In this document: positions 1-64,000 of the stretch, piece by piece
Layout: each line of letters begins with the position of its first letter
Numbering within the stretch: the stretch's first letter is position 1
Assembly (NCBI RefSeq): GCF_020217465.1
Contig: NZ_CP084115.1
Location: 4,092,001-4,156,000 of the forward strand
Direction: 5' to 3'
DNA from: Cobetia amphilecti
GTDB taxonomy: Bacteria > Pseudomonadota > Gammaproteobacteria > Pseudomonadales > Halomonadaceae
Length of the DNA stretch: 64,000 nt
Notes under the pieces: model-generated
The model's input: the letters and a program-made list of their open reading frames with translations, nothing else
What the model was told of the DNA's origin: nothing
Databases searched by the model: none
Program-made: the position numbers and the translations under genes

Positions 1-624
1 GTGGTCACCGATGCGCTCCAGCGCACGCAGAATCCACATCACATTGAGCACCGGCGTGATCTGGCGCGCGTCTTCCATCATGAAGGTCATCAGCGAGCGC
101 ATCGCGCTCTGATATTCCAGATCCACCGAGGCGTCTTCACGCAGTACCTTGAGGGCAAGGTCGGTATCGAAGCGCGCGAAGGCCGTCAGGGAGTCACGCA
201 CCATGCTGCGCACGTGCTGACTGAGGTGACGCACCTCGACCATGCCGCGCGGGCTCTGGCCATTCTCGACCAGCGAGATGGCATTGCGTGCGATCTTGCT
301 CGATTCATCACCGATACGTTCGAGATCGGAGGTGGCGCGGATGACGGCCAGCACCAGGCGCAGGTCGGAGGCCGCCGGCTGACGGCGGGCCAACACCCGG
401 GTGCACTCGTCATCGATCTTGAGCTGCATGTCGTTGACAGCCTTGTCGTTGTCGCGCACCCGCGTGGCGGTTTCACTGTCGCCTTCCAGCAATGCCGTGA
501 CGGCATCCTGCAGCTGCTTCTCTACCAGTCCGCCCATGGCCAGCAGGTGTGTCTTCAGTGCATCCAGCTCGTGATTGAACTGCTCTGAGATATGCTTGCC
601 GTGCGAATCGCTGGTGATATCCAT
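1..624 (-). CDS. phoU: Phosphate transport regulator PhoU (3' end cut by window)
   Basis: PhoU is a cytoplasmic helical-bundle protein that couples the Pst transporter to PhoR/PhoB signalling and represses the Pho regulon when phosphate is plentiful. The frame opens at an ATG at 624 and runs 208 codons to the window edge without a stop, so roughly the last 30 residues of the usual 235-240 are outside. The two PhoU repeats are recognisable, with acidic metal-cluster-type motifs such as ERIGDESS near residue 100 and a second RIGDH at the edge. It lies downstream of pstB on the same strand after a 219-base gap in which I see no obvious promoter. Confidence 0.93.
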   Translation of the reverse strand, partial: MDITSDSHGKHISEQFNHELDALKTHLLAMGGLVEKQLQDAVTALLEGDSETATRVRDNDKAVNDMQLKIDDECTRVLARRQPAASDLRLVLAVIRATSDLERIGDESSKIARNAISLVENGQSPRGMVEVRHLSQHVRSMVRDSLTAFARFDTDLALKVLREDASVDLEYQSAMRSLMTFMMEDARQITPVLNVMWILRALERIGDH

Positions 625-843
625 TTCCCTCTCCCGGAAAGTCGCCCACCGAGTCAGGGGGCGTGACATGAATGACGTGACAAGTATGGCCCACTACTGA
701 CTGACACAGCGGGCTCCCCCTCAGCATGCCGACACTTGATTGCAGTTATGTTTCACCCATGGCGCAAAGGCGCTATCTGGCCGCCATCGTCAGCAATATC
801 AGGACGAAAGGGCTACCTGGCTGCACGTTCGCGCATGAGCGCG

Positions 844-1689
844 CTAACCGAAACGCCCCGTGATGTAGTCTTCCGTCTGGCGGCGCCGCGGGTTGGTGAA
901 CAGCTGATCGGTCGGGGCGAATTCCACCAGGCGGCCCTCATGCAGGAAGGCGGTATCGTCTGACACCCGCGCGGCCTGCTGCATGTTGTGCGTGACGATG
1001 ATCAGTGTCAGGCGCGAGCGCAGCGAACGGATCAGCTCCTCGATCTTGAGCGTCGAGATGGGGTCCAGCGCCGAGGCCGGTTCATCCAGCAGCAGCACCT
1101 CCGGCTCGACCGCCAGCGTCCGCGCGATCACCAGCCGCTGTTGCTGGCCACCCGAGAGCCCCAGCGCGCTGTCGTGCAGGCGGTCCTTCACCTCTTCCCA
1201 GAGCGCCGCGGAGCGCAGACAGGATTCGACCTTGTCATCGAGGTGGCGCTTGTCATTCTCGCCGACCAGCCGCAGTCCGAAGGCCACGTTCTCGTAGACC
1301 GACATCGGAAAGGGGTTGGGCGTCTGGAAGACCATGCCGATCCGGCGGCGCAGCATCGGCACGTCCACGCCGCGCGCATGAATGTCCTCGCCCTCGAGCA
1401 GTACCTTGCCGGAAAGACGTGACTGTTCGTCGAGATCGGTCATGCGATTGAAGGTACGCAACAGACTCGACTTGCCGCAGCCGGAAGGGCCGATGAAGGC
1501 CGTCACGCGCTTGCGCGCGATCTGCAGGCTGACGTCCTCCAGGGCGCGGCGCGTCTGGTTCTCCTTGCCGACACGTGCCTGATAATCGAGGCTCAGGTGA
1601 CGGGTTTCCAGGCAGATGTCCTCAGCCGGCCGCGCAGGCGTCTCCTGAAGAAACAACTGGGGCTTGGGCTGTTCAGAGTCACGCCTCAT
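844..1689 (-). CDS. pstB: Phosphate ABC transporter ATP-binding protein PstB
   Basis: This is the ATPase subunit that powers phosphate uptake through PstA/PstC at the inner membrane. The 281-residue reading has Walker A GPSGCGKS at about residues 67-74, a signature LSGGQQQRL, Walker [14 protein letters not shown] and the switch histidine in [10 protein letters not shown], all typical of PstB. I chose the ATG at 1689 because it overlaps the pstA stop as ATGA, the usual sign of translational coupling. A longer frame to 1755 would lie inside pstA and has no family support. The N-terminal ~25 residues are a variable extension. Confidence 0.95.
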
Positions 1690-3482
1690 TCGGTGGCTCC
1701 CTTGTAACGTTGTGCCAGCATGTGACGCAGGCGAATGGCACTCAGATTGAGGCATAGAATCACGACCACCAGCACCAGCGCGGTCGCGTAGACCAGCGGC
1801 CGACTGCTGAAGGCGTCGCTGCTCTGGAAGGCCAGATCATAGACCTGATGCCCCAGATGCATGAATTTTCGGTCCAGATGCAGCCACGGGAAGCTGTCAT
1901 CCAGCGGCAGGTCCGGGGCCAGCTTGACCACCCCGACCAGCATCAGCGGCGCGACTTCGCCCGCCGCACGCGCCACGGCCAGAATCAGCCCCGTCATCAG
2001 CGCCGGCGAGGCAGCCGGAATCACCACGCGCTTGAGCGTTTCCAGGCGTGTCGCCCCCAGCGCCAGCGCACCTTCGCGCAGACGACGCGGCACGCGCGCC
2101 AGCCCCTCTTCCGTGGCGACGATCACCACCGGCAAGGTCAGCAGGGCCAGCGTCAGCGAGGCCCACAGAATGCCGCCGGTCCCGAAGGTCGGCGTCGGCA
2201 GCCGCTCGGAATAGAACAGCTCATCGATTCCGGCGCCCAGTCCATAGACGAAGAAACCGAGACCGAACACGCCGTAGACAATGGAGGGCACCCCGGCCAG
2301 GTTGCGCAGCGCGATGCGCGTCAGGCGCGTCAGGCGTCCCTGATGGGCCACCTCGTGCAGATAGAGCGCCGCCATCACGCCGAAGGGCATCACCATGATC
2401 GACATCAGTACCACCATCAGCACGGTGCCGAAGATGGCGGGCCAGACGCCACCGAAGCCCTCGGTGGGCGCGCCAGCCACGAAGTCACGGAAACGCTTGA
2501 ACGTCATCATCAGCCGGCCGCTGAAGCCCATCGCATTGGGCCGCCAGGCATTGCGGATATCATCGAGCGCGATGCGGCCTTCGTAGCCGCCATTGCCGCC
2601 CAGCAGCAACTGACCGCCCGCCAGCGCATCCCGCAGGGCACTCAGCTGACCTTCACGCTCGATGAAGGCGCTGCGCACCTCTTCCAACTCCTCCTGCATC
2701 TGCTGCTCGAGCTCAGCGTCCTCTTGAGTCCGCGCCGGGTCACCGTCAGCAGTGGCGCTGCGCCGGGATTCGAGCGACTGCTGCAGCGCCTGATAGCGAC
2801 TGCTCAAGGCTTCACTGTCCAGGCGCAGTGCCTGCAACTGGCGGCGCTCGCTCTCGATCATCTTCAGGCGGGCAAACAGCGGCTCGGCGTCCTCGGACAA
2901 GGGCCGGACAGGTCCGTCGCCGACATCGGGCGTGTGGTCCATCTCCCCTGTCATCGGGTCACTCAGCGCCCGTGGCATGCCGTAGAGAGTGCGGCCATCG
3001 CGCATTTCCAGCATCAGCGCCTGGCTGGGGAAGGTCATCCTGTCGAGCAGCGTCTCCGGCAGCCACTGCCAGCTGGCCGCGGCCCCGTCACGTGAGGATG
3101 TCTGCAGCAGCCACCATTGCTGGCGAGCGTCATCCCCCTCGCCCGAGGTAACACGGCGCATCTCCTCGTGCATCAGCTCGCCGAGCAGATGGCGATTGTC
3201 GGCCGCTGGCTCACCGCGCGTGGTGGTCAGCGCCGTGGGACTCTGGCCCGGCTGCGCCGTCAGCTCCACCTCGACCAGCCGTGAGGGCCAGAAGTGACTG
3301 AAGGAGCCCACCACCAGCAGGCTGAGCAGGCCCAGCACCAGCACCAGCGAGACACTGACCGCCATGGCATTCAGCCAGCCCCACGGGCCGCCGTCGCGCC
3401 AGTAGCGCTGCAGGCGCCCGACCAGCGGCTCGCGCGGGCGCAGCAGTGAGGAGCTGGCGCGATTGGTGTCAGGGTGACTCAT
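1686..3482 (-). CDS. pstA: Phosphate ABC transporter permease PstA, long form
   Basis: PstA forms the phosphate channel together with PstC. At 598 residues it is about twice the size of E. coli PstA. One membrane segment near residues 40-62 is followed by a roughly 280-residue periplasmic insert with a glutamate/glutamine-rich coiled-coil stretch (about 205-275). The conserved multi-spanning permease domain occupies about 345-590, with the EAA-type loop [16 protein letters not shown] that docks on PstB. Long PstA forms of this kind are known in Pseudomonas and relatives. Start and stop overlap pstC and pstB by ATGA, so pstC-pstA-pstB should be one translational unit. Confidence 0.92.
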
Positions 3483-5728
3483 CCCCAGCTCCCCTGATTG
3501 GGCGGCGTGAAGCGCTGTCGCAGCACTTCCGCCAGCGTATTGACCACGAAGGTGAAGACGAACAATGCCAGGGCAGCGAGGAACAGCAAGCGGTAGTGGC
3601 TGCTGCCGACCTCGGCCTCCGGCAGCTCGATGGCCAGGGTCGCGGCCAGTGAACGCAGGCCCTCGAACAGACTGGCATCCACCAGCGGCGTATTGCCGGC
3701 CACCATCAGCACGATCATCGTCTCACCGACGGCACGCCCCATGCCGATCATCATCGCCGAGAACAGCCCGACCGCAGCGGCAGGCAGGATGACGCGGCGC
3801 AGACTCTGCCATGGCGTCGCGCCAAGCGCCGCGGAGCCTGCGGCCAGACCGCGCGGCACCGACGAGAGGGCATCCTCGCTGAGCGTGAACAGGGTCGGCA
3901 TCACCGCCAGCCCCAGCGCCATGCCGGTCACCAGGGTGTTGCGCTGGGCGTAATCGATGCCGTAGTGGCTGAACAGCCACTGGCGGAGGTCACCGTCGAA
4001 CCACCACTGCTCGACCTGGCCGGCGATGGTCACATCCAGCCACAGCAGCACGAACAGCAGCGGCAACAGCCCGAAGGCCGCCATGTTTTCCGGCAGCAGA
4101 TTACGCCATACGCGCGGCGACAGGGTCCACAGGAAGCCGGCCACCATGGTGCCCAGCGGAATCAGGACCAGCCCCAGCAACACCGCCATCAGCTCACGCT
4201 CGACGAAGGGCGCGACCACCAGCGCGGCGATGAAGCCGATCACCACGGTCGGCAGCGCCTCCATCATCTCCAGCAGCGGCTTGATGCGGGAACGCTGGCG
4301 CGGCGCCATGAAGCAGGCGACATGGATGGCACAGCCGAGCCCCAACGGCACGGCAAACAGCAGCCCGACCAGCGCCGCCTTGAGCGTGCCCCACATGATG
4401 GGCACCAGCGACAGACGGGGTTCGTGGGTACCGGTGCTCTCCAGCTGCCAGATCCACTCCGGCGCTGCGCGTCCCTCATACCAGACCTTGCCGAAGATGG
4501 CGTCGAGCCCGACGGCCTGATGCGGGTCGTGTATCGCAAGCCCCGCATAGGCCTTGCCGAGCGCCCCCAGCGACGCTTCCTGAGCGGGCAGCCTTGCCTC
4601 CCGGGTCGCCGATGCCAGCAAGCGGCGGTCATCATTGTCAAATTCCAGCGTCACGCCAGCCGCGACCCGGGCGGCGTCCAGCCAGTCCAGCACCTGACGG
4701 CGACGCTCGCTGGTGGCCAGATAGAGGCCAAGGCGGCCGTTGGCGTCCAGCGCGGCAAAGCCGAGGCTGTGATGGGCGGCAGCCATCGTCACCACCGGCG
4801 CCGACAGGTCACTGTCAAAGACGCCGGCCTTGACCAGCGGCTGCGCATGCGCCGGCAACAGGTAATGGCTCAGGCCACCGGCGGCGTCTCCGACGATCAG
4901 GCTTCTGCCGCCACGCAGGACGCTGATCGCGGTGATCGCCGGCGATGACGCGGAGGCAGAAGAGGCCATAGCGTGATGTGCCAGCTTGCGCGCCAGCGGC
5001 TTGGTCCCGGTGGAGGCCTCGCTCAGTTGCCACTGGGTGAAGCCATCGCGGTCAGCGGTGACCAGCAGACGCCCCTGCTGCGAAGACAGCCTGGCCGTGC
5101 CCGGCAACCACTGCTGCTGCCACTCGGAGAGCGGCGTCTGGCTTGCTGCATCGTCACCCAGCGCGCCGGCGGTAGCGTGCGACGCCGACAAGGCCAGGCG
5201 CGCCAGCCACAGGCCATCGCCCTCCTCGTACGGAATGCGCAGCCACAGCTGGTCACGGCTGAGCATCAGGCTTGCCTGGCGGCGCTCAAGCCCTGCGGGA
5301 ACCTCGATGGCACTGCCGCGCAGTCGCACGCCAGCGGCGGACTGCTGAACCACCTGCAGGCGATCATCCGCGAGCCAGACACCCGCCAGCGGCGAGGTAC
5401 GCGAATCCGCCGTCGAATCGTCACTGGCCAGCACGGGAGGCAGCCCGTCACGCGCGGCAAGCGGCATGTCAGGCAAGGCGCTCAGCCAGTCAGGATCGGT
5501 CTGCGCGGCAGGCATCTGCTGGTCGCTCACTTGCTGTTCGAGCGCCTGCTGAGGAAGCGACGTGACGCTGGCGGGCTTGAGCAGCGGCCACGACACGCTG
5601 ACCAGATAGGCCAGCATCACGACGACGATGACCATCACGCCCAGCCCGGCCGCTGTCAGCCACAGACTGGCAAGACGGTCATGCCGCAGACGACGACGCT
5701 GCATTCGGGAGGCATCAACTGCCGACAT
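3479..5728 (-). CDS. pstC: Phosphate ABC transporter permease PstC, long form
   Basis: PstC is the second channel subunit of the high-affinity phosphate transporter. The 749-residue protein has one N-terminal membrane helix (about 26-48), a periplasmic region of about 400 residues absent from the short E. coli protein, and a C-terminal permease domain with several membrane segments and the coupling loop AGSAALGATPWQSLRR. It is the first gene of the pstC-pstA-pstB unit and lies just downstream of a strong Pho box. The ATG at 5728 has only a weak ribosome-binding site. What the periplasmic region does is unknown to me. Confidence 0.92.
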   Translation of the reverse strand: MSAVDASRMQRRRLRHDRLASLWLTAAGLGVMVIVVVMLAYLVSVSWPLLKPASVTSLPQQALEQQVSDQQMPAAQTDPDWLSALPDMPLAARDGLPPVLASDDSTADSRTSPLAGVWLADDRLQVVQQSAAGVRLRGSAIEVPAGLERRQASLMLSRDQLWLRIPYEEGDGLWLARLALSASHATAGALGDDAASQTPLSEWQQQWLPGTARLSSQQGRLLVTADRDGFTQWQLSEASTGTKPLARKLAHHAMASSASASSPAITAISVLRGGRSLIVGDAAGGLSHYLLPAHAQPLVKAGVFDSDLSAPVVTMAAAHHSLGFAALDANGRLGLYLATSERRRQVLDWLDAARVAAGVTLEFDNDDRRLLASATREARLPAQEASLGALGKAYAGLAIHDPHQAVGLDAIFGKVWYEGRAAPEWIWQLESTGTHEPRLSLVPIMWGTLKAALVGLLFAVPLGLGCAIHVACFMAPRQRSRIKPLLEMMEALPTVVIGFIAALVVAPFVERELMAVLLGLVLIPLGTMVAGFLWTLSPRVWRNLLPENMAAFGLLPLLFVLLWLDVTIAGQVEQWWFDGDLRQWLFSHYGIDYAQRNTLVTGMALGLAVMPTLFTLSEDALSSVPRGLAAGSAALGATPWQSLRRVILPAAAVGLFSAMMIGMGRAVGETMIVLMVAGNTPLVDASLFEGLRSLAATLAIELPEAEVGSSHYRLLFLAALALFVFTFVVNTLAEVLRQRFTPPNQGSWG

Positions 5729-5802
5729 GAAATATCACCACGAAAGGATTCGCGCCCTGGAGTGTCGACTCCGCAGACGCATGAAGCGGGTATGGCACCG
5801 AG

Positions 5803-5834
5803 ATTATGTCCAAGTGATGACAGAGAGATGACAA
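5803..5834 (-). promoter_or_regulatory. Pho box and -10 element of the pstCAB promoter
   Basis: Read on the minus strand, 5834-5817 is TTGTCATCTCTCTGTCAT: two 7-base PhoB half-sites (TTGTCAT, CTGTCAT) separated by 4 bases, matching the consensus CTGTCAT-N4-CTGTCAT closely. A third, weaker repeat (TGGACAT) follows at the same 11-base period. CATAAT at 5808-5803 fits a -10 element at the right distance for a PhoB-activated promoter that lacks a -35. It lies between pstS and pstC, so pstCAB can be expressed separately from pstS. Confidence 0.82.
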
Positions 5835-5841
5835 AGGCGAA

Positions 5842-6942
5842 TCAAAGGGCATCCACATCCTCCAGCCCCAATTGCTGACGCCAGTGCAGCAGCTGCTTTT
5901 CCGGCAGCGGCACATAGCCACCACGCAGGATGGCCTGCTGACCCTGGCGCGACATGATCAATGACAGGAAGGCCTGCTCCAGCGCCGGGAGCGGCTCGTC
6001 AGGCACCCTATTGACGTAGATGTACAGCGCGCGGGTCAGCGGATAACGGCCATCGCGAATGCTGGCCCGGCTCGGGAAGACGGCGTGGCCACCCGCCTCA
6101 CGGCTGACGGACAGCTGCTTCACCAGCGGCGAAGAAGTGCTGAAGCTGGCATAGCCGATGCCATTGGGCGAGGAGCCCACCGCACCGATGATGGAGGCCG
6201 AGCCCGGCTGTTCACTGACATCGAGGCGGAAGTCGCCATCGCACAGCGCGATACGGCGGAAGGCGCCGTAGGTGCCCGAGGTGGCACTGCGCCCGAAGCG
6301 CGTGATCTGGCGGTCATTCCACTCATCACTCAGCCCGAGCTGGCCCCAGCGATTGGCTGCCTGGCCACCACAGTTGTGCGTGGCGGAGAAGATGGCATCC
6401 AGCTGCGCGATGCTGATCTCCTCCAGCGGATTGCTGCGATGCACGATGATGCCCATCGCATCCAGCGCCACGGGCACACCAAGCGGCGGATAGCCGAATT
6501 CACGCGTGAAGTCCTGACGCTCCTGATCGCTCATCGGGCGCGACATCAGCCCGATGCGAGTGGTGCCGGCGATCAATGCCGGCGGCGCCGTCGAGGAGCC
6601 CGCTGCCTGCAGCTGCACGCGCACCCCCGGATGATAGCGGCGCAGCTGGGCAGCCCAGCGCGTTACCAGCACCGACAGGGTATCCGAGCCCACCGCCGTC
6701 AGGTTGCCCACCACCCCGGACACCGGGCGATATTCGGGCACCTTGTCGGCCAGTGCCGGAGCCGAGAGCGTCGAGAGCCCCAGCAGGCAGGCAAGCGACA
6801 TCAGCCGCAGCGACGGCAGACCTGAGCGCAGACGGGGCGCGCAGGAGGAAGGCACATATGAGGAGGACGCGGATGACCCGCGACGCGACGCGAACACGGC
6901 GCGAAAGCCTGAACGAACAAGCGACCCGACGGAAACTGACAT
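5842..6942 (-). CDS. pstS: Periplasmic phosphate-binding protein PstS
   Basis: PstS captures phosphate in the periplasm and delivers it to PstCA. It belongs to the PBP-like domain group: the core contains GSDTLSVLVTRWA and, later, GRSATSGTYGAFRR, where the Ser/Thr/Arg residues form the phosphate site in this family. I placed the start at the ATG at 6942, giving 366 residues with an N-terminal stretch ending in a hydrophobic segment and an ALA cleavage motif (about residue 65). This export segment is unusually long. A longer frame upstream to 7083 is Arg/Cys-rich and unlikely. The gene is upstream of pstC on the same strand. Confidence 0.9.
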   Translation of the reverse strand: MSVSVGSLVRSGFRAVFASRRGSSASSSYVPSSCAPRLRSGLPSLRLMSLACLLGLSTLSAPALADKVPEYRPVSGVVGNLTAVGSDTLSVLVTRWAAQLRRYHPGVRVQLQAAGSSTAPPALIAGTTRIGLMSRPMSDQERQDFTREFGYPPLGVPVALDAMGIIVHRSNPLEEISIAQLDAIFSATHNCGGQAANRWGQLGLSDEWNDRQITRFGRSATSGTYGAFRRIALCDGDFRLDVSEQPGSASIIGAVGSSPNGIGYASFSTSSPLVKQLSVSREAGGHAVFPSRASIRDGRYPLTRALYIYVNRVPDEPLPALEQAFLSLIMSRQGQQAILRGGYVPLPEKQLLHWRQQLGLEDVDAL

Positions 6943-7129
6943 GGCGACTTCCCACCAGAGAATGAACAAGATGACGATGCGACACGGAGCTGGCCACTGC
7001 TTGCCACGCCCGTGGCGACGGGCATGCGACGGTGGATCAAGGCGGCCCGTGCAGCATGGCGAAAGACAGCGAGTATCCGTCATTGCTGCGTTGAGGAACG
7101 ATACTCCATGCTGCAGCGCAAAAAATCTC

Positions 7130-7147
7130 CTGACAGTCCATCGTCAG
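7130..7147 (-). promoter_or_regulatory. Possible weak Pho box upstream of pstS
   Basis: On the minus strand 7147-7130 reads CTGACGATGGACTGTCAG. The second 7-base half-site matches CTGTCAT at six positions and the first at four, with the correct 4-base spacing. It is about 190 bases upstream of the chosen pstS start. It is much weaker than the site before pstC, so this is a suggestion only. Confidence 0.3.
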
Positions 7148-7275
7148 TGAGGACAGTGCTTTGTCCGCCGGAGTAGGATACAGGAGATGATGAAGCCGCT
7201 GCGGCTCATCCGCCATGGTCTGCGTCGCGCTGATGCTATCGATGGCCCCGGTGACTTTCTTCGGCGATTGCCGAA

Positions 7276-7357
7276 GTGCCCTGTATAAGGCCCCCTGTGC
7301 AAGGCAGTGCCCTGTACAAGGAGGCGTCCTATGCAAGGCAGCGCCCTGCGCCAAAAG
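7276..7357. repeat. Five degenerate ~17-bp tandem repeats
   Basis: Successive units share the core CCTGTRYAAGG, for example GTGCCCTGTATAAGGCC, GTGCCCTGTACAAGGAG and GCGTCCTATGCAAGGCA. Four units are 17 bases and one (7293-7306) is 14. The array lies in non-coding sequence about 75 bases upstream of the thioesterase gene. Confidence 0.7.
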
Positions 7358-7430
7358 ACGCACCTTTTTCAGACGCAAGGGTGCAGAAATGAAATGACCA
7401 TTTTATAACAACAAGATAGCGAGTCATGAC

Positions 7431-7865
7431 ATGCAAGCTCTGGATGATATCCCGACGCCGAACGGCACACTGACGCTAAAATTGATCGCCCAACGCCAGG
7501 ACACCAATCTCTATGGCGACATCAGCGGCGGCTGGCTGATGCACCGCATGGACGAGGCCTGTGAGCTGGCCGCCGGGCGCGTCGCCCACGGACGCACTGC
7601 CACCGTGGCCGTCGAAGGCCTCGATTTCCTGTCGCCGGTGCGTATCGGCTCGGTGGTCAATATCTTCACTCAGGTGGCCGAGGTCGGGCGCAGTTCGATC
7701 AGGCTCGCCGTCGAGGTCTGGATCCGCCCGCCGCAGGAGCGCAATCAACACGCGCTGACCAAGGTGACCGAAGCCTGCTACGTGATGGTGGCACTCGATG
7801 ACAATGGCCGCATCCGCGCCGTACCGGAGCAGGCCAGCACCGCCATCATCGAGGAGCAGGACTGA
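7431..7865 (+). CDS. yciA: Acyl-CoA thioesterase, YciA/hotdog family
   Basis: Members hydrolyse acyl-CoA thioesters to free acid and CoA in the cytoplasm. The 144-residue protein has the single hotdog domain expected, with the catalytic-loop motif GDISGGWLMHRMDEA (about 29-43) and TVAVEGLDFLSPV (about 59-71), both strongly YciA-like. It stands alone, divergent from pstS, and is followed by a bidirectional terminator. The ribosome-binding site is weak. A 16-base tandem duplication spans its stop codon. The substrate range cannot be read from the sequence. Confidence 0.88.
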   Translation: MQALDDIPTPNGTLTLKLIAQRQDTNLYGDISGGWLMHRMDEACELAAGRVAHGRTATVAVEGLDFLSPVRIGSVVNIFTQVAEVGRSSIRLAVEVWIRPPQERNQHALTKVTEACYVMVALDDNGRIRAVPEQASTAIIEEQD

Positions 7866-7885
7866 TCCTGAGCAGGACTGAGCCA
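7854..7885 (+). repeat. 16-bp tandem duplication spanning the thioesterase stop codon
   Basis: GAGCAGGACTGATCCT is followed directly by GAGCAGGACTGAGCCA (13 of 16 identical). The first copy contains the gene's TGA stop, and the junction supplies a second in-frame TGA two codons later. Confidence 0.75.
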
Positions 7886-7922
7886 GGCGCCTCGCCTCTC
7901 TTCCTGTCAGCCACACGCCAAG

Positions 7923-7950
7923 AAAAAGCCGCCCTCTGGGGCGGCTTTTT
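7923..7950. terminator. Bidirectional rho-independent terminator
   Basis: The hairpin AAAAAGCCGCCC-tctg-GGGCGGCTTTTT has a GC-rich stem flanked by A and T runs. It can therefore end both the thioesterase transcript (+) and that of the convergent TRAP-type gene (-). Confidence 0.9.
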
Positions 7951-8007
7951 CGTCAACAATCAGTCACGCGCTCAGACAGTCAGGCAGGCAGTCGGAAAGA
8001 GACTCGC

Positions 8008-9108
8008 TCAGGCTTCGCCCAGCACCCGACCACGCGCATCCAGATAAGCCTGCTCACCGATACGCGACCAGGGCGCGACCTGCTGCTGGAAGGCGCGGTA
8101 GGACTCATAGACGCGCCTGGCGTCCTCATCCTTGGCAATGAACTCGTCCAGCACCTCGTTGGAGGCATCGAACAGCGCCGCATAGACGTCCTGGGGGAAT
8201 TCACGCAGCTCCACACCGTGCTCCTCGACCAGCGAGGTCAGCGCAGTGGCGTTGCGCAGCGCGAATTCATCCACCATGGCGTGATTGGCGATTCTGGCCG
8301 CCTGGATCACCACCTGCTGCAGGTCTTCCGGCAATGCCTGCCAGGCCTCGAGATTGACGGTGCCTTCGAGGATGGCGGAAGGCTCGTTCCAGGCCGGCGA
8401 GTAGTAATACTTGGCCACCTGATGCAGGCCGAAGGCCAGATCATTGTAGGGGCCGACCCAGTCGGTGGCATCGATCACGCCGGTTTCCATCGCGGTGAAG
8501 ATCTCGCTGCCCGGCAGATTGACCGCGCTGGCGCCGATGCGATTCATCACTTCGCCCGCCAGCCCCGGCAGGCGGATCTTCAGCCCCTTCATGTCCTCGA
8601 GACTGTTCACTTCCTTGTTGAACCAGCCGGCCATCTGGGTGCCGGTGTTGCCCACCGCCAGCGGCTTGAGGTTGTGGCGCGAGTAGATCTCGTCCCACAG
8701 CTTCATGCCATCGCCATGATACAGCCAGGCGTTGGTCTCGGTGGTGTTCATGCCGAAGGGCACCGCAGTGAAGAACTGGGCCGCGGGCACCTTGCCCTTC
8801 CAGTAGTAAGAGGCCGAGTGGCCCATCTGGGCGGTACCGGAGGACACGGCATCGAAGACTTCCAGCGCCGGTACCATCTCGCCGGCGCCATAGACCTTGA
8901 CCTGCAGGCGACCACCAGAGAGCTGACCGATCAGGCTGGCGAATTCATTGGCACCGGTGCCCAGTGCCGGGAAGTTCTTCGGCCAGGAGGTGACCATCTT
9001 CCAGTGGATGGTCTCGCCCTCGGCGGCATTGGCGGTGGACACGAAAGGCGCGGCGGCGAGACCGGCAGCACCGGCCCCCAGAGCAGAGAGAAAACGGCGG
9101 CGTTGCAT
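8008..9108 (-). CDS. TRAP transporter solute-binding protein, TakP/DctP-like, Tat-exported
   Basis: This is the periplasmic binding component of a tripartite ATP-independent transporter. The 366-residue protein starts with a twin-arginine signal (RRRFLSALGAG) ending at about residue 28 (TANA). The mature part reads as a TRAP DctP-fold protein, with the region KGLKIRLPGLAGEV around residues 175-188 containing the arginine that normally binds the substrate carboxylate. Overall it resembles the TakP/mannitol-chloroaromatic branch, whose studied members bind 2-oxo acids. No DctQ or DctM membrane subunits are adjacent, so it is an orphan here. The true substrate is unknown. Confidence 0.85.
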   Translation of the reverse strand: MQRRRFLSALGAGAAGLAAAPFVSTANAAEGETIHWKMVTSWPKNFPALGTGANEFASLIGQLSGGRLQVKVYGAGEMVPALEVFDAVSSGTAQMGHSASYYWKGKVPAAQFFTAVPFGMNTTETNAWLYHGDGMKLWDEIYSRHNLKPLAVGNTGTQMAGWFNKEVNSLEDMKGLKIRLPGLAGEVMNRIGASAVNLPGSEIFTAMETGVIDATDWVGPYNDLAFGLHQVAKYYYSPAWNEPSAILEGTVNLEAWQALPEDLQQVVIQAARIANHAMVDEFALRNATALTSLVEEHGVELREFPQDVYAALFDASNEVLDEFIAKDEDARRVYESYRAFQQQVAPWSRIGEQAYLDARGRVLGEA

Positions 9109-9311
9109 GGGACTTTCCTTGTTCGAGTTGTGGGCAATGCATGACGCGGCATCAAGACAGCATGTCTGCCACTATGCCGCGACCCATGGATGGCCCACAA
9201 CTGCACCAAGGCCGTAATGGCGAACGAATACCGCGCCCCCTGCCCCGCGCTACACCTCTTGCCAGCGCCTGCAGTCAGCGCCTCATGGCTGCGTCTGCCA
9301 TCAATGCAGGA

Positions 9312-11534
9312 TCAGCTCAGCACTTCCAGCTTGGCAAAGCCCAGCACCAGCCACTTGTCGCCTTCGCCCTCGAAGCTGATCTGCACGCGCGCGCGCTCGC
9401 CCTGGCCTTCGGCATTGATGACCACGCCTTCCCCGAACAGCGGATGCCGTACCAGGCTGCCGAGCGAGAGTGCCGGCATGTCGCCATTGGCCTCGACACT
9501 CTCCTGACGCGGACCGGAAGGACGGCGATTCGGCGTGGCGCGCTGGGTCGAGACCGGACGCGAGACCTGGCCACGCAGACGCACCTCTTCCATCAGCTCT
9601 TCCGGCAATTCACGCAGGAAGCGCGACGGCCGCTGGAAGGTCTCCTTGCCGTGCATGCGACGCAGCTCGGCGTAGGTCAGGTAGAGGCGCTGCATGGCAC
9701 GGGTGACACCGACGTAGCACAGGCGACGCTCTTCCTCGAGACGCCCCGGCTCCTCCAGCGACATCTTGTGCGGGAACAGCCCCTCCTCGACCCCGGCGAC
9801 GAATACCACCGGGAATTCGAGCCCCTTGGCGGAGTGCAGCGTCATCATCTGCACGCATTCCTCGCCTTCGGCGGCTTCGTGATCGCCGGCATCCAGCGCG
9901 GCTTCGGCGAGGAAGGGCTCCAGCGCCTCGGCCCCTTCGCTGGGGGCTTCCGGGTCCATGCGCTCGCCCTGACTGAAGGCGCGGCAGGCGTTGACCAGCT
10001 CCGAGAGGTTCTCGAGGCGCGCCTGGCCCTTCTCGCCCTTCTCGGCGGCGTGATGCTCACGCAGGCCGGAGACATGGATGACGTGCTCGACCAGCTCATG
10101 CAGCGCCATGCCGGCGGTGTCGTTGTCGAGGCCATCGATGATGTCGGCGAAGGCACGCACTGCGGTGGCGGCGCGTCCCTTGAGGGCGCCATCGGAGACC
10201 GCATCGCTCATCGCCTGCCACATGGTCAGGTTGCCGTAGCGTGCGCGCTCGCGCAGCTGCTCGACGGTACGCATGCCGATGCCACGCGCCGGCACGTTGA
10301 TCACGCGCTCCAGGGCGGCATCGTCCTCGCGGTTGTTCATCAGACGCAGATAGGCAAGCGCGTTCTTGATCTCGAGACGCTCGTAGAAGCGCTGGCCGCC
10401 ATAGATGCGATACGGCATGCCCTGGCGGATCAGCGTCTCCTCCAGCACGCGTGACTGGGCATTGGAGCGATACAGGATCGCGATCTCGTCGCGGCTGTAG
10501 CCATGCTCATTGACCAGTTCACGGATGGTATCGGCGATATAGCGCGACTCGTCGATGTCATTGAAGCCGGCGTAGACACGTATGCGCTCGCCGCGACCGC
10601 TGTCGGTCCACAGCTCCTTGCCCATGCGCCCGCCGTTGTGGCTGATCAGGGCGTTGGCGGCCTCCAGAATGGCGCTGGAGGAGCGGTAGTTCTGCTCCAG
10701 ACGCACCACGCGGGTGTTGGCGAACTCCTCGGTGAAGCGCTGGATGTTCTCGACCCGCGCGCCACGCCAGCCGTAGATGGACTGGTCATCATCGCCGACC
10801 ACGGTCATGCACTCGCGATCACCGGCCAGCAGCTTCAGCCAGGCGTACTGCAGGGTGTTGGTATCCTGGAACTCGTCGACCAGCAGGTGGGCGAAGCGCT
10901 CGCGGTAATGCGCCAGCAGGTGCGGCGTATCGCGCAGCAGCTCCAGCGAGCGCAGCAGCAGCTCACCGAAATCGACCAGGCCGCCGCGTTCACAGGCGAG
11001 CTGATAGAGCTCATACATCTCGACCATCTTGCCCATGTAGGCATCGCCATGGGTCTGCACCTGATGGGCGCGCAGACCTTCCTCCTTGCAGCCGGCGATG
11101 AAGTACTGGACCTGCTTGGGCGGCCAGCGCTCGTCATCGACGTTGTGCTCCTTGAGCAGCCGCTTGACCATGCGCAGCTGGTCATCGCTGTCGATGATCT
11201 GGAAGTGCTCGGGCAGGCGCGCCTCCTGCCAGTGGGTGCGCAGCAGACGGTGACTGATGGAGTGGAAGGTGCCGACCCACATGTGGCGCAGGCTGCTGCC
11301 ATTGAGCGCCTCGAGACGCGTGCGCATCTCCCGCGAGGCCTTGTTGGTGAAGGTCACCGACAGGATGGCGTAGGGCGAGAACTGGTATTGGTCCATCAAC
11401 CAGGCGATGCGGTGAACCAGCACGCGGGTCTTGCCGGAACCGGCCCCCGCCAGTACCAGCATGTTGCCCGGCGGCGCGGACACGGCCTCACGCTGATGCG
11501 TGTTGAGGTGATCGAGGAGGGGCGATTCGGACAT
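9312..11534 (-). CDS. uvrD: DNA helicase II UvrD (superfamily 1A)
   Basis: UvrD is a 3'-5' DNA helicase used in nucleotide excision and mismatch repair. The 740-residue length fits UvrD. Helicase motifs are seen in order: Walker A AGAGSGKT near residue 30, motif Ia TFTNKAS, motif II LVDEFQDTN, motif III GDDDQSIYGWRGA, motif IV VRLEQNYRS, motif V MTLHSAKGLEFPVVF and motif VI YVGVTRAMQRLYL. The C-terminal segment carries the small Tudor-like end (LGSLVRHPLFGEGVV). It stands alone between the TRAP gene and hexR, on the same strand as both. Confidence 0.95.
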   Translation of the reverse strand: MSESPLLDHLNTHQREAVSAPPGNMLVLAGAGSGKTRVLVHRIAWLMDQYQFSPYAILSVTFTNKASREMRTRLEALNGSSLRHMWVGTFHSISHRLLRTHWQEARLPEHFQIIDSDDQLRMVKRLLKEHNVDDERWPPKQVQYFIAGCKEEGLRAHQVQTHGDAYMGKMVEMYELYQLACERGGLVDFGELLLRSLELLRDTPHLLAHYRERFAHLLVDEFQDTNTLQYAWLKLLAGDRECMTVVGDDDQSIYGWRGARVENIQRFTEEFANTRVVRLEQNYRSSSAILEAANALISHNGGRMGKELWTDSGRGERIRVYAGFNDIDESRYIADTIRELVNEHGYSRDEIAILYRSNAQSRVLEETLIRQGMPYRIYGGQRFYERLEIKNALAYLRLMNNREDDAALERVINVPARGIGMRTVEQLRERARYGNLTMWQAMSDAVSDGALKGRAATAVRAFADIIDGLDNDTAGMALHELVEHVIHVSGLREHHAAEKGEKGQARLENLSELVNACRAFSQGERMDPEAPSEGAEALEPFLAEAALDAGDHEAAEGEECVQMMTLHSAKGLEFPVVFVAGVEEGLFPHKMSLEEPGRLEEERRLCYVGVTRAMQRLYLTYAELRRMHGKETFQRPSRFLRELPEELMEEVRLRGQVSRPVSTQRATPNRRPSGPRQESVEANGDMPALSLGSLVRHPLFGEGVVINAEGQGERARVQISFEGEGDKWLVLGFAKLEVLS

Positions 11535-11707
11535 GCAGGGCTCACCACAGGGCAGAGGAGTCGAGGAGCGGAGCAGCGTGAGATTCGCTGCCCCTGTTCA
11601 GGCATCCACCTTATCACAGCGGCCTGCCCTGCTCTTCCCCGCGCCGGCCTTCCTTGCACATACGTACCTTGCACTTGCCTTCAAGACAGATGATGCCCGG
11701 GCGGTGC

Positions 11708-12574
11708 TCAGTGGGTATCGAAGTCGTGGTCGTCGATGCGCAGGGTGGCGAGGCTCTTCTTGACCGCCTCCAGCTGCTCCTTGAGCTTGGGTCCGCGCGC
11801 CTTGGCGACTCCGACCGCCAGCGTATCGACGATCACCAGGTGCGCGATACGCGAGCTCATCGGGGTGTAGATCTCGGTGTCTTCGTGCACATCGATGTGC
11901 AGCGGCAGCGTGACTTCATCCGCCAGTGGCGAGCCACTCGGACACAGCCCGATGACGGTCGCGCCGGCGTCCCGCGCCAGACGCACGCTGGCGATCAGCG
12001 CCTTGGTGCGGCCGGTCTGGGAGATGGCCACCACCACATCGCGCGGCCCCAGCGTCACCGCTGACATGTTCTGCATGTGCGGGTCGGTGTAGGCGGCGGT
12101 GGAGATCTGCAGGCGGAAGAACTTGTGCTGGGCATCGTGAGCCACGGCGCCCGAGGCACCATAGCCGTAGAACTCGACCCGGCTGGCGGAGGCCAGCGAG
12201 TGGATGGCGCGCGCGACGGCTTCGGCGTCCAGACGGTCACGCACCGACAGCAGGGTGCCGATGGTGGAATCGAACAGCGAGTGCGAGAACTCGGCCACGC
12301 TGTCGGAGTCATTCATGGAGAACTGGGCGAACTGGGTGCCGGTGGCGAGGCGTTGCGCCAGCTGCAGCTTGAAATCCTGGAAGCCGGCAAAGCCCATTGC
12401 CCGACAGAAACGCACGACCGTCGGCTCACTGACCGATGACTCGCTGGCCAGATCGACGATCCGCATGTGAATCACTTCCTCCGGATGGCGAAGGACATAG
12501 CGTGCGACCTTTTGTTCAGAGCGGCGGAAATTCTCCATCCGGCTCCTCAGGTCGTCGAAGATGGCATGGCTCAC
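11708..12574 (-). CDS. hexR: RpiR/SIS-family transcriptional regulator, HexR-like
   Basis: HexR regulators control glucose and Entner-Doudoroff genes and are released by the intermediate KDPG. The 288-residue protein has the N-terminal RpiR helix-turn-helix (about 1-77; SVSEPTVVRFCRAMGFAGF) and a C-terminal SIS sugar-phosphate domain (about 125-265) with EFYGYGASGAVA and AISQTGRTKALI. Length and motifs fit HexR best, but no sugar-catabolism gene is adjacent to support the assignment. It is divergent from the small gene at 12741. Confidence 0.85.
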   Translation of the reverse strand: MSHAIFDDLRSRMENFRRSEQKVARYVLRHPEEVIHMRIVDLASESSVSEPTVVRFCRAMGFAGFQDFKLQLAQRLATGTQFAQFSMNDSDSVAEFSHSLFDSTIGTLLSVRDRLDAEAVARAIHSLASASRVEFYGYGASGAVAHDAQHKFFRLQISTAAYTDPHMQNMSAVTLGPRDVVVAISQTGRTKALIASVRLARDAGATVIGLCPSGSPLADEVTLPLHIDVHEDTEIYTPMSSRIAHLVIVDTLAVGVAKARGPKLKEQLEAVKKSLATLRIDDHDFDTH

Positions 12575-12740
12575 GGCACACTCCTTGCAGACTTCATGGG
12601 CATGCCTGAGCTTACGTCATCCCCCCAGGGGTGTCGCCTGCACAGGCAGGCGATAGTCACAATTTTGTCAAGTGAGCTATAGTAAAACGGTGTGGCGCCA
12701 GTGAAAGCCCACATCCTTTGGATGCCATGGAGGTCGAATC

Positions 12741-12965
12741 ATGCGTAATTCAGAGCAGGTAGATACGCTCAAGAAAGAGCTTCTCGATATTTTCATGACT
12801 CTCGGTGCCGACGAACATCAGGCCCGCAAGAAACAAAGCGCAGTCCGCCATCTCCGCGCCCGTCGTGGAATAGAATTGCACAACGAAATCAAGCGCCTAA
12901 GCGAGGATTTAAGCGACATCGAAGTGCTGGAAATGGATACTGAAAGCGATATCGACACCCACTGA
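12741..12965 (+). CDS. Small conserved-looking charged protein of unknown function
   Basis: This 74-residue frame starts at an ATG with a good ribosome-binding site (GGAGG, 6 bases ahead). The product is highly charged and predicted helical: a central basic stretch (ARKKQSAVRHLRARRGIE) is followed by an acidic tail rich in Asp and Glu. It vaguely resembles small Arg-rich pseudomonad proteins named after PA3496, but I cannot confirm that. There is no signal peptide or membrane segment. It is a single gene, divergent from hexR, followed by a GC-rich hairpin. Confidence 0.7.
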   Translation: MRNSEQVDTLKKELLDIFMTLGADEHQARKKQSAVRHLRARRGIELHNEIKRLSEDLSDIEVLEMDTESDIDTH

Positions 12966-12970
12966 TTCCA

Positions 12971-12996
12971 GGCGGGGAGGCGATACGCTCCCCGCC
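12971..12996 (+). terminator. GC-rich hairpin after the small gene
   Basis: GGCGGGGAG-gcgatacg-CTCCCCGCC forms a 9-bp stem 6 bases after the stop codon. The T-run is poor (a TTTT appears about 14 bases later), so termination is likely but not certain. Confidence 0.6.
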
Positions 12997-13468
12997 GATC
13001 AGTGATGTTTTCACGCTCTGATCCGCCAGGGTTCGGGCTCCATGCGACACCTTCCACCATCTCTTTCGAGCATGGTCGTACCCCCCTCTGGCGCAATTTC
13101 AGCATCATCCCCCCTGACTGAAGTGCCTTCTGCGCTGTCATGCCCGGTGTCCTGCTCATCAATCCCGAAATATTCGTTTTTTCTCACCTCATTTTCCGCC
13201 CCACCGCTCTTCTTCTGTTTGTCACATTTCTCCTCTATCGCGTGCCGCCATCATCCTTGATGCACCATTTCAGTGCGTATCCGCCGCCATGCGCCTCTCA
13301 ATACCTGAAACCAGGCTCACGCCTGATGGCGACTTTCCCTCTCGGAAAGGATGAATCTTCTATGTCAAACGAATGACAGACGACGGCCACGCAGCGCAGC
13401 GCTACCCAGCCATGACGCCTGCCAGGCAAGCACGCGACCGGGTTGAGATTCTCCAGGCTCAGAAACAG

Positions 13469-13497
13469 GAAAGGCCCACCGGATGGCGGGCCTTTCG
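13469..13497 (-). terminator. Terminator downstream of the NSS transporter gene
   Basis: GAAAGGCCC ... GGGCCTTTC forms a 9-bp stem with a nested ACC/GG pairing. It lies about 85 bases past the stop of the minus-strand transporter gene. Confidence 0.65.
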
Positions 13498-13544
13498 CAT
13501 TGCCTGCCATGACAGGCCTGAGGCATGTCATGGCAAGTGTTTCA

Positions 13545-13573
13545 CGAGATCTCTCTATATCTCTCGAGATCTC
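13545..13573. repeat. Two copies of the palindrome-containing CGAGATCTC
   Basis: CGAGATCTC occurs at 13545-13553 and 13565-13573, separated by TCTATATCTCT. Each copy contains the perfect 8-base palindrome GAGATCTC. They lie just after the NSS gene stop; their role is unknown. Confidence 0.6.
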
Positions 13574-13580
13574 ACTAGAC

Positions 13581-14948
13581 CTACAGGCTGGACGCGAACA
13601 CCACGACCACACCGATCGGGGCGATATAGCGCGCCACGAAGCTCCACAGCGAGAAGGCCGAGTCGCTCATGTTGAGCTGGCTGCGCACCTCGTCACGGCC
13701 CATGAACCAGCCGACGAAGACGATGGTCGCCAGACCGGTCAGCGGCAGCATCAGCTTGCTGGTCGCGTAGTCGAGCAGGTCGAAGATGGTCATGCCTTCG
13801 AACTTGGCGAACATACCCAGCGGCGCCACGTCACTCCACAGGTTGAAGGACAGGATGGTGGCGATGCCCAGCAGCCAGGTGGCGATACCCGCGACCCAGG
13901 CCGAGCCGACGCGCGACATCGGCGTCTTCTCTTCCAGCCATTCGACGATGGGCTCCAGCAGCGAGATGCCTGAGGTCCAGGCCGCGAATACCAGCAGCAC
14001 GAAGAACACCACGCCGAAGACTTCACCGCCCGGCATGTGGCCGAAGGCCAGCGGCAGGGTCTGGAAGATCAGGCCCGGGCCCGCGGCGGCGTCGAGGCCG
14101 TTGGAGAACACCACCGGGAAGATGGCCAGACCGGCCAGCAGGGCGATGACGGTATCCAGCACCACCACGACCAGCGCGGTACGCCCGATGTTGACGTCAT
14201 CGGACAGGTAGGAGCCGTAGGCCATCATGATGCCCATGCCCAGTGACAGGGTGAAGAAGGCATGCCCCATGGCCGCCAGCACGCCATCCTTGTCGAGCTT
14301 GGAGAAGTCCGGCGTCAGCAGCCAGGCGGCGGCATCAGCGAAGCCATCGGTGGTGGCAGCGTAGCCGACCAGCACGATCAACATCACCGCCAGCAGCGGC
14401 ATCAGGATCTTGGCGGCACGCTCCAGGCCACCGGCGACCCCGCCGGCCACGACCAGGATCACCATCAGCATGAAGGCACTGTGCCAGGCCAGCAGTGTGG
14501 TCGGGTCCCCCAGCAGACCGCCGAACAGGCTACCGGCCGTGTCAGAGGTCAGGGTTTCGAAACTGCCGCTGGCCGCGTCGGCGATGAAGGCCAGCGCCCA
14601 GCCACCGATGACGCTGTAGAAGGACAGGATCAGGTAGGCGCCGAGCACGCCGGCCACCCCGATCAAGACCCAGGCGGGACTGCGTTTGAGCCGGGCACTG
14701 ATGTGGCTCATGGTCGAGATGGGGTTCTTCTGCCCCAGGCGACCCAGCAGCCATTCCGACATCAGGATCGGCAGACCGATCAGCAGTATGCAGATCAGAT
14801 AGACGAGGACGAAGGCACCGCCGCCGCTCTCACCTGTCATGTAGGGGAATTTCCAGATATTGCCCAGACCGACGGAAGAACCGACGGCAGCCAGGGTAAA
14901 GGCCAGGCGAGAAGACCACTGTGCGTGGGAATGCGGTTTGGATGACAT
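13581..14948 (-). CDS. Sodium-dependent neurotransmitter symporter (NSS/SNF) family transporter
   Basis: These inner-membrane proteins use the sodium gradient to import amino acids or related solutes (LeuT fold). The 455-residue reading begins at the ATG at 14948, which has a good AGGGA site 5 bases ahead; a longer frame to 15002 lacks that support. The N-terminal hallmark AAVGSSVGLGNIWKFPY (about 17-33) supplies the substrate and sodium ligands of helix 1, followed by GGGAFVLVYL in helix 2, and about eleven membrane segments are visible. The substrate is not deducible. It stands alone and has a terminator downstream. Confidence 0.92.
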   Translation of the reverse strand: MSSKPHSHAQWSSRLAFTLAAVGSSVGLGNIWKFPYMTGESGGGAFVLVYLICILLIGLPILMSEWLLGRLGQKNPISTMSHISARLKRSPAWVLIGVAGVLGAYLILSFYSVIGGWALAFIADAASGSFETLTSDTAGSLFGGLLGDPTTLLAWHSAFMLMVILVVAGGVAGGLERAAKILMPLLAVMLIVLVGYAATTDGFADAAAWLLTPDFSKLDKDGVLAAMGHAFFTLSLGMGIMMAYGSYLSDDVNIGRTALVVVVLDTVIALLAGLAIFPVVFSNGLDAAAGPGLIFQTLPLAFGHMPGGEVFGVVFFVLLVFAAWTSGISLLEPIVEWLEEKTPMSRVGSAWVAGIATWLLGIATILSFNLWSDVAPLGMFAKFEGMTIFDLLDYATSKLMLPLTGLATIVFVGWFMGRDEVRSQLNMSDSAFSLWSFVARYIAPIGVVVVFASSL

Positions 14949-15298
14949 GTGAATCCCTGATTCGTCGCGAGGGTGCCAGTCGCTGGTAGCGACTTCGGAC
15001 ACCTTGTTGTGCTTGTTGCATCATGCTGCCAATGCGGACGGATCATCCGTGGCCAACACGATGGCGTCGCAGGATCACTGCTGTGGTGCTCCCGGCATTC
15101 ACGCTGACCGGATAGGTCGTGGGGAATGACAGGCAAGTGCCGATAGGCACGCCGGAACGGGCAGACTGCCCATCTCCGGTAAATATCGCCGAGGTAACGG
15201 CAACATGTGGCTAAAGCTACTCGATTGAGGGGCCATCTGCCAGCAAGCCACCATCAGACCATGGCCTCACAGGAGAAACCTCACGGCCAGGTGGAGCG
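14949..15298. other. Intergenic region upstream of the NSS transporter gene
   Basis: This 350-base region presumably holds the promoter of the minus-strand transporter gene. I see no convincing promoter pair, hairpin or open reading frame. Confidence 0.5.
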
Positions 15299-16201
15299 TC
15301 AGAACAGGCTGCCCTGCCCCTCTCCCGGAAAGGCCCCGATCAAGGGGCGGTCCAGTTTCGCCAGCACCTGATTGGCCAGCAGGCGTGCCAGCGCGGGCGC
15401 TGCCTTGTTGTCCGGTGTATGTACAAAGAGAAACGGGCTTTTCCCCTGACTTATCCACAAGAAAAGTCGCTCTACCCAGGGAGCGAACAGTGCCCGGTTG
15501 GTGGCTTCATCGTAATGACCGATGAAGCGCACCACGGGATGTTGTCCGCTGGAGAACACATGCAATGGGCGGTGAGGCTTTTCCGCGCGCGCCACCGCAA
15601 GGCCCGGATGCGCGGTGGTGGGGCCACTGAAGAGTGGACGCACATCCAGCATCACGCGATCGACTGCGTGAGTTATCAACAAGCGATTCAACTGTCGTTC
15701 CGCCTCGCCCTTGGCGAAGAATACCGGGTCGCGGGGCTCCACCGACCAGGCAAGCCCTGCTCCCTTCACCGACTGCAGAAATTGCTCGAGGCGTGGCAGG
15801 ACTTCCGCCCCGAGGTCACGCGGCAGCTGAATCATGATCGGACCGAGGCGGTCCTTTATCGGCGCCAGGCAATCGAGAAACTCCGCCAGCTCCTGCTCGA
15901 TGCCCTGCAGGCGCAATTCATGAGTCAGTCGGCCCGGCAACTTGAAGCAGAAACGAAAATTGGCCGGCGCCTGACGTGCCCAGCTGGCGATGGCAGCAGA
16001 CGTGGGTTGGGCATAGAAACTGGTATTGCCCTCGACGCTATCGAAGACCCGGGCGTAATCCGCCAGATGTTCCCGCGGGCCGCTGCCCGGCAGCAGGCTG
16101 CCGCGCCAGTCGTCATTGGCCCACATCGCGAGCCCGAGATGAAGATGCCCCGCCGAGTGCGAGGCATCCGACGGTGCGGAGGCTGCATGAAAATGGTGCA
16201 T
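15299..16201 (-). CDS. DUF72 (YecE-like) family protein
   Basis: DUF72 proteins are TIM-barrel-like and their biochemical role is unknown. The 300-residue protein shows family features: the N-terminal LGLAMWANDDWRGSLLP, DYARVFDSVEGNTSFYA, FCFKLPGRLTHELRL, IMIQLPRDLG, WSVEPRDPVFF and, near the C-terminus, FLFVHTPDNKAAP. No ribosome-binding site is evident ahead of the chosen ATG, so the first ~15 residues are uncertain. It is divergent from the YitT-type gene. A perfect DnaA-box sequence at 15451-15459 lies within its coding region and is probably coincidental. Confidence 0.88.
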   Translation of the reverse strand: MHHFHAASAPSDASHSAGHLHLGLAMWANDDWRGSLLPGSGPREHLADYARVFDSVEGNTSFYAQPTSAAIASWARQAPANFRFCFKLPGRLTHELRLQGIEQELAEFLDCLAPIKDRLGPIMIQLPRDLGAEVLPRLEQFLQSVKGAGLAWSVEPRDPVFFAKGEAERQLNRLLITHAVDRVMLDVRPLFSGPTTAHPGLAVARAEKPHRPLHVFSSGQHPVVRFIGHYDEATNRALFAPWVERLFLWISQGKSPFLFVHTPDNKAAPALARLLANQVLAKLDRPLIGAFPGEGQGSLF

Positions 16202-16431
16202 GAAGAGGCCAGAACTAGAGGAATATAAGGGTCAAAGAGCCAATAAGCCGAAGAATATCGTCTGCCAGAGCGACGTAAGCACAATAAAAACTGTCATCAC
16301 GGCGTGCTATGGTCCGCATCCTGCATGACACGTCAGCAAGCGGTCCACCCACCGCCCTGACTCCGCTTCCAGCCAGCCACAAGCCGCGCCGGAAGACACT
16401 CTTGTTGACTGCCCATACCCCGGAGCCTGTC

Positions 16432-17118
16432 ATGACTGCTTTCCAACGACTCATTCTGCGCGCCAGCGGCAGCCGCTCTCGCGCGGCAAATGCCATCACC
16501 CTGCGCAGCCTGATCACGCTCATCGAGGGCTGCCTGCTGGTGGCGCTTGGCGTACGCCTGCTGCAGGCCGGTGGCCTGCTGGTCAGTGGCACTGCCGGCA
16601 TGTCGTTGCTGGGTGCCGACCTGACAGCACTGAGCTTCGGCAGCCTGTTCTTCCTGATCAACCTGCCCTTCTACGGCCTGGCCTGGAAACAGCTGGGGCT
16701 GAATTTCACCCTGCGCACGCTGGGCTGCGTCAGCCTGCTCTCCGTGCTGTCCGATGTGCTGGCGGTCAGCTTGCCGCTGGGTGCCGTCAGCCTGCCGGTC
16801 GCGGCGATAGCCGCAGGCCTGTTGATCGGCCTGGGCATCACGCTGCTGTTTCGCGAGAACGCCTCGCTGGGCGGCCTGAACATTCTGGCACTGCATCTGG
16901 AGCGACGCTTCGGCATCCATGCCGGTCGCACCACCTTCGCCTTCGACCTGCTGCTGATCGCGATCGCCGCGCTGGTCTACCCCTGGCCACAGGTCATCTG
17001 TTCGGCACTGGCATTCGCGACACTGTCCTTCGTGCTGGGCCGCTACCATCGCCGCACGCCTCAGACTGCACAGCCTGCCTCACCGGCGCATGACAAGCAG
17101 GTGCAGACGGCTCACTAG
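16432..17118 (+). CDS. YitT-family membrane protein
   Basis: YitT/DUF161 proteins are multi-spanning inner-membrane proteins of uncertain function. The ATG at 16432 has a GGAG site 6 bases ahead and gives 228 residues with about six hydrophobic segments and the family motif [19 protein letters not shown] (about 143-161). The soluble DUF2179 domain found at the C-terminus of many members is missing; the protein ends in a short basic tail. Its last bases overlap the end of the convergent rluF-type gene by 4. Confidence 0.8.
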
Positions 17119-18425
17119 CGGCGACCGCGTCCCCCATTGGAGGGACCGCTACCCTTGTACGAGGCGCCCTTGCCAGCCGAGCTGTTTTTCCCCGAGCTCG
17201 TGTTGCCGTAACTCTTGCTGCCGCCGCCCTTGTTGGCAGCGGTCTTGCTGTTGGCAGAGGCCTTGTTGACAGAGCCCTTGCTGTTGGCCGCGCCACGCTC
17301 ATTGCGGCCATCACTGGCATTGCCACGCGTGCGCGGCTTGAGTCCGCTGGCAAGCTTGCCGGCGCCGCCCGCACTCTTGCTGGCATTCCTGCTGGCACTT
17401 CTACCGTCGCTTCTGCCTTCCTGATTGCCACGCCCCGTGGTGCGCTCGTCAGAACGCTCGCGACGCCCTGCACCCTCCTGCTTGGCTCCTGAACGCTGGC
17501 CCGCACGGCGTTGATCAGCACCGCGCTGACGTGTCTCGCGTTTATCAGGGCTGCGCTGGCCGGATCCGCTCTTGCCGCCCTCATGACGTCGAGTCCCGCT
17601 ACGCCGGCCAGCGTCCGTATCCTGGGCGGCGCGCTGATGGCGCGCGGCCGTCGCGTGCTGGGAAGGAGGCGGTGCCGCCGCCAGGCGCGAGGCTTCCTCA
17701 GTGCCGCTGGAGCCCTCGATCATCTGCTGGATATCCGCCATCTCGCGCTGGGTGAGATACCGCCATTCGCCGACTCCCAGCCCGTCCAGGCTGACATTCA
17801 TGATGCGCACCCGCTTGAGCTTGAAGACCTCATAGCCCAGCGCCTCACACATGCGACGGATCTGACGGTTGAGGCCCTGGGTCAGGGTGATGCGGAACAC
17901 ATAGGTCGAGATCTGCTCGATGCGACACGGCTGGGTGATGGTGTCCAGAATCGGCACGCCAGCGGCCATGCGCTTGAGGAAGTCGCCGTTGATCGGCTTG
18001 TCGACCCGCACCACGTATTCCTTCTCGTGGGCATTGCCGGCACGCAGGATCTTGTTGACGATATCGCCGTCACTGGTCAGGAAGATCAGGCCATCGGAGG
18101 GCTTGTCGAGGCGACCGATCGGGAAGATACGCTTGGGATGACCGATGTAATCGATGATGTTGCCGTCGACATGGCGCTCGGTGGTGCAGGTGATGCCCAC
18201 CGGCTTGTTGAAGGCCAGGTAGACCGCTTCCTGCTTGGCTTTCAATGGCTTGCCATTGACCAGCACCTCATCGCCCGGCGCGACCTTGGTGCCCATTTCG
18301 GGCACGACACCATTGATGGTCACTCGTCCTTCGGCGATGTAGCGATCCGCCTCGCGTCGCGAGCAGAAGCCCGTTTCGCTGATGAACTTGTTGAGGCGGG
18401 TAAGCGATGCGTCGCGATCAGTCAT
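17115..18425 (-). CDS. rluF: 23S rRNA pseudouridine synthase, RluF type, with long basic tail
   Basis: The enzyme converts uridine to pseudouridine in 23S rRNA (RluF acts at U2604 in E. coli). An N-terminal S4 RNA-binding domain (about 8-60) precedes the RsuA-family catalytic domain, with the catalytic aspartate in [14 protein letters not shown] (about 104-117) and [17 protein letters not shown] (about 181-197). The core ends near residue 240. The remaining ~190 residues are low-complexity, rich in Gly, Ser, Ala, Arg, Lys and Asn, and absent from the ~290-residue E. coli protein. RluB/RluE-type specificity is possible, but RluF fits best. Confidence 0.88.
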
Positions 18426-18502
18426 GGCAGGTCACGTGCGTGCGCCGGGCGATGAACGCGCAGCGGACGGAAGGGGATAAGAAGGCAGGCGCACAGGATA
18501 CC

Positions 18503-18529
18503 AAAAACGGCAGCCCTGAGGCTGCCGTT
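18503..18529 (-). terminator. Terminator after glmS
   Basis: On the minus strand ACGGCAGCC-tcag-GGCTGCCGT is followed by a T run (A run at 18503-18507 on the plus strand). It lies about 65 bases beyond the glmS stop. Confidence 0.88.
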
Positions 18530-18594
18530 GGCACAATGAGACTGGGCTCATCTGCTGCTGCGCCAGATATGGCGCAGCCATCTTGCATCGCAGA

Positions 18595-20442
<1,848 letters not shown>

Positions 20443-20453
20443 GAGCGATCTCC

Positions 20454-21233
20454 TTATGCAGTTGCTGGCTCGATGAGCGGGGCGATCAACACCTCGACGC
20501 CATGAGCACGAATCTGGTCACGCGCAGCATCAGGCAACGCGTCATCGGTTATCAGGGTACTGACGCTGGACCAGGCCAGCTCCAGGTTGGGAATGCGGCG
20601 GCCCAGCTTGTGGGATTCCGCCATCACCACCACTTCACGCGACACCTCGGCCATCACGCGCGACAGGCCGATCAGCTCGTTGAAGGTGGTGGTGCCACGC
20701 TCGAGATCGAGACCATCCGCGCCGAGAAACACCTGATCAAAGTCATAGCTGCGCAGCACCTGCTCCGCCACCTGGCCCTGGAAGGAATCGGAGTGCGGGT
20801 CCCAGGTGCCACCGGTCATCAGCAGCACCGGCTCGTTTTCCAGCTCGCGGATGGCATTGGCCACGCTCAGCGAGTTGGTCATCACGATCAGGTCATCCCG
20901 GCCCTTGAGCTCGGGAATCAACACCACCGTGGTGGTGCCGCTGTCGATGATGATGCGCTGGTGCGCGCGGATACGGCTCGCGGCGAGACGGGCGATGGCC
21001 TGCTTGGCGGCGCTGACCGGCTCGTCATGCACCAGCAGCTCACGCGGCATGGCCACGGCGCCGCCATAGCGTCTGAGCAGCAGGCCACTCTTCTCGAGGA
21101 AGGCCAGGTCCTTGCGGATGGTGACCTCCGAGGTGGCAAGCTCCCGCGCCAGTGCCTCGACACTGACCTCACCGTCACGCGCCAGCTGATCAAGGATCTG
21201 GTGACGCCGTTGCGGTGTCAGTCGCTTTGACAT
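20454..21233 (-). CDS. glmR: DeoR-family regulator of glmS (GlmR-like)
   Basis: The ATG at 21233 gives 259 residues; a longer frame to 21290 would run through the probable operator. The N-terminal DeoR winged helix ([21 protein letters not shown], spanning about residues 8-28) precedes the sugar-phosphate sensor domain with [22 protein letters not shown] and [19 protein letters not shown] DeoR regulator between glmU and glmS is the arrangement known in Pseudomonas as glmR, where it controls glmS. Control of glmS, 11 bases downstream, is therefore inferred from context. Confidence 0.87.
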
Positions 21234-21250
21234 CGGGGACTCCCATAAAG

Positions 21251-21285
21251 TTTCGAACCGAAAGATAAGAGAGATGAATCGAAAC
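21251..21285. promoter_or_regulatory. Possible GlmR operator
   Basis: TTTCGAACCGAAA at 21251-21263 is an inverted repeat (TTTCG-AAC-CGAAA), and a further TCGAAAC follows at 21279-21285. TTTCG/CGAAA repeats are typical of DeoR-family operators. The site is 18-52 bases upstream of the glmR start codon, suggesting autoregulation and control of glmR-glmS. Confidence 0.5.
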
Positions 21286-21356
21286 ATCAAGTGAAAGACG
21301 ATAGAGGATGAGGCGATTCACTCCCGGCAGGCCGTCCAGCACAATCGACCGTGACG

Positions 21357-21389
21357 AAAAACGGGGAGACACCTGTCGGTGCCTCCCCG
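21357..21389 (-). terminator. Terminator after glmU
   Basis: On the minus strand CGGGGAG-G-CACC-gaca-GGTG-T-CTCCCCG is followed by TTTTT. It separates glmU from glmR-glmS. Confidence 0.88.
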
Positions 21390-21441
21390 CCGGTGATGCT
21401 CATCTACCCTCAGGGGCAAGCATCGCTACCACAACTGCCGA

Positions 21442-22812
21442 TCACTTCTTGGTCGGACGCGGCCATTCCGGCTTGTCGATACGCTTGCCACGCGCCACGC
21501 TCAGCGCGCCCTCGGCGACATCGCGGCTCAAGGTAGAACCGGCACCCACGGTGGCACCGGCACCGATCTTGAGCGGTGCCACCAGCGCCGAGTTGGAGCC
21601 GATGAAGGCATTGGCGCCGATTTCGGTGCGGAACTTGTTGGCACCATCGTAGTTGCAGGTGATGGTGCCGGCGCCGACATTGACGGCCTCACCGAGGGTG
21701 GCATCGCCGACATAGCTCAGGTGATTGATCTTGGCATCGACACCGACCTGGGCATTCTTGGTCTCGACGAAGTTGCCGATGCGTGCGCCACGCGCAAGCT
21801 CGGTGCCCGGACGCAGACGCGCGAACGGACCGACGTTGTTGTCGCCTTCCAGCACGGCGCCGTCGATGACGCTGTGCGGCGCGATGTTGGCACCGGCACC
21901 GATGGTGGCGTTGCGGATCACGCAGTGGGCGCCGATGACCACATCATCCGCCAGGGTGACGTCGCCTTCGAAGATGCAGCCGACATCGATGCTGATGTCA
22001 GTGCCGATGGTCAGCTTACCGCGCACGTCGATGCGTGACGGGTCGGCCAGGCTGGCGCCTTCGGTCATCAGGCGGTTGGCCTCACGACGCTGGAAGGCAC
22101 GCTCGAGATCGGCCAGCTGCAGGCGGTTGTTGACGCCCTGCACTTCCTCGACCGCCGCCGGCTGGGCGGTGGCGATGTTGACGCCTTCGCTGGCTGCCAT
22201 GGCGATGATGTCGGTCAGGTAGTACTCGCCCTGGGCATTGTCGGCGGACAGCGCCGGCAGCCAGCGCTTGAGCTGGGCACCGGTGGTGGCGAGGATACCG
22301 GTGTTGCCTTCCTGGATGGCCAGCTGCTCCGGCGTGGCATCCTTGTGCTCGACGATGGCGCTGACGCGGCCTTCGGCGTCGCGCACGATACGGCCATAAC
22401 CTGTCGGGTCTTCCAGAATCACCGTCAGCAGGCCCAGAGTCTGCTCACTGACTTCGGCCAGCAGCGCTTCGAGGGTCTCGCGACGAATCAGCGGCACATC
22501 GCCATACAGGATCAGCACCTTGCCATCACCGATGGCGTCCAGTGACTGGGCCACGGCGTGGCCGGTGCCCTTCTGCTCTGCCTGCACCGCAAAGCTGGCG
22601 CCGGTATCGGCCAGCTGCTGCTGAACGCGCTCACCACCATGACCGATGACGACATTCAGATGCGCACCGTCCAGGCCTGCAGCGGTGTCAGCCACATGAC
22701 GCACCATTGCCTTGCCTGCCAACGGGTGCAGCACCTTCGGCAATCTGGAACGCATGCGGGTGCCCTGGCCTGCGGCAAGAATGACGACGTCGGTACGCTC
22801 TGCGCTGCTCAT
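21442..22812 (-). CDS. glmU: Bifunctional GlcNAc-1-P uridyltransferase / GlcN-1-P acetyltransferase GlmU
   Basis: GlmU acetylates glucosamine-1-phosphate and then transfers UMP to make UDP-GlcNAc for peptidoglycan and LPS. The 456 residues match E. coli GlmU. The N-terminal pyrophosphorylase domain has LAAGQGTRMRSRLPKVLHPLAG (about 12-33), EQKGTGHAVAQ and YGDVPLI. The C-terminal left-handed beta-helix shows hexapeptide repeats, and the acetyl-transfer region includes FVETKNAQVGVDAKINHLSY. It lies downstream of atpC behind a terminator, so it probably has its own promoter in the 327-base gap. Confidence 0.97.
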   Translation of the reverse strand: MSSAERTDVVILAAGQGTRMRSRLPKVLHPLAGKAMVRHVADTAAGLDGAHLNVVIGHGGERVQQQLADTGASFAVQAEQKGTGHAVAQSLDAIGDGKVLILYGDVPLIRRETLEALLAEVSEQTLGLLTVILEDPTGYGRIVRDAEGRVSAIVEHKDATPEQLAIQEGNTGILATTGAQLKRWLPALSADNAQGEYYLTDIIAMAASEGVNIATAQPAAVEEVQGVNNRLQLADLERAFQRREANRLMTEGASLADPSRIDVRGKLTIGTDISIDVGCIFEGDVTLADDVVIGAHCVIRNATIGAGANIAPHSVIDGAVLEGDNNVGPFARLRPGTELARGARIGNFVETKNAQVGVDAKINHLSYVGDATLGEAVNVGAGTITCNYDGANKFRTEIGANAFIGSNSALVAPLKIGAGATVGAGSTLSRDVAEGALSVARGKRIDKPEWPRPTKK

Positions 22813-23139
22813 CGGTGAACTCCTGTAGAAAGCGGGTCTTCATACCTGAAGCCCTGAAAATAGTGGCGCCATGATAGCAGCTGATCCGTGACCTGCCAGT
22901 GACGAGGTTTACCCACGGGACTGTCGCCGAGAACAGACCCGAGAAAGTATCAGTGCTCCCGCAAGGGCTCTCAGCCAAGCGGCTCAGCGCTCAAGGTGCT
23001 GACGGATGAGCACGCTCAACCTTGAATCGCGCCAGGCTACCCCAGCGGCAAGACTGTCCATTCCCGGGTGATGAGCACAAAAAAAGGCGACCCGAAGGTC
23101 GCCTCTTTCCTGTCACTGGCCGTCATGGCCCAGTGCATC
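22813..23139. other. Intergenic region between atpC and glmU
   Basis: It contains the atp operon terminator at 23079-23104 and must hold the glmU promoter. Apart from these I see no gene or clear site. Confidence 0.5.
23079..23104 (-). terminator. Terminator of the ATP synthase operon
   Basis: On the minus strand AGGCGACC-ttcg-GGTCGCCT runs into TTTTTTT. It is a strong tetraloop hairpin about 35 bases past the atpC stop. Confidence 0.93.
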
Positions 23140-23562
23140 TCAGCGCGTGTGACGACGCATCTGCTGCACGGTGCGCAGCTTGGCCATCGCCTCGGCCAGT
23201 TCGGCCGTGGCGCGTGAGTATTCCAGTTCGGAAGCCTGGTCGTTCATGGCCTTCAAGGCCACTTCCTTGGCTTCCTGGGCTGCCGCCTCATCCAGATCGT
23301 CGGCACGTACTGCGGTGTCGGCGAGGACTGAAACGAGGTTCGGCTGCACTTCAAGGAATCCGCCACTGACGTAGTAGATTTCCTCGGCCCCACCCTGACG
23401 CTGAACGCGAATCGGGCCGGGTTGCAGCTCGGTCAGCAGCGGAGCGTGACCCGGCATGATGCCGAGGTCACCTTCACTGCCGGCAGCCACGAGACGCTCG
23501 ACCAGGCCGGAAAAGATGCCTTTCTCAGCGCTGACGATGTCGCAATGGACGCTCATAGCCAT
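23140..23562 (-). CDS. atpC: ATP synthase epsilon subunit
   Basis: The epsilon subunit sits on the rotor stalk of F1 and restrains ATP hydrolysis. The 140-residue protein has the N-terminal beta-sandwich ([20 protein letters not shown], about 30-49, and [13 protein letters not shown], about 63-75) and a C-terminal helical hairpin. Two in-frame ATGs stand 6 bases apart (MAMS); I kept the first, preceded by AGGA. It is the last gene of the atp operon. Confidence 0.96.
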
Positions 23563-23591
23563 ACCTGTTTCCTCATGCCTGAACAGGGAAA

Positions 23592-24977
<1,386 letters not shown>

Positions 24978-25021
24978 TTAAACCTGCGATTGAAACCTGC
25001 TTGCCTGTTGCCACGCTGTCA

Positions 25022-25888
25022 TCAGACGGCGGCGGCACCGGATACGATCTCGGAGATTTCCTGAGTGATCGCTGCCTGGCGGGCCTTGTTGTAGACCAGC
25101 TGAAGGTCGTCGATCAGGTCGCCGGCGTTATCGGTCGCACTCTTCATTGCGATCATTCGCGCTGCCTGTTCGCAGGCGATGTTCTCGACCACGGCCTGGT
25201 AGACCTGGGCCTCGACATAGCGCTTGAGCAGCTTGTCGAGCAACGAGACGGCATCCGGCTCATACAGGTAGTCCCATGTAGTGGGACCGGTTTCTTCGTC
25301 ATTCAGATCAGCTTCGAGAGGAAGCAGCTGACGCACGACCGGCTTCTGCGTCATGGTGTTGACGAACTCGTTGAACACCACGTACAGACGGTCGAGGCTG
25401 CCCTCGTCGAATGCGTCCAGCATGGCCTTGACGCTACCGATCAGATCCTGGGTACCCGGGGAATCCCCGAGACCGGACTTGGCGGCAAGCAGGTTGCCAC
25501 CGTAGTTGCGGAAGAAGGTACCGGCCTTGGAGCCGAGGGCACAGAAGTCCACCTCGACACCCTGATCGCGCCAGCTCTTCGCATGCTTGGTGACAGCCTT
25601 GAACAGATTGGCGTTCAGGCCACCACACAGGCCGCGATCACTGGAGACCACGATATAACCGACACGCTTCACATCGCGTTCCATCAGATACGGATGGCGA
25701 TATTCCGGGTTGGCCCGGGCGATGTGTCCTACAACCTTGCGGATCTGATGAGCATAAGGCTGGCTGGCCGCCATGCGATCCTGCGCTTTACGCATCTTGG
25801 ACGCAGCCACCATTTCCATGGCGCTGGTGATCTTTTGCGTATTTTTGATGCTCCCGATCTGGGAGCGAATCTCTTTTGCAGCTGCCAT
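25022..25888 (-). CDS. atpG: ATP synthase gamma subunit
   Basis: Gamma is the central rotating shaft of F1. The 288-residue protein shows the conserved N-terminal helix [18 protein letters not shown] (about 12-29), [12 protein letters not shown] (about 86-97) and the C-terminal helix [20 protein letters not shown] (about 249-268), both ends pairing in the stalk coiled coil. It lies between atpA and atpD. Confidence 0.97.
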
Positions 25889-25955
25889 AGCGATCTGCCT
25901 TATTCATGCCACCCGAAGGGAAACGACAGGGCCCGGACTGGCCGGGCCATGCCAC

Positions 25956-27500
<1,545 letters not shown>

Positions 27501-27516
27501 GCCATGTCCCTCGGAC

Positions 27517-28059
27517 TCAGGAGTTCAGTGCTTCGGAAAGCCGGGCCAGCTTGCCGCGCACGGAGCCGTCAATGACGGTATCTCCGGCACGGATGATGAC
27601 GCCGCCGAGCAGCGTACTATCCACCTGAGTGGTAATGGAGATGTCGCGGTTCAGACGCTTGCGCAGGGCAGTGGCGAGCTTTTCTTCCTGCTCACTCTCC
27701 AGTGCAAAGGCAGACACCAGGGTCACCTCGACACGCTGTTCCTGCTCGGCCTTCTGGGCCTCGAACAATTCGGCCACGGAGGGCAGGGCCGCAAGGCGGT
27801 CCTGCTCACCGAGAGTCCGGATGAAGTTGCGGGCGCTGTCATCCAGCGCCTCACCGCACACGTCCAGGAAGGTGCCAACCTTGTGCTCGGTGGAGAGCTT
27901 GGGGTTGTCGAGCACCGCCTTGACGTTTGCGTCGACAGCGACGAGCGCCGCTGTCGACAACATGCCGGACCAGGCCTCTAGCGCCTGCTGGCCGCGTGCA
28001 AACTCGAACGCCGCCTTGGCGTACGGGCGAGCCGCGGTGGAGGTAGACGTTTCAGCCAT
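27517..28059 (-). CDS. atpH: ATP synthase delta subunit
   Basis: Delta joins the top of F1 to the b-subunit stator. I chose the ATG at 28059, which has AGGAG 9 bases ahead and gives 180 residues, close to the 177 of E. coli; a frame to 28098 would overlap atpF. Family features are [14 protein letters not shown] near the N-terminus and [20 protein letters not shown] near the C-terminus. Confidence 0.95.
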
Positions 28060-28072
28060 GGAATCAGTCTCC

Positions 28073-28543
28073 TCAGAGCTCGGCAGCGAGCTTGTCAATC
28101 AGCTCGCGGTGCTTGGCTTCGTCGATGGAGGATTCCAGGATGCGCTCGGCGCCGACCACTGCAAGAGCAGCGACCTGACCACGGAGCTCGTCCTTGGCCT
28201 GGTTGATCTCCTGGGAGATTTCGGCACGGGCCTGCGCAACGAGACGCTCGCCTTCCGCACGTGCAGTTTCACGTGCTTCCTCGATCATCTGGTTGGAGCG
28301 CTTATGGGTCTGCTCAATGATGCGTGCTGCTTCATCCTTGCTTTCCCGCAGAGTCTCGGTGGCTTTTTCCTGCGCCAGTTCGAGGTCACGGGTAGCACGG
28401 CTGGCAGCATCCAGACCATCTGCAATCTTCTTCTGACGTTCTGCCAGAGCCTGTGTGACCGGCGGCCAGACATACTTCATGCAGAAATAAACGAAGACCG
28501 CAAAGGCGATGGCCTGACCAATCAGGGTTAAGTTCAGATTCAC
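28073..28543 (-). CDS. atpF: ATP synthase b subunit
   Basis: The b subunit forms the peripheral stalk. The 156-residue protein has one N-terminal membrane helix ([20 protein letters not shown], about 8-27) followed by a long charged helix, the standard layout and the same length as E. coli b. The sequence at 28266-28279 contains half of a parS-like palindrome, most likely by chance. Confidence 0.96.
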
Positions 28544-28607
28544 GCCAGCACCTCTCGCTTCACGATTGTTGGGTCAAAAACACGGTAGGCCGGAGGCCAG
28601 CCGATGT

Positions 28608-28871
<264 letters not shown>

Positions 28872-28923
28872 TTAGTCAAGTTTAAGTCAAGGGTTGAGGG
28901 TGTGAGCAGAGCTCGGAAATCTT

Positions 28924-28949
28924 GCCCCACGCCACGGATGGCGTGGGGC
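28924..28949. other. Strong hairpin between atpB and atpE
   Basis: GCCCCACGCCA-cgga-TGGCGTGGGGC is an 11-bp perfect stem in the atpB-atpE gap, with no T run. It may influence mRNA stability or the relative yield of c subunit rather than terminate transcription (inference). Confidence 0.6.
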
Positions 28950-28957
28950 GAATTACA

Positions 28958-29830
<873 letters not shown>

Positions 29831-30235
29831 TCAGGTTCGTGTGTACGGTGTTCGCTTCACCAGCCAGGGGCCCAGCCAGTGAACCGCCATTGCCGCCACG
29901 TAAGCGCAAAAAAATAAAGCGGGGTTTGAGGGCGGCACTGCAATGAAGAAGAACGCAAACAATACGGCCGTCAAACCGAACTTACCGGCCTCGGCCTGAT
30001 AGAAGGCCTTGACCATTGCCTGGGCGTAGCGTGCACCGGTCACACGCAGTGAACGCCAGGCGAAAAACAGATTGGGCAGCAGGCAGACCAGCCCACCACA
30101 CAGCGCGGAAAGCGCCGCACCACTGCCTTTCATCACTCCCGCCAGCAAGACGGCAATCACGATGACCAGCGCCTGGCCCCAGAGCAATCGAGCCACCTGA
30201 GGGCGTTGTAGAGCAGCGGGTGTCGTCTTGTGCAT
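29831..30235 (-). CDS. atpI: ATP synthase protein I
   Basis: AtpI is a small membrane protein that aids c-ring assembly. I chose the ATG at 30235 (134 residues, AGG 7 bases ahead). An open frame extends to 30343, but that point lies in the promoter's -35 element; an ATG at 30271 is an alternative. Four membrane segments are visible, with the typical GGLVCLLPNLFFAWRSL and YQAEAGKFGLTAVLFA. It is the first gene of the atp operon. Confidence 0.88.
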   Translation of the reverse strand: MHKTTPAALQRPQVARLLWGQALVIVIAVLLAGVMKGSGAALSALCGGLVCLLPNLFFAWRSLRVTGARYAQAMVKAFYQAEAGKFGLTAVLFAFFFIAVPPSNPALFFCAYVAAMAVHWLGPWLVKRTPYTRT

Positions 30236-30314
30236 CTTGGACCTGTGTCTCGCAATGATGGCCTTCGCCATTTCTGGCGCTGCGCTGGACACAGCCCGGG
30301 AGCAAACTCGCCGG

Positions 30315-30343
30315 ATTATAGGGGAGCGCTTCACCGCCATCAA
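30315..30343 (-). promoter_or_regulatory. Sigma-70 promoter of the atp operon
   Basis: On the minus strand TTGATG (30343-30338) and a perfect TATAAT (30320-30315) are separated by exactly 17 bases. Transcription would start near 30308, about 70 bases before the atpI start. Confidence 0.82.
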
Positions 30344-30524
30344 CCAAACGACAAGCTAAATTCCTTGATCTTTCGCAAGCTTACGACCAAAGCCTCACTA
30401 TCTTGCGGGAAACCGATGACAGTTTGCTTACGTTGACAGTCGCTTGCGGTGCGAGCGACACAGGGTTGCATGAATCACAACCTGACGTCAGCAACATCCT
30501 TCAATATCTTGAATGTCAGATGCA

Positions 30525-30563
30525 TTTCGCGCCCCTGCGACAATGAGTCACAGGGGCGCGAAA
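30525..30563 (-). terminator. Long inverted repeat downstream of parB
   Basis: TTTCGCGCCCCTG and CAGGGGCGCGAAA form a 13-bp perfect stem around a 13-base loop, about 80 bases past the parB stop. It ends in A/T pairs but lacks a long T run. It is a likely parAB terminator. Confidence 0.6.
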
Positions 30564-30640
30564 GAGGATCGTGATCCGTCACGCGGAAAATTGCCGCCCG
30601 GGGAGGTGTGACGCGCGGTCAGCCCTCCCCTGCTCACCCA

Positions 30641-31588
30641 CTAGTGGATATGGCCGAGAATGCCGTCCAGCTCATCCAGACTGGTGTAGGAGATGGTGAC
30701 CTTGCCCTTGCCGCTCTTGCCGTGACGGATATTGACGGCAGCGCCCAGTTGCTCCGAGAGGCGCGTTTCCAGACGCTGGATGTCGGCGTCCGGTCGCGCC
30801 GGTGCCGACTTGGGCTGCTCACCCTTCTGCACGCTTTTCACCAGCGCTTCGGTCTGGCGCACGGTCAGCTCGCGCTCGACGACTTCATGGGCCAGCTTGC
30901 GCTGACGTGCCGGAGTCAGGCCGATCAGGGCACGCGCGTGCCCCATGTCGAGCTCACCGCGCTCCAGCAGGGTCTGCACTTCCTGTTCCAGCGTCAGCAG
31001 CCGCAGCAGGTTGGTGACCTGGGCGCGTGAACGCCCGACCGCGTCGCCCACCTGCTGCTGGGTCAGCTCGAATTCCTCGAGCAGGCGCTTGAGCGCCAGG
31101 GCTTCCTCGACCGGATTGAGGTTCTCGCGCTGGATATTCTCGATCAATGCCAGCGCGAGCGCGATCTCATCGCTGATGCCTTCGCGGACGACGGCGGGGA
31201 TGGTATCCAGCTCCGCCAGCTGCGAGGCACGCCAGCGGCGCTCGCCGGCGATGATCTCGTAGCGCCCCTCCCCCACCGGACGCACCACGATGGGCTGCAT
31301 CACGCCCTGAGCCCGGATGGAATCCGCCAGCTCCTCGAGCGCTTCCGGCTGAATGTCACGCCGTGGCTGATACTTGCCACGCTGCAGCTGCCCGAGCGGC
31401 AAGCGCTCGAGGCGCTCGCTGGGCAATTCCGCCGTGGCAGCGGCCGGATTCGCGGCCAGCGCGGCATCCGGTGACGCATCGATGGCGTCGCCATCGACAG
31501 CTTCTATATCGGCTTCGACATGGCGGCGGCGGTTTCCGGCGCCAATCAGGGCATCCAGGCCCCTTCCCAGGGCACGCTTACGCGTCAT
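30641..31588 (-). CDS. parB: Chromosome-partitioning protein ParB
   Basis: ParB binds parS sites near the origin and, with ParA, separates the replicated origins. The 315-residue protein opens with the ParA-stimulating segment RKRALGRGLDALIG (about 3-16). The CTPase/ParB domain contains GKYQPRRDI and the motif GERRWRASQLAEL (about 115-127), followed by the helix-turn-helix TQQQVGDAVGRSRAQVTNLLR (from about 174). The C-terminal dimerisation domain includes VTISYTSLDEL. It follows parA by 18 bases. I found no complete parS site in the window. Confidence 0.96.
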   Translation of the reverse strand: MTRKRALGRGLDALIGAGNRRRHVEADIEAVDGDAIDASPDAALAANPAAATAELPSERLERLPLGQLQRGKYQPRRDIQPEALEELADSIRAQGVMQPIVVRPVGEGRYEIIAGERRWRASQLAELDTIPAVVREGISDEIALALALIENIQRENLNPVEEALALKRLLEEFELTQQQVGDAVGRSRAQVTNLLRLLTLEQEVQTLLERGELDMGHARALIGLTPARQRKLAHEVVERELTVRQTEALVKSVQKGEQPKSAPARPDADIQRLETRLSEQLGAAVNIRHGKSGKGKVTISYTSLDELDGILGHIH

Positions 31589-31606
31589 GGACCTTCCTCG
31601 GTGAAG

Positions 31607-32374
31607 TTACAGCGAGAGACGACGAATCAATTCCTTGGCGAGCACCCGATAGGCCTGGCTGCCACGCGACAGACGCGCATACTTGGTCACCGGCAGGCCG
31701 TGGCTCGGCGCTTCCGCCACCCGCACGTTGCGCGGAATGGTCGCCTTGATCAGGGTATCGCCAAAGTAATCGGAAAGTTGCTTGCTGACATCGCGGGTCA
31801 GACTGTTGCGAGCGTCGTACATGGTACGCACGATCCCGAACACGTCGAGGGCCGGATTCACGTTGCCTTGAATCTGCTCGACGGTATCGAGCAGCGCTGA
31901 CAGACCTTCCAGTGCATAGAACTCGCACTGCAGCGGAATCAGCACGCCATGGGCGGCGGTCAGGGCATTGACGGTCAACATGTTGAGCGAGGGTGGGCAG
32001 TCGATCAGTACCACGTCGTATTCCGCGGCGATCGGCGCCAGAGCTTCCGTGAGGCGGCGCTCACGCCCCTCGACACCGAGAAGATCGACCTCGGCGGCGG
32101 TAAGGTCGCCATTGCCGGGCAACAGGGCGTAGCCGGCATCGGGACAATCGAGAATCACGTCACTGGCACGCAGTTCGCCCAGCAGCACATCCAGCACGCT
32201 GCCTTCGAGGTCGTGCTTGTCGATGCCGCTGCCCATGGTGGCATGGCCCTGCGGGTCGAGATCGATCAGCAGAACGCGGCGATCGAGTGCCGCCAGCGAC
32301 GCCGCCAGATTGACGGCAGTGGTGGTCTTGCCGACGCCACCCTTCTGGTTGGTCAGCGCGATGATCTTGGTCAC
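31607..32374 (-). CDS. parA: Chromosome-partitioning ATPase ParA
   Basis: ParA is a Walker-type ATPase that moves ParB-parS complexes along the nucleoid. The GTG at 32374 has AGGAAG 8 bases ahead and gives 255 residues, typical of chromosomal ParA without an extra DNA-binding domain; an upstream ATG at 32431 would fall in the palindrome. The deviant Walker A KGGVGKTT lies at about 11-18, and DPQGHATMGSG, LIDCPPSLNMLTVNAL and RTMYDARNSL are typical of the family. Confidence 0.95.
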   Translation of the reverse strand: MTKIIALTNQKGGVGKTTTAVNLAASLAALDRRVLLIDLDPQGHATMGSGIDKHDLEGSVLDVLLGELRASDVILDCPDAGYALLPGNGDLTAAEVDLLGVEGRERRLTEALAPIAAEYDVVLIDCPPSLNMLTVNALTAAHGVLIPLQCEFYALEGLSALLDTVEQIQGNVNPALDVFGIVRTMYDARNSLTRDVSKQLSDYFGDTLIKATIPRNVRVAEAPSHGLPVTKYARLSRGSQAYRVLAKELIRRLSL

Positions 32375-32427
32375 GAGCGACTTCCTTGGTTCCTTGAGAA
32401 GCGGGGCCATTGGCACCAGCCACATGC

Positions 32428-32460
32428 TCACGAGGACAGATCAATGATCTGCCCTCGTGA
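32428..32460. promoter_or_regulatory. 33-bp imperfect palindrome upstream of parA
   Basis: TCACGAGG-AC-AGATC-aat-GATCT-GC-CCTCGTGA has 13 paired positions around a 3-base centre. It lies 54 bases upstream of the parA start codon, between rsmG and parA, and has no T run on the minus-strand exit side. An operator or a weak attenuator are the two readings I consider. Confidence 0.55.
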
Positions 32461-32523
32461 AAACATCAGGCTGCCTGCCTTTTGCGCCCGGCACAATCCC
32501 TGCGCACGCCTTGAGGCGCTTTA

Positions 32524-33174
32524 TCAGTCGCGCTTGAGGCGCAGAAGGTGACGCTCCCCTTCCTCGCCCGGCACTTCCAGCACCAATGTCTCGACCAGCG
32601 AGACACCCATCGGCAGGCGGGCAATCTCATCACTGGGGATGCGCCCTTTCATGGCCAGCCATTCGCCGCCCTCGGCGAGCACGGCCGCCGACAGATTGAC
32701 GAAGGCATCGGTATCGGCGAAGGCACGCGAGATGATCTGCTCGAACGGCGCGCCATCATAGGCTTCGATACGGACCTGGGTCGGGCTCAGATTCTTGAGG
32801 CCCAGTTCATGGCCGGCCTGAATCTGGAAGCGCACCTTCTTGCCATTCGAATCCAGCGGCACGACGGCGATGTCGGGACGCATGATCGCGATCACGATGC
32901 TGGGCAGGCCCGGGCCAGCGCCGACATCCAGAAGGCGTGGCCCACTGATATAAGGCAGCACACTGAGGCTATCGAGCAGATGGCGAGTCACCATCGCCTC
33001 CGGCTCACGTACCGCGGTGAGGTTATAGGCGCGATTCCACTTGTGCAACAGCACCAGCAACGTCATCAGCTGGGCGTGCTGTTCCTCGCTCAGCGCCACT
33101 CCCATGGCGCTGGCACCACGACTGAGCAGCTGAGCGCAACGTTCACGCTGTGTCTCGTTGAGCGTCTGGCTCAT
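32524..33174 (-). CDS. rsmG: 16S rRNA (guanine527-N7)-methyltransferase RsmG
   Basis: RsmG methylates G527 in 16S rRNA using S-adenosylmethionine. The 216-residue protein (E. coli 207) has [32 protein letters not shown] and the SAM-binding [17 protein letters not shown] (about 81-97), then [12 protein letters not shown]. Its ATG overlaps the mnmG stop as ATGA. A near-identical 12-base sequence flanks its stop codon (32508-32519 and 32531-32542). Confidence 0.96.
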
Positions 33175-35093
33175 TGCGCGACTCCCGTGTCAGTCGTTGC
33201 GGCATCTGCGGGTGTCTCCGCCTTGATCAGCTGACGCTTCTTCAAGTGAATCAACAGGATAGAGACAGCTGCCGGCGTGACACCGGAAATGCGACCGGCC
33301 TGGGCCAGCGTCGCCGGGCGCGCTTCGTTGAGCTTCTGCTTGATCTCGTTGGAGAGACCATCGACGGAATCATAGTCGAGGCTGGTCGGCAGTTCGGTGT
33401 GCTCGTGACGACGCAGGCGGTCGATCTCTTCCTGCTGACGCTGGATATAGCCTGCGTACTTGGCAGTGATCTGTACCTGTTCGGCGATGCGCCAGTCGTC
33501 GACCCCTTCCCCTTTCAGACCTGCCACATCCGGATACTCGAGCTCCGGACGCTTGAGCAGCTCCATCAGGCTGGCTTCGCGCTTGAGCGGCGAGCTGAGC
33601 TTGTCGCTCAATGGGGCCAGCTCCGGGCTCTTCGGCGTCAGCCAGGTGCTCTCGAGACGCGCGGTCTCGCGGGCGATGGCTTCACGCTTGCGATCGAAGG
33701 CTTCCCAGCGGGCGTCATCGATCAGGCCCAGCTCGCGACCCTTGGCGGTCAGACGCAGATCGGCATTGTCCTCACGCAGCAGCAGGCGATATTCGGCACG
33801 CGAGGTGAACATGCGGTACGGCTCGCGCGTGCCTAGGGTGATCAGGTCATCGACCATCACACCGGTGTAGGCCTCGTCACGCAGCGGATGCCAGGACTCG
33901 TCGTCAGTGGCGCGCAAGGCGGCATTGACGCCCGCCAGCAGCCCCTGGGCACCGGCTTCTTCATAGCCGGTGGTGCCGTTGATCTGACCGGCGAAGTACA
34001 GGTTCTTGATGAAACGCGTCTCCAAGGAGTGATGCAGGTCCTGGGGATTGAAGAAATCGTACTCGATGGCGTAGCCGGGACGCGTGATGTGCGCGTTCTC
34101 CATGCCACGGATCGAGCGCACCACCTCGAGCTGCGTATCGAAGGGCAGCGAGGTGGAGATGCCGTTGGGATACAGCTCATGGGTATTCAGGCCTTCCGGC
34201 TCGATGAAGACCTGGTGGCTGTTCTTGTCGGCGAAGCGATGCACCTTGTCCTCGATGGACGGGCAGTAACGCGGCCCGATGCCATCGATGACGCCGGAAT
34301 ACATCGGCGAGCGGTCGAGATTGGCGAAGATGATCTCGTGAGTGCGCTCGTTGGTGTGCGTGATGTAGCAGTTGACCTGCTCCGGCTGCATCTCACGGCT
34401 GCCCATGTAGGACATCACCGGACGCGGCGTGTCGCCCGGCTGGGCTTCCATCTTGCTGAAGTCGACGCTCTTGGCATCGATGCGCGGCGGGGTGCCGGTC
34501 TTGAGGCGATCGACCCGGAACGGCAGTTCACGCAGACGCGATGCCAGGCCATTGGCGGGCGGATCACCGGCACGGCCACCGGCATGGTTGTCCAGGCCGA
34601 TGTGGATCACGCCGCCGAGGAAGGTCCCGGTCGCCAGCACCACCGTGGTGGCGTGGAAGCGGATCCCGGTCTGGGTGACGACACCCCGCACGGTCTCGCC
34701 TTCGACGATCAGGTCTTCCGCACCCTGCTGGAACAGCGTCAGGTTCGGCTGGTTTTCCAGCACGTTGCGGATCGCGGCCTTGTACAGCGCCCGGTCAGCC
34801 TGTGCGCGAGTGGCACGCACTGCCGGCCCCTTGCGGGCATTCAGGGTACGGAACTGGATACCCGCCATGTCGGTGGCCAGGCCCATGGCACCGCCCAGCG
34901 CATCGATCTCCTTGACCAGATGGCTCTTGCCGATCCCGCCGATGGCGGGATTGCAGGACATCTGGCCCAGCGTCTCGATGTTATGGGTCAGCAGCAGGGT
35001 CTGACGGCCCATGCGGGCAGCAGCCAGTGCGGCTTCCGTACCGGCATGACCGCCGCCGATGACGATCACGTCAAAGCGGTTCGGGTAATCCAC
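33171..35093 (-). CDS. mnmG: tRNA uridine-5-carboxymethylaminomethyl modification enzyme MnmG
   Basis: MnmG works with MnmE to modify the wobble uridine of several tRNAs and binds FAD. I chose the GTG at 35093, which has GAGGTG 5 bases ahead and gives 640 residues (E. coli 629) starting [20 protein letters not shown]; another GTG at 35114 is less well supported. The FAD motif GGGHAG is at about 13-18. [38 protein letters not shown] and the C-terminal [23 protein letters not shown] are family hallmarks. It borders the oriC-like region. Confidence 0.97.
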
Positions 35094-35312
35094 GTTGGCA
35101 CCTCGGGGTATCACGAAACTTGGGTGAAGCGCTGTTCGCTGGTTGGCGAAGCAGGCAAATCGGCCAGGCAGGGCGATGAATCGATGCCTGGATGAATCAA
35201 GGACTGCCAGACGGCATGGCGAATGATGTCCGTCGCCGAAGGCATGTGCTCGACCGGTGAGGGAGCTTGCAAGCCAGCAGGATGACGTCCGGGCCGCACA
35301 GTATAAACCGCC

Positions 35313-36145
35313 TGTGGGTAAGCGTCAGGAGTTTTCCACAGCGCCTTGCCCTGGCAGGCCATGAGCGAATGCCCGGGTTGTTTCTTCTGGGGCATCAATC
35401 CACGCCGCGGCGATTCACGAGTCTTGCGGATACGACGCGTCGATTTTCCGGCGAGGGATGCGCTACCCAGACAGCCGTTCGTTATCCCGAACACTTCGGA
35501 TTCGGCGAGTTCACGTCAGGTCGATCGTGAGGTCTCGGTCCGTCCTTCGGGTTTCCGGATAACAAGATTATATAAAGAAAAGAAAAAGGGGTTCTGTTGA
35601 TGTTGTAACTACTGTTGTGGACAAAATCAGTGGGAAATCGAATTTATCCGTTACAAATCAAAAGCTTACGATGTTGATATAGTTGGGGAGAAAATGCGGA
35701 GTACCTGAGGACGCCACCGGTCGCTTCCTGTGGATGAAATGCGGCCTTGTCCACAGCCCCGATTATCCCCTGATTCATACCGAGCTGGTACCCGACTTTT
35801 CTGCCCTGCTGTGCACAAGTGGCGTTGTTACCCACAACCCCTAGTGCTGCATGGTCTGACGGCAAGAAGGCCGCGGATAATGCCGGAAAATGTCCACAGA
35901 GGCAAATGTCGATTTCCTGCGCTGCCCAAGGCTGTAGACAGTCATGGGATAAGTGGTGCGTGAATGGCTACAGCCCTCGCCAATGGTGCCAATGACGTTA
36001 CACGCCCCAGCCTGTGGATACTTTTTCGCTTGTTTTGCCCGTGTCGGCCGCTGAGACTGCCTGAACGCTGTCCCAGCGGCTCACGGTGCACGTTATCCTC
36101 GTGTGGTTTTCCGGCTAGGCCCCTGATTTATCCCTGTTTTTCACA
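35313..36145. other. oriC: Candidate replication origin (oriC-like DnaA-box cluster)
   Basis: This lies within the gene-free stretch 35094-36470. DnaA-box-like 9-mers: TTACCCACA (minus, 35313-35321), TTTTCCACA (plus, 35332-35340), TTGTCCACA (minus, 35616-35624), TCATCCACA (minus, 35729-35737), TTGTCCACA (plus, 35747-35755), TTGTGCACA (minus, 35810-35818), TTACCCACA (plus, 35828-35836), ATGTCCACA (plus, 35890-35898), GTATCCACA (minus, 36013-36021) and TTTTTCACA (plus, 36137-36145). An AT-rich stretch lies among them. Position beside mnmG matches oriC in E. coli, though mioC is absent and only one GATC is evident, so SeqA/Dam control of the enteric type is unlikely. Confidence 0.78.
35563..35590. 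other. AT-rich stretch, possible DNA unwinding element
   Basis: GATTATATAAAGAAAAGAAA is the core of an A/T-dominated purine stretch beside the DnaA box at 35616-35624, in otherwise GC-rich DNA. The base composition and place fit an origin unwinding element. Confidence 0.6.
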
Positions 36146-36470
36146 CGCTAAAGCGACGCCTCAGCGAGGACTGCCAGGCGGGGAAAGCGTCATTCCTTCG
36201 AGCGCCAAGGCGTGTTTGCGTGACCTGGCAAGGGGATGGCCGGGGCCAAAAAAATTCGTTTTTTTCTTCTCGAAATGCCGACAGATGGCGCGGGGAGAGA
36301 AGATTTTTCATCGTTTGGCGATCCGCAGGGCTCGCGAGGGCCTCTGAGGACAAAAAAAATGCCCCGACCTGACGGTCGGGGCATGCCCGCTGCACGCATG
36401 GCAGCGGGTAGGGTCTTCACGTGCTCAACGCTTGTCTGACCAGTGGCTCAGCGAGCCTTGTGGAAGGCGC
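36146..36470. other. Intergenic region between the oriC-like cluster and the ABC ATPase gene
   Basis: It contains a self-complementary AAAAAAATTCGTTTTTTT at 36248-36265 (7 A/T pairs around TTCG) and the terminator at 36352-36384. I see no gene. Confidence 0.55.
36352..36384 (-). terminator. Terminator of the amino acid ABC transporter operon
   Basis: On the minus strand ATGCCCCGACC-gtca-GGTCGGGGCAT is followed by a run of T (A run 36352-36359 on the plus strand). Confidence 0.93.
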
Positions 36471-37217
36471 TCAGTGGGACAGTACGCGGGCCAGGAAGCT
36501 CTGGGTACGTGGATGTTGCGGCGTATCGAAGACCTGCTCTGGCGTGCCTTCCTCGACGATGCTGCCCTGATGGATGAACACCACCCGGTCTGCCACTTCA
36601 CGGGCAAAACTCATTTCATGGGTGACGATCATCATCGTCATGCCTTCGCGGGCCAGCTTGCGCATGACATCGAGTACCTCGCCGATCATTTCCGGGTCCA
36701 GTGCCGAGGTGGGCTCATCGAACAGCATCAGGCGCGGTTCCATCGCCAATGAGCGGGCAATGGCCACGCGTTGCTGCTGGCCGCCGGAGAGTTGCCCCGG
36801 GTACTTGTCGGCCTGCTCGAGAATATTGACCCGCTCGAGCAGCGTATCGGCTTGCTGCTCGGCCGCCGGTCGTGAGGTGCCGCGCACCTTGATGGGGGCC
36901 AGGCTGACGTTGTCACGCACGCTCATGTGCGGGAAGAGGTTGAACTGCTGGAAGACCATGCCGACTTCGGTGCGTATCGCCTTGAGCGCCCTGTGGCTCT
37001 TGCCGTGGGGGATCAGCGAATGCCCATCCACCTCGATGTTGCCGTCCTGAAACTCTTCCAGGCCGTTCACGCAGCGAATCAGTGTCGACTTGCCGGAGCC
37101 ACTGGCCCCGATGATCACCACCACCTCCCCCTGGGCGACCTCGAGCTCGATGTCCTTGAGGACATGCAGGCTGCCGAAATGCTTGTTGAGCTTGTGCATC
37201 TTCACGATGGCAGTCAT
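36471..37217 (-). CDS. Polar amino acid ABC transporter, ATP-binding protein (GlnQ family)
   Basis: This is the ATPase of an inner-membrane amino acid importer. The 248-residue protein shows Walker A GASGSGKS (about 37-44), the Q-loop [13 protein letters not shown], signature [16 protein letters not shown], Walker [16 protein letters not shown] and switch [15 protein letters not shown], a pattern specific to the PAAT (GlnQ/HisP) family. It is the last gene of a three-gene operon with a permease and a binding protein. Confidence 0.93.
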
Positions 37218-37326
37218 GGGGCGCTCCGAACCGGCGCTGCATGCCGGAAGGTCGTCAGAGAAATGAGATCAGGCTGAAGGTGAGAGGGCGCGGCTATATC
37301 CGTCGCGCGTGGGGGGCAGAGAGACA

Positions 37327-37998
37327 TCATTGGCCCACCAACCCGCGGCGCTCGAGCATCCGCAAGCCAAATGACAGGCTGAGGGTGATCACCAGATACA
37401 GCAGCGCGACCATGAAGTAGGTTTCCAGCGCATTGAAGGTCGTGGCGATGTAGATCTGCCCCTGACGCACCAGCTCACCGACGCCGATCACCGAGAACAG
37501 CGAGGTGTCCTTGATCGAGACGATGCCCTGGTTACCCAGCGCGGGAATCATGCGGCGCAGCGCCTGAGGCCAGATGACATAGCGGAAGGTCTGCGGGGTG
37601 GAGAGGCCGAGTGACAGGCCGGCTTCCCGCTGGCCACGGGCGATGGACTGCACGCCACCGCGCACGATTTCCGAGATATAGGCGGCCGAGTTCAAGGCGA
37701 TCGCGGCGATGCCGGCGGTCAGGGCATCGATGGGGCCACCGATGATCTGCGGCAGGCCATAGAAGATGAAGAGCACCTGGACGAGCACCGGGGTGCCACG
37801 GAAGATCTCGATATAGGCGGTGGCGACCCAGCGCAGGATGCGGCTGGGAGACAGGCTCAGCAGTCCGAACAGGATGCCGAGCACGAAGCCGATGGCGAGG
37901 CCACCGAAGGAAATGGCGAGGGTCCAGGGAATGCCCTCGAGCAGGTAGGGCACCGAATTGAGTGCGGCCTGCCAATCAAACTGGAACTGAACGTCCAC
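37327..37998 (-). CDS. Polar amino acid ABC transporter, permease (GlnP/HisM family)
   Basis: The 223-residue inner-membrane protein has about five hydrophobic segments and the family features FRGTPVLVQVLFIFYGLPQ (about 76-94), NSAAYISEIVRGGVQSI and the ATPase-docking loop GQREAGLSLGLSTPQTFRYV (about 126-145). Only one permease gene is present, so the channel is probably a homodimer. It sits 109 bases ahead of the ATPase gene and 150 bases after the binding-protein gene. Confidence 0.92.
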   Translation of the reverse strand: MDVQFQFDWQAALNSVPYLLEGIPWTLAISFGGLAIGFVLGILFGLLSLSPSRILRWVATAYIEIFRGTPVLVQVLFIFYGLPQIIGGPIDALTAGIAAIALNSAAYISEIVRGGVQSIARGQREAGLSLGLSTPQTFRYVIWPQALRRMIPALGNQGIVSIKDTSLFSVIGVGELVRQGQIYIATTFNALETYFMVALLYLVITLSLSFGLRMLERRGLVGQ

Positions 37999-38148
37999 GG
38001 GGGGCTCCTTGGCACGAACCTCTCATGCGCTGCTGGGCGCGCCGGAGGTTCGAGACGACCGACATTCCGGCAGGCTGTCGCTGCCGAAATGTCGTGATGA
38101 TGATCTGCACTACGCGACGTGGGGTGTCTGAGGCGAGTCGAAAGCGGC

Positions 38149-38910
38149 TTACTGGCTGTCGCCGGGCATGGCGCCGAACCATTTCTGGTAGATCTCGGCA
38201 TAGCTGCCATCGGACTTCATCTCGGCCAGCGCCTTGTTGGCGGCCTCGGTCCACTCGCTGCCTTCGGTGAAGGCGATGCCGTATTGCTGGCCCTCATAGA
38301 GCGGCCCCACCGTCTTGACGCGTCCATTGCCCTTGGTCTTGGCGAAGTAGCCGACGTTGGGGGCATCGTAGAAGACGGCATCGACGCTGCCGGATATCAG
38401 GGCCATGTACATGTCGGCGCTGCCCGGGTAAGGCGTGATGGTGGAGTCACCAAGGTTGGCGGTGAGGTAGTCGTAACTGGTGGAGCCGATCTTGGTGCCG
38501 ATCTTCTTGCCTTCCAGGCCCTCGATATCCTCGATGTCGCCGTTGTTGGCCGAGGTCAGAATCTGCAGGCCGGAGTCATAGTAGGGATCGGTGAAGTCGA
38601 CGATCTTCTCGCGCGCCTCGGTGATGGTGATGCCGGCGATGGCGACATCGACACTACCGGTCTGTACGGCCGGGATGATGCCATTGAAGTCCATGGTCTT
38701 GAGGTCGATATCGAAGCCGGCGCGCTCGCCGATGGCATTGAGGATGTCGATATCGAAGCCGACCATCTCGCCGCTTTCCTGGTCGAGCATCTCGAAGGGC
38801 ACGAAGCTCGGGTCGGTCGCCGCCTTGAGGGTGACGGCATGGGCAGCGCTGGCCATGAAGGTGGCGGCCGCGAGGCCAGAGAGAGAGGCCAGCAGGTGAG
38901 ATCTGCGCAT
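38149..38910 (-). CDS. Polar amino acid ABC transporter, periplasmic binding protein
   Basis: The binding protein captures the amino acid in the periplasm. The ATG at 38910 has AGAGGA 7 bases ahead and gives 253 residues with a clear Sec signal peptide (MRRSHLLASLSGL...SAAHA, cut near 25). The mature part has SFVPFEMLDQESGEMVGFDID, ITITEAREKIVDFTDPYY and GTKIGSTSYDYL, matching family 3 binding proteins such as GlnH. It is the first gene of the operon. The ligand is not deducible; glutamine-like is a guess from family resemblance. Confidence 0.9.
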   Translation of the reverse strand: MRRSHLLASLSGLAAATFMASAAHAVTLKAATDPSFVPFEMLDQESGEMVGFDIDILNAIGERAGFDIDLKTMDFNGIIPAVQTGSVDVAIAGITITEAREKIVDFTDPYYDSGLQILTSANNGDIEDIEGLEGKKIGTKIGSTSYDYLTANLGDSTITPYPGSADMYMALISGSVDAVFYDAPNVGYFAKTKGNGRVKTVGPLYEGQQYGIAFTEGSEWTEAANKALAEMKSDGSYAEIYQKWFGAMPGDSQ

Positions 38911-39039
38911 TTTACATTCCTCTTTATATTTAGATTTTAGGATGTATAGCGTTTTTAGATTGACGAGCACACCGGACCCCGTCAAGTCTCCCGCTGCTGC
39001 CATGCGGCGAAGGGAAGCTTGCAAGCCACTGAGATGACG

Positions 39040-39080
39040 AAAAAAAAATCGCCCCCTACCGGGAACCGGTAGGGGGCGAT
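39040..39080 (-). terminator. Terminator after erpA
   Basis: On the minus strand ATCGCCCCCTACC-ggttccc-GGTAGGGGGCGAT is followed by nine T residues. It is one of the strongest terminators in the window. Confidence 0.93.
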
Positions 39081-39124
39081 CAGGCGCCAGCAAGACGCCA
39101 ATGTCGTGTGCGGGCCTGTCAGCC

Positions 39125-39169
39125 CTCCCTGGTCAGACGCTCCCTGGTCAGACCCTCAATGATCAGACC
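39125..39169 (-). repeat. Three 15-bp tandem repeats spanning the erpA stop codon
   Basis: On the plus strand CTCCCTGGTCAGACG, CTCCCTGGTCAGACC and CTCAATGATCAGACC follow directly. The third unit contains the erpA stop. Because the period is 15, the array puts three in-frame TGA codons at five-codon intervals. Confidence 0.8.
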
Positions 39170-39516
39170 ATGAAGGAAGACCCGCAGCCACAGGTGCTGG
39201 TGGCATTGGGGTTCTGGATCATGAAGCGGGCGCCCGCCAGACCTTCCTCATAGTCGATCGTCGAGCCGACCAGATACTGGTAGGACAGCGGGTCGATCAC
39301 GATGGCGGCTTCGCCCAGCTCGACCACGGTGTCGTCATCGGCCAGATCGGTGGCGATATCGAAACCGTACTGGAAGCCGGAACAGCCGCCGCCAGTGACG
39401 TAGACCCTGAGACGCAGCTCCGGGTTGGCTTCTTCCGCGCGCAGCGCTGCAATCCGGGCACTGGCGCGCTCGGACAGGTACAACGGCGTGGGGATGAAGC
39501 TTTGTGCTTCGCTCAT
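39163..39516 (-). CDS. erpA: Iron-sulfur cluster insertion protein ErpA
   Basis: ErpA is an A-type carrier that delivers Fe-S clusters to targets such as isoprenoid enzymes. The 117-residue protein carries the three ligand cysteines in VTGGGCSGFQYGF (about 40-52) and STCGCGSSF (about 107-115), with DPLSYQYLVGSTIDY between. The ErpA sub-family is favoured over IscA by the DPLS-YLVGSTIDYEE pattern. A strong terminator follows, and its stop codon is part of a 15-bp tandem array. Confidence 0.94.
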   Translation of the reverse strand: MSEAQSFIPTPLYLSERASARIAALRAEEANPELRLRVYVTGGGCSGFQYGFDIATDLADDDTVVELGEAAIVIDPLSYQYLVGSTIDYEEGLAGARFMIQNPNATSTCGCGSSFMV

Positions 39517-39663
39517 GCGGGCCTCCTGGAAGGAGTCGGAGGCCGGACGCTGGAGACAGCGCCCGGCACGGTATAGAGAACGGAATGACGCCTATTATCC
39601 CTATATCCGAGCAAAAGGGTCAACTTTGTCTGACGTGCTGCCTTGCGGGCGTACGCTGGCGGT

Positions 39664-40707
39664 TCAGGGCATCATCGCCGGCGCGCCGATCCCCATCATC
39701 TCATCGAGACCGAACATCAGGTTGAGGTTCTGGATGGCCTGACCTGATGCGCCCTTGACCAGGTTGTCGATCACCGACAGCACCACCAGAGTGTCGCCGT
39801 TGCCCGGACGATGCAGGGCGATGCGGCACAGGTTGGTGCCACGCACGCTGCGCGTCTCCGGATGGCTGCCCAGCGGCATGACATCGACGGCGGGGTGATC
39901 GGCGTAGCGCTGCTCGAACAGCGCCTGCAGATCTTCCAGCGTGCCGCTGAAGCCGCTCAGACGCGGATAGAGGGTGGAGTGGATGCCGCGGATCATCGGC
40001 GTCAGGTGCGGGACGAAGGTCAGGCCGACCGCGCTGCCGGCTGCCAGGTCCAGCCCCTGGGTGATTTCCGGCAGGTGACGATGGCCGGAGGCGCCGTAGG
40101 CCTTCATGGACTCGCCGGCTTCACACAGCAGCGAGCCGACCTTGGCACCGCGACCCGCGCCGGAGACGGCGGACTTGCAGTCGGCGATGATGTTGTCGGT
40201 CTCGATCAGGCCAGCTTCCAGCAGCGGGATCAGCCCCAGCTGCACGGAGGTCGGGTAGCAGCCCGGCACCGCGATCAGGCGCGCTTCGCGGATGGCATCG
40301 CGATTGACTTCCGGCAGGCCGTAGACGGCCTCGCCGAGCAGCTCGGGCGCGCCATGCGGCTGGCCATACCACTCGGCCCAGACGTCGGCGTCCTTGATGC
40401 GGAAGTCCGCGGACAGGTCGATGACACGCGTGCCGCGTGCCAGCAGATCGCCGGCCAGGGCGTGAGCGACACCGTGAGGCGTGGCGAAGAATACGGCGTC
40501 ACAGGCGGCCAGCACCTCGGCATCCGGCTCGCTGAACGCGAGGGTGTCGTAGTGGCCGCGCAGATTGGGGTACATCTCGTCGACACGCACGCCCTTCTCG
40601 CTTCGCGAGGTGATCACGGTCACTTCCACCTGCGGGTGGCTGGCCAGGAGCCTGAGGAGTTCCACTCCGGTGTAACCGGTGCCGCCGACGATACCTACCT
40701 TGATCAT
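39664..40707 (-). CDS. argC: N-acetyl-gamma-glutamyl-phosphate reductase ArgC
   Basis: ArgC reduces N-acetylglutamyl phosphate to the semialdehyde, using NADPH, in arginine synthesis. The 347-residue protein has the N-terminal dinucleotide motif [16 protein letters not shown] (about 5-20), the active-site cysteine in [14 protein letters not shown] (about 146-159) and the later SGAGRGAK and SGHRHLPEI. It is the only arginine gene here, upstream of erpA on the same strand with a 147-base gap. Confidence 0.96.
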
Positions 40708-40951
40708 GCTGCCTCCCCGCCTTCGGGCGGTGTCCTGTTGATGCGAGATGTAATCTTGTGTCCGATCTGCTGCTGCGACCTTTGGTGGCCTGTGCGCGAG
40801 ACAGGCGTTGCGCCATGCTGTGCCGAGGTTGTCGGATTGCGCACGGTCGCGACGGTTCGCAATCGATATGATACACAGGTGTCAGGCGGGCAGTAATGCG
40901 CTGCCGACATGGATGTCCTCTGTCATTGCCAGTGCCTTCAAGGAGTCGTGA

Positions 40952-42712
40952 GTGTCACGCCTGACGCGTCCGCATCTGCCTCGTCCCAGTCTCGACAATT
41001 TTCGGCGCAAGCTGGCGGCGGTCGATGCACTCCCGCAACTGTGTCTGCTGGGGCTGGTGGCAGGGCTGCTGACCGGCTCATTGATGGTCGGTTTCCGCCT
41101 GCTGTTGAGCGCCGGTGCCCTGGGCTTCATGCCCGATGACAATCCGGAGAACTTCGAGGGGCTTGCCCCCTGGGTGCGCGCCTCGCTGCCGCTGCTGGCG
41201 GTGCTGGTGATCGGCATCGTGCTGGGGCGACAGCATCCGGCGCAGCGCAAGCTGGGCATCGGTCATGTCATCGAGCGCCTGACCTACCATCAGGGCAAGA
41301 TGCCGCTGCGTGCCTGGCTCAATCAGGTCGTGGTCGGGGTCGTGAGCGTGCTCGGCGGTCTGTCGGCGGGACGTGAAGGCCCGGCGATCCACCTGGGCGC
41401 CGGCGCCTCGAGCTGGATCGGCGAGCGCCTCAAGCTGCCCAACAACAGCCTGCGCGTGCTGGTCGCCTGTGGCACCGCGGCGGGCATCTCCGCCTCCTTC
41501 AATACGCCGATCGCAGGGGTCATCTTCGCCATGGAAGTGGTGATGATGGAGTACACCCTGATAGGCTTCATGCCGGTGATTCTGGCCTCGACCACCGGCG
41601 CGGTGGTCACGCAGATGGTCTACGGCTCGGCGCCGGCCTTCGCGGTGCCGTCTCTGCTGCTGCATTCCCTGCTCGACCTGCCCTGGGTCATCGTCACGGC
41701 GCTGGTCATCGGCCTGCTGGCGGGGGGCTTCGTGCATCTGGCGCGTCAGCAGGCGCGCGTGGCACACCTGTCATGGGGGATGCGCATGGCGCTGGTCGGG
41801 GTCTCGACGGCCGCCGTGGCGTGGTGGTATCCCCAGGTGCAAGGCATCGGCTATGACAGCCTGGCCCAGTTGCTCGACGGCCAGCTGGCGCTGGATATCC
41901 TGTTGGCGCTGGTGATCGGCAAGCTGGTGCTGTCGGCACTATGCGTGGCCTGTGGCGTGCCGATCGGCATCATCGGCCCGGTGGTGGTGGCGGGCGCCGC
42001 TGCCGGGGCCTTGATGGGCATGTTGGGCGGCTGGCTGTTGCCGGACCAGGCCTCGGACATCGCGCTTTACGCCCTGCTCGGCATGGCGGCGATGATGGGT
42101 GCGGTGCTTCAGGCGCCACTGGCCGCCCTGATGGCACTGCTCGAATTGACGCATTCGCCGAATATCATCCTGCCCGGCATGCTGGCGGTGGTGGTGGCAG
42201 GCCTGACCTGTCGCCAGCTGTGCCATTGCCAGGGCTTCTTCATCTCGACGCTGACGGCGCAGGGCCTGCATCCGCTCCAGCAGCCATTGATGCAGGCGCT
42301 GTCGCGGGTGGCGGTGCCGGCGGTGATGGAGCGCTCGCTGGTCAGCGTGCCGCGCCGCATCACGCGTGAACGTGCTCGCGCCCTGCTCGACAGCAAGCCG
42401 GTCTGGCTGGTGGTCACGCGCTCGACGCCGGAAAAGCCGATGGTCGCGCTGCCGGCGGCGGATCTGGTGCGTGTGCTGATGGATGAGCACTGGCGGGAGC
42501 AGGAGGAGCTCGACCTGCTCGAGATCCCCGCTCAGCGTCTGGATCTCGCGCCCATCCACCTGCAGGCTACCTTGTCCGAGGCCTATGAGCGGCTGCTGCC
42601 CAGCGATGTCGATGCCCTCTATGTCGAGCACACCACGGCACCGATGATTCGCAAGATTTCAGGTATCATCACGCGGGATGCAATAGAGAGCTACTATCGC
42701 TATACGCCCTGA
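40952..42712 (+). CDS. CLC-family chloride channel/transporter
   Basis: CLC proteins carry chloride across the inner membrane as channels or Cl-/H+ exchangers. The start is a GTG with AAGGAG 6 bases ahead; the product has 586 residues. The gating-glutamate motif GREGP is at about 139-144 and the region ASFNTPIAGVIFAMEVVMME at about 181-200. There E. coli ClcA has EE, but here it is EV, so the internal proton glutamate is valine. The filter tyrosine position also appears changed (HSPNIILP). The last ~140 residues form a soluble domain of the CBS type. Confidence 0.9.
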   Translation: MSRLTRPHLPRPSLDNFRRKLAAVDALPQLCLLGLVAGLLTGSLMVGFRLLLSAGALGFMPDDNPENFEGLAPWVRASLPLLAVLVIGIVLGRQHPAQRKLGIGHVIERLTYHQGKMPLRAWLNQVVVGVVSVLGGLSAGREGPAIHLGAGASSWIGERLKLPNNSLRVLVACGTAAGISASFNTPIAGVIFAMEVVMMEYTLIGFMPVILASTTGAVVTQMVYGSAPAFAVPSLLLHSLLDLPWVIVTALVIGLLAGGFVHLARQQARVAHLSWGMRMALVGVSTAAVAWWYPQVQGIGYDSLAQLLDGQLALDILLALVIGKLVLSALCVACGVPIGIIGPVVVAGAAAGALMGMLGGWLLPDQASDIALYALLGMAAMMGAVLQAPLAALMALLELTHSPNIILPGMLAVVVAGLTCRQLCHCQGFFISTLTAQGLHPLQQPLMQALSRVAVPAVMERSLVSVPRRITRERARALLDSKPVWLVVTRSTPEKPMVALPAADLVRVLMDEHWREQEELDLLEIPAQRLDLAPIHLQATLSEAYERLLPSDVDALYVEHTTAPMIRKISGIITRDAIESYYRYTP

Positions 42713-42880
42713 AGCGTGGCGTGGCACCTGCTTCTCAGGCGTGAATTCGCTCTGCGCGCGCCTGCCGCGACCGCATACCGCATGGGCCTTGGCGGTGCCA
42801 CATGCCATCGTGGCGATCCGATTGCATCATCCGCGCGTCCACTTTCTGACCTTCCCGACCCTGACTGACGGAGCTCCCTC

Positions 42881-43312
42881 ATGTATCTGTGGATCAAGGC
42901 TTTCCATCTGATTGCCGTAGTGTGCTGGTTTGCTGCCCTCTTCTATCTGCCCCGGCTGTACGTCTATCACGCCCAGGCGCGTGATGCCGGCGACCACAAG
43001 GCCATCGAGTACTTCAAGACCATGGAGCGCAAGCTCTATCGCGGCATCATGATGCCGTCGATGATCGCGACCCTGGTGCTGGGGATCTGGCTGCTGGCGC
43101 TGGTGCCGAGCTTCATGAGCATGGGCTGGATGCACCTCAAGCTGACCATAGTCGTGTTGCTGGTCGGCTATCACCATGCCTGTGGCCTGTATCTGAAGCA
43201 GTTCGCCGCCGACACCTGCAAGAGAACCTCGCGCTATTTCCGCTTCTTCAATGAAGTGCCGGTGCTGATGCTGGTGGTGATCGTCATCTGCGTCATCGTC
43301 AAACCGTTCTGA
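42881..43312 (+). CDS. hemJ: Protoporphyrinogen oxidase HemJ
   Basis: HemJ is a membrane-bound heme-synthesis enzyme that oxidises protoporphyrinogen IX. The 143-residue protein has four membrane segments, the N-terminal AFHLIAVVCWFAALFYLPRL with the conserved His (about residue 9), and HLKLTIVVLLVGYHH in the middle, holding the second conserved His and Lys (about 85-99). The ATG has GGAG 7 bases ahead. thiD follows 14 bases later; hemL, another tetrapyrrole gene, is close by. Confidence 0.92.
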   Translation: MYLWIKAFHLIAVVCWFAALFYLPRLYVYHAQARDAGDHKAIEYFKTMERKLYRGIMMPSMIATLVLGIWLLALVPSFMSMGWMHLKLTIVVLLVGYHHACGLYLKQFAADTCKRTSRYFRFFNEVPVLMLVVIVICVIVKPF

Positions 43313-43326
43313 GGGATGGTTCAGCC

Positions 43327-44166
43327 ATGACCGAGTGCTCAGCGCAACTGCCCTACGTGCTGGTATTGGCGGGGCATGATCCCAGTGGCGGCGCGGGTCT
43401 GATCGCCGACAGCGAGGCGATCCGCGCCGGTGGCGGCTGGGCGCTGACGGTGCCGACGGCACTGACGGTGCAGAACTCCTGCAATGTGCAGGCGGTGATC
43501 CCGCAATCGGGCGAGTCGATGCTCGCCATGGCCCGCACCCTGTGTGAGGACTTCCGCCCGGGCGCGCTCAAGATCGGTCTGCTCGCCAGCGAAGCGGCGC
43601 TCACGGCGTGCGTGACGCTGATCGAGGAACTCCAGCAGCGCTGGCCGGGGCTGCCCGTGGTGTGGGACCCGGTGCTCAAGGCGGGCGGCGGGCTGGAGCT
43701 TTCCACCGAGTCGCTGATCCATCAGGCGCGTGAGAGCTTGCTGCCGCATGTGGATGTGCTCACGCCCAACCGCGCGGAGCTTGCGCGGCTGGCGGCCTGC
43801 CCCACGGGGACGGGCGACGGCCGACTTGCCGAGCATCTGCTGGCGGCAGGTGCCGGGGCCGTGCTGGTCACCGGTACTGATCCTGTCGAGCGCGATACTG
43901 ATTCGCTGGCTGAGCCGTCGGTGATCCATCGTCTGTATCGCCGTGACCACGCCACGCTCGCACTGGACTGCCCGCGACTGACGGGCAGCTTCCATGGCAG
44001 CGGCTGCACGCTGGCCTCGCACCTGGCGGTGCGTCTGGCGCGCGGCATGGCGTTGCCATCGGCATGGCAGGCTGCCCAGCAGGCCACCTGGCAGAGTCTC
44101 GTCGATGGCCAGCAGCGTGGGCGAAAAGGCGCGCTACCTGAGGCCCAGTTTCTGCCCTGGCGATAG
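43327..44166 (+). CDS. thiD: Hydroxymethylpyrimidine/phosphomethylpyrimidine kinase ThiD
   Basis: ThiD phosphorylates HMP and HMP-P in thiamine synthesis. The 279-residue protein shows the ribokinase-like motifs of the family: LAGHDPSGGAGLIADSEAI (about 14-32), VVWDPVLKAGGG (about 114-125), LTPNRAELARL (about 141-151) and the anion-hole motif GSFHGSGCTLASHLAVRLA (about 219-237) with its catalytic aspartate replaced in register by His-Gly-Ser-Gly-Cys, as in other members. It forms a probable pair with hemJ. No other thiamine gene is nearby. Confidence 0.9.
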   Translation: MTECSAQLPYVLVLAGHDPSGGAGLIADSEAIRAGGGWALTVPTALTVQNSCNVQAVIPQSGESMLAMARTLCEDFRPGALKIGLLASEAALTACVTLIEELQQRWPGLPVVWDPVLKAGGGLELSTESLIHQARESLLPHVDVLTPNRAELARLAACPTGTGDGRLAEHLLAAGAGAVLVTGTDPVERDTDSLAEPSVIHRLYRRDHATLALDCPRLTGSFHGSGCTLASHLAVRLARGMALPSAWQAAQQATWQSLVDGQQRGRKGALPEAQFLPWR

Positions 44167-44262
44167 CGCTATTGCCCCTTTCGATGCCGGCACCCCTTGC
44201 GCTCGCGCGGCTGCAACTCACCCGTGAGTCGCGTTAAGCTGTCGCCATCGATGGCATTCGGG

Positions 44263-44341
44263 TTATCCACACCCCCTTGCCGCCCCGAGGCTATCGGGCC
44301 GTTTCATCGCCTGTGGACAAGCTGCATTCACGTTATCCACA
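44263..44341. promoter_or_regulatory. Three DnaA boxes upstream of hemL
   Basis: Perfect TTATCCACA at 44263-44271 and 44333-44341 (plus), and TTGTCCACA at 44312-44320 (minus), fall within 79 bases of the 250-base gap before hemL. Boxes two and three are 21 bases apart, about two helical turns. Confidence 0.75.
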
Positions 44342-44416
44342 GCGTCTTTGTGTCTGATCCCCCTTTTCTCCATTTTCGCGGCCGATGGCCGCTCGCCGCT
44401 TATCAAGAGGTATGTC

Positions 44417-45709
44417 ATGACCACGTCCGCTGCCCAGTTCGAACGCGCCAGCCGTCATATTCCAGGTGGCGTCAATTCGCCGGTCCGCGCCTTCAAGGGG
44501 CTGCATCGTCCGCCGGTGTTCATCGACCATGCCAAGGGCGCGTATCTGTTCGATGTGGAGAACACGCGCTATATCGATTACGTCGGTTCCTGGGGGCCGA
44601 TGATCACCGGCCACGCCGATGAAGATGTGCTCAGCGCCGTGCGCGAGCGTCTCGAGAGTGGTCTGTCCTTCGGTGCGCCCACCGAGATCGAGTCCGAGAT
44701 GGCCGAGCTGATCTGCGAGATGCTGCCGAGCCTCGACATGGTGCGCATGACCAACTCCGGCACCGAAGCCACCATGTCGGCGATCCGCCTGGCGCGGGGT
44801 TTCACCGGCCGCGACAAGATCGTCAAGTTCGAGGGTAACTATCACGGTCACTCCGACTCGCTGCTGGTCAAGGCCGGCTCCGGCGCGCTGACCCATGGCG
44901 AGCCCAGCTCCCCGGGCGTGCCGGCCTCGCTGGCCGAGCACACCATCACGCTGGACTACAACGACGCCGAGGGCGTGCGTCGTTGCTTCGCCGAGCTGGG
45001 TGACGAGATCGCCTGTATCATCGTCGAGCCGGTCGCCGGCAACATGAACTGCATCCCGCCGGTTCCGGGCTTCCTCGAAAGCCTGCGTGAAGTGTGCGAT
45101 GCCCACGGCAGCGTGCTGATCCTCGATGAGGTGATGACGGGCTTCCGTGTCGCCCTGGGTGGCGCTCAGGCGCATTACGGCATCACGCCGGACCTGACCT
45201 GCCTGGGCAAGATCGTCGGCGGCGGCATGCCGGTGGGTGCCTTCGGCGGCAAGCGCGAGATCATGCACCACCTCTCGCCGCTGGGGCCGGTCTACCAGGC
45301 CGGGACGCTGGCAGGCAATCCGCTGGCGATGGCCGCTGGTGTCGCGCTGCTGCGCAAGCTCAAGGCGCCCGGCTTCCACGCCGAGCTTTCACGCAAGGTC
45401 GAGATGCTGTGTGAAGGCCTGGAAAGCCGTGCCAAGGCGGCAGGCATCCGTCTGATTACCCAGCATGCCGGTGGCATGTTCGGTGTCTTCTTCACCGATG
45501 ACGCAGAGGTCAGCAATTTCGCCTCCGCCACGCGCTGCCGTCAGCAGGATTTCGTGACCTTCTTCAACGCGATGCTCGCCGAAGGTGTCTATCTGGCGCC
45601 GTCCGCCTATGAAGCCGGCTTCATGTCCGCGGCGCATACCGATGCTGATATCCAGGCCACGCTGGATGCGGCCGAGCGGGTCTTTGCGCAGATGTCCGCA
45701 TCGAACTGA
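44417..45709 (+). CDS. hemL: Glutamate-1-semialdehyde 2,1-aminomutase HemL
   Basis: HemL converts glutamate-1-semialdehyde to 5-aminolevulinate with PLP, feeding heme synthesis. The ATG at 44417 follows AAGAGG and gives 430 residues (E. coli 426). Class-III aminotransferase features include the N-terminal [58 protein letters not shown] and the PLP-binding lysine in [17 protein letters not shown] (about 262-278). Three DnaA boxes lie upstream, making DnaA control a possibility. Confidence 0.96.
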
Positions 45710-45860
45710 GTGCGACGCAAGACAGTACCTGAGTCCGCGGGTTGGCCAACGCAGACAGGAACCCGCTCGGCAGGCTGCCGGGCGGGCTGCCATCCGGTAC
45801 ACTTGTCGCCAACGATAGCGATTGCGCTAATGACCTTATAGCCAGCTTGCCTTAGCGGAG

Positions 45861-47441
45861 ATGACCTTGAGCCAGGCCTTGATTCGAGCCCTTCACACAG
45901 CCGATTGCTTCGATCACCCCGTGAAGGATATCGAAGTGCACGAGACGCATATCTCGTGGATCGTGCTGACCGGCGACTACGCCTACAAGATCAAGAAGCC
46001 GCTGGATTTCGGCAGCTTCCTGGATTTCTCGACCCTTGAGCGCCGCAAGCTCCTGTGTGAACAGGAAGTGCGCCTCAACCGCCGTCTGGCACCGACGCTG
46101 TACCTGGATACCGTGGCGATCTCGGGCACGCCCGAGGCTCCGCGCATCGGAGACGACAGTGCTGTCTTCGAGTACGCGGTCAAGATGCGCCAATTCTCCA
46201 ATCGCCATCTGTTCAGCGCCCTGCAGGCCAGTGGCGAGCTGTCGCTGGAATTGCTGGACGATCTGGTCGACCAGCTGGTGGCCTTCCACGAGCAGGCCGA
46301 GCGCATCCAGGGCGATAGCGAGCTGGGTAGCCCGCAGATGGTCAGTCGTACCATCGACAACGAGTTCGAGCTGATTCGTCCGCGCCTCGGTGATGATGCC
46401 GAGGCCATCAAGCGACTCGCGCTGCTCAAGCAGTGGACCGAAGAGACCTTCCAGCGCCTCAATCCCGAGTTCGAGCGTCGCTGGCAGGAAGGCTTCGTGC
46501 GTGAGACTCATGGCGATATCCATCTGGGTAACGCCGTGCGCCATGAAGGCCGTGCCCTGCTGTTTGACGGCATCGAGTTCAATGAAGAATTGCGCTGGAA
46601 TGATGTCGGTTGTGACCTGGCCTTCCTGGTGATGGATCTCGAAGCGCGTGATGAGCAGGCCTTTGCCCATCATGCGCTCAACCGTTATCTCGAGCTCTCC
46701 GGCGATTACTCGCTGGTGCGTCTGCTGCCGTACTACAAGATCTATCGCGCACTGATCCGGGCCAAGGTGGCGATGATTCGCTATCACCAGCCTGACCTGT
46801 GTGAAGCGGATCGCGCCGATGTGCTGGCCGAGTACGAGCGCTATATCGGGCTGGCGGAGCGCTATAGCGAGATCCGCTTCCCTTACATGATCATCGGTGT
46901 GGGTGTCTCCGGCAGTGGCAAGAGTCGCTTCACCGAAGAGATGGTGCGTGAACTGGGCGGTGTACGCATTCGCAGCGATGTGGAGCGCAAGCGTCTGTAT
47001 GGCTTTGCGGCGGATGCCGATACCGAGTCCGGGCTCAATGGCGGCATCTATACCCCCCAGGCCACCCATGCGACCTACGAGCGACTCTCGAATCTGTCAG
47101 CCACGCTGCTGGAATCGGGCATCCCCGTCTGCATCGATGCCACCTGCCTGAAGAAGGTGCAGCGTGATCGTCTGCGTCATGAGGCAGAAGCCCGTGGCCT
47201 GCCGGTGCTGATGATCAGCTTCGAGGCCGATGACGAGACGCTGCGCAAGCGCATCATCAAGCGTAGTCAGCGCAGTGGCGAGGCTTCCGAAGCGGGTCTG
47301 GAAGTGCTCGACAAGCAATTGGCCAATCGCGAGCCATTTGCGCCAGAAGAGCATGGTCAGCTGGTCCATATCGACACGACAGCGCCCAACGCCAATGTCA
47401 CCTTGGCTCGCCTGATTCGTGAGCAGCTCAGGCTGCATTGA
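45861..47441 (+). CDS. Fusion of an aminoglycoside-phosphotransferase-like kinase and a P-loop ATPase
   Basis: The 526-residue protein joins two domains. Residues ~25-320 resemble APH/choline kinases, with the catalytic HGDIHLGN (about 217-224) and FDGIEFNEELRWNDVGCDLA (about 235-254) holding the metal-binding aspartate. Residues ~340-526 form a nucleoside-kinase-like P-loop domain with GVSGSGKS (about 346-353) and CIDATCLKK. Such fusions are common in proteobacteria, but their substrate is unknown; resistance to aminoglycosides should not be assumed. The ATG lacks a proper site; a TTG two codons later has GCGGAG 6 bases ahead. Confidence 0.85.
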   Translation: MTLSQALIRALHTADCFDHPVKDIEVHETHISWIVLTGDYAYKIKKPLDFGSFLDFSTLERRKLLCEQEVRLNRRLAPTLYLDTVAISGTPEAPRIGDDSAVFEYAVKMRQFSNRHLFSALQASGELSLELLDDLVDQLVAFHEQAERIQGDSELGSPQMVSRTIDNEFELIRPRLGDDAEAIKRLALLKQWTEETFQRLNPEFERRWQEGFVRETHGDIHLGNAVRHEGRALLFDGIEFNEELRWNDVGCDLAFLVMDLEARDEQAFAHHALNRYLELSGDYSLVRLLPYYKIYRALIRAKVAMIRYHQPDLCEADRADVLAEYERYIGLAERYSEIRFPYMIIGVGVSGSGKSRFTEEMVRELGGVRIRSDVERKRLYGFAADADTESGLNGGIYTPQATHATYERLSNLSATLLESGIPVCIDATCLKKVQRDRLRHEAEARGLPVLMISFEADDETLRKRIIKRSQRSGEASEAGLEVLDKQLANREPFAPEEHGQLVHIDTTAPNANVTLARLIREQLRLH

Positions 47442-47461
47442 GACGAGCGATCGTTGTCATG

Positions 47462-47495
47462 GGGCATGGCGGAATGACCGCCATGCCCTTTTTTG
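47462..47495 (+). terminator. Terminator after the kinase/ATPase gene
   Basis: GGGCATGGCGG-aatga-CCGCCATGCCC is followed by TTTTTT. It is a strong hairpin 21 bases past the stop codon. Confidence 0.93.
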
Positions 47496-47565
47496 TATTG
47501 CATAGTGCGCTCCCGAGTGAGCCTTGGCTTTGGTTGGGAAGCTATGCATCTGGAAAGGAAATATC

Positions 47566-47976
47566 ATGCGCCAACAATGCGTAAATACCGCCGCCGCTGC
47601 CATCAGTCTGGCACTGCTCGCGGGCTGCTCCAGCCAGCCGACAACCGCTGATCTCATGCGCGGTCAGGCTGAGGAAGCCAAGGCCGTCGCCAAGGTGCGT
47701 GATCAGCTGGCCGATAATTGGGAGAGCGGCAAGTCTCTGGTGGCCGCGGGTGAGAAGCAGATCGTCAGTGGTGAGAATCTGGTCAATGATGGCGAATCCA
47801 ATATCGCCAAGGGCCAGGCGCTGATCGACAAGGGCAATGGTCAGATCAAGAAGGGCAAGGCGCGGATCGCCAGCGGTAACAAGCAGGTCAGCAAGGGCCG
47901 TCAGATGGTGGATGAAAGCCTTGAGAGTTATCGCAAGTCCTTCCCGGAGAATGTCGTGACACCGCCAAAGAAGTAA
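47566..47976 (+). CDS. Small lipoprotein with glycine heptad repeats
   Basis: The ATG at 47566 has GAAAGGAAA close upstream and gives 136 residues with a lipoprotein signal (lipobox LLAGC; Cys near residue 19). A helical stretch leads to eight 7-residue units of pattern [hydrophobic]-x-x-G-x-x-x, including QIVSGEN, LVNDGES, NIAKGQA, LIDKGNG, QIKKGKA, RIASGNK and QVSKGRQ (about 65-115). This resembles the Gly-spaced coils of YhgE/Pip-like envelope proteins. I do not recognise the protein and give no function; an envelope location is inferred. Confidence 0.8.
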   Translation: MRQQCVNTAAAAISLALLAGCSSQPTTADLMRGQAEEAKAVAKVRDQLADNWESGKSLVAAGEKQIVSGENLVNDGESNIAKGQALIDKGNGQIKKGKARIASGNKQVSKGRQMVDESLESYRKSFPENVVTPPKK

Positions 47977-48013
47977 CTTGCCGCTGCGATAGATGTTTCG
48001 CGGCTGGTACTGG

Positions 48014-48047
48014 AAGGCCGCTGACAACCCTGTCAGCGGCCTTTTTC
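48014..48047 (+). terminator. Terminator after the lipoprotein gene
   Basis: GGCCGCTGAC-aaccct-GTCAGCGGCC is followed by TTTTT about 40 bases past the stop. Confidence 0.92.
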
Positions 48048-48076
48048 ATTATGGGGATCCACCGAGCGGAAAAACG

Positions 48077-48100
48077 AAAAACCCCGCTTGCGCGGGGTTC
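48077..48100 (-). terminator. Terminator after csgA
   Basis: On the minus strand AACCCCGC-gcaa-GCGGGGTT runs into TTT, about 27 bases past the csgA stop. It converges with the lipoprotein terminator. Confidence 0.88.
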
Positions 48101-48126
48101 TGTAAGACATCCTGGCTGGGGCGTGA

Positions 48127-49308
48127 TCAGTACTGCATCACGTTGGCTACGTTGCCACCGCCAGTCTGGGTGATGGTGGAAGAGTTGGTGAAACCAGTCT
48201 GCGTCACATTGGCAGTATTCGGCGCAAAGCTCATGAAGCCGCCAGCCTGCTGCAGAATGGTGGATTCGTTATGTCCGCCTACCTGCAGCACGGTCGCACT
48301 GTCGTTGTAACCGGTCTGGGTAATATAGGACTCGTTATCAACCGCCCAAACCTGCGTGACATTGGCATCGTTGTTGAAGCCGCTTTGCTCAGTCATGGCC
48401 AGATTGCCCAGGCCAGCCTGCTTGATATCAGAATCATTGAAGGCACCGCTCTGAATGACCATGCTACGGTTACCGTAACCGTACTGGTCTATCTCGGAGT
48501 CATTGTGGAAGTCAGACTGAGATACGCTGGCACGGTTGTAGCCACCCGCCTGATTGATATCGGAATCGTGTGACTTGTCGCTTTGCATGACACGAGCTCG
48601 CTGATGCTTGCCGGATTGTGCGATGTCCGAGTCACTGAAGGCCCCCGTCTGCATGACACGTGCCTTGCTGTACTTCCCGCTCTGTAACACGCTGGAGTCA
48701 TGGTAGATGCCGCTCTGGCTGACGGAAGCGACGTTGTAGTCACCGCTCTGTTCGACATCCGAATCATGGCCGAGGCCCATCTGGGTCACGGTCGCTTTCT
48801 CGTGACTACCGCTTTGCGTGGCAATGGACGAGTTGAAGGCGCCTGTCTGGGTCACGGTCAACTCATTGAAACGACCACTTGAGTTCGGGCCGCTATCGCC
48901 TTGCTTGGAGACGGAGTTGTTGCGCAGGCCTTCCTGGGTGATGGTGGCCGTGTTCTTGAAGCTTTTCTGGTCGACATCAGCGTGGTTGCGGCGGCCATCC
49001 TGGTAGACAGTTGCTATCTGTGCCTGCCCCCTCTGCAGGACATCCGCCATATTGGCCAGGCCTTGCTGGTTGACACTGGCAATGCTCGCGACGCCGCTCT
49101 GGTAGACAGTGGCGCCGTTGAAGGCCCCTGTCTGGTCAATATCACTGGTATGCTCTCCGGCGTTGAACGGGTTTCCATTGCGATCACCTTGGGTGACCGT
49201 CGCGCCATTGGCGAAACCGGTCTGATCGATGTCGGAAGCATTGTCCACTGCCATCGCATGTGAAGAGAAAGCGACAGCGGCAGCCAGCAAGCTCATTTGG
49301 ATTTTCAT
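48127..49308 (-). CDS. csgA: Very long curlin major-subunit homologue (CsgA-like)
   Basis: CsgA is the secreted amyloid subunit of curli fibres. The ATG at 49308 has AAGGGA 7 bases ahead and gives 393 residues with a Sec signal (cut after SSHAMA, about residue 20). The mature part is almost wholly half-repeats of 11 residues with core [IV]-x-Q-x-G-x-x-N, such as SDIDQTGFANG, ATVYQSGVASI and SDIAQSGKHQR. I count about 32 half-repeats (about 16 curlin repeats), against five repeats in 151-residue E. coli CsgA. Two short insertions (around half-repeats 2 and 10) and one near 29 break the register. Many units begin Ser-Asp. Confidence 0.88.
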   Translation of the reverse strand: MKIQMSLLAAAVAFSSHAMAVDNASDIDQTGFANGATVTQGDRNGNPFNAGEHTSDIDQTGAFNGATVYQSGVASIASVNQQGLANMADVLQRGQAQIATVYQDGRRNHADVDQKSFKNTATITQEGLRNNSVSKQGDSGPNSSGRFNELTVTQTGAFNSSIATQSGSHEKATVTQMGLGHDSDVEQSGDYNVASVSQSGIYHDSSVLQSGKYSKARVMQTGAFSDSDIAQSGKHQRARVMQSDKSHDSDINQAGGYNRASVSQSDFHNDSEIDQYGYGNRSMVIQSGAFNDSDIKQAGLGNLAMTEQSGFNNDANVTQVWAVDNESYITQTGYNDSATVLQVGGHNESTILQQAGGFMSFAPNTANVTQTGFTNSSTITQTGGGNVANVMQY

Positions 49309-49621
49309 GGTTTGTTCCCTTGTGTAGATCGTTTTTTGAGTTGTGTTTTTATTATTGATTTTCTTCTGGTCGTGCATCCCCTGACATGATGACGGTCTGG
49401 TTTTTCGTGATCCGCGACATCATGTTGTACTGCTACTGCTCTTTTGTGCCCTTTCCAGAAGGTTGTGTTCGTCATGCAGGACTTTTGACTACATGAAAGC
49501 GAGAACACCTCCTGGCTAAGCAAAATCCATATTGTCGATTCGACGAAAGCGAATATTCAGCCACCACCTTCACAAGCATCATCGTCATAGAGCGATGTCA
49601 TGCGAGCCATCGTGGTAAAGA
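49309..49621. other. Intergenic region between csgB and csgA
   Basis: The 313-base gap is AT-richer than its surroundings and probably holds a csgA promoter. I see no clear hairpin or confident promoter pair. Confidence 0.5.
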
Positions 49622-50110
49622 TCACTGTTGTATGACCTGGACACGCATATGGCCCCGTGAATATTGAGTGATACTTGCCGGTACCTGACTACTGGCCTGT
49701 TGTAGAAGCGTGGCGCTTCCCCCGATGCCTGTCTGCTGAATGCTGGCGCTTTGCCCAACACCTTGCTGAATGATCAGCGCATCATGATATTGGCCATGCT
49801 GAAGAATGCTGGCTTCATGCAGGGCACCCTCTTGCAGCGTGTATGCCGTGTTTCCATTGCCATATTGATCGACACCTGCTTCATTCAGGGCACCGCTCTG
49901 GTCAATCAATGAGGCGTTGCCATTGCCATGCTGAGCGATCATCGCTGTGTTGTACGTGCCAGATTGCTCGATGACGGCCACTGAGTGGCTGCTTCCCAAT
50001 TCGGAGGTGGTCGCCAGGTCATTGGCCAACACCCACAAGCTGAATGTCAGTGATGAGAAGAAAAGGCAGGCCTGTAGCATTCTTCTTTGTTGATGCTTTG
50101 CCGAAGCCAT
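49622..50110 (-). CDS. csgB: Curlin minor subunit / nucleator (CsgB-like)
   Basis: CsgB nucleates CsgA polymerisation on the cell surface. The 162-residue protein has a long N-terminal signal (hydrophobic about 14-29) and about eleven half-repeats of the same type, including AMIAQHGNGNA, SLIDQSGALNE and ASILQHGQYHD. The C-terminal unit is atypical and basic (SRGHMRVQVIQQ), as in CsgB, whose last repeat anchors it to the membrane. It precedes csgA on the same strand by 313 bases. The CsgB/CsgA assignment rests on size, order and the basic end. Confidence 0.82.
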   Translation of the reverse strand: MASAKHQQRRMLQACLFFSSLTFSLWVLANDLATTSELGSSHSVAVIEQSGTYNTAMIAQHGNGNASLIDQSGALNEAGVDQYGNGNTAYTLQEGALHEASILQHGQYHDALIIQQGVGQSASIQQTGIGGSATLLQQASSQVPASITQYSRGHMRVQVIQQ

Positions 50111-50467
50111 GGCGTGAGTCCATCCAGGTGACCGTCTAAGTGCTCTAACTATTGGTCTTTATCGAGGCCATCACCATCAGTCCTTTTCGGGTTTATGAGG
50201 GCTAGAGCTTGCTACTTATAATGTCTTGCCCAATAGCGGTGAGTAATGACAAAGGGTGGCCAGATTTTCAGCACCGTTCAGGGAGGTATTACTGTTGACG
50301 GTATTAGGCGCATGATATTTCATGCTTTGTTGTTTTATTTATTTCTTATGTTTTGCGCAGACACGAAAAAAGGCAGCCACCTCTTGTGAGGTGACTGCCT
50401 TTTGAGGGAAAGATAAACACCGCGAATACCAAGATGCTCTCTACGGGGTCTTGAATGTGGGCTGGCT
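50111..50467. other. Intergenic region between csgG and csgB
   Basis: It contains the csgDEFG terminator at 50366-50403 and, nearer csgB, AT-rich sequence expected to hold the csgB promoter. No gene is seen. Confidence 0.55.
50366..50403 (-). terminator. Terminator of the csgDEFG transcript
   Basis: On the minus strand AAAAGGCAGTCACCTC-acaa-GAGGTGGCTGCCTTTTTT, one mismatch in the stem, lies about 65 bases past the csgG stop. Confidence 0.92.
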
Positions 50468-51301
50468 CTACAACATCGGGGTCGGGGCTTGCAGGTAATC
50501 CATCAGCTCTGATGTCTGAAGGCTGTCCGGGTCCTGGAGAACCCAGAGCTGGCGTTCGACGCCTTGCGCAATCAAGTGAATCACGGCAGATTCGATGGCG
50601 GACATGACCGCCATCTGTACGGGTTCATTGCTGGTATACCCCGCTTCCATCTCCAGCAAGCGACTGAAATCGATGAAGCGATAGACGCCCGCCCTCAGCT
50701 CGCGTGAGTAGATCGTCTTGCTGGTATTGACGTTGGCGATGACCTGCCCCGTGGTGATATCGACAGCGCGCAGATTGACCGTCACCTGGTCCACCTGATA
50801 CTGACCAGAGGCGCCGATCCCGAAGTATTCCGCGCCCGCCCCGCCTGTTCTGACATTGGAGTCAAAGGCAATGATGCCACCCTCGAACAGCAGGTTGGCG
50901 GCTTGCAACGCGGCAAGATCATTCTGTCCCGTGCGCTCCATGTTGGCGCGGATGATCTTGCGCTCTGTCAGCAGGTTCTGCAGTCCCACGCGCTCGAGTG
51001 GGATGAACCAGCCGGAGTCCGACAATGCGGCGCTCAGCATGGCGGCGCCACCCTGGGTGACCGCCGTAGAGAAGGTACTGGCAGGGGCAGGCCGGTACTG
51101 GCCCGTCTGGTCACGGAAGTCATAGATGGCGACCGGAATACGCCCGGCGGGAGGCGGCAGACTGATCAGGTCTTGATAGGTGGCGGTTCTTGGCATCAAG
51201 GTGCTGGGCACCCCTTCAAGACCCTGGGTATTGGCGACCATCGGCGCACAGCCTGCAAGCGCCAGGCTGGCAACGGCCAGCATGGGAGTGAGTATCTTCA
51301 T
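50468..51301 (-). CDS. csgG: Curli secretion pore lipoprotein CsgG
   Basis: CsgG forms the nonameric outer-membrane channel for curlin export. The 277 residues equal E. coli CsgG. The lipobox is LALAGC (Cys18), then STLMPRTATYQDLISLP, AMLSAALSDSGWFIPLERVG, LQNLLTERKIIRAN and AEYFGIGASGQYQVDQ match the family. In the constriction loop PAPASTFSTA, E. coli Tyr51 and Asn55 are Ala and Thr here; Phe56 is kept. The altered constriction goes with an unusually long CsgA substrate. Confidence 0.95.
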   Translation of the reverse strand: MKILTPMLAVASLALAGCAPMVANTQGLEGVPSTLMPRTATYQDLISLPPPAGRIPVAIYDFRDQTGQYRPAPASTFSTAVTQGGAAMLSAALSDSGWFIPLERVGLQNLLTERKIIRANMERTGQNDLAALQAANLLFEGGIIAFDSNVRTGGAGAEYFGIGASGQYQVDQVTVNLRAVDITTGQVIANVNTSKTIYSRELRAGVYRFIDFSRLLEMEAGYTSNEPVQMAVMSAIESAVIHLIAQGVERQLWVLQDPDSLQTSELMDYLQAPTPML

Positions 51302-51328
51302 TGGACGAAACCCTTCATCAGTAGCGGA

Positions 51329-51742
51329 TCAGAATGTATTGCCTGATGTGCCGAGGTTGATGACGGTGGTTTCACCTGTGGCGCGGTCAAGCACCTGCAT
51401 GGAGAAACCGCCATTGCCGTTGCTGACCACTTCAATGCGCAGCTGCGCACTGTCGATCACGCTGGAACGGCCGGGTTCCGTAGCTTCTACGGCGTCGGTG
51501 ATGGCATCAGAGACCAGGCTGTTGCGCAGGTCATTGATGAAGATTTCGGTATCGGAGAGGCTATCGAAAGAGTAGGCATCAGGATCCTCATGGGTGTCCT
51601 GGGCCTGGGCCTTGCCAAGCAGGTAGCTGCCATTGAGAGGGTTGCCACCGAAACTCGGGTTGATGGGCTGATAGATGAGTTCACCGGCATATAGCGGCAT
51701 CGCCGACAACAGCAACGACACCGCGAGTGTCTGATGCTTCAT
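51329..51742 (-). CDS. csgF: Curli assembly factor CsgF
   Basis: CsgF plugs into CsgG and links the pore to CsgB at the cell surface. The 137-residue protein has a signal cleaved before GELIYQPINPSFGGNPLNG. This N-terminal segment (mature residues 1-19) inserts in CsgG in E. coli, and the conserved PxFGGNP-NG motif is present. The constriction residue Asn17 of E. coli CsgF reads Leu here. The C-terminal domain has VLDRATGETTVINLG. It lies between csgE and csgG. Confidence 0.93.
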   Translation of the reverse strand: MKHQTLAVSLLLSAMPLYAGELIYQPINPSFGGNPLNGSYLLGKAQAQDTHEDPDAYSFDSLSDTEIFINDLRNSLVSDAITDAVEATEPGRSSVIDSAQLRIEVVSNGNGGFSMQVLDRATGETTVINLGTSGNTF

Positions 51743-51818
51743 GATGTTCCCCTGTTCCCTTGCGTATTGTCAGGGTCTCCGTGTCCGGAGCCCATTTATT
51801 ATGTCGGTCTTCAATACA

Positions 51819-52337
51819 TCAGAATTCGTCACCGGCCATGTCCGGGTCGTTGCGCAGGGCTTCCATGACCTTGCGACGCAGGAACTGGTCGGAGACGCTT
51901 GATACAGCGGCGCTGGCGTACATATCCACGTCATTAAGGCGCGGAGGGAGCGTCGCTTCATACAGAACGTTGTTGCCTTCGGTGATCCAGATGAGGCTGC
52001 CCCAGCGTGCTGAGGGGCGTTCATGGATGCTGAGGGATGTGTTGCGGATGGCTGGGCTATCGAGGCGTTGCTGGCTGAACTGGCGGAAGAAGGTCTTGCC
52101 GATCATGGTCATGGTGCGATCGATCATCACGCCGCTGAGACCGTCGGAGAGCGTGGGACGAGTGCGCTGGATGGCGACCCCATCTTCCCCCTGACGGCGA
52201 GCCTGCTGCTCTTCACTGGCAACGGATACCTCGGGTCGCACCGCCTCCGGCGCGGATTGCGCGAAGGCGGGCGACAGACTGAAGCATGTCAGTCCCCAGG
52301 CGACCACCTGGCGGCTTGTCATGCCCCGACCGTTCAC
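51819..52337 (-). CDS. csgE: Curli assembly factor CsgE
   Basis: CsgE caps the periplasmic side of CsgG and guides CsgA to it. The 172-residue reading starts at a GTG at 52337 whose TGA-overlap with csgD suggests coupling; an ATG at 52322 is an equally reasonable start. A signal peptide ends near SPAFA. An extra low-complexity segment of about 45 residues precedes the core, which has LSIHERPSARWGSLIWIT and the C-terminal RRKVMEALRND...AGDEF, matching E. coli CsgE. Confidence 0.92.
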   Translation of the reverse strand: MNGRGMTSRQVVAWGLTCFSLSPAFAQSAPEAVRPEVSVASEEQQARRQGEDGVAIQRTRPTLSDGLSGVMIDRTMTMIGKTFFRQFSQQRLDSPAIRNTSLSIHERPSARWGSLIWITEGNNVLYEATLPPRLNDVDMYASAAVSSVSDQFLRRKVMEALRNDPDMAGDEF

Positions 52338-53017
52338 GACATCTGTGCTCTGCGAGCGATGCGTGGGGTGCGCGAGACAGGCATTGCCAGGTTCTGACGT
52401 GCCCAGTTCATGGCCTGAATGCGGTTATGCACCTTGATCTTGCGGAAGATGTTGTAGAGATGTGACTTGACCGTGTGTTCACTGACGAACAGCTGGTCAG
52501 CAATCTCGGTATTCGAGGCACCCGTGCCCAGCAAGCCGATGATTTCCACCTCACGCTGGGTCAGACCACAGACCGGGCGATAGGCGTTGAGCTGCTGACG
52601 GCGATAGAAATCCAGCAGGCGGGTCATCAGCGGTCGGGACATCCACATGTCGCCTTCCAGCAGTTTCGCGATGCCCTTGCTGATCAGTGAGAGGCTGTCC
52701 TGTCGGTAGAACACGCCTTGAAGATGGGTGCTGACCAGCAGGCTGGCAGCTTCCTCTTCATCACTGATGTTGATAGCGGCCAGCTCTGCGCTGGCATCCT
52801 GGCTGGCATCTGCATCCCAGCGTTGCATCGTGCCTTCATCGACGTGGTCGGTGTCCAGCAGCACTATCGTTCTTTCTGCCTGCCCGGGTGTGTAATCCTC
52901 GTCGGGGCTTGCGGAAGCCACCTGACACTCAAGCTGCTGGCGAATGTAATCCATGAAAAGCGCTGACTGCGGATTGCAGTCAGTCACCAGCAGCACCATT
53001 GCGTTCCCTGTAATCAT
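52334..53017 (-). CDS. csgD: LuxR-family curli regulator CsgD
   Basis: CsgD is the master activator of curli and biofilm matrix genes. The ATG at 53017 has AGAGG 9 bases ahead and gives 227 residues; an ATG at 52999 is another possibility. An atypical receiver-like N-terminal domain contains VLLVTDCNPQSALFMDYI and FYRQDSLSLISKGIAKLL. The C-terminal GerE/LuxR helix-turn-helix is GLTQREVEIIGLLGTGASNT and HTVKSHLYNIFRKIKVHNR (about 160-205). It heads the csgD-csgE-csgF-csgG transcript. Confidence 0.92.
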   Translation of the reverse strand: MITGNAMVLLVTDCNPQSALFMDYIRQQLECQVASASPDEDYTPGQAERTIVLLDTDHVDEGTMQRWDADASQDASAELAAINISDEEEAASLLVSTHLQGVFYRQDSLSLISKGIAKLLEGDMWMSRPLMTRLLDFYRRQQLNAYRPVCGLTQREVEIIGLLGTGASNTEIADQLFVSEHTVKSHLYNIFRKIKVHNRIQAMNWARQNLAMPVSRTPRIARRAQMS

Positions 53018-53599
53018 GGTGCGAGACCTCTGAGTTGTCGTACCGATTTTTCTTGGCGGAGCCATATCTGAAGTGTGGTTGGGTGAGTCGTGTAGCACTG
53101 CACTCATTCACGTCGGGCATTACGCGCTGAGCACCTTTATAGGATTGCGCGATAGTGGGGATAAGGCAACCTCTAATCAGTACTTGCTAAAATAACCAGT
53201 TTATCCTTCCCCTCCAGTCCTGATTTGACCCAGAAAAAGAATAGGAAAAACAGTACGTAAACCTGATGAAATTAGCGCCGGTCATGATGACCCTTCTCGA
53301 GAGTGCAATGAAAACCAGACCTTTGCGCTTTTTTTACCAAGCTTTTCACTGGTTCAAAGGTACCACAGATCTAATGCTTGAAGGCTTCTCTTTAATGTCA
53401 TTATGTAACTGGGCTTGTCTTTTTGTATCCCCGCATTCGAGGGGTGTCAGGAATGCGACGCAGTACTGCGCATGAGTCATTTCACTCTTGAAAAGTGAAG
53501 CGCTTACTACGCGTAGCCGACGTGAGACATGCTCTGTCGCTGTGGTGACCTCACAGATCCAACTGCTGGAAGAGATGCTCGTCCAGCGTCACCTGAGCC
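53018..53599. other. Long intergenic region between the two csgD-like genes
   Basis: These 582 bases are AT-richer than the flanks. They hold TTCACT-cttgaaa-AGTGAA, an inverted repeat near 53481-53500, and probably the csgD promoter. A plus-strand frame at 53266-53475 (69 codons) has no ribosome-binding site and no recognisable product, so I do not call it. Confidence 0.5.
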
Positions 53600-54238
53600 T
53601 CAGGATTCCGGCTCCGTCGTGCGCTTGGGGATGTAAAGGTTGAGGTGCTCGTGGGCCCACTGGATCGCCTGATGGCGGTTGTGGACTCTGATCTTGCGAA
53701 AGATGTTATATAAATGAGACTTCACGGTGTGCTGGCTCAACATCAATCTATGCGCGATATCTGCATTACTTTGCTGTGACGCTATGAGTGACAATATTTC
53801 CAGTTCTCGTTGTGTCAGTCCCATGACAGGCTGGAAGGCAATCTGTTGTTGTTGACGATAATGACGAATCAACGTCTGCATGATATTGCGAGTCAGCCAG
53901 TTTTCATTCTCGAGTATCTTGCCGATACCCTTGCTGATTTGTTCAAGGCTGTCCTGGCGATAGAAGATCCCGCTGAAAGGAATATTCAGAAGTAGTGAGA
54001 TGGCATCGTCTTCATGTTCGACATTGAAGGCAGCGATCTTGTCGATATGGCTCCATCGCATCATCTGGGTCAGACTGCACTGGGTGCTGTCGATCAGCAC
54101 CAGGCTGGGAGATGACGGCAGTGGGGCTTCATGGTGGCAGGCCTCGACGACACATTTCAGTGTCTCTTGCAGGTACTCGACGAACAGTTCGGTCTGCGGT
54201 GAAGGGCTTGTCACGAACAGGACTCTGGTAGCAGTCAT
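53600..54238 (-). CDS. Second CsgD-like LuxR-family regulator
   Basis: The ATG at 54238 has CAGGAG 7 bases ahead and gives 212 residues. The layout equals that of the neighbouring csgD: VLFVTSPSPQTELFVEYL, FYRQDSLEQISKGIGKIL and the DNA-binding domain with GLTQRELEILSLIASQQSNA and HTVKSHLYNIFRKIRVHNR. The two are clear paralogues, probably from tandem duplication. Its position upstream on the same strand suggests a role in curli control, perhaps acting on csgD; that is inference. It may respond to other signals, since the sensor halves differ more. Confidence 0.88.
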   Translation of the reverse strand: MTATRVLFVTSPSPQTELFVEYLQETLKCVVEACHHEAPLPSSPSLVLIDSTQCSLTQMMRWSHIDKIAAFNVEHEDDAISLLLNIPFSGIFYRQDSLEQISKGIGKILENENWLTRNIMQTLIRHYRQQQQIAFQPVMGLTQRELEILSLIASQQSNADIAHRLMLSQHTVKSHLYNIFRKIRVHNRHQAIQWAHEHLNLYIPKRTTEPES

Positions 54239-54720
54239 GGGGCGCTCCTGTCGCAAGCGTTTTGGGGGGCTCATCATCAGCAGGCTGAGGCGGAGACATG
54301 AATCCACGGTGATTCGATGGTTGTCTTGAAGTCTAGTCGAGTGACACCTGGGGGCTGGCGCTGCGCATAGTGTTAGATGGCATAACGCCCATTTCTTTTA
54401 TTTCCCACTTAAAGGCTATACAAAACATCGAGTTACGGGTTTTTTTCGGTTGATGTTTACTTGCTTGAGCCGCGAGGCACAGACAAATCCTGCACAGGCA
54501 TTAGCCCGCGCTGAGGCAGATAGCCTGTATCGGCCTGTCAGTCTTCAAGTTGAGCACATGAGTGACATCGGCCCATGACACCATGGATCTCAGTCGTGCC
54601 TGGCGCAGACCCCTCGCGTGTACGCACCGGACTCACGCGCTAGAATGGGGTGCTGCAAGCGCCTCGCCCGTGTGACTCACACGCGGCCGCATTCTCGTTG
54701 TTCCTACCCCGGAGATTCAC
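54239..54720. other. Intergenic region between csgD-like gene 2 and rdgB
   Basis: These 482 bases between divergent genes include an AT-rich stretch (about 54380-54470) likely to hold promoter or regulator sites of the csgD-like gene. No gene is seen. Confidence 0.5.
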
Positions 54721-55341
54721 ATGTCCGCTTCTTCTCTCGTACTGGCCAGTGGCAATGCCGGCAAGCTACGTGAATTTTCCCACTTGCTCGCACCGCTGGG
54801 GATCGAACCGATGCCTCAAGGGCAGCTGGGAGTGAGTGACGCCGAAGAGACAGGGCTGACCTTCGTCGAGAATGCGTTGATCAAGGCGCGCCACGCCGCA
54901 GAGGTCACCGGCCTGCCGGCGCTGGCCGATGATTCCGGGATCGAAGTCGATGCGCTGGGCGGGGAGCCGGGCATCTATTCCGCACGCTTTGCCGCGCGGC
55001 GTCAGCAAGGTAGCGGTGATGGTGACAACAACGCCGCCCTGTTGGCAGCGCTTGAGGGCGTGCCTGAGCAAGCGCGTACGGCGCGCTACTGGTGCGTGCT
55101 CGTCTATCTGCGCCATGCGGCAGACCCGGTGCCGATCATCGTTCAGGCCAGTTGGGAGGGACGTGTCCTTGACGCGCCACAAGGCGAGGGTGGCTTCGGC
55201 TATGACCCGCTTTTCTGGCTGCCGGAGCATGGCATGACCGCCGCGGCCCTGGATGCCGAGACCAAGAACCGTCTCAGCCACCGGGGACGTGCGATGCAGC
55301 AGTTGCTCGAGGCGCTTGCAGCGCAGAGCGGTCAGGCGTGA
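54721..55341 (+). CDS. rdgB: Non-canonical purine NTP pyrophosphatase RdgB
   Basis: RdgB removes dITP/XTP-type nucleotides from the pool by hydrolysis to the monophosphate. The 206-residue protein opens SSLVLASGNAGKLREFSHLL (about 4-23) and has NALIKARHAAEVTGLPALADDSGIEV, PGIYSARFA, GFGYDPLFWLPEHG and KNRLSHRGRAMQQL, all family hallmarks. Its stop overlaps the hemW start (TGATG), so the pair is co-translated, as often seen in gammaproteobacteria. Confidence 0.96.
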   Translation: MSASSLVLASGNAGKLREFSHLLAPLGIEPMPQGQLGVSDAEETGLTFVENALIKARHAAEVTGLPALADDSGIEVDALGGEPGIYSARFAARRQQGSGDGDNNAALLAALEGVPEQARTARYWCVLVYLRHAADPVPIIVQASWEGRVLDAPQGEGGFGYDPLFWLPEHGMTAAALDAETKNRLSHRGRAMQQLLEALAAQSGQA

Positions 55342-56540
55342 TGTCCGCCGCGAACCTGCCGCCTCTGTCGCTCTATATTCACGTGCCGTGGTGCGTGCGC
55401 AAGTGCCCTTACTGTGACTTCAACTCCCACGGGGTCGGGCGTGATGCCGGCTTGCCTGAAGAGGAATACATCACGGCACTGCTGGCCGATCTCGATCAGG
55501 ACCTGCAGTTGCTGCAGGGCCAGCCCGAGCGTGAATTGCACAGCATCTTCATCGGCGGCGGCACGCCGAGTCTGCTGAGCGGGGCGGCTTACCAGCGACT
55601 GTTCGATGGCCTGCGGGCGCGCATGACGTTCTCTGCCGACTGCGAGGTCACGCTGGAGGCCAACCCCGGCACACTGGAGCAGGGCCGCTTTGCCGCCTAT
55701 CGTGCCGCCGGCATCAATCGCTTGTCATTGGGCGTGCAGACCTTCCAGCCGGAGCAGCTCGAGGTGCTGGGGCGCATCCACTCCGCTGAAGAAGCCGGGC
55801 GCGCGGTGGCCAGCGCACGGGCGGCGGGCTTCGACAATTTCAATATTGATCTGATGCATGGCCTGCCGGGCCAGACATTGGAGACCGCGCTGGATGATAT
55901 CCGGCGTGCGCTGGCACTCAAGCCGACCCATCTGTCCTGGTATCAATTGACGCTGGAGCCGAATACCGAGTTCTATTCGCGCCCGCCGGTACTGCCGGAA
56001 GATGATCTGCTGTGGGATATCCAGGATCACGGTCACGCCGAGCTGGAGGCTGCCGGTTTCCGTCGTTACGAGATTTCCGCCTATGCCCTTGAAGGGCGCA
56101 GCGCGCGTCATAACCTCAATTACTGGAAATTCGGTGATTACCTGGGCATCGGAGCGGGCGCGCACGGCAAGTTGACGTTGTTGAAGACCGACTCGGCAGG
56201 GAACTTGAACGGCGAGTTGCAACTCCAACGCCGTTGGAAAAGTCGTCAGCCTGAAGCGTACTTGCGCAGGATGCAGGACCCTCGCGGGTTCGTGGCGGGT
56301 CAGCAGGAAATTGACCGCGATGAGCTGGCGCTGGAGTTCATGATGAATGCACTGCGCTTGACCGGGGGTGTCAGCTTCGAGGATCTGCGTCGCACGACCG
56401 GGCTGGATCGCGAGGCATTGGAGCCGGGCCTGAGCCAGGCGCGCTCGCGCGGGCTCATCGTTGAGGATGACGTGCTGTTGCGCGCCACGCCGCAGGGCTT
56501 ATTGTTCCTCAATGACCTGCTGGCCATGTTCGACACCTGA
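55341..56540 (+). CDS. hemW: Radical SAM heme chaperone HemW
   Basis: HemW is a radical SAM-like protein that binds heme and helps deliver it, formerly taken for a coproporphyrinogen oxidase. The 399-residue product has YIHVPWCVRKCPYCDFNSHG with the CxxxCxxC cluster motif (about 15-22), GGGTPSLL, EANPGTLE, GVQTFQPEQLEVLGRIH and NFNIDLMHGLPGQT. The ATG at 55341 overlaps the rdgB stop; a GTG one codon earlier is also in frame. Confidence 0.94.
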   Translation: MSAANLPPLSLYIHVPWCVRKCPYCDFNSHGVGRDAGLPEEEYITALLADLDQDLQLLQGQPERELHSIFIGGGTPSLLSGAAYQRLFDGLRARMTFSADCEVTLEANPGTLEQGRFAAYRAAGINRLSLGVQTFQPEQLEVLGRIHSAEEAGRAVASARAAGFDNFNIDLMHGLPGQTLETALDDIRRALALKPTHLSWYQLTLEPNTEFYSRPPVLPEDDLLWDIQDHGHAELEAAGFRRYEISAYALEGRSARHNLNYWKFGDYLGIGAGAHGKLTLLKTDSAGNLNGELQLQRRWKSRQPEAYLRRMQDPRGFVAGQQEIDRDELALEFMMNALRLTGGVSFEDLRRTTGLDREALEPGLSQARSRGLIVEDDVLLRATPQGLLFLNDLLAMFDT

Positions 56541-56625
56541 TTGATCAGGCATTATCGGAGGCATGACGATTATTTGCGCAATTGTCGTCTTGCCTTTAAT
56601 GAGTGTGTAGATAGGGAGCGTTACC

Positions 56626-57288
56626 ATGAAGAAGTCTGTACTCCTGGCCCTGCCGTTGGCAGCCGCCGTCGCGATGGCGGGTTGTTCCACGACCAACCCG
56701 TATACCAATGAGCAGCAGACCTCCAGTGCGGCGAAGGGTGCCGGCATCGGTGCGGTCGTCGGCGCAATCGCCGGGGCGACCAAGAGTGGTAACCATCGTC
56801 TCGACAAGGCGCTGATCGGCGCCGCTGCGGGTGCCGCCGCGGGCGGTGGTATCGGCTATTACATGGATGTTCAGGAAGCCAAGCTGCGTGATCAGCTGCA
56901 GGGCACCGGTGTCAGCGTGACCCGTGTCGGCGACCAGATCATCCTCAACATGCCGTCCAACGTCACCTTCGGCTCCGACTCCAGCACCCTGTCCGGCCAG
57001 ATTCAGCCGGTCATGGATGGCGTCATCACCGTGCTCAAGGAATACGACGAGACTCGCGTCAACATCGCGGGCTATACCGATTCCACCGGTGCCAGCAATT
57101 ACAACCAGAACCTGTCCGAGCTGCGTGCCCAGGCCGTCGGCAACTATCTGGCCAGTGGTGGCATCGCCTTCAACCGTCTGAACATGCGCGGTTATGGTGA
57201 AGCCAGCCCGGTGGCATCCAACGACACCGCCTCCGGGCGCGCCCAGAACCGTCGCGTCGAGATCACGCTGACGCCGATGGAAAGCTGA
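56626..57288 (+). CDS. OmpA-family outer-membrane lipoprotein (YiaD-like)
   Basis: The 220-residue protein has a lipoprotein signal (AMAGC; Cys19), a glycine-rich hydrophobic segment (GAGIGAVVGAIAGA and GAAAGAAAGGGIGYYMD, about 38-80) and a C-terminal OmpA peptidoglycan-binding domain with NVTFGSDSSTL, NIAGYTDSTGASNYNQNLSE and NRRVEITL. Its make-up equals YiaD-type lipoproteins that tie the outer membrane to the cell wall. It is preceded by a strong site (GGGAG, 8 bases) and followed by a hairpin. Confidence 0.9.
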   Translation: MKKSVLLALPLAAAVAMAGCSTTNPYTNEQQTSSAAKGAGIGAVVGAIAGATKSGNHRLDKALIGAAAGAAAGGGIGYYMDVQEAKLRDQLQGTGVSVTRVGDQIILNMPSNVTFGSDSSTLSGQIQPVMDGVITVLKEYDETRVNIAGYTDSTGASNYNQNLSELRAQAVGNYLASGGIAFNRLNMRGYGEASPVASNDTASGRAQNRRVEITLTPMES

Positions 57289-57327
57289 GACCCATCAGCT
57301 GTCATGGCGACATGACGGTGAATGACC

Positions 57328-57358
57328 ACGAGGCCTGCGCATTTGCGTGGGCCTCGTT
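57328..57358 (+). terminator. Hairpin downstream of the OmpA-like lipoprotein gene
   Basis: ACGAGGCC ... GGCCTCGT forms an 8-bp stem with inner GCGC/GCGT pairing, followed by TGCTT. It is a probable terminator although the T run is poor. Confidence 0.65.
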
Positions 57359-57515
57359 GCTTGGCAAGCACGGCTTTTGGGGTGACAAGTGATCATCTCT
57401 GCTATCCTTCAGCCCCTTCGGCGGCCTTGTCTGGTTTTCCTCTCGTCGCCGCCCCCCGATTTCTATCTGCTGCCTCGCTGGATGTGGCAGATATCGCCGT
57501 ATCAAGGAGGCGCTC

Positions 57516-59225
57516 TTGCTCGCCTATCAGCACGCCTATCACGCTGGCAATTTTGCCGACCTGCACAAGCACCTGCTCGCCACCACCCTGGCCGAGCAAC
57601 TATTACGTAAAGAATCTCCTGTTACGTTTATCGATACTCACGCCGGTCGTGGCTGGTATCCGCTGGCGGCCCGCGAGACGGAACAGCTGCGCGAATACGA
57701 GCAGGGCGTTCTGCCGTTGTGGCAGGTGCGTGATCGCTGGTTGACCGATGCGGGTGAGCCGAAGACCCCGTCAGCTGACAAGCCGCTGGCTCGCTGGCTG
57801 TCACGTCTGGCGGACATGCAGCCGGATGCCGCCAAGGGCAGCGCCAGCGAGCTGAGCGTCTATCCCGGTTCGCCCTGGTGGCTGAGCCAGTCGCTGCGCC
57901 GCGGCGATCGCCTGTTGGCCTATGAGCTGCATCCGGGCGAGATCTACCACTTCGATCAGGCGCCGGTGCAGCGTGACAGCCTCGGCAAGGTCATGCGTCG
58001 TCAGCAGGATGGTCTGTCCGGTCTGTTGGCGGCCGTGCCGGTCACCACGCCGCGCGTCGCCGTGCTGATCGACCCCAGCTATGAGCTGAAGAATGATTAT
58101 CGTGATGTCGCCGAGGTCGTGGTCGAGACCCTGCGCAAGTCACGTCATGCCACCATCATGATCTGGTATCCGCTGCTGCCGGCGGGGCGTCAGCATGATC
58201 TGCTCGAGCGTCTCAAGAAGCATTCGCCGGCACCGATGTGGCGCAGTGAGCTGACGATCGATTCACCGGAAGGCGAGCACGGCATGTACGGCTCCGGCAT
58301 GCTGGTGATCAATCCGCCGTGGCAGTTCGATCGTCAGTTCTCCACCGCCATGCAGGAAGTGGTCGAGGTGCTCAAGGGCGCGCTGCCGGCTCCGCAGTCG
58401 GTTGCCGTCGAGCACAAGGGCCTGTGGTGGCTGTCGGAGGAGGTCGCCCGCGAACGCAACGAGCCCAAGCCGATGCCGCGTGAGCGCCTGCTGTCGCTGC
58501 GCAAGCTCAACCAGAAGGTCAAGCGCGACAGCGATGTCGAGGTGACCCAGGCCAAGCCCAAGCGCGAGAAGCTCAAGCGCGGTGAAGGCTGGGCCAAGCC
58601 TCGCGTGCGCAATGACAGTGCGACGCCCAAGGCCAAGGGCAAGCGTCATTCCGCGACTGCCAAGCCCAAGACCAGCATCAAGGCGCAGGTCAAGGATGAG
58701 GTCCATGGGCATTCCGCGCCGAGCCAGAAGCGCGTCAGCGAGAAGCCTGCCGAGCGCAAGTCGACGGCCGCTGTCGAGCCGACTCGTCCGCGTGGCAAGG
58801 GCGAGACGGCAGGCAAGGGAGCGGGCAAGGATTCTGCCAGCTGGAGCGACTGGTCCTCCAGCGTGCCGGGTAAGGGCCGCCGCGAAGGCTCCACGCGGGT
58901 CAGCATGCGCAGCACGCCGGCGATTGGTCGTGATGGTCAGGTCAACCCGAACAGCACGACCAAACTGCCCAGAAAGTACGCGGCCAAGCAGCGTCCTGAA
59001 GACAACAAGGATGTCGGCAAGCCGCTGGATGCGCGTGAAGCGCGTGCCCTGCGTGAGAAGCAGGAAAGCAATGCCATGAGAGGCAAGGCTGCCAAGGGCG
59101 GCGCCAGCAAGGAAAGCTCTGGAAAGTCAGCAGCTGGCAAGACGAATTCAGGCAAGACAGCGCCTGCCAAGGACAGCTCTGGCAAGACTCAGAGCAACAA
59201 GCCACGCGGCCCGCGCAAGCCGTGA
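57516..59225 (+). CDS. rlmJ: 23S rRNA (adenine2030-N6)-methyltransferase RlmJ with long basic tail
   Basis: RlmJ methylates A2030 of 23S rRNA. The start is a TTG with a perfect AAGGAGG 5 bases ahead, giving MLAYQHAYHAGNFADLHKH, the conserved RlmJ N-terminus. TFIDTHAGRGWY (about 37-48) is the SAM motif and LIDPSYELKNDY (about 184-195) the catalytic D-P-x-Y motif. The enzyme core ends near residue 310 (family about 280); the other ~250 residues are Lys/Ser/Ala/Gly-rich, low complexity and strongly basic. It is followed by a terminator. Confidence 0.88.
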   Translation: MLAYQHAYHAGNFADLHKHLLATTLAEQLLRKESPVTFIDTHAGRGWYPLAARETEQLREYEQGVLPLWQVRDRWLTDAGEPKTPSADKPLARWLSRLADMQPDAAKGSASELSVYPGSPWWLSQSLRRGDRLLAYELHPGEIYHFDQAPVQRDSLGKVMRRQQDGLSGLLAAVPVTTPRVAVLIDPSYELKNDYRDVAEVVVETLRKSRHATIMIWYPLLPAGRQHDLLERLKKHSPAPMWRSELTIDSPEGEHGMYGSGMLVINPPWQFDRQFSTAMQEVVEVLKGALPAPQSVAVEHKGLWWLSEEVARERNEPKPMPRERLLSLRKLNQKVKRDSDVEVTQAKPKREKLKRGEGWAKPRVRNDSATPKAKGKRHSATAKPKTSIKAQVKDEVHGHSAPSQKRVSEKPAERKSTAAVEPTRPRGKGETAGKGAGKDSASWSDWSSSVPGKGRREGSTRVSMRSTPAIGRDGQVNPNSTTKLPRKYAAKQRPEDNKDVGKPLDAREARALREKQESNAMRGKAAKGGASKESSGKSAAGKTNSGKTAPAKDSSGKTQSNKPRGPRKP

Positions 59226-59277
59226 TGGCTGAGGTGAACGCAGAACGCTGAGCGCCATATCAAGAGCTCGGACTGAC

Positions 59278-59311
59278 AACGCCCCCATAGGCCATGCCTG
59301 TGGGGGCGTTT
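59278..59311 (+). terminator. Terminator after rlmJ
   Basis: AACGCCCCCATAGG-ccatg-CCTGTGGGGGCGTTT forms a GC-rich stem with one mismatch and a short T run, about 53 bases past the stop. Confidence 0.85.
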
Positions 59312-59391
59312 GCATTGTGGGTGTTTAGATAGTGGGGCGTCTAGATCGCGGGGCCCTTTGCATCGTGGGGTATTTGTATTGTCGGGGCCGT
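59312..59391. repeat. Five degenerate 16-bp tandem repeats
   Basis: GCATTGTGGGTGTTTA, GATAGTGGGGCGTCTA, GATCGCGGGGCCCTTT, GCATCGTGGGGTATTT and GTATTGTCGGGGCCGT follow without gaps. The shared pattern is G-A/T-rich 4-5 bases, then a GGGG block, then a pyrimidine-ended tail. The array fills the gap between the rlmJ terminator and the 3' end of the convergent ABC exporter gene. Confidence 0.75.
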
Positions 59392-59399
59392 TGGCCTGA

Positions 59400-61217
59400 T
59401 CAGTGTGCGATGTCTTCCCGCCATAGCCGCCGATAGAGGCCGGGTTCTGCCATCAGGGCATCGTGGGTCCCCAGCTGGGTGATGCAGCCCTGTTCCAGCA
59501 CCAGCAGGCGGTCCGCATCACGCACCGTGGCAAGCCGGTGTGCCACCACGATCAAGGTCACTTCGCCACGCAGCTCATGCAGTGCCTGCTGCAACAGGGC
59601 TTCGGTATGGCTATCGATGCTGGCGGTGGCCTCATCCAGCAACAGCACGCGTGGTGTCGTGACCAGTGCACGTCCGAGCGCCAGCAATTGGCGCTCACCC
59701 GTGGAGAGACTGAGGCCGCGCTCGCCCAGCAGGGTGTCGAGCCCTAGCGGCAGACTATCGACCAGCGGCGTCAGATGCGCTTTGTGCAGAACCCGTGACA
59801 GGTGCTGCTGGCTGATTTCACGCCCCAGCAGCAGGTTGTCGCGCAGTGTCGTGGCGCGGATGAAGGGCTCCTGCGGGACGACGGCTATCGCGGTAGCGCG
59901 TTGTTGAGCCGACCACTCCATCAGCGGACGACCATCCAGCAGCAGCTGAGACGCCGGGGCAGGGCGCTGCCCGCTGAGCAGATCGAGCAGGGTGGACTTG
60001 CCGCTGCCCGTCGGGCCGACCACGCCGAGAAACTCACCGCTCTCGATGGCAAGCATCAGTCCATTGAGGGCCGGACCCTCCGCACCTTGGTGGTGGAAGG
60101 TCAGCTGCTCGAGTTGATAGTGACCACTCGCTATCACGGTGTTGTCCGAGTGCCGACGCGTGGCTGCCTGCGCTGTGCGCGTGTCTGGCTCAGGCGTCTC
60201 GCGTGGCCGGTCCAGGACCTCTTCCAGCCGGCCAGTCGCCACCAGCGCCGACTGGAAGACCTGCAGTCGCTGCGTGATCTGGATCAGGGGCTCGCTGATG
60301 CGCCCCAACCAGGCGATGAACGCGTAGAGCACTCCCAGTTCCGCACCGCCCCCCAGTTCGCGCAGCCCGAACACGGCGACCAGCGAGAGCGTGATCAGCA
60401 TCGCCATCAGGTCGATGGCCGAACGCAACAGCAGCCCCGACACACGCACCGTGCGCATGCGCGCCTGATACTGGGAGACGTTGAGGTGGTGATAGCGCTG
60501 ACTGAAGCGTTCGGTCTGGTCGCTTGCCTGCAGCACACTCATGCCGCCGATCGCCTCGGCGATTCTGGCATTCTGCAAGGCACGCAGGCGGCGCACCTCG
60601 CGTGCAGCGCGCCCGGAGAAGCGCTGATACAGCCAGATCATGCCGATGGAGAGCGGCACCAGCGCCGTCGCGATCATCGCCAGGGTGCCATCCATCAGGG
60701 CCATCGCCGACAGGATGCCGATCAACAGCACCACATTGCCGATCAGTGTCGCCAGCACCCCGATATACAGCTCCTTGAGCGACTCGGTGTCGTTGGTCAC
60801 GCGGGCCACCAATTCACCGGCAGCGATATTGTCGAGGGTCGATAGTGGCTGGTGCAGCAGATGTGTGAAGACTCGCTCACGGATATCGCGCACGCTGGCG
60901 AGGGCCAGACGGGCAAAGCGCAGCTGCTGGAAATAGCGTCCGGCGGCGGCGCCCAGCTGGGTGATCACGTAGATGCCCACCAATCCGGCCAGGGCCTCGG
61001 GGGCGAGGTTGCCGGGAATCAGGTAGTCATCCAGATAGCGCTGGGTCAGCCACGGGCCAAGCACATCCAGTACGGTCGCCGCGATCAGGATCAACAGCGC
61101 GCGCAGGACCTCTGCGCGGCGCCTGCCCAGCGGTTGCCAGAGCAATGCCAGTCGCCGTCGGCTGAGCAGGCGAGTGCCGCTGAGGGTGTCGGGTCGTGTC
61201 GCGGCATCGTGGCTCAT
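59400..61217 (-). CDS. ABC exporter half-transporter (MdlB/SmdB-like)
   Basis: The ATG at 61217 overlaps the stop of the upstream exporter gene (ATGA) and gives 605 residues: six membrane segments (about 15-320) and an ATPase domain. Walker A GPTGSGKS, the unusual signature LSTGERQLLALGRAL, and a complete Walker B with catalytic glutamate, VLLLDEATASID, are seen. Paired with the next gene it forms a heterodimer like E. coli MdlAB or Serratia SmdAB, a drug or lipid exporter by similarity. The substrate is unknown. Confidence 0.9.
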   Translation of the reverse strand: MSHDAATRPDTLSGTRLLSRRRLALLWQPLGRRRAEVLRALLILIAATVLDVLGPWLTQRYLDDYLIPGNLAPEALAGLVGIYVITQLGAAAGRYFQQLRFARLALASVRDIRERVFTHLLHQPLSTLDNIAAGELVARVTNDTESLKELYIGVLATLIGNVVLLIGILSAMALMDGTLAMIATALVPLSIGMIWLYQRFSGRAAREVRRLRALQNARIAEAIGGMSVLQASDQTERFSQRYHHLNVSQYQARMRTVRVSGLLLRSAIDLMAMLITLSLVAVFGLRELGGGAELGVLYAFIAWLGRISEPLIQITQRLQVFQSALVATGRLEEVLDRPRETPEPDTRTAQAATRRHSDNTVIASGHYQLEQLTFHHQGAEGPALNGLMLAIESGEFLGVVGPTGSGKSTLLDLLSGQRPAPASQLLLDGRPLMEWSAQQRATAIAVVPQEPFIRATTLRDNLLLGREISQQHLSRVLHKAHLTPLVDSLPLGLDTLLGERGLSLSTGERQLLALGRALVTTPRVLLLDEATASIDSHTEALLQQALHELRGEVTLIVVAHRLATVRDADRLLVLEQGCITQLGTHDALMAEPGLYRRLWREDIAH

Positions 61218-63109
61218 GAGCGCTCCGCCTTGGCATCGTCTTCGCGGTTGACCTGCTGGGCCTGCCATAGGCGCCAGTAGGCGCCGCGGGCGGCCAGCAG
61301 ACTGGCGTGATCGCCCTGTTCCAGGATGCACCCGTCCTCGAGCACCAGGATCTGCTGGCAGGCCTGCACGGCAGACAGGCGATGGGAATTGATGATCAGC
61401 GTGCGCTTGAGGCCGTGATGATCGGGTTGCTGCAGGCGCGCGAGAGTCTTCAGCAGGGTGCGTTCGGTGACCTGGTCGACCGCCGACAGGGTGTCGTCCA
61501 GCAGCAGGATCGGCGCCTCGCTGAGCAGGCTGCGTGCCAGTGCCAGCCGCTGACGCTGGCCGCCAGAGAGCGTGATGCCTCGCTCACCCACCAGCGTTTC
61601 CAACCCCTGGGGGAGGCGGCGCAGATCTTCCTCGAAGGCTGCCGCGCGTAGTGCCTCTCGAATTCGCTCGTCGGAGGCCTCGGGGCAGGCGAGGGCGACA
61701 TTGTCGGCTACCGAGAGCGCAAACAGGAACGGGTCCTGGGGGACCAGTGAGAACTGCTGGCGCCAGGCCGATAGTGTGTACTTACTTGCTTCTCTGCCAC
61801 CGAGCGTCAAGACCCCTTGCTCAGGCGTCAGAGGCCAGCTGCGCGACAGCAGACGCAGCAAGGTGGACTTGCCACTGCCGGTCGCGCCGACGATCCCCAG
61901 ACTGCCCCCTGCCGCCACCTGAAGAGAGAGGGGGCCAAGGGCACGTTGCTGGCTGCCCGGGTAGTGGAATTCATTGATCTCAAGGCATAGTGAATGGACA
62001 CTTACCTTGTTCAGAGTGCCGCTGTCCTCAAGGGCTTCTGGCGCGGCGTGGAAGGTGGCCAGCCGCCGTGCGGCTGCCGCGCCGCGCTGCAGGATATTCA
62101 GGCACCAGCCAAGCGCGAACATCGGCCAGATCAGCTGCGCCAGATAGAGCGTGAAGCTGGTCAGTTGGCCCAGGGTGATGGCGTCATCCAGATAGCGCCA
62201 GCTACCCACACCCAGCGTCAGCAGCGTCGCCGCCGAGAGCGCAATGAACACCACCGGATCAAAGGCCGCCTCCAGCTTCTGGACGCGATAATCGACGGCT
62301 TCGGCGGCGGCGGCACGCTGCGAGAATCTTGCGCCTTCATCCTCCAGCAAGGCATGGCTTCTGAGCATGCGAATGCCGGCGAAGGCTTCCTGGGTCTGGT
62401 CATTCAGGTCCGAGAAGCGCTCCAGCGATTCGCGGAAACGCTCTCCGATCCTTCGCGAGATGCGTGCGAAGGCCCAGGCCATGAAGGGAAATGGCAACAG
62501 GGCGAGCAGCGTCAGTGGCACATCGATGGCGATCAGCATGATGCCGAGCACCAGCACGAAGGTCATGGCGCCATCGACGCTGGACAGCACGCCTTCCGCG
62601 GCGGCCATCTCCACGGCATCGATGTCCTGACTGGCGTGCGCCATCAGGTCTCCGGTGCGATGGCGCTGATAGAAGCCGGGGTCCAGGCGCGTCAGCTTGG
62701 CATGGAAGGCATCACGCTGCTCCGTCCCCAGCTGATAGGCGGTGCCGAACAGTGTCACGCGCCAGGCATAGCGCAGTGCATAGAGCGCAAGCCCTGCGCC
62801 TACCAGCCACAACAGGCGGCTCAGCAAGGCCTCGTGGTCCAAGCTGCCATCACGCAACGCATCGATGGTGGCGCCGATCGCCCACGGCAACAGCAGATTC
62901 AGCCCCGCGACCCCGATCAGGAACGCGATGGCCAGCAGATAGCGGGGCCAATGGCGGGTGAAGAAGTCGAGCAGCAGGTGGCGCAACGGGGCCTCGGGGA
63001 GAGGCCCGGTGCTCAGTTCATCGGCGGGGGCCGGCGGGGGAGAGGCGCTGGAGTCACGGGACTCGCGATGGGCATCCTGCGGTCTGTTCGATGTCGCGCG
63101 TCCCGCCAT
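61214..63109 (-). CDS. ABC exporter half-transporter (MdlA/SmdA-like)
   Basis: The ATG at 63109 has GGGAG 6 bases ahead and gives 631 residues with a ~45-residue Pro/Ser-rich lead before the six-helix membrane domain (about 60-345). The ATPase domain has GATGSGKS, canonical LSGGQRQRLALARSL and ILLLDDTLSAVD, in which the catalytic glutamate is Asp. One degenerate ATPase site is normal in heterodimeric exporters. An extension of the frame to 63196 is Arg/Cys-rich and has no support. Confidence 0.9.
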   Translation of the reverse strand: MAGRATSNRPQDAHRESRDSSASPPPAPADELSTGPLPEAPLRHLLLDFFTRHWPRYLLAIAFLIGVAGLNLLLPWAIGATIDALRDGSLDHEALLSRLLWLVGAGLALYALRYAWRVTLFGTAYQLGTEQRDAFHAKLTRLDPGFYQRHRTGDLMAHASQDIDAVEMAAAEGVLSSVDGAMTFVLVLGIMLIAIDVPLTLLALLPFPFMAWAFARISRRIGERFRESLERFSDLNDQTQEAFAGIRMLRSHALLEDEGARFSQRAAAAEAVDYRVQKLEAAFDPVVFIALSAATLLTLGVGSWRYLDDAITLGQLTSFTLYLAQLIWPMFALGWCLNILQRGAAAARRLATFHAAPEALEDSGTLNKVSVHSLCLEINEFHYPGSQQRALGPLSLQVAAGGSLGIVGATGSGKSTLLRLLSRSWPLTPEQGVLTLGGREASKYTLSAWRQQFSLVPQDPFLFALSVADNVALACPEASDERIREALRAAAFEEDLRRLPQGLETLVGERGITLSGGQRQRLALARSLLSEAPILLLDDTLSAVDQVTERTLLKTLARLQQPDHHGLKRTLIINSHRLSAVQACQQILVLEDGCILEQGDHASLLAARGAYWRLWQAQQVNREDDAKAERS

Positions 63110-63165
63110 GTCGGCTCCCGGTCTGCCCCTGCCCGCCTCCGCCACTCGGAGGGGTCGGCAGAGGC

Positions 63166-63196
63166 AGTATAACGAGAGGGAGACAGCCAGACGCAA
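63166..63196 (-). promoter_or_regulatory. Possible promoter of the ABC exporter pair
   Basis: On the minus strand TTGCGT (63196-63191) and TATACT (63171-63166) are 19 bases apart, 57 bases before the exporter start codon. The spacing is long, so the call is weak. Confidence 0.3.
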
Positions 63197-63238
63197 GCAC
63201 TGTCGGCAAGAGAGGCCGGCTGCGGGCGAGAGTCAGCT

Positions 63239-63266
63239 CGGCGCGATCACTTCGGTGCGATCACTT
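63239..63266 (-). repeat. 14-bp tandem duplication spanning the mnmE stop codon
   Basis: On the plus strand CGGCGCGATCACTT is followed directly by CGGTGCGATCACTT (13 of 14 identical). The mnmE stop (TCA on the plus strand, 63261-63263) lies in the second copy. Confidence 0.8.
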
Positions 63267-64000
63267 GCCGATGCAGAAGCTGCCGAAGATTTCCCCGAGC
63301 AGATCATCGGCTGAAAATTCGCCGGTGATCTCGGACAGTGCCATCTGGGCGGCGCGCAGGTCTTCGGCCAGCAGCTCCCCGGCGCCGGCGCCATGCAGCT
63401 GGGCGTCGCCGTTGTCGAGAGATACGCCAGCGCGCTCCAGCGCATCCAGGTGGCGGCGGCGGGCGCTGAAGCGCCCCTCTGCGGTGCCGGTGAAGCCCAT
63501 GATGTCCTTGAGGTGATCGCGCAGCGCATCGAGGCCCTGATTGTCGCGCGCCGAGATGCGCACCACGCTGGCCTGGTGGCGTGCCAGCTCGGCATCGCCA
63601 TCCTGTGTTGCGGTGATGGCGGTCAACCCCGGCGTCTCGCCGCTGGTGTCGATCTTGTTGCGGACCAGCGTCAGGCGGGACGGGTCCGGCAGGCGCGCGA
63701 CGAATTCCGGCCAGATCTCCATCGGGTCCGTCGCCGAGGTGGTCGCGGCATCGACCAGCAGCAGGACGCGGTCCGCCTTCTCGATCTCGTCCCAGGCGCG
63801 CTGCACGCCGATGCGCTCGACGGCGTCCGGCGTGTCGCGCAGCCCGGCGGTATCGATGATATGCAGTGGCATGCCGTCGAGATGGATGTGCTCACGCAGC
63901 ACGTCGCGGGTGGTGCCTTCGATATCGGTGACGATGGCGGTGTCCTGCTCGGTCAGCGCATTGAGCAGGCTCGACTTGCCGGCATTCGGGCGGCCGGCGA
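63261..64000 (-). CDS. mnmE: tRNA modification GTPase MnmE (5' part outside window)
   Basis: MnmE partners MnmG in wobble-uridine modification and uses GTP. The visible 246 codons run from the P-loop [20 protein letters not shown] at the window edge through the G2/G3 region [12 protein letters not shown] and [23 protein letters not shown] (G4), to the C-terminal FCIGK, whose cysteine is conserved. About half of the protein is present. By the usual order yidC, rnpA and rpmH would follow beyond 64000. Confidence 0.95.

Follow-up and report, generated by a model that had tools for sequence, protein, structure and literature searches.

Pseudomonas initiates chromosome replication at rpmH-dnaA, and a GATC cluster with SeqA control is a layer of enteric and related bacteria. 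For P. aeruginosa, two putative origins were reportedly described by Yee and Smith in 1990, Smith et al. in 1991 and Jiang et al. in 2006. In its passages on that species, Gao 2015 (PMC4403523) reports two autonomously replicating elements, and in those on the Halomonadaceae, gammaBOriS gives GAAGTTCTGT as the oriC motif of the family (PMC7174414). The matches listed in the open-access literature, a scope outside which subscription papers mostly fall, included none that deals with a Cobetia origin or with an origin switch in Halomonadaceae.

We analyzed a stretch of 64,000 nucleotides (the window, bases 4,092,001-4,156,000) from the chromosome of a Cobetia-like bacterium. The chromosome is a single closed contig of 4,160,095 bp (4.16 Mb) whose numbering starts at dnaA, and positions below are those of the window unless prefixed otherwise. 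The initial annotation had proposed a probable chromosomal origin in the 833 bases 35313-36145 beside mnmG. The skew turn, the DnaA box cluster, the conservation within Cobetia and the family motif described below support this proposal, and we consider it highly likely that this Halomonadaceae bacterium starts chromosome replication at the cluster (locus A, 35313-36021), which would be an origin of the gidA-linked kind, as in E. coli. Locus A lies upstream of mnmG-rsmG, the position expected of a gidA-linked origin, and dnaA is 33 kb away, beyond the window. The annotated neighborhood held: mnmG adjoins the region and parAB is near, with mnmG, rsmG and parB above their family cut-offs and parA represented only by ParA-family matches below the cut-off (Table 1). 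The mnmG ORF starts at 35114 and its family match begins at 35075; its product was 92% identical to MnmG of Cobetia crustatorum, the best among the 80 named matches listed. The gene on the other side, where the initial annotation saw no mioC, belongs to an amino-acid ABC transporter and has its 3' end at 36471. In agreement with the 833 bases being gene-free, an Rfam scan of 34800-36600 gave no family match, nor did an NCBIfam scan of the two 127-aa ORFs that overlap 35313-36145.

Seven nine-mers within one mismatch of TTATCCACA (hereafter boxes), and 18 within two mismatches, lie in both orientations in 35313-36145, where a first-order Markov simulation (2000 runs) gave a mean of 0.15 boxes and a maximum of 2. 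Over 448,095 bases of the same chromosome (10.8% of it), the mean was 0.13 boxes per 833 bp, and the rpmH-dnaA gap alone, with 8 boxes, was denser. The cluster claimed by the initial annotation is therefore real, as are its two copies each of TTGTCCACA and TTACCCACA, and its remark that most boxes are not of the strict form can be extended, since no strict TTATCCACA occurs in 35313-36145 at all (genome total, 25). The A/T stretch annotated at 35563-35590 was found at almost the same position (Table 1); the richest 60 nt near it are 72% AT, a level reached by 0.02% of the 60-mers of the window. The absence of a GATC cluster was likewise borne out: the 833 bp contain a single GATC, whereas the window averages 6.4 per kb.

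Table 1. Features at and around locus A (positions in the window).
Feature	Position	Strand	Evidence or remark
parB	30641..31588	-	TIGR00180, 193.3 bits
parA-type ATPase	31607..32431	-	ParA-family matches, best NF041546 with 117.5 bits, under the cut-off of 180
rsmG (gidB)	32524..33174	-	TIGR00138, 147.2 bits
mnmG (gidA)	33171..35114	-	TIGR00136, 911.6 bits; borders locus A, transcribed away from the origin
Candidate oriC, locus A (first to last box with at most 1 mismatch)	35313..36021		7 boxes against 0.15 expected; skew turn near; conserved in Cobetia
DnaA-box-like TTACCCACA, outer pair, on the far side of the AT stretch	35313..35321	-	invariant in 5 Cobetia
DnaA-box-like TTTTCCACA, outer pair	35332..35340	+	invariant in 5 Cobetia
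AT-rich stretch, probable DNA unwinding element	35564..35587		composition and conservation; within the near-invariant block 35555-35641 (5 Cobetia)
GGGGTTCTGT, Cobetia variant of the published Halomonadaceae oriC motif GAAGTTCTGT	35588..35597	+	41 nt from the R1 position
DnaA-trio-like repeat CAG TAG TTA CAA CAT CAA	35596..35615	-	reads away from the proximal box; middle A in 5 of 6 triplets
Proximal DnaA box TTGTCCACA	35616..35624	-	invariant in 5 Cobetia
Backbone R1 position, degenerate here: TTTCCCACT	35629..35637	-	3 mismatches
IHF-consensus site AATCAAAAGCTTA	35656..35668	+	predicted; matches WATCARNNNNTTR
R2 box TCATCCACA	35729..35737	-	100 bp from R1
R3 box TTGTCCACA	35747..35755	+	18 bp from R2
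DnaA-box-like TTACCCACA	35828..35836	+	invariant in 5 Cobetia
DnaA-box-like GTATCCACA	36013..36021	-	less conserved, 0.78 of columns

The genus sample consisted of six Cobetia genomes including the source genome, and locus A was compared in five of them. Identity to the source genome over a 222-nt core of locus A was 0.98 in G030, 0.97 in G045, 0.91 in G057 and 0.83 in G068. Invariant columns made up 61 of 63 within the boxes and 445 of 837 elsewhere, and the unwinding block 35555-35641 was nearly unchanged across the five genomes. With g3, g5 and g22 set aside, 32 of 37 family genomes had the outer pair of boxes; none of the four genomes of g3, g5 and g22 had it. The two boxes of this pair, 19 bp apart and near mnmG, may touch the mnmG promoter too.

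GC skew was computed from the sampled 10.8% of the chromosome, with a resolution of several kb. In a continuous 168 kb around dnaA, the 75 kb left of the mnmG start had a skew of -0.032, the 33 kb from mnmG to dnaA one of +0.044 and the 60 kb past dnaA one of +0.047. A raw one-break model lay 2.5 log units below the best fit when the break was set at A and 30.1 below when it was set at dnaA, a difference of 27.6. The 20-kb stretches sampled were all positive between 0.2 and 2.0 Mb (7 of 7) and all negative between 2.3 and 4.0 Mb (7 of 7). Third-codon skew without correction for gene strand was misleading, with an own-genome minimum 26.7 kb left of mnmG, because coding strands have more C than G at position 3, and we therefore fitted a strand-adjusted model. 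With this adjustment the three segments gave -0.070±0.016, +0.082±0.024 and +0.083±0.017, and the break was 3.7 log units below the best at A and 17.8 below at the dnaA side (a difference of 14.1); the genes in both third-codon analyses were heuristic ORF picks. Skew at 36-40 kb of the window was positive despite the minus-strand genes called there. The initial annotation had named a skew minimum elsewhere, for example at rpmH-dnaA, as evidence against its proposal; on the sampled sequence the skew turned near mnmG, the literal cumulative minimum being at 26371, 8.7 kb left of mnmG and 16 units under the value at 34001, and neither the raw nor the gene-strand-adjusted skew turned at dnaA. By computation, locus A is thus placed near the skew turn, carries a box cluster and is conserved.

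The one denser cluster, locus B, occupies the rpmH-dnaA gap (C1:4159260-4160040; L004:3260-4040), beyond the window, and B and A are the two densest box places in the 448,095 bases. B has one box more than A, two of its 8 boxes are strict, and its backbone (defined below) has 2 mismatches with the spacing seen at locus A; A itself has no strict box, and its R1 is degenerate in Cobetia. Box columns at B are conserved in Cobetia (48 of 54 invariant, against 158 of 442 outside the boxes), and all parS-like sites found, six in number, are on the dnaA side. These features would fit a working origin at B, as in Pseudomonas, with A left as a relic or a regulator of mnmG. We nevertheless judge this very unlikely, because the skew between mnmG and dnaA already equals that past dnaA and a break at B is worse than one at A by the raw and adjusted differences given above. 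In addition, the identity of the 222-nt core of B to the source genome, 0.96 in G030 and 0.85 in G045, falls to 0.61 in G068, 0.65 in G057 and 0.69 in G006, against the higher values at A in G068 and G057; the trio-like repeat at the source genome's own B is poor (3 of 6); and only 4 of the 9 columns of the R3 box of B are kept across the genus, a point that weakens any claim of an intact B throughout Cobetia. The presence of both clusters, with most boxes conserved in the genus, would also be consistent with firing from both, mainly from A and sometimes from B, a reading that overlaps with the main one and recalls the two autonomously replicating elements reported in the P. aeruginosa passages of PMC4403523. 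It appears very improbable to us: there is a single skew turn, near A, conservation is poor on the unwinding side of B, and control of dnaA explains the B boxes equally well. Most B boxes have thus been retained in Cobetia, perhaps for dnaA control, while the unwinding side of B drifts.

The box cluster at A could instead only control mnmG or titrate DnaA, with the true origin elsewhere in the zone of the skew turn, such as to the left of mnmG, on the side of the atp genes. The position of the cumulative minimum, the weak skew from about 8 to 34 kb of the window and the best gene-adjusted break of the source genome, 27 kb left of mnmG, point in this direction, even though a dnaA break is much worse. 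Against it, the other 833-bp places with at least 3 boxes in the 448,095 bases (50-bp steps) were only those at 44251 (4 boxes) and 15201 (3 boxes), and in 10 of 15 genomes of the A type (see below) the best gene-adjusted break fell at most 1.6 kb from the mnmG start. We regard an origin elsewhere in this zone as extremely unlikely and retain locus A as the origin.

Several further sites were observed on the chromosome. The place at 44251-45083 has two strict boxes (44263 and 44333) among its four with at most one mismatch and lies before a hemL-like ORF; it is a possible DnaA-titration or reactivation site. Other close pairs of strict boxes occur at C1:4077143/4077182 and 119404/119604. The parS-like sites (at most 2 mismatches) are at C1:3332, 3962, 15620, 50240, 50422 and 50829, about 36-83 kb from locus A, though parAB adjoins mnmG.

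Across the family, three boxes form a common backbone: R1 on the minus strand, R2 on the minus strand at 98-100 bp, and R3 on the plus strand at a further 17-18 bp, with a trio-like repeat and an AT stretch on the R1 side. Summed mismatches to this backbone were 1-6 in all 40 family A loci (G006, with 445 bp of sequence only, was excluded from this count) against 8-14 in 300 random stretches. At 21 B loci, in a search that covered fewer positions than the random control, eight scored 1-3 (the Cobetia genomes G000 and G057, and G099, G062, G004, G022, G002 and G054) and thirteen scored 5-12. The A loci of named relatives scored 6 or less in 61 of 79 cases (80 named matches listed, one dropped as too short). 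In the whole order, with 95 genomes searched, scores of 6 or less were found at 11 of 28 A loci (30 among the matches listed, two of them excluded for length) and at 8 of 24 B loci (of 30 listed; five with little or no sequence before dnaA or from the source genome, and G015, a family member, were omitted), so that the backbone is not universal. The additional elements matched moderately. The trio score averaged 5.00 at A loci against 4.05 for shuffled sequence (n=40) and 4.29 against 3.77 at B loci (n=21). The exact IHF consensus, which we take to be WATCARNNNNTTR, was present between R1 and R2 at 13 of 40 A loci and 3 of 21 B loci, in a test that is insensitive because it misses the E. coli IHF site.

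We also compared the skew of 20 genomes for which sequence around both loci was available. The gene-strand-adjusted break favored A over B by at least 3 log units in 15 of them, the source genome and 14 of 19 others; G022 favored B by 16, G090 favored B weakly (1.4), and G002, G004 and G054 were near-even. Raw skew favored A in the same 15 genomes and B in the remaining five. Of the 14 other A-type genomes, G062 had its raw minimum 35 kb left of mnmG, and the remaining 13 had theirs at 0.1-9 kb to the left. The B scores of the 15 A-type genomes were at least 8, in the random range, in nine, 5-6 in three and 2 in three (the source genome G000, G099 and G062). An MnmG tree of 29 rows united the 15 A-type genomes with G090 and two more relatives in one branch (support 98/92), in which Cobetia was the first split (support for the other members, 99/94). 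Outside this branch fell G022, the g3 pair, Oceanospirillum and Pseudomonas. In G037 (L144-L152), mnmG and dnaA are 103 kb apart and the skew break still favors mnmG. In G090 (L153-L160) they are 89 kb apart and the skew break is near dnaA, unlike in its sister G062; this genome is possibly rearranged.

The similar-looking site beside dnaA suggests that the start point of replication moved between two pre-existing sites in the family. The ancestor may have had two origin-like loci of the same spacing, at rpmH-dnaA and at mnmG; Halomonadaceae proper would have switched from the former to the latter, the dnaA-side twin would have decayed in most lineages, and Cobetia, the earliest branch of that clade in the MnmG tree, would keep both (33 kb apart in the species analyzed), the old one perhaps still able to fire. 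We put this history forward tentatively, at somewhat less than an even chance. A switch fits the data: the tree and the B scores are compatible with a single move from B to A and later decay of B, with B kept in G099, G062 and Cobetia and with G090 (B backbone score 7) as an exception at odds with the simple picture. Since the tree is that of one gene, rooted for drawing only and with a long E. coli branch, the direction of the move is one that we infer. Outside the boxes, the A and B loci of one genome showed weak likeness (z from -0.9 to 4.1 in 8 genomes), so that calling them twins rests on box order and spacing, and their resemblance may reflect convergence.

Initiation at locus A, from the assembly of DnaA through bending by IHF and trio capture to the loading of the helicase, may be pictured after models for other bacteria (PMC8287927, PMC4285127). 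The outer pair, the proximal box, R2 and R3 would be loaded with DnaA, and the segment from R1 to R2 may be bent by IHF. A DnaA filament would extend from the proximal box over the trio-like repeat and open the AT stretch; DnaB would then be loaded, perhaps via DciA, and forks would depart both ways.

This chromosome, like several others, is numbered from dnaA, and placing the origin at dnaA would introduce an error of about 33 kb here, and of about 100 kb in G037, into analyses of growth rate or replication timing. If the origin did move between similar pre-existing sites with visible decay, the rise of gidA-linked origins would be testable in close relatives.

Compared with oriC of E. coli K-12 (mnmG-mioC), the atp-rsmG-mnmG-origin order and orientation are the same, with parAB here between rsmG and the atp genes; the AT side likewise faces mnmG, and an R1-type box facing the unwinding side is followed by a plus-strand box. 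These two boxes are 118 bp apart here, 116-118 bp across the family and 106 bp in E. coli, and the Cobetia locus has an extra proximal box and the outer pair. Unlike E. coli, it has one GATC in the 833 bp and a SeqA search gave no match, so the GATC cluster with SeqA control is not seen, whereas the search that detects a DciA gene in the Cobetia genome gives none for E. coli. The Pseudomonas-type rpmH-dnaA origin is resembled by locus B of the source genome, G004, G022, G002 and G054, with a backbone of 1-3 mismatches, but the skew of the source genome does not turn there; two origin-like elements on one chromosome are shared with P. aeruginosa as reported in the passages cited above (PMC4403523). 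With the Halomonadaceae entry of gammaBOriS (PMC7174414), whose passages name neither the neighboring genes nor a twin beside dnaA, the likeness lies in GAAGTTCTGT, which occurs at 25 of 40 family A loci, in each case at a distance of 41 nt from R1, and at none of 21 B loci; it occurs 14 times in 2.1 Mb of oriented sequence, 12 of them at locus A. The 15 A loci that lack it, a point against locus A, include the five Cobetia loci, which differ from that entry in having GGGGTTCTGT (four) or GGGGTTTTGT (one) at the same spot. Because the motif is placed at A and never at B, the published computational oriC of the family appears to be locus A, an origin of a kind already known.
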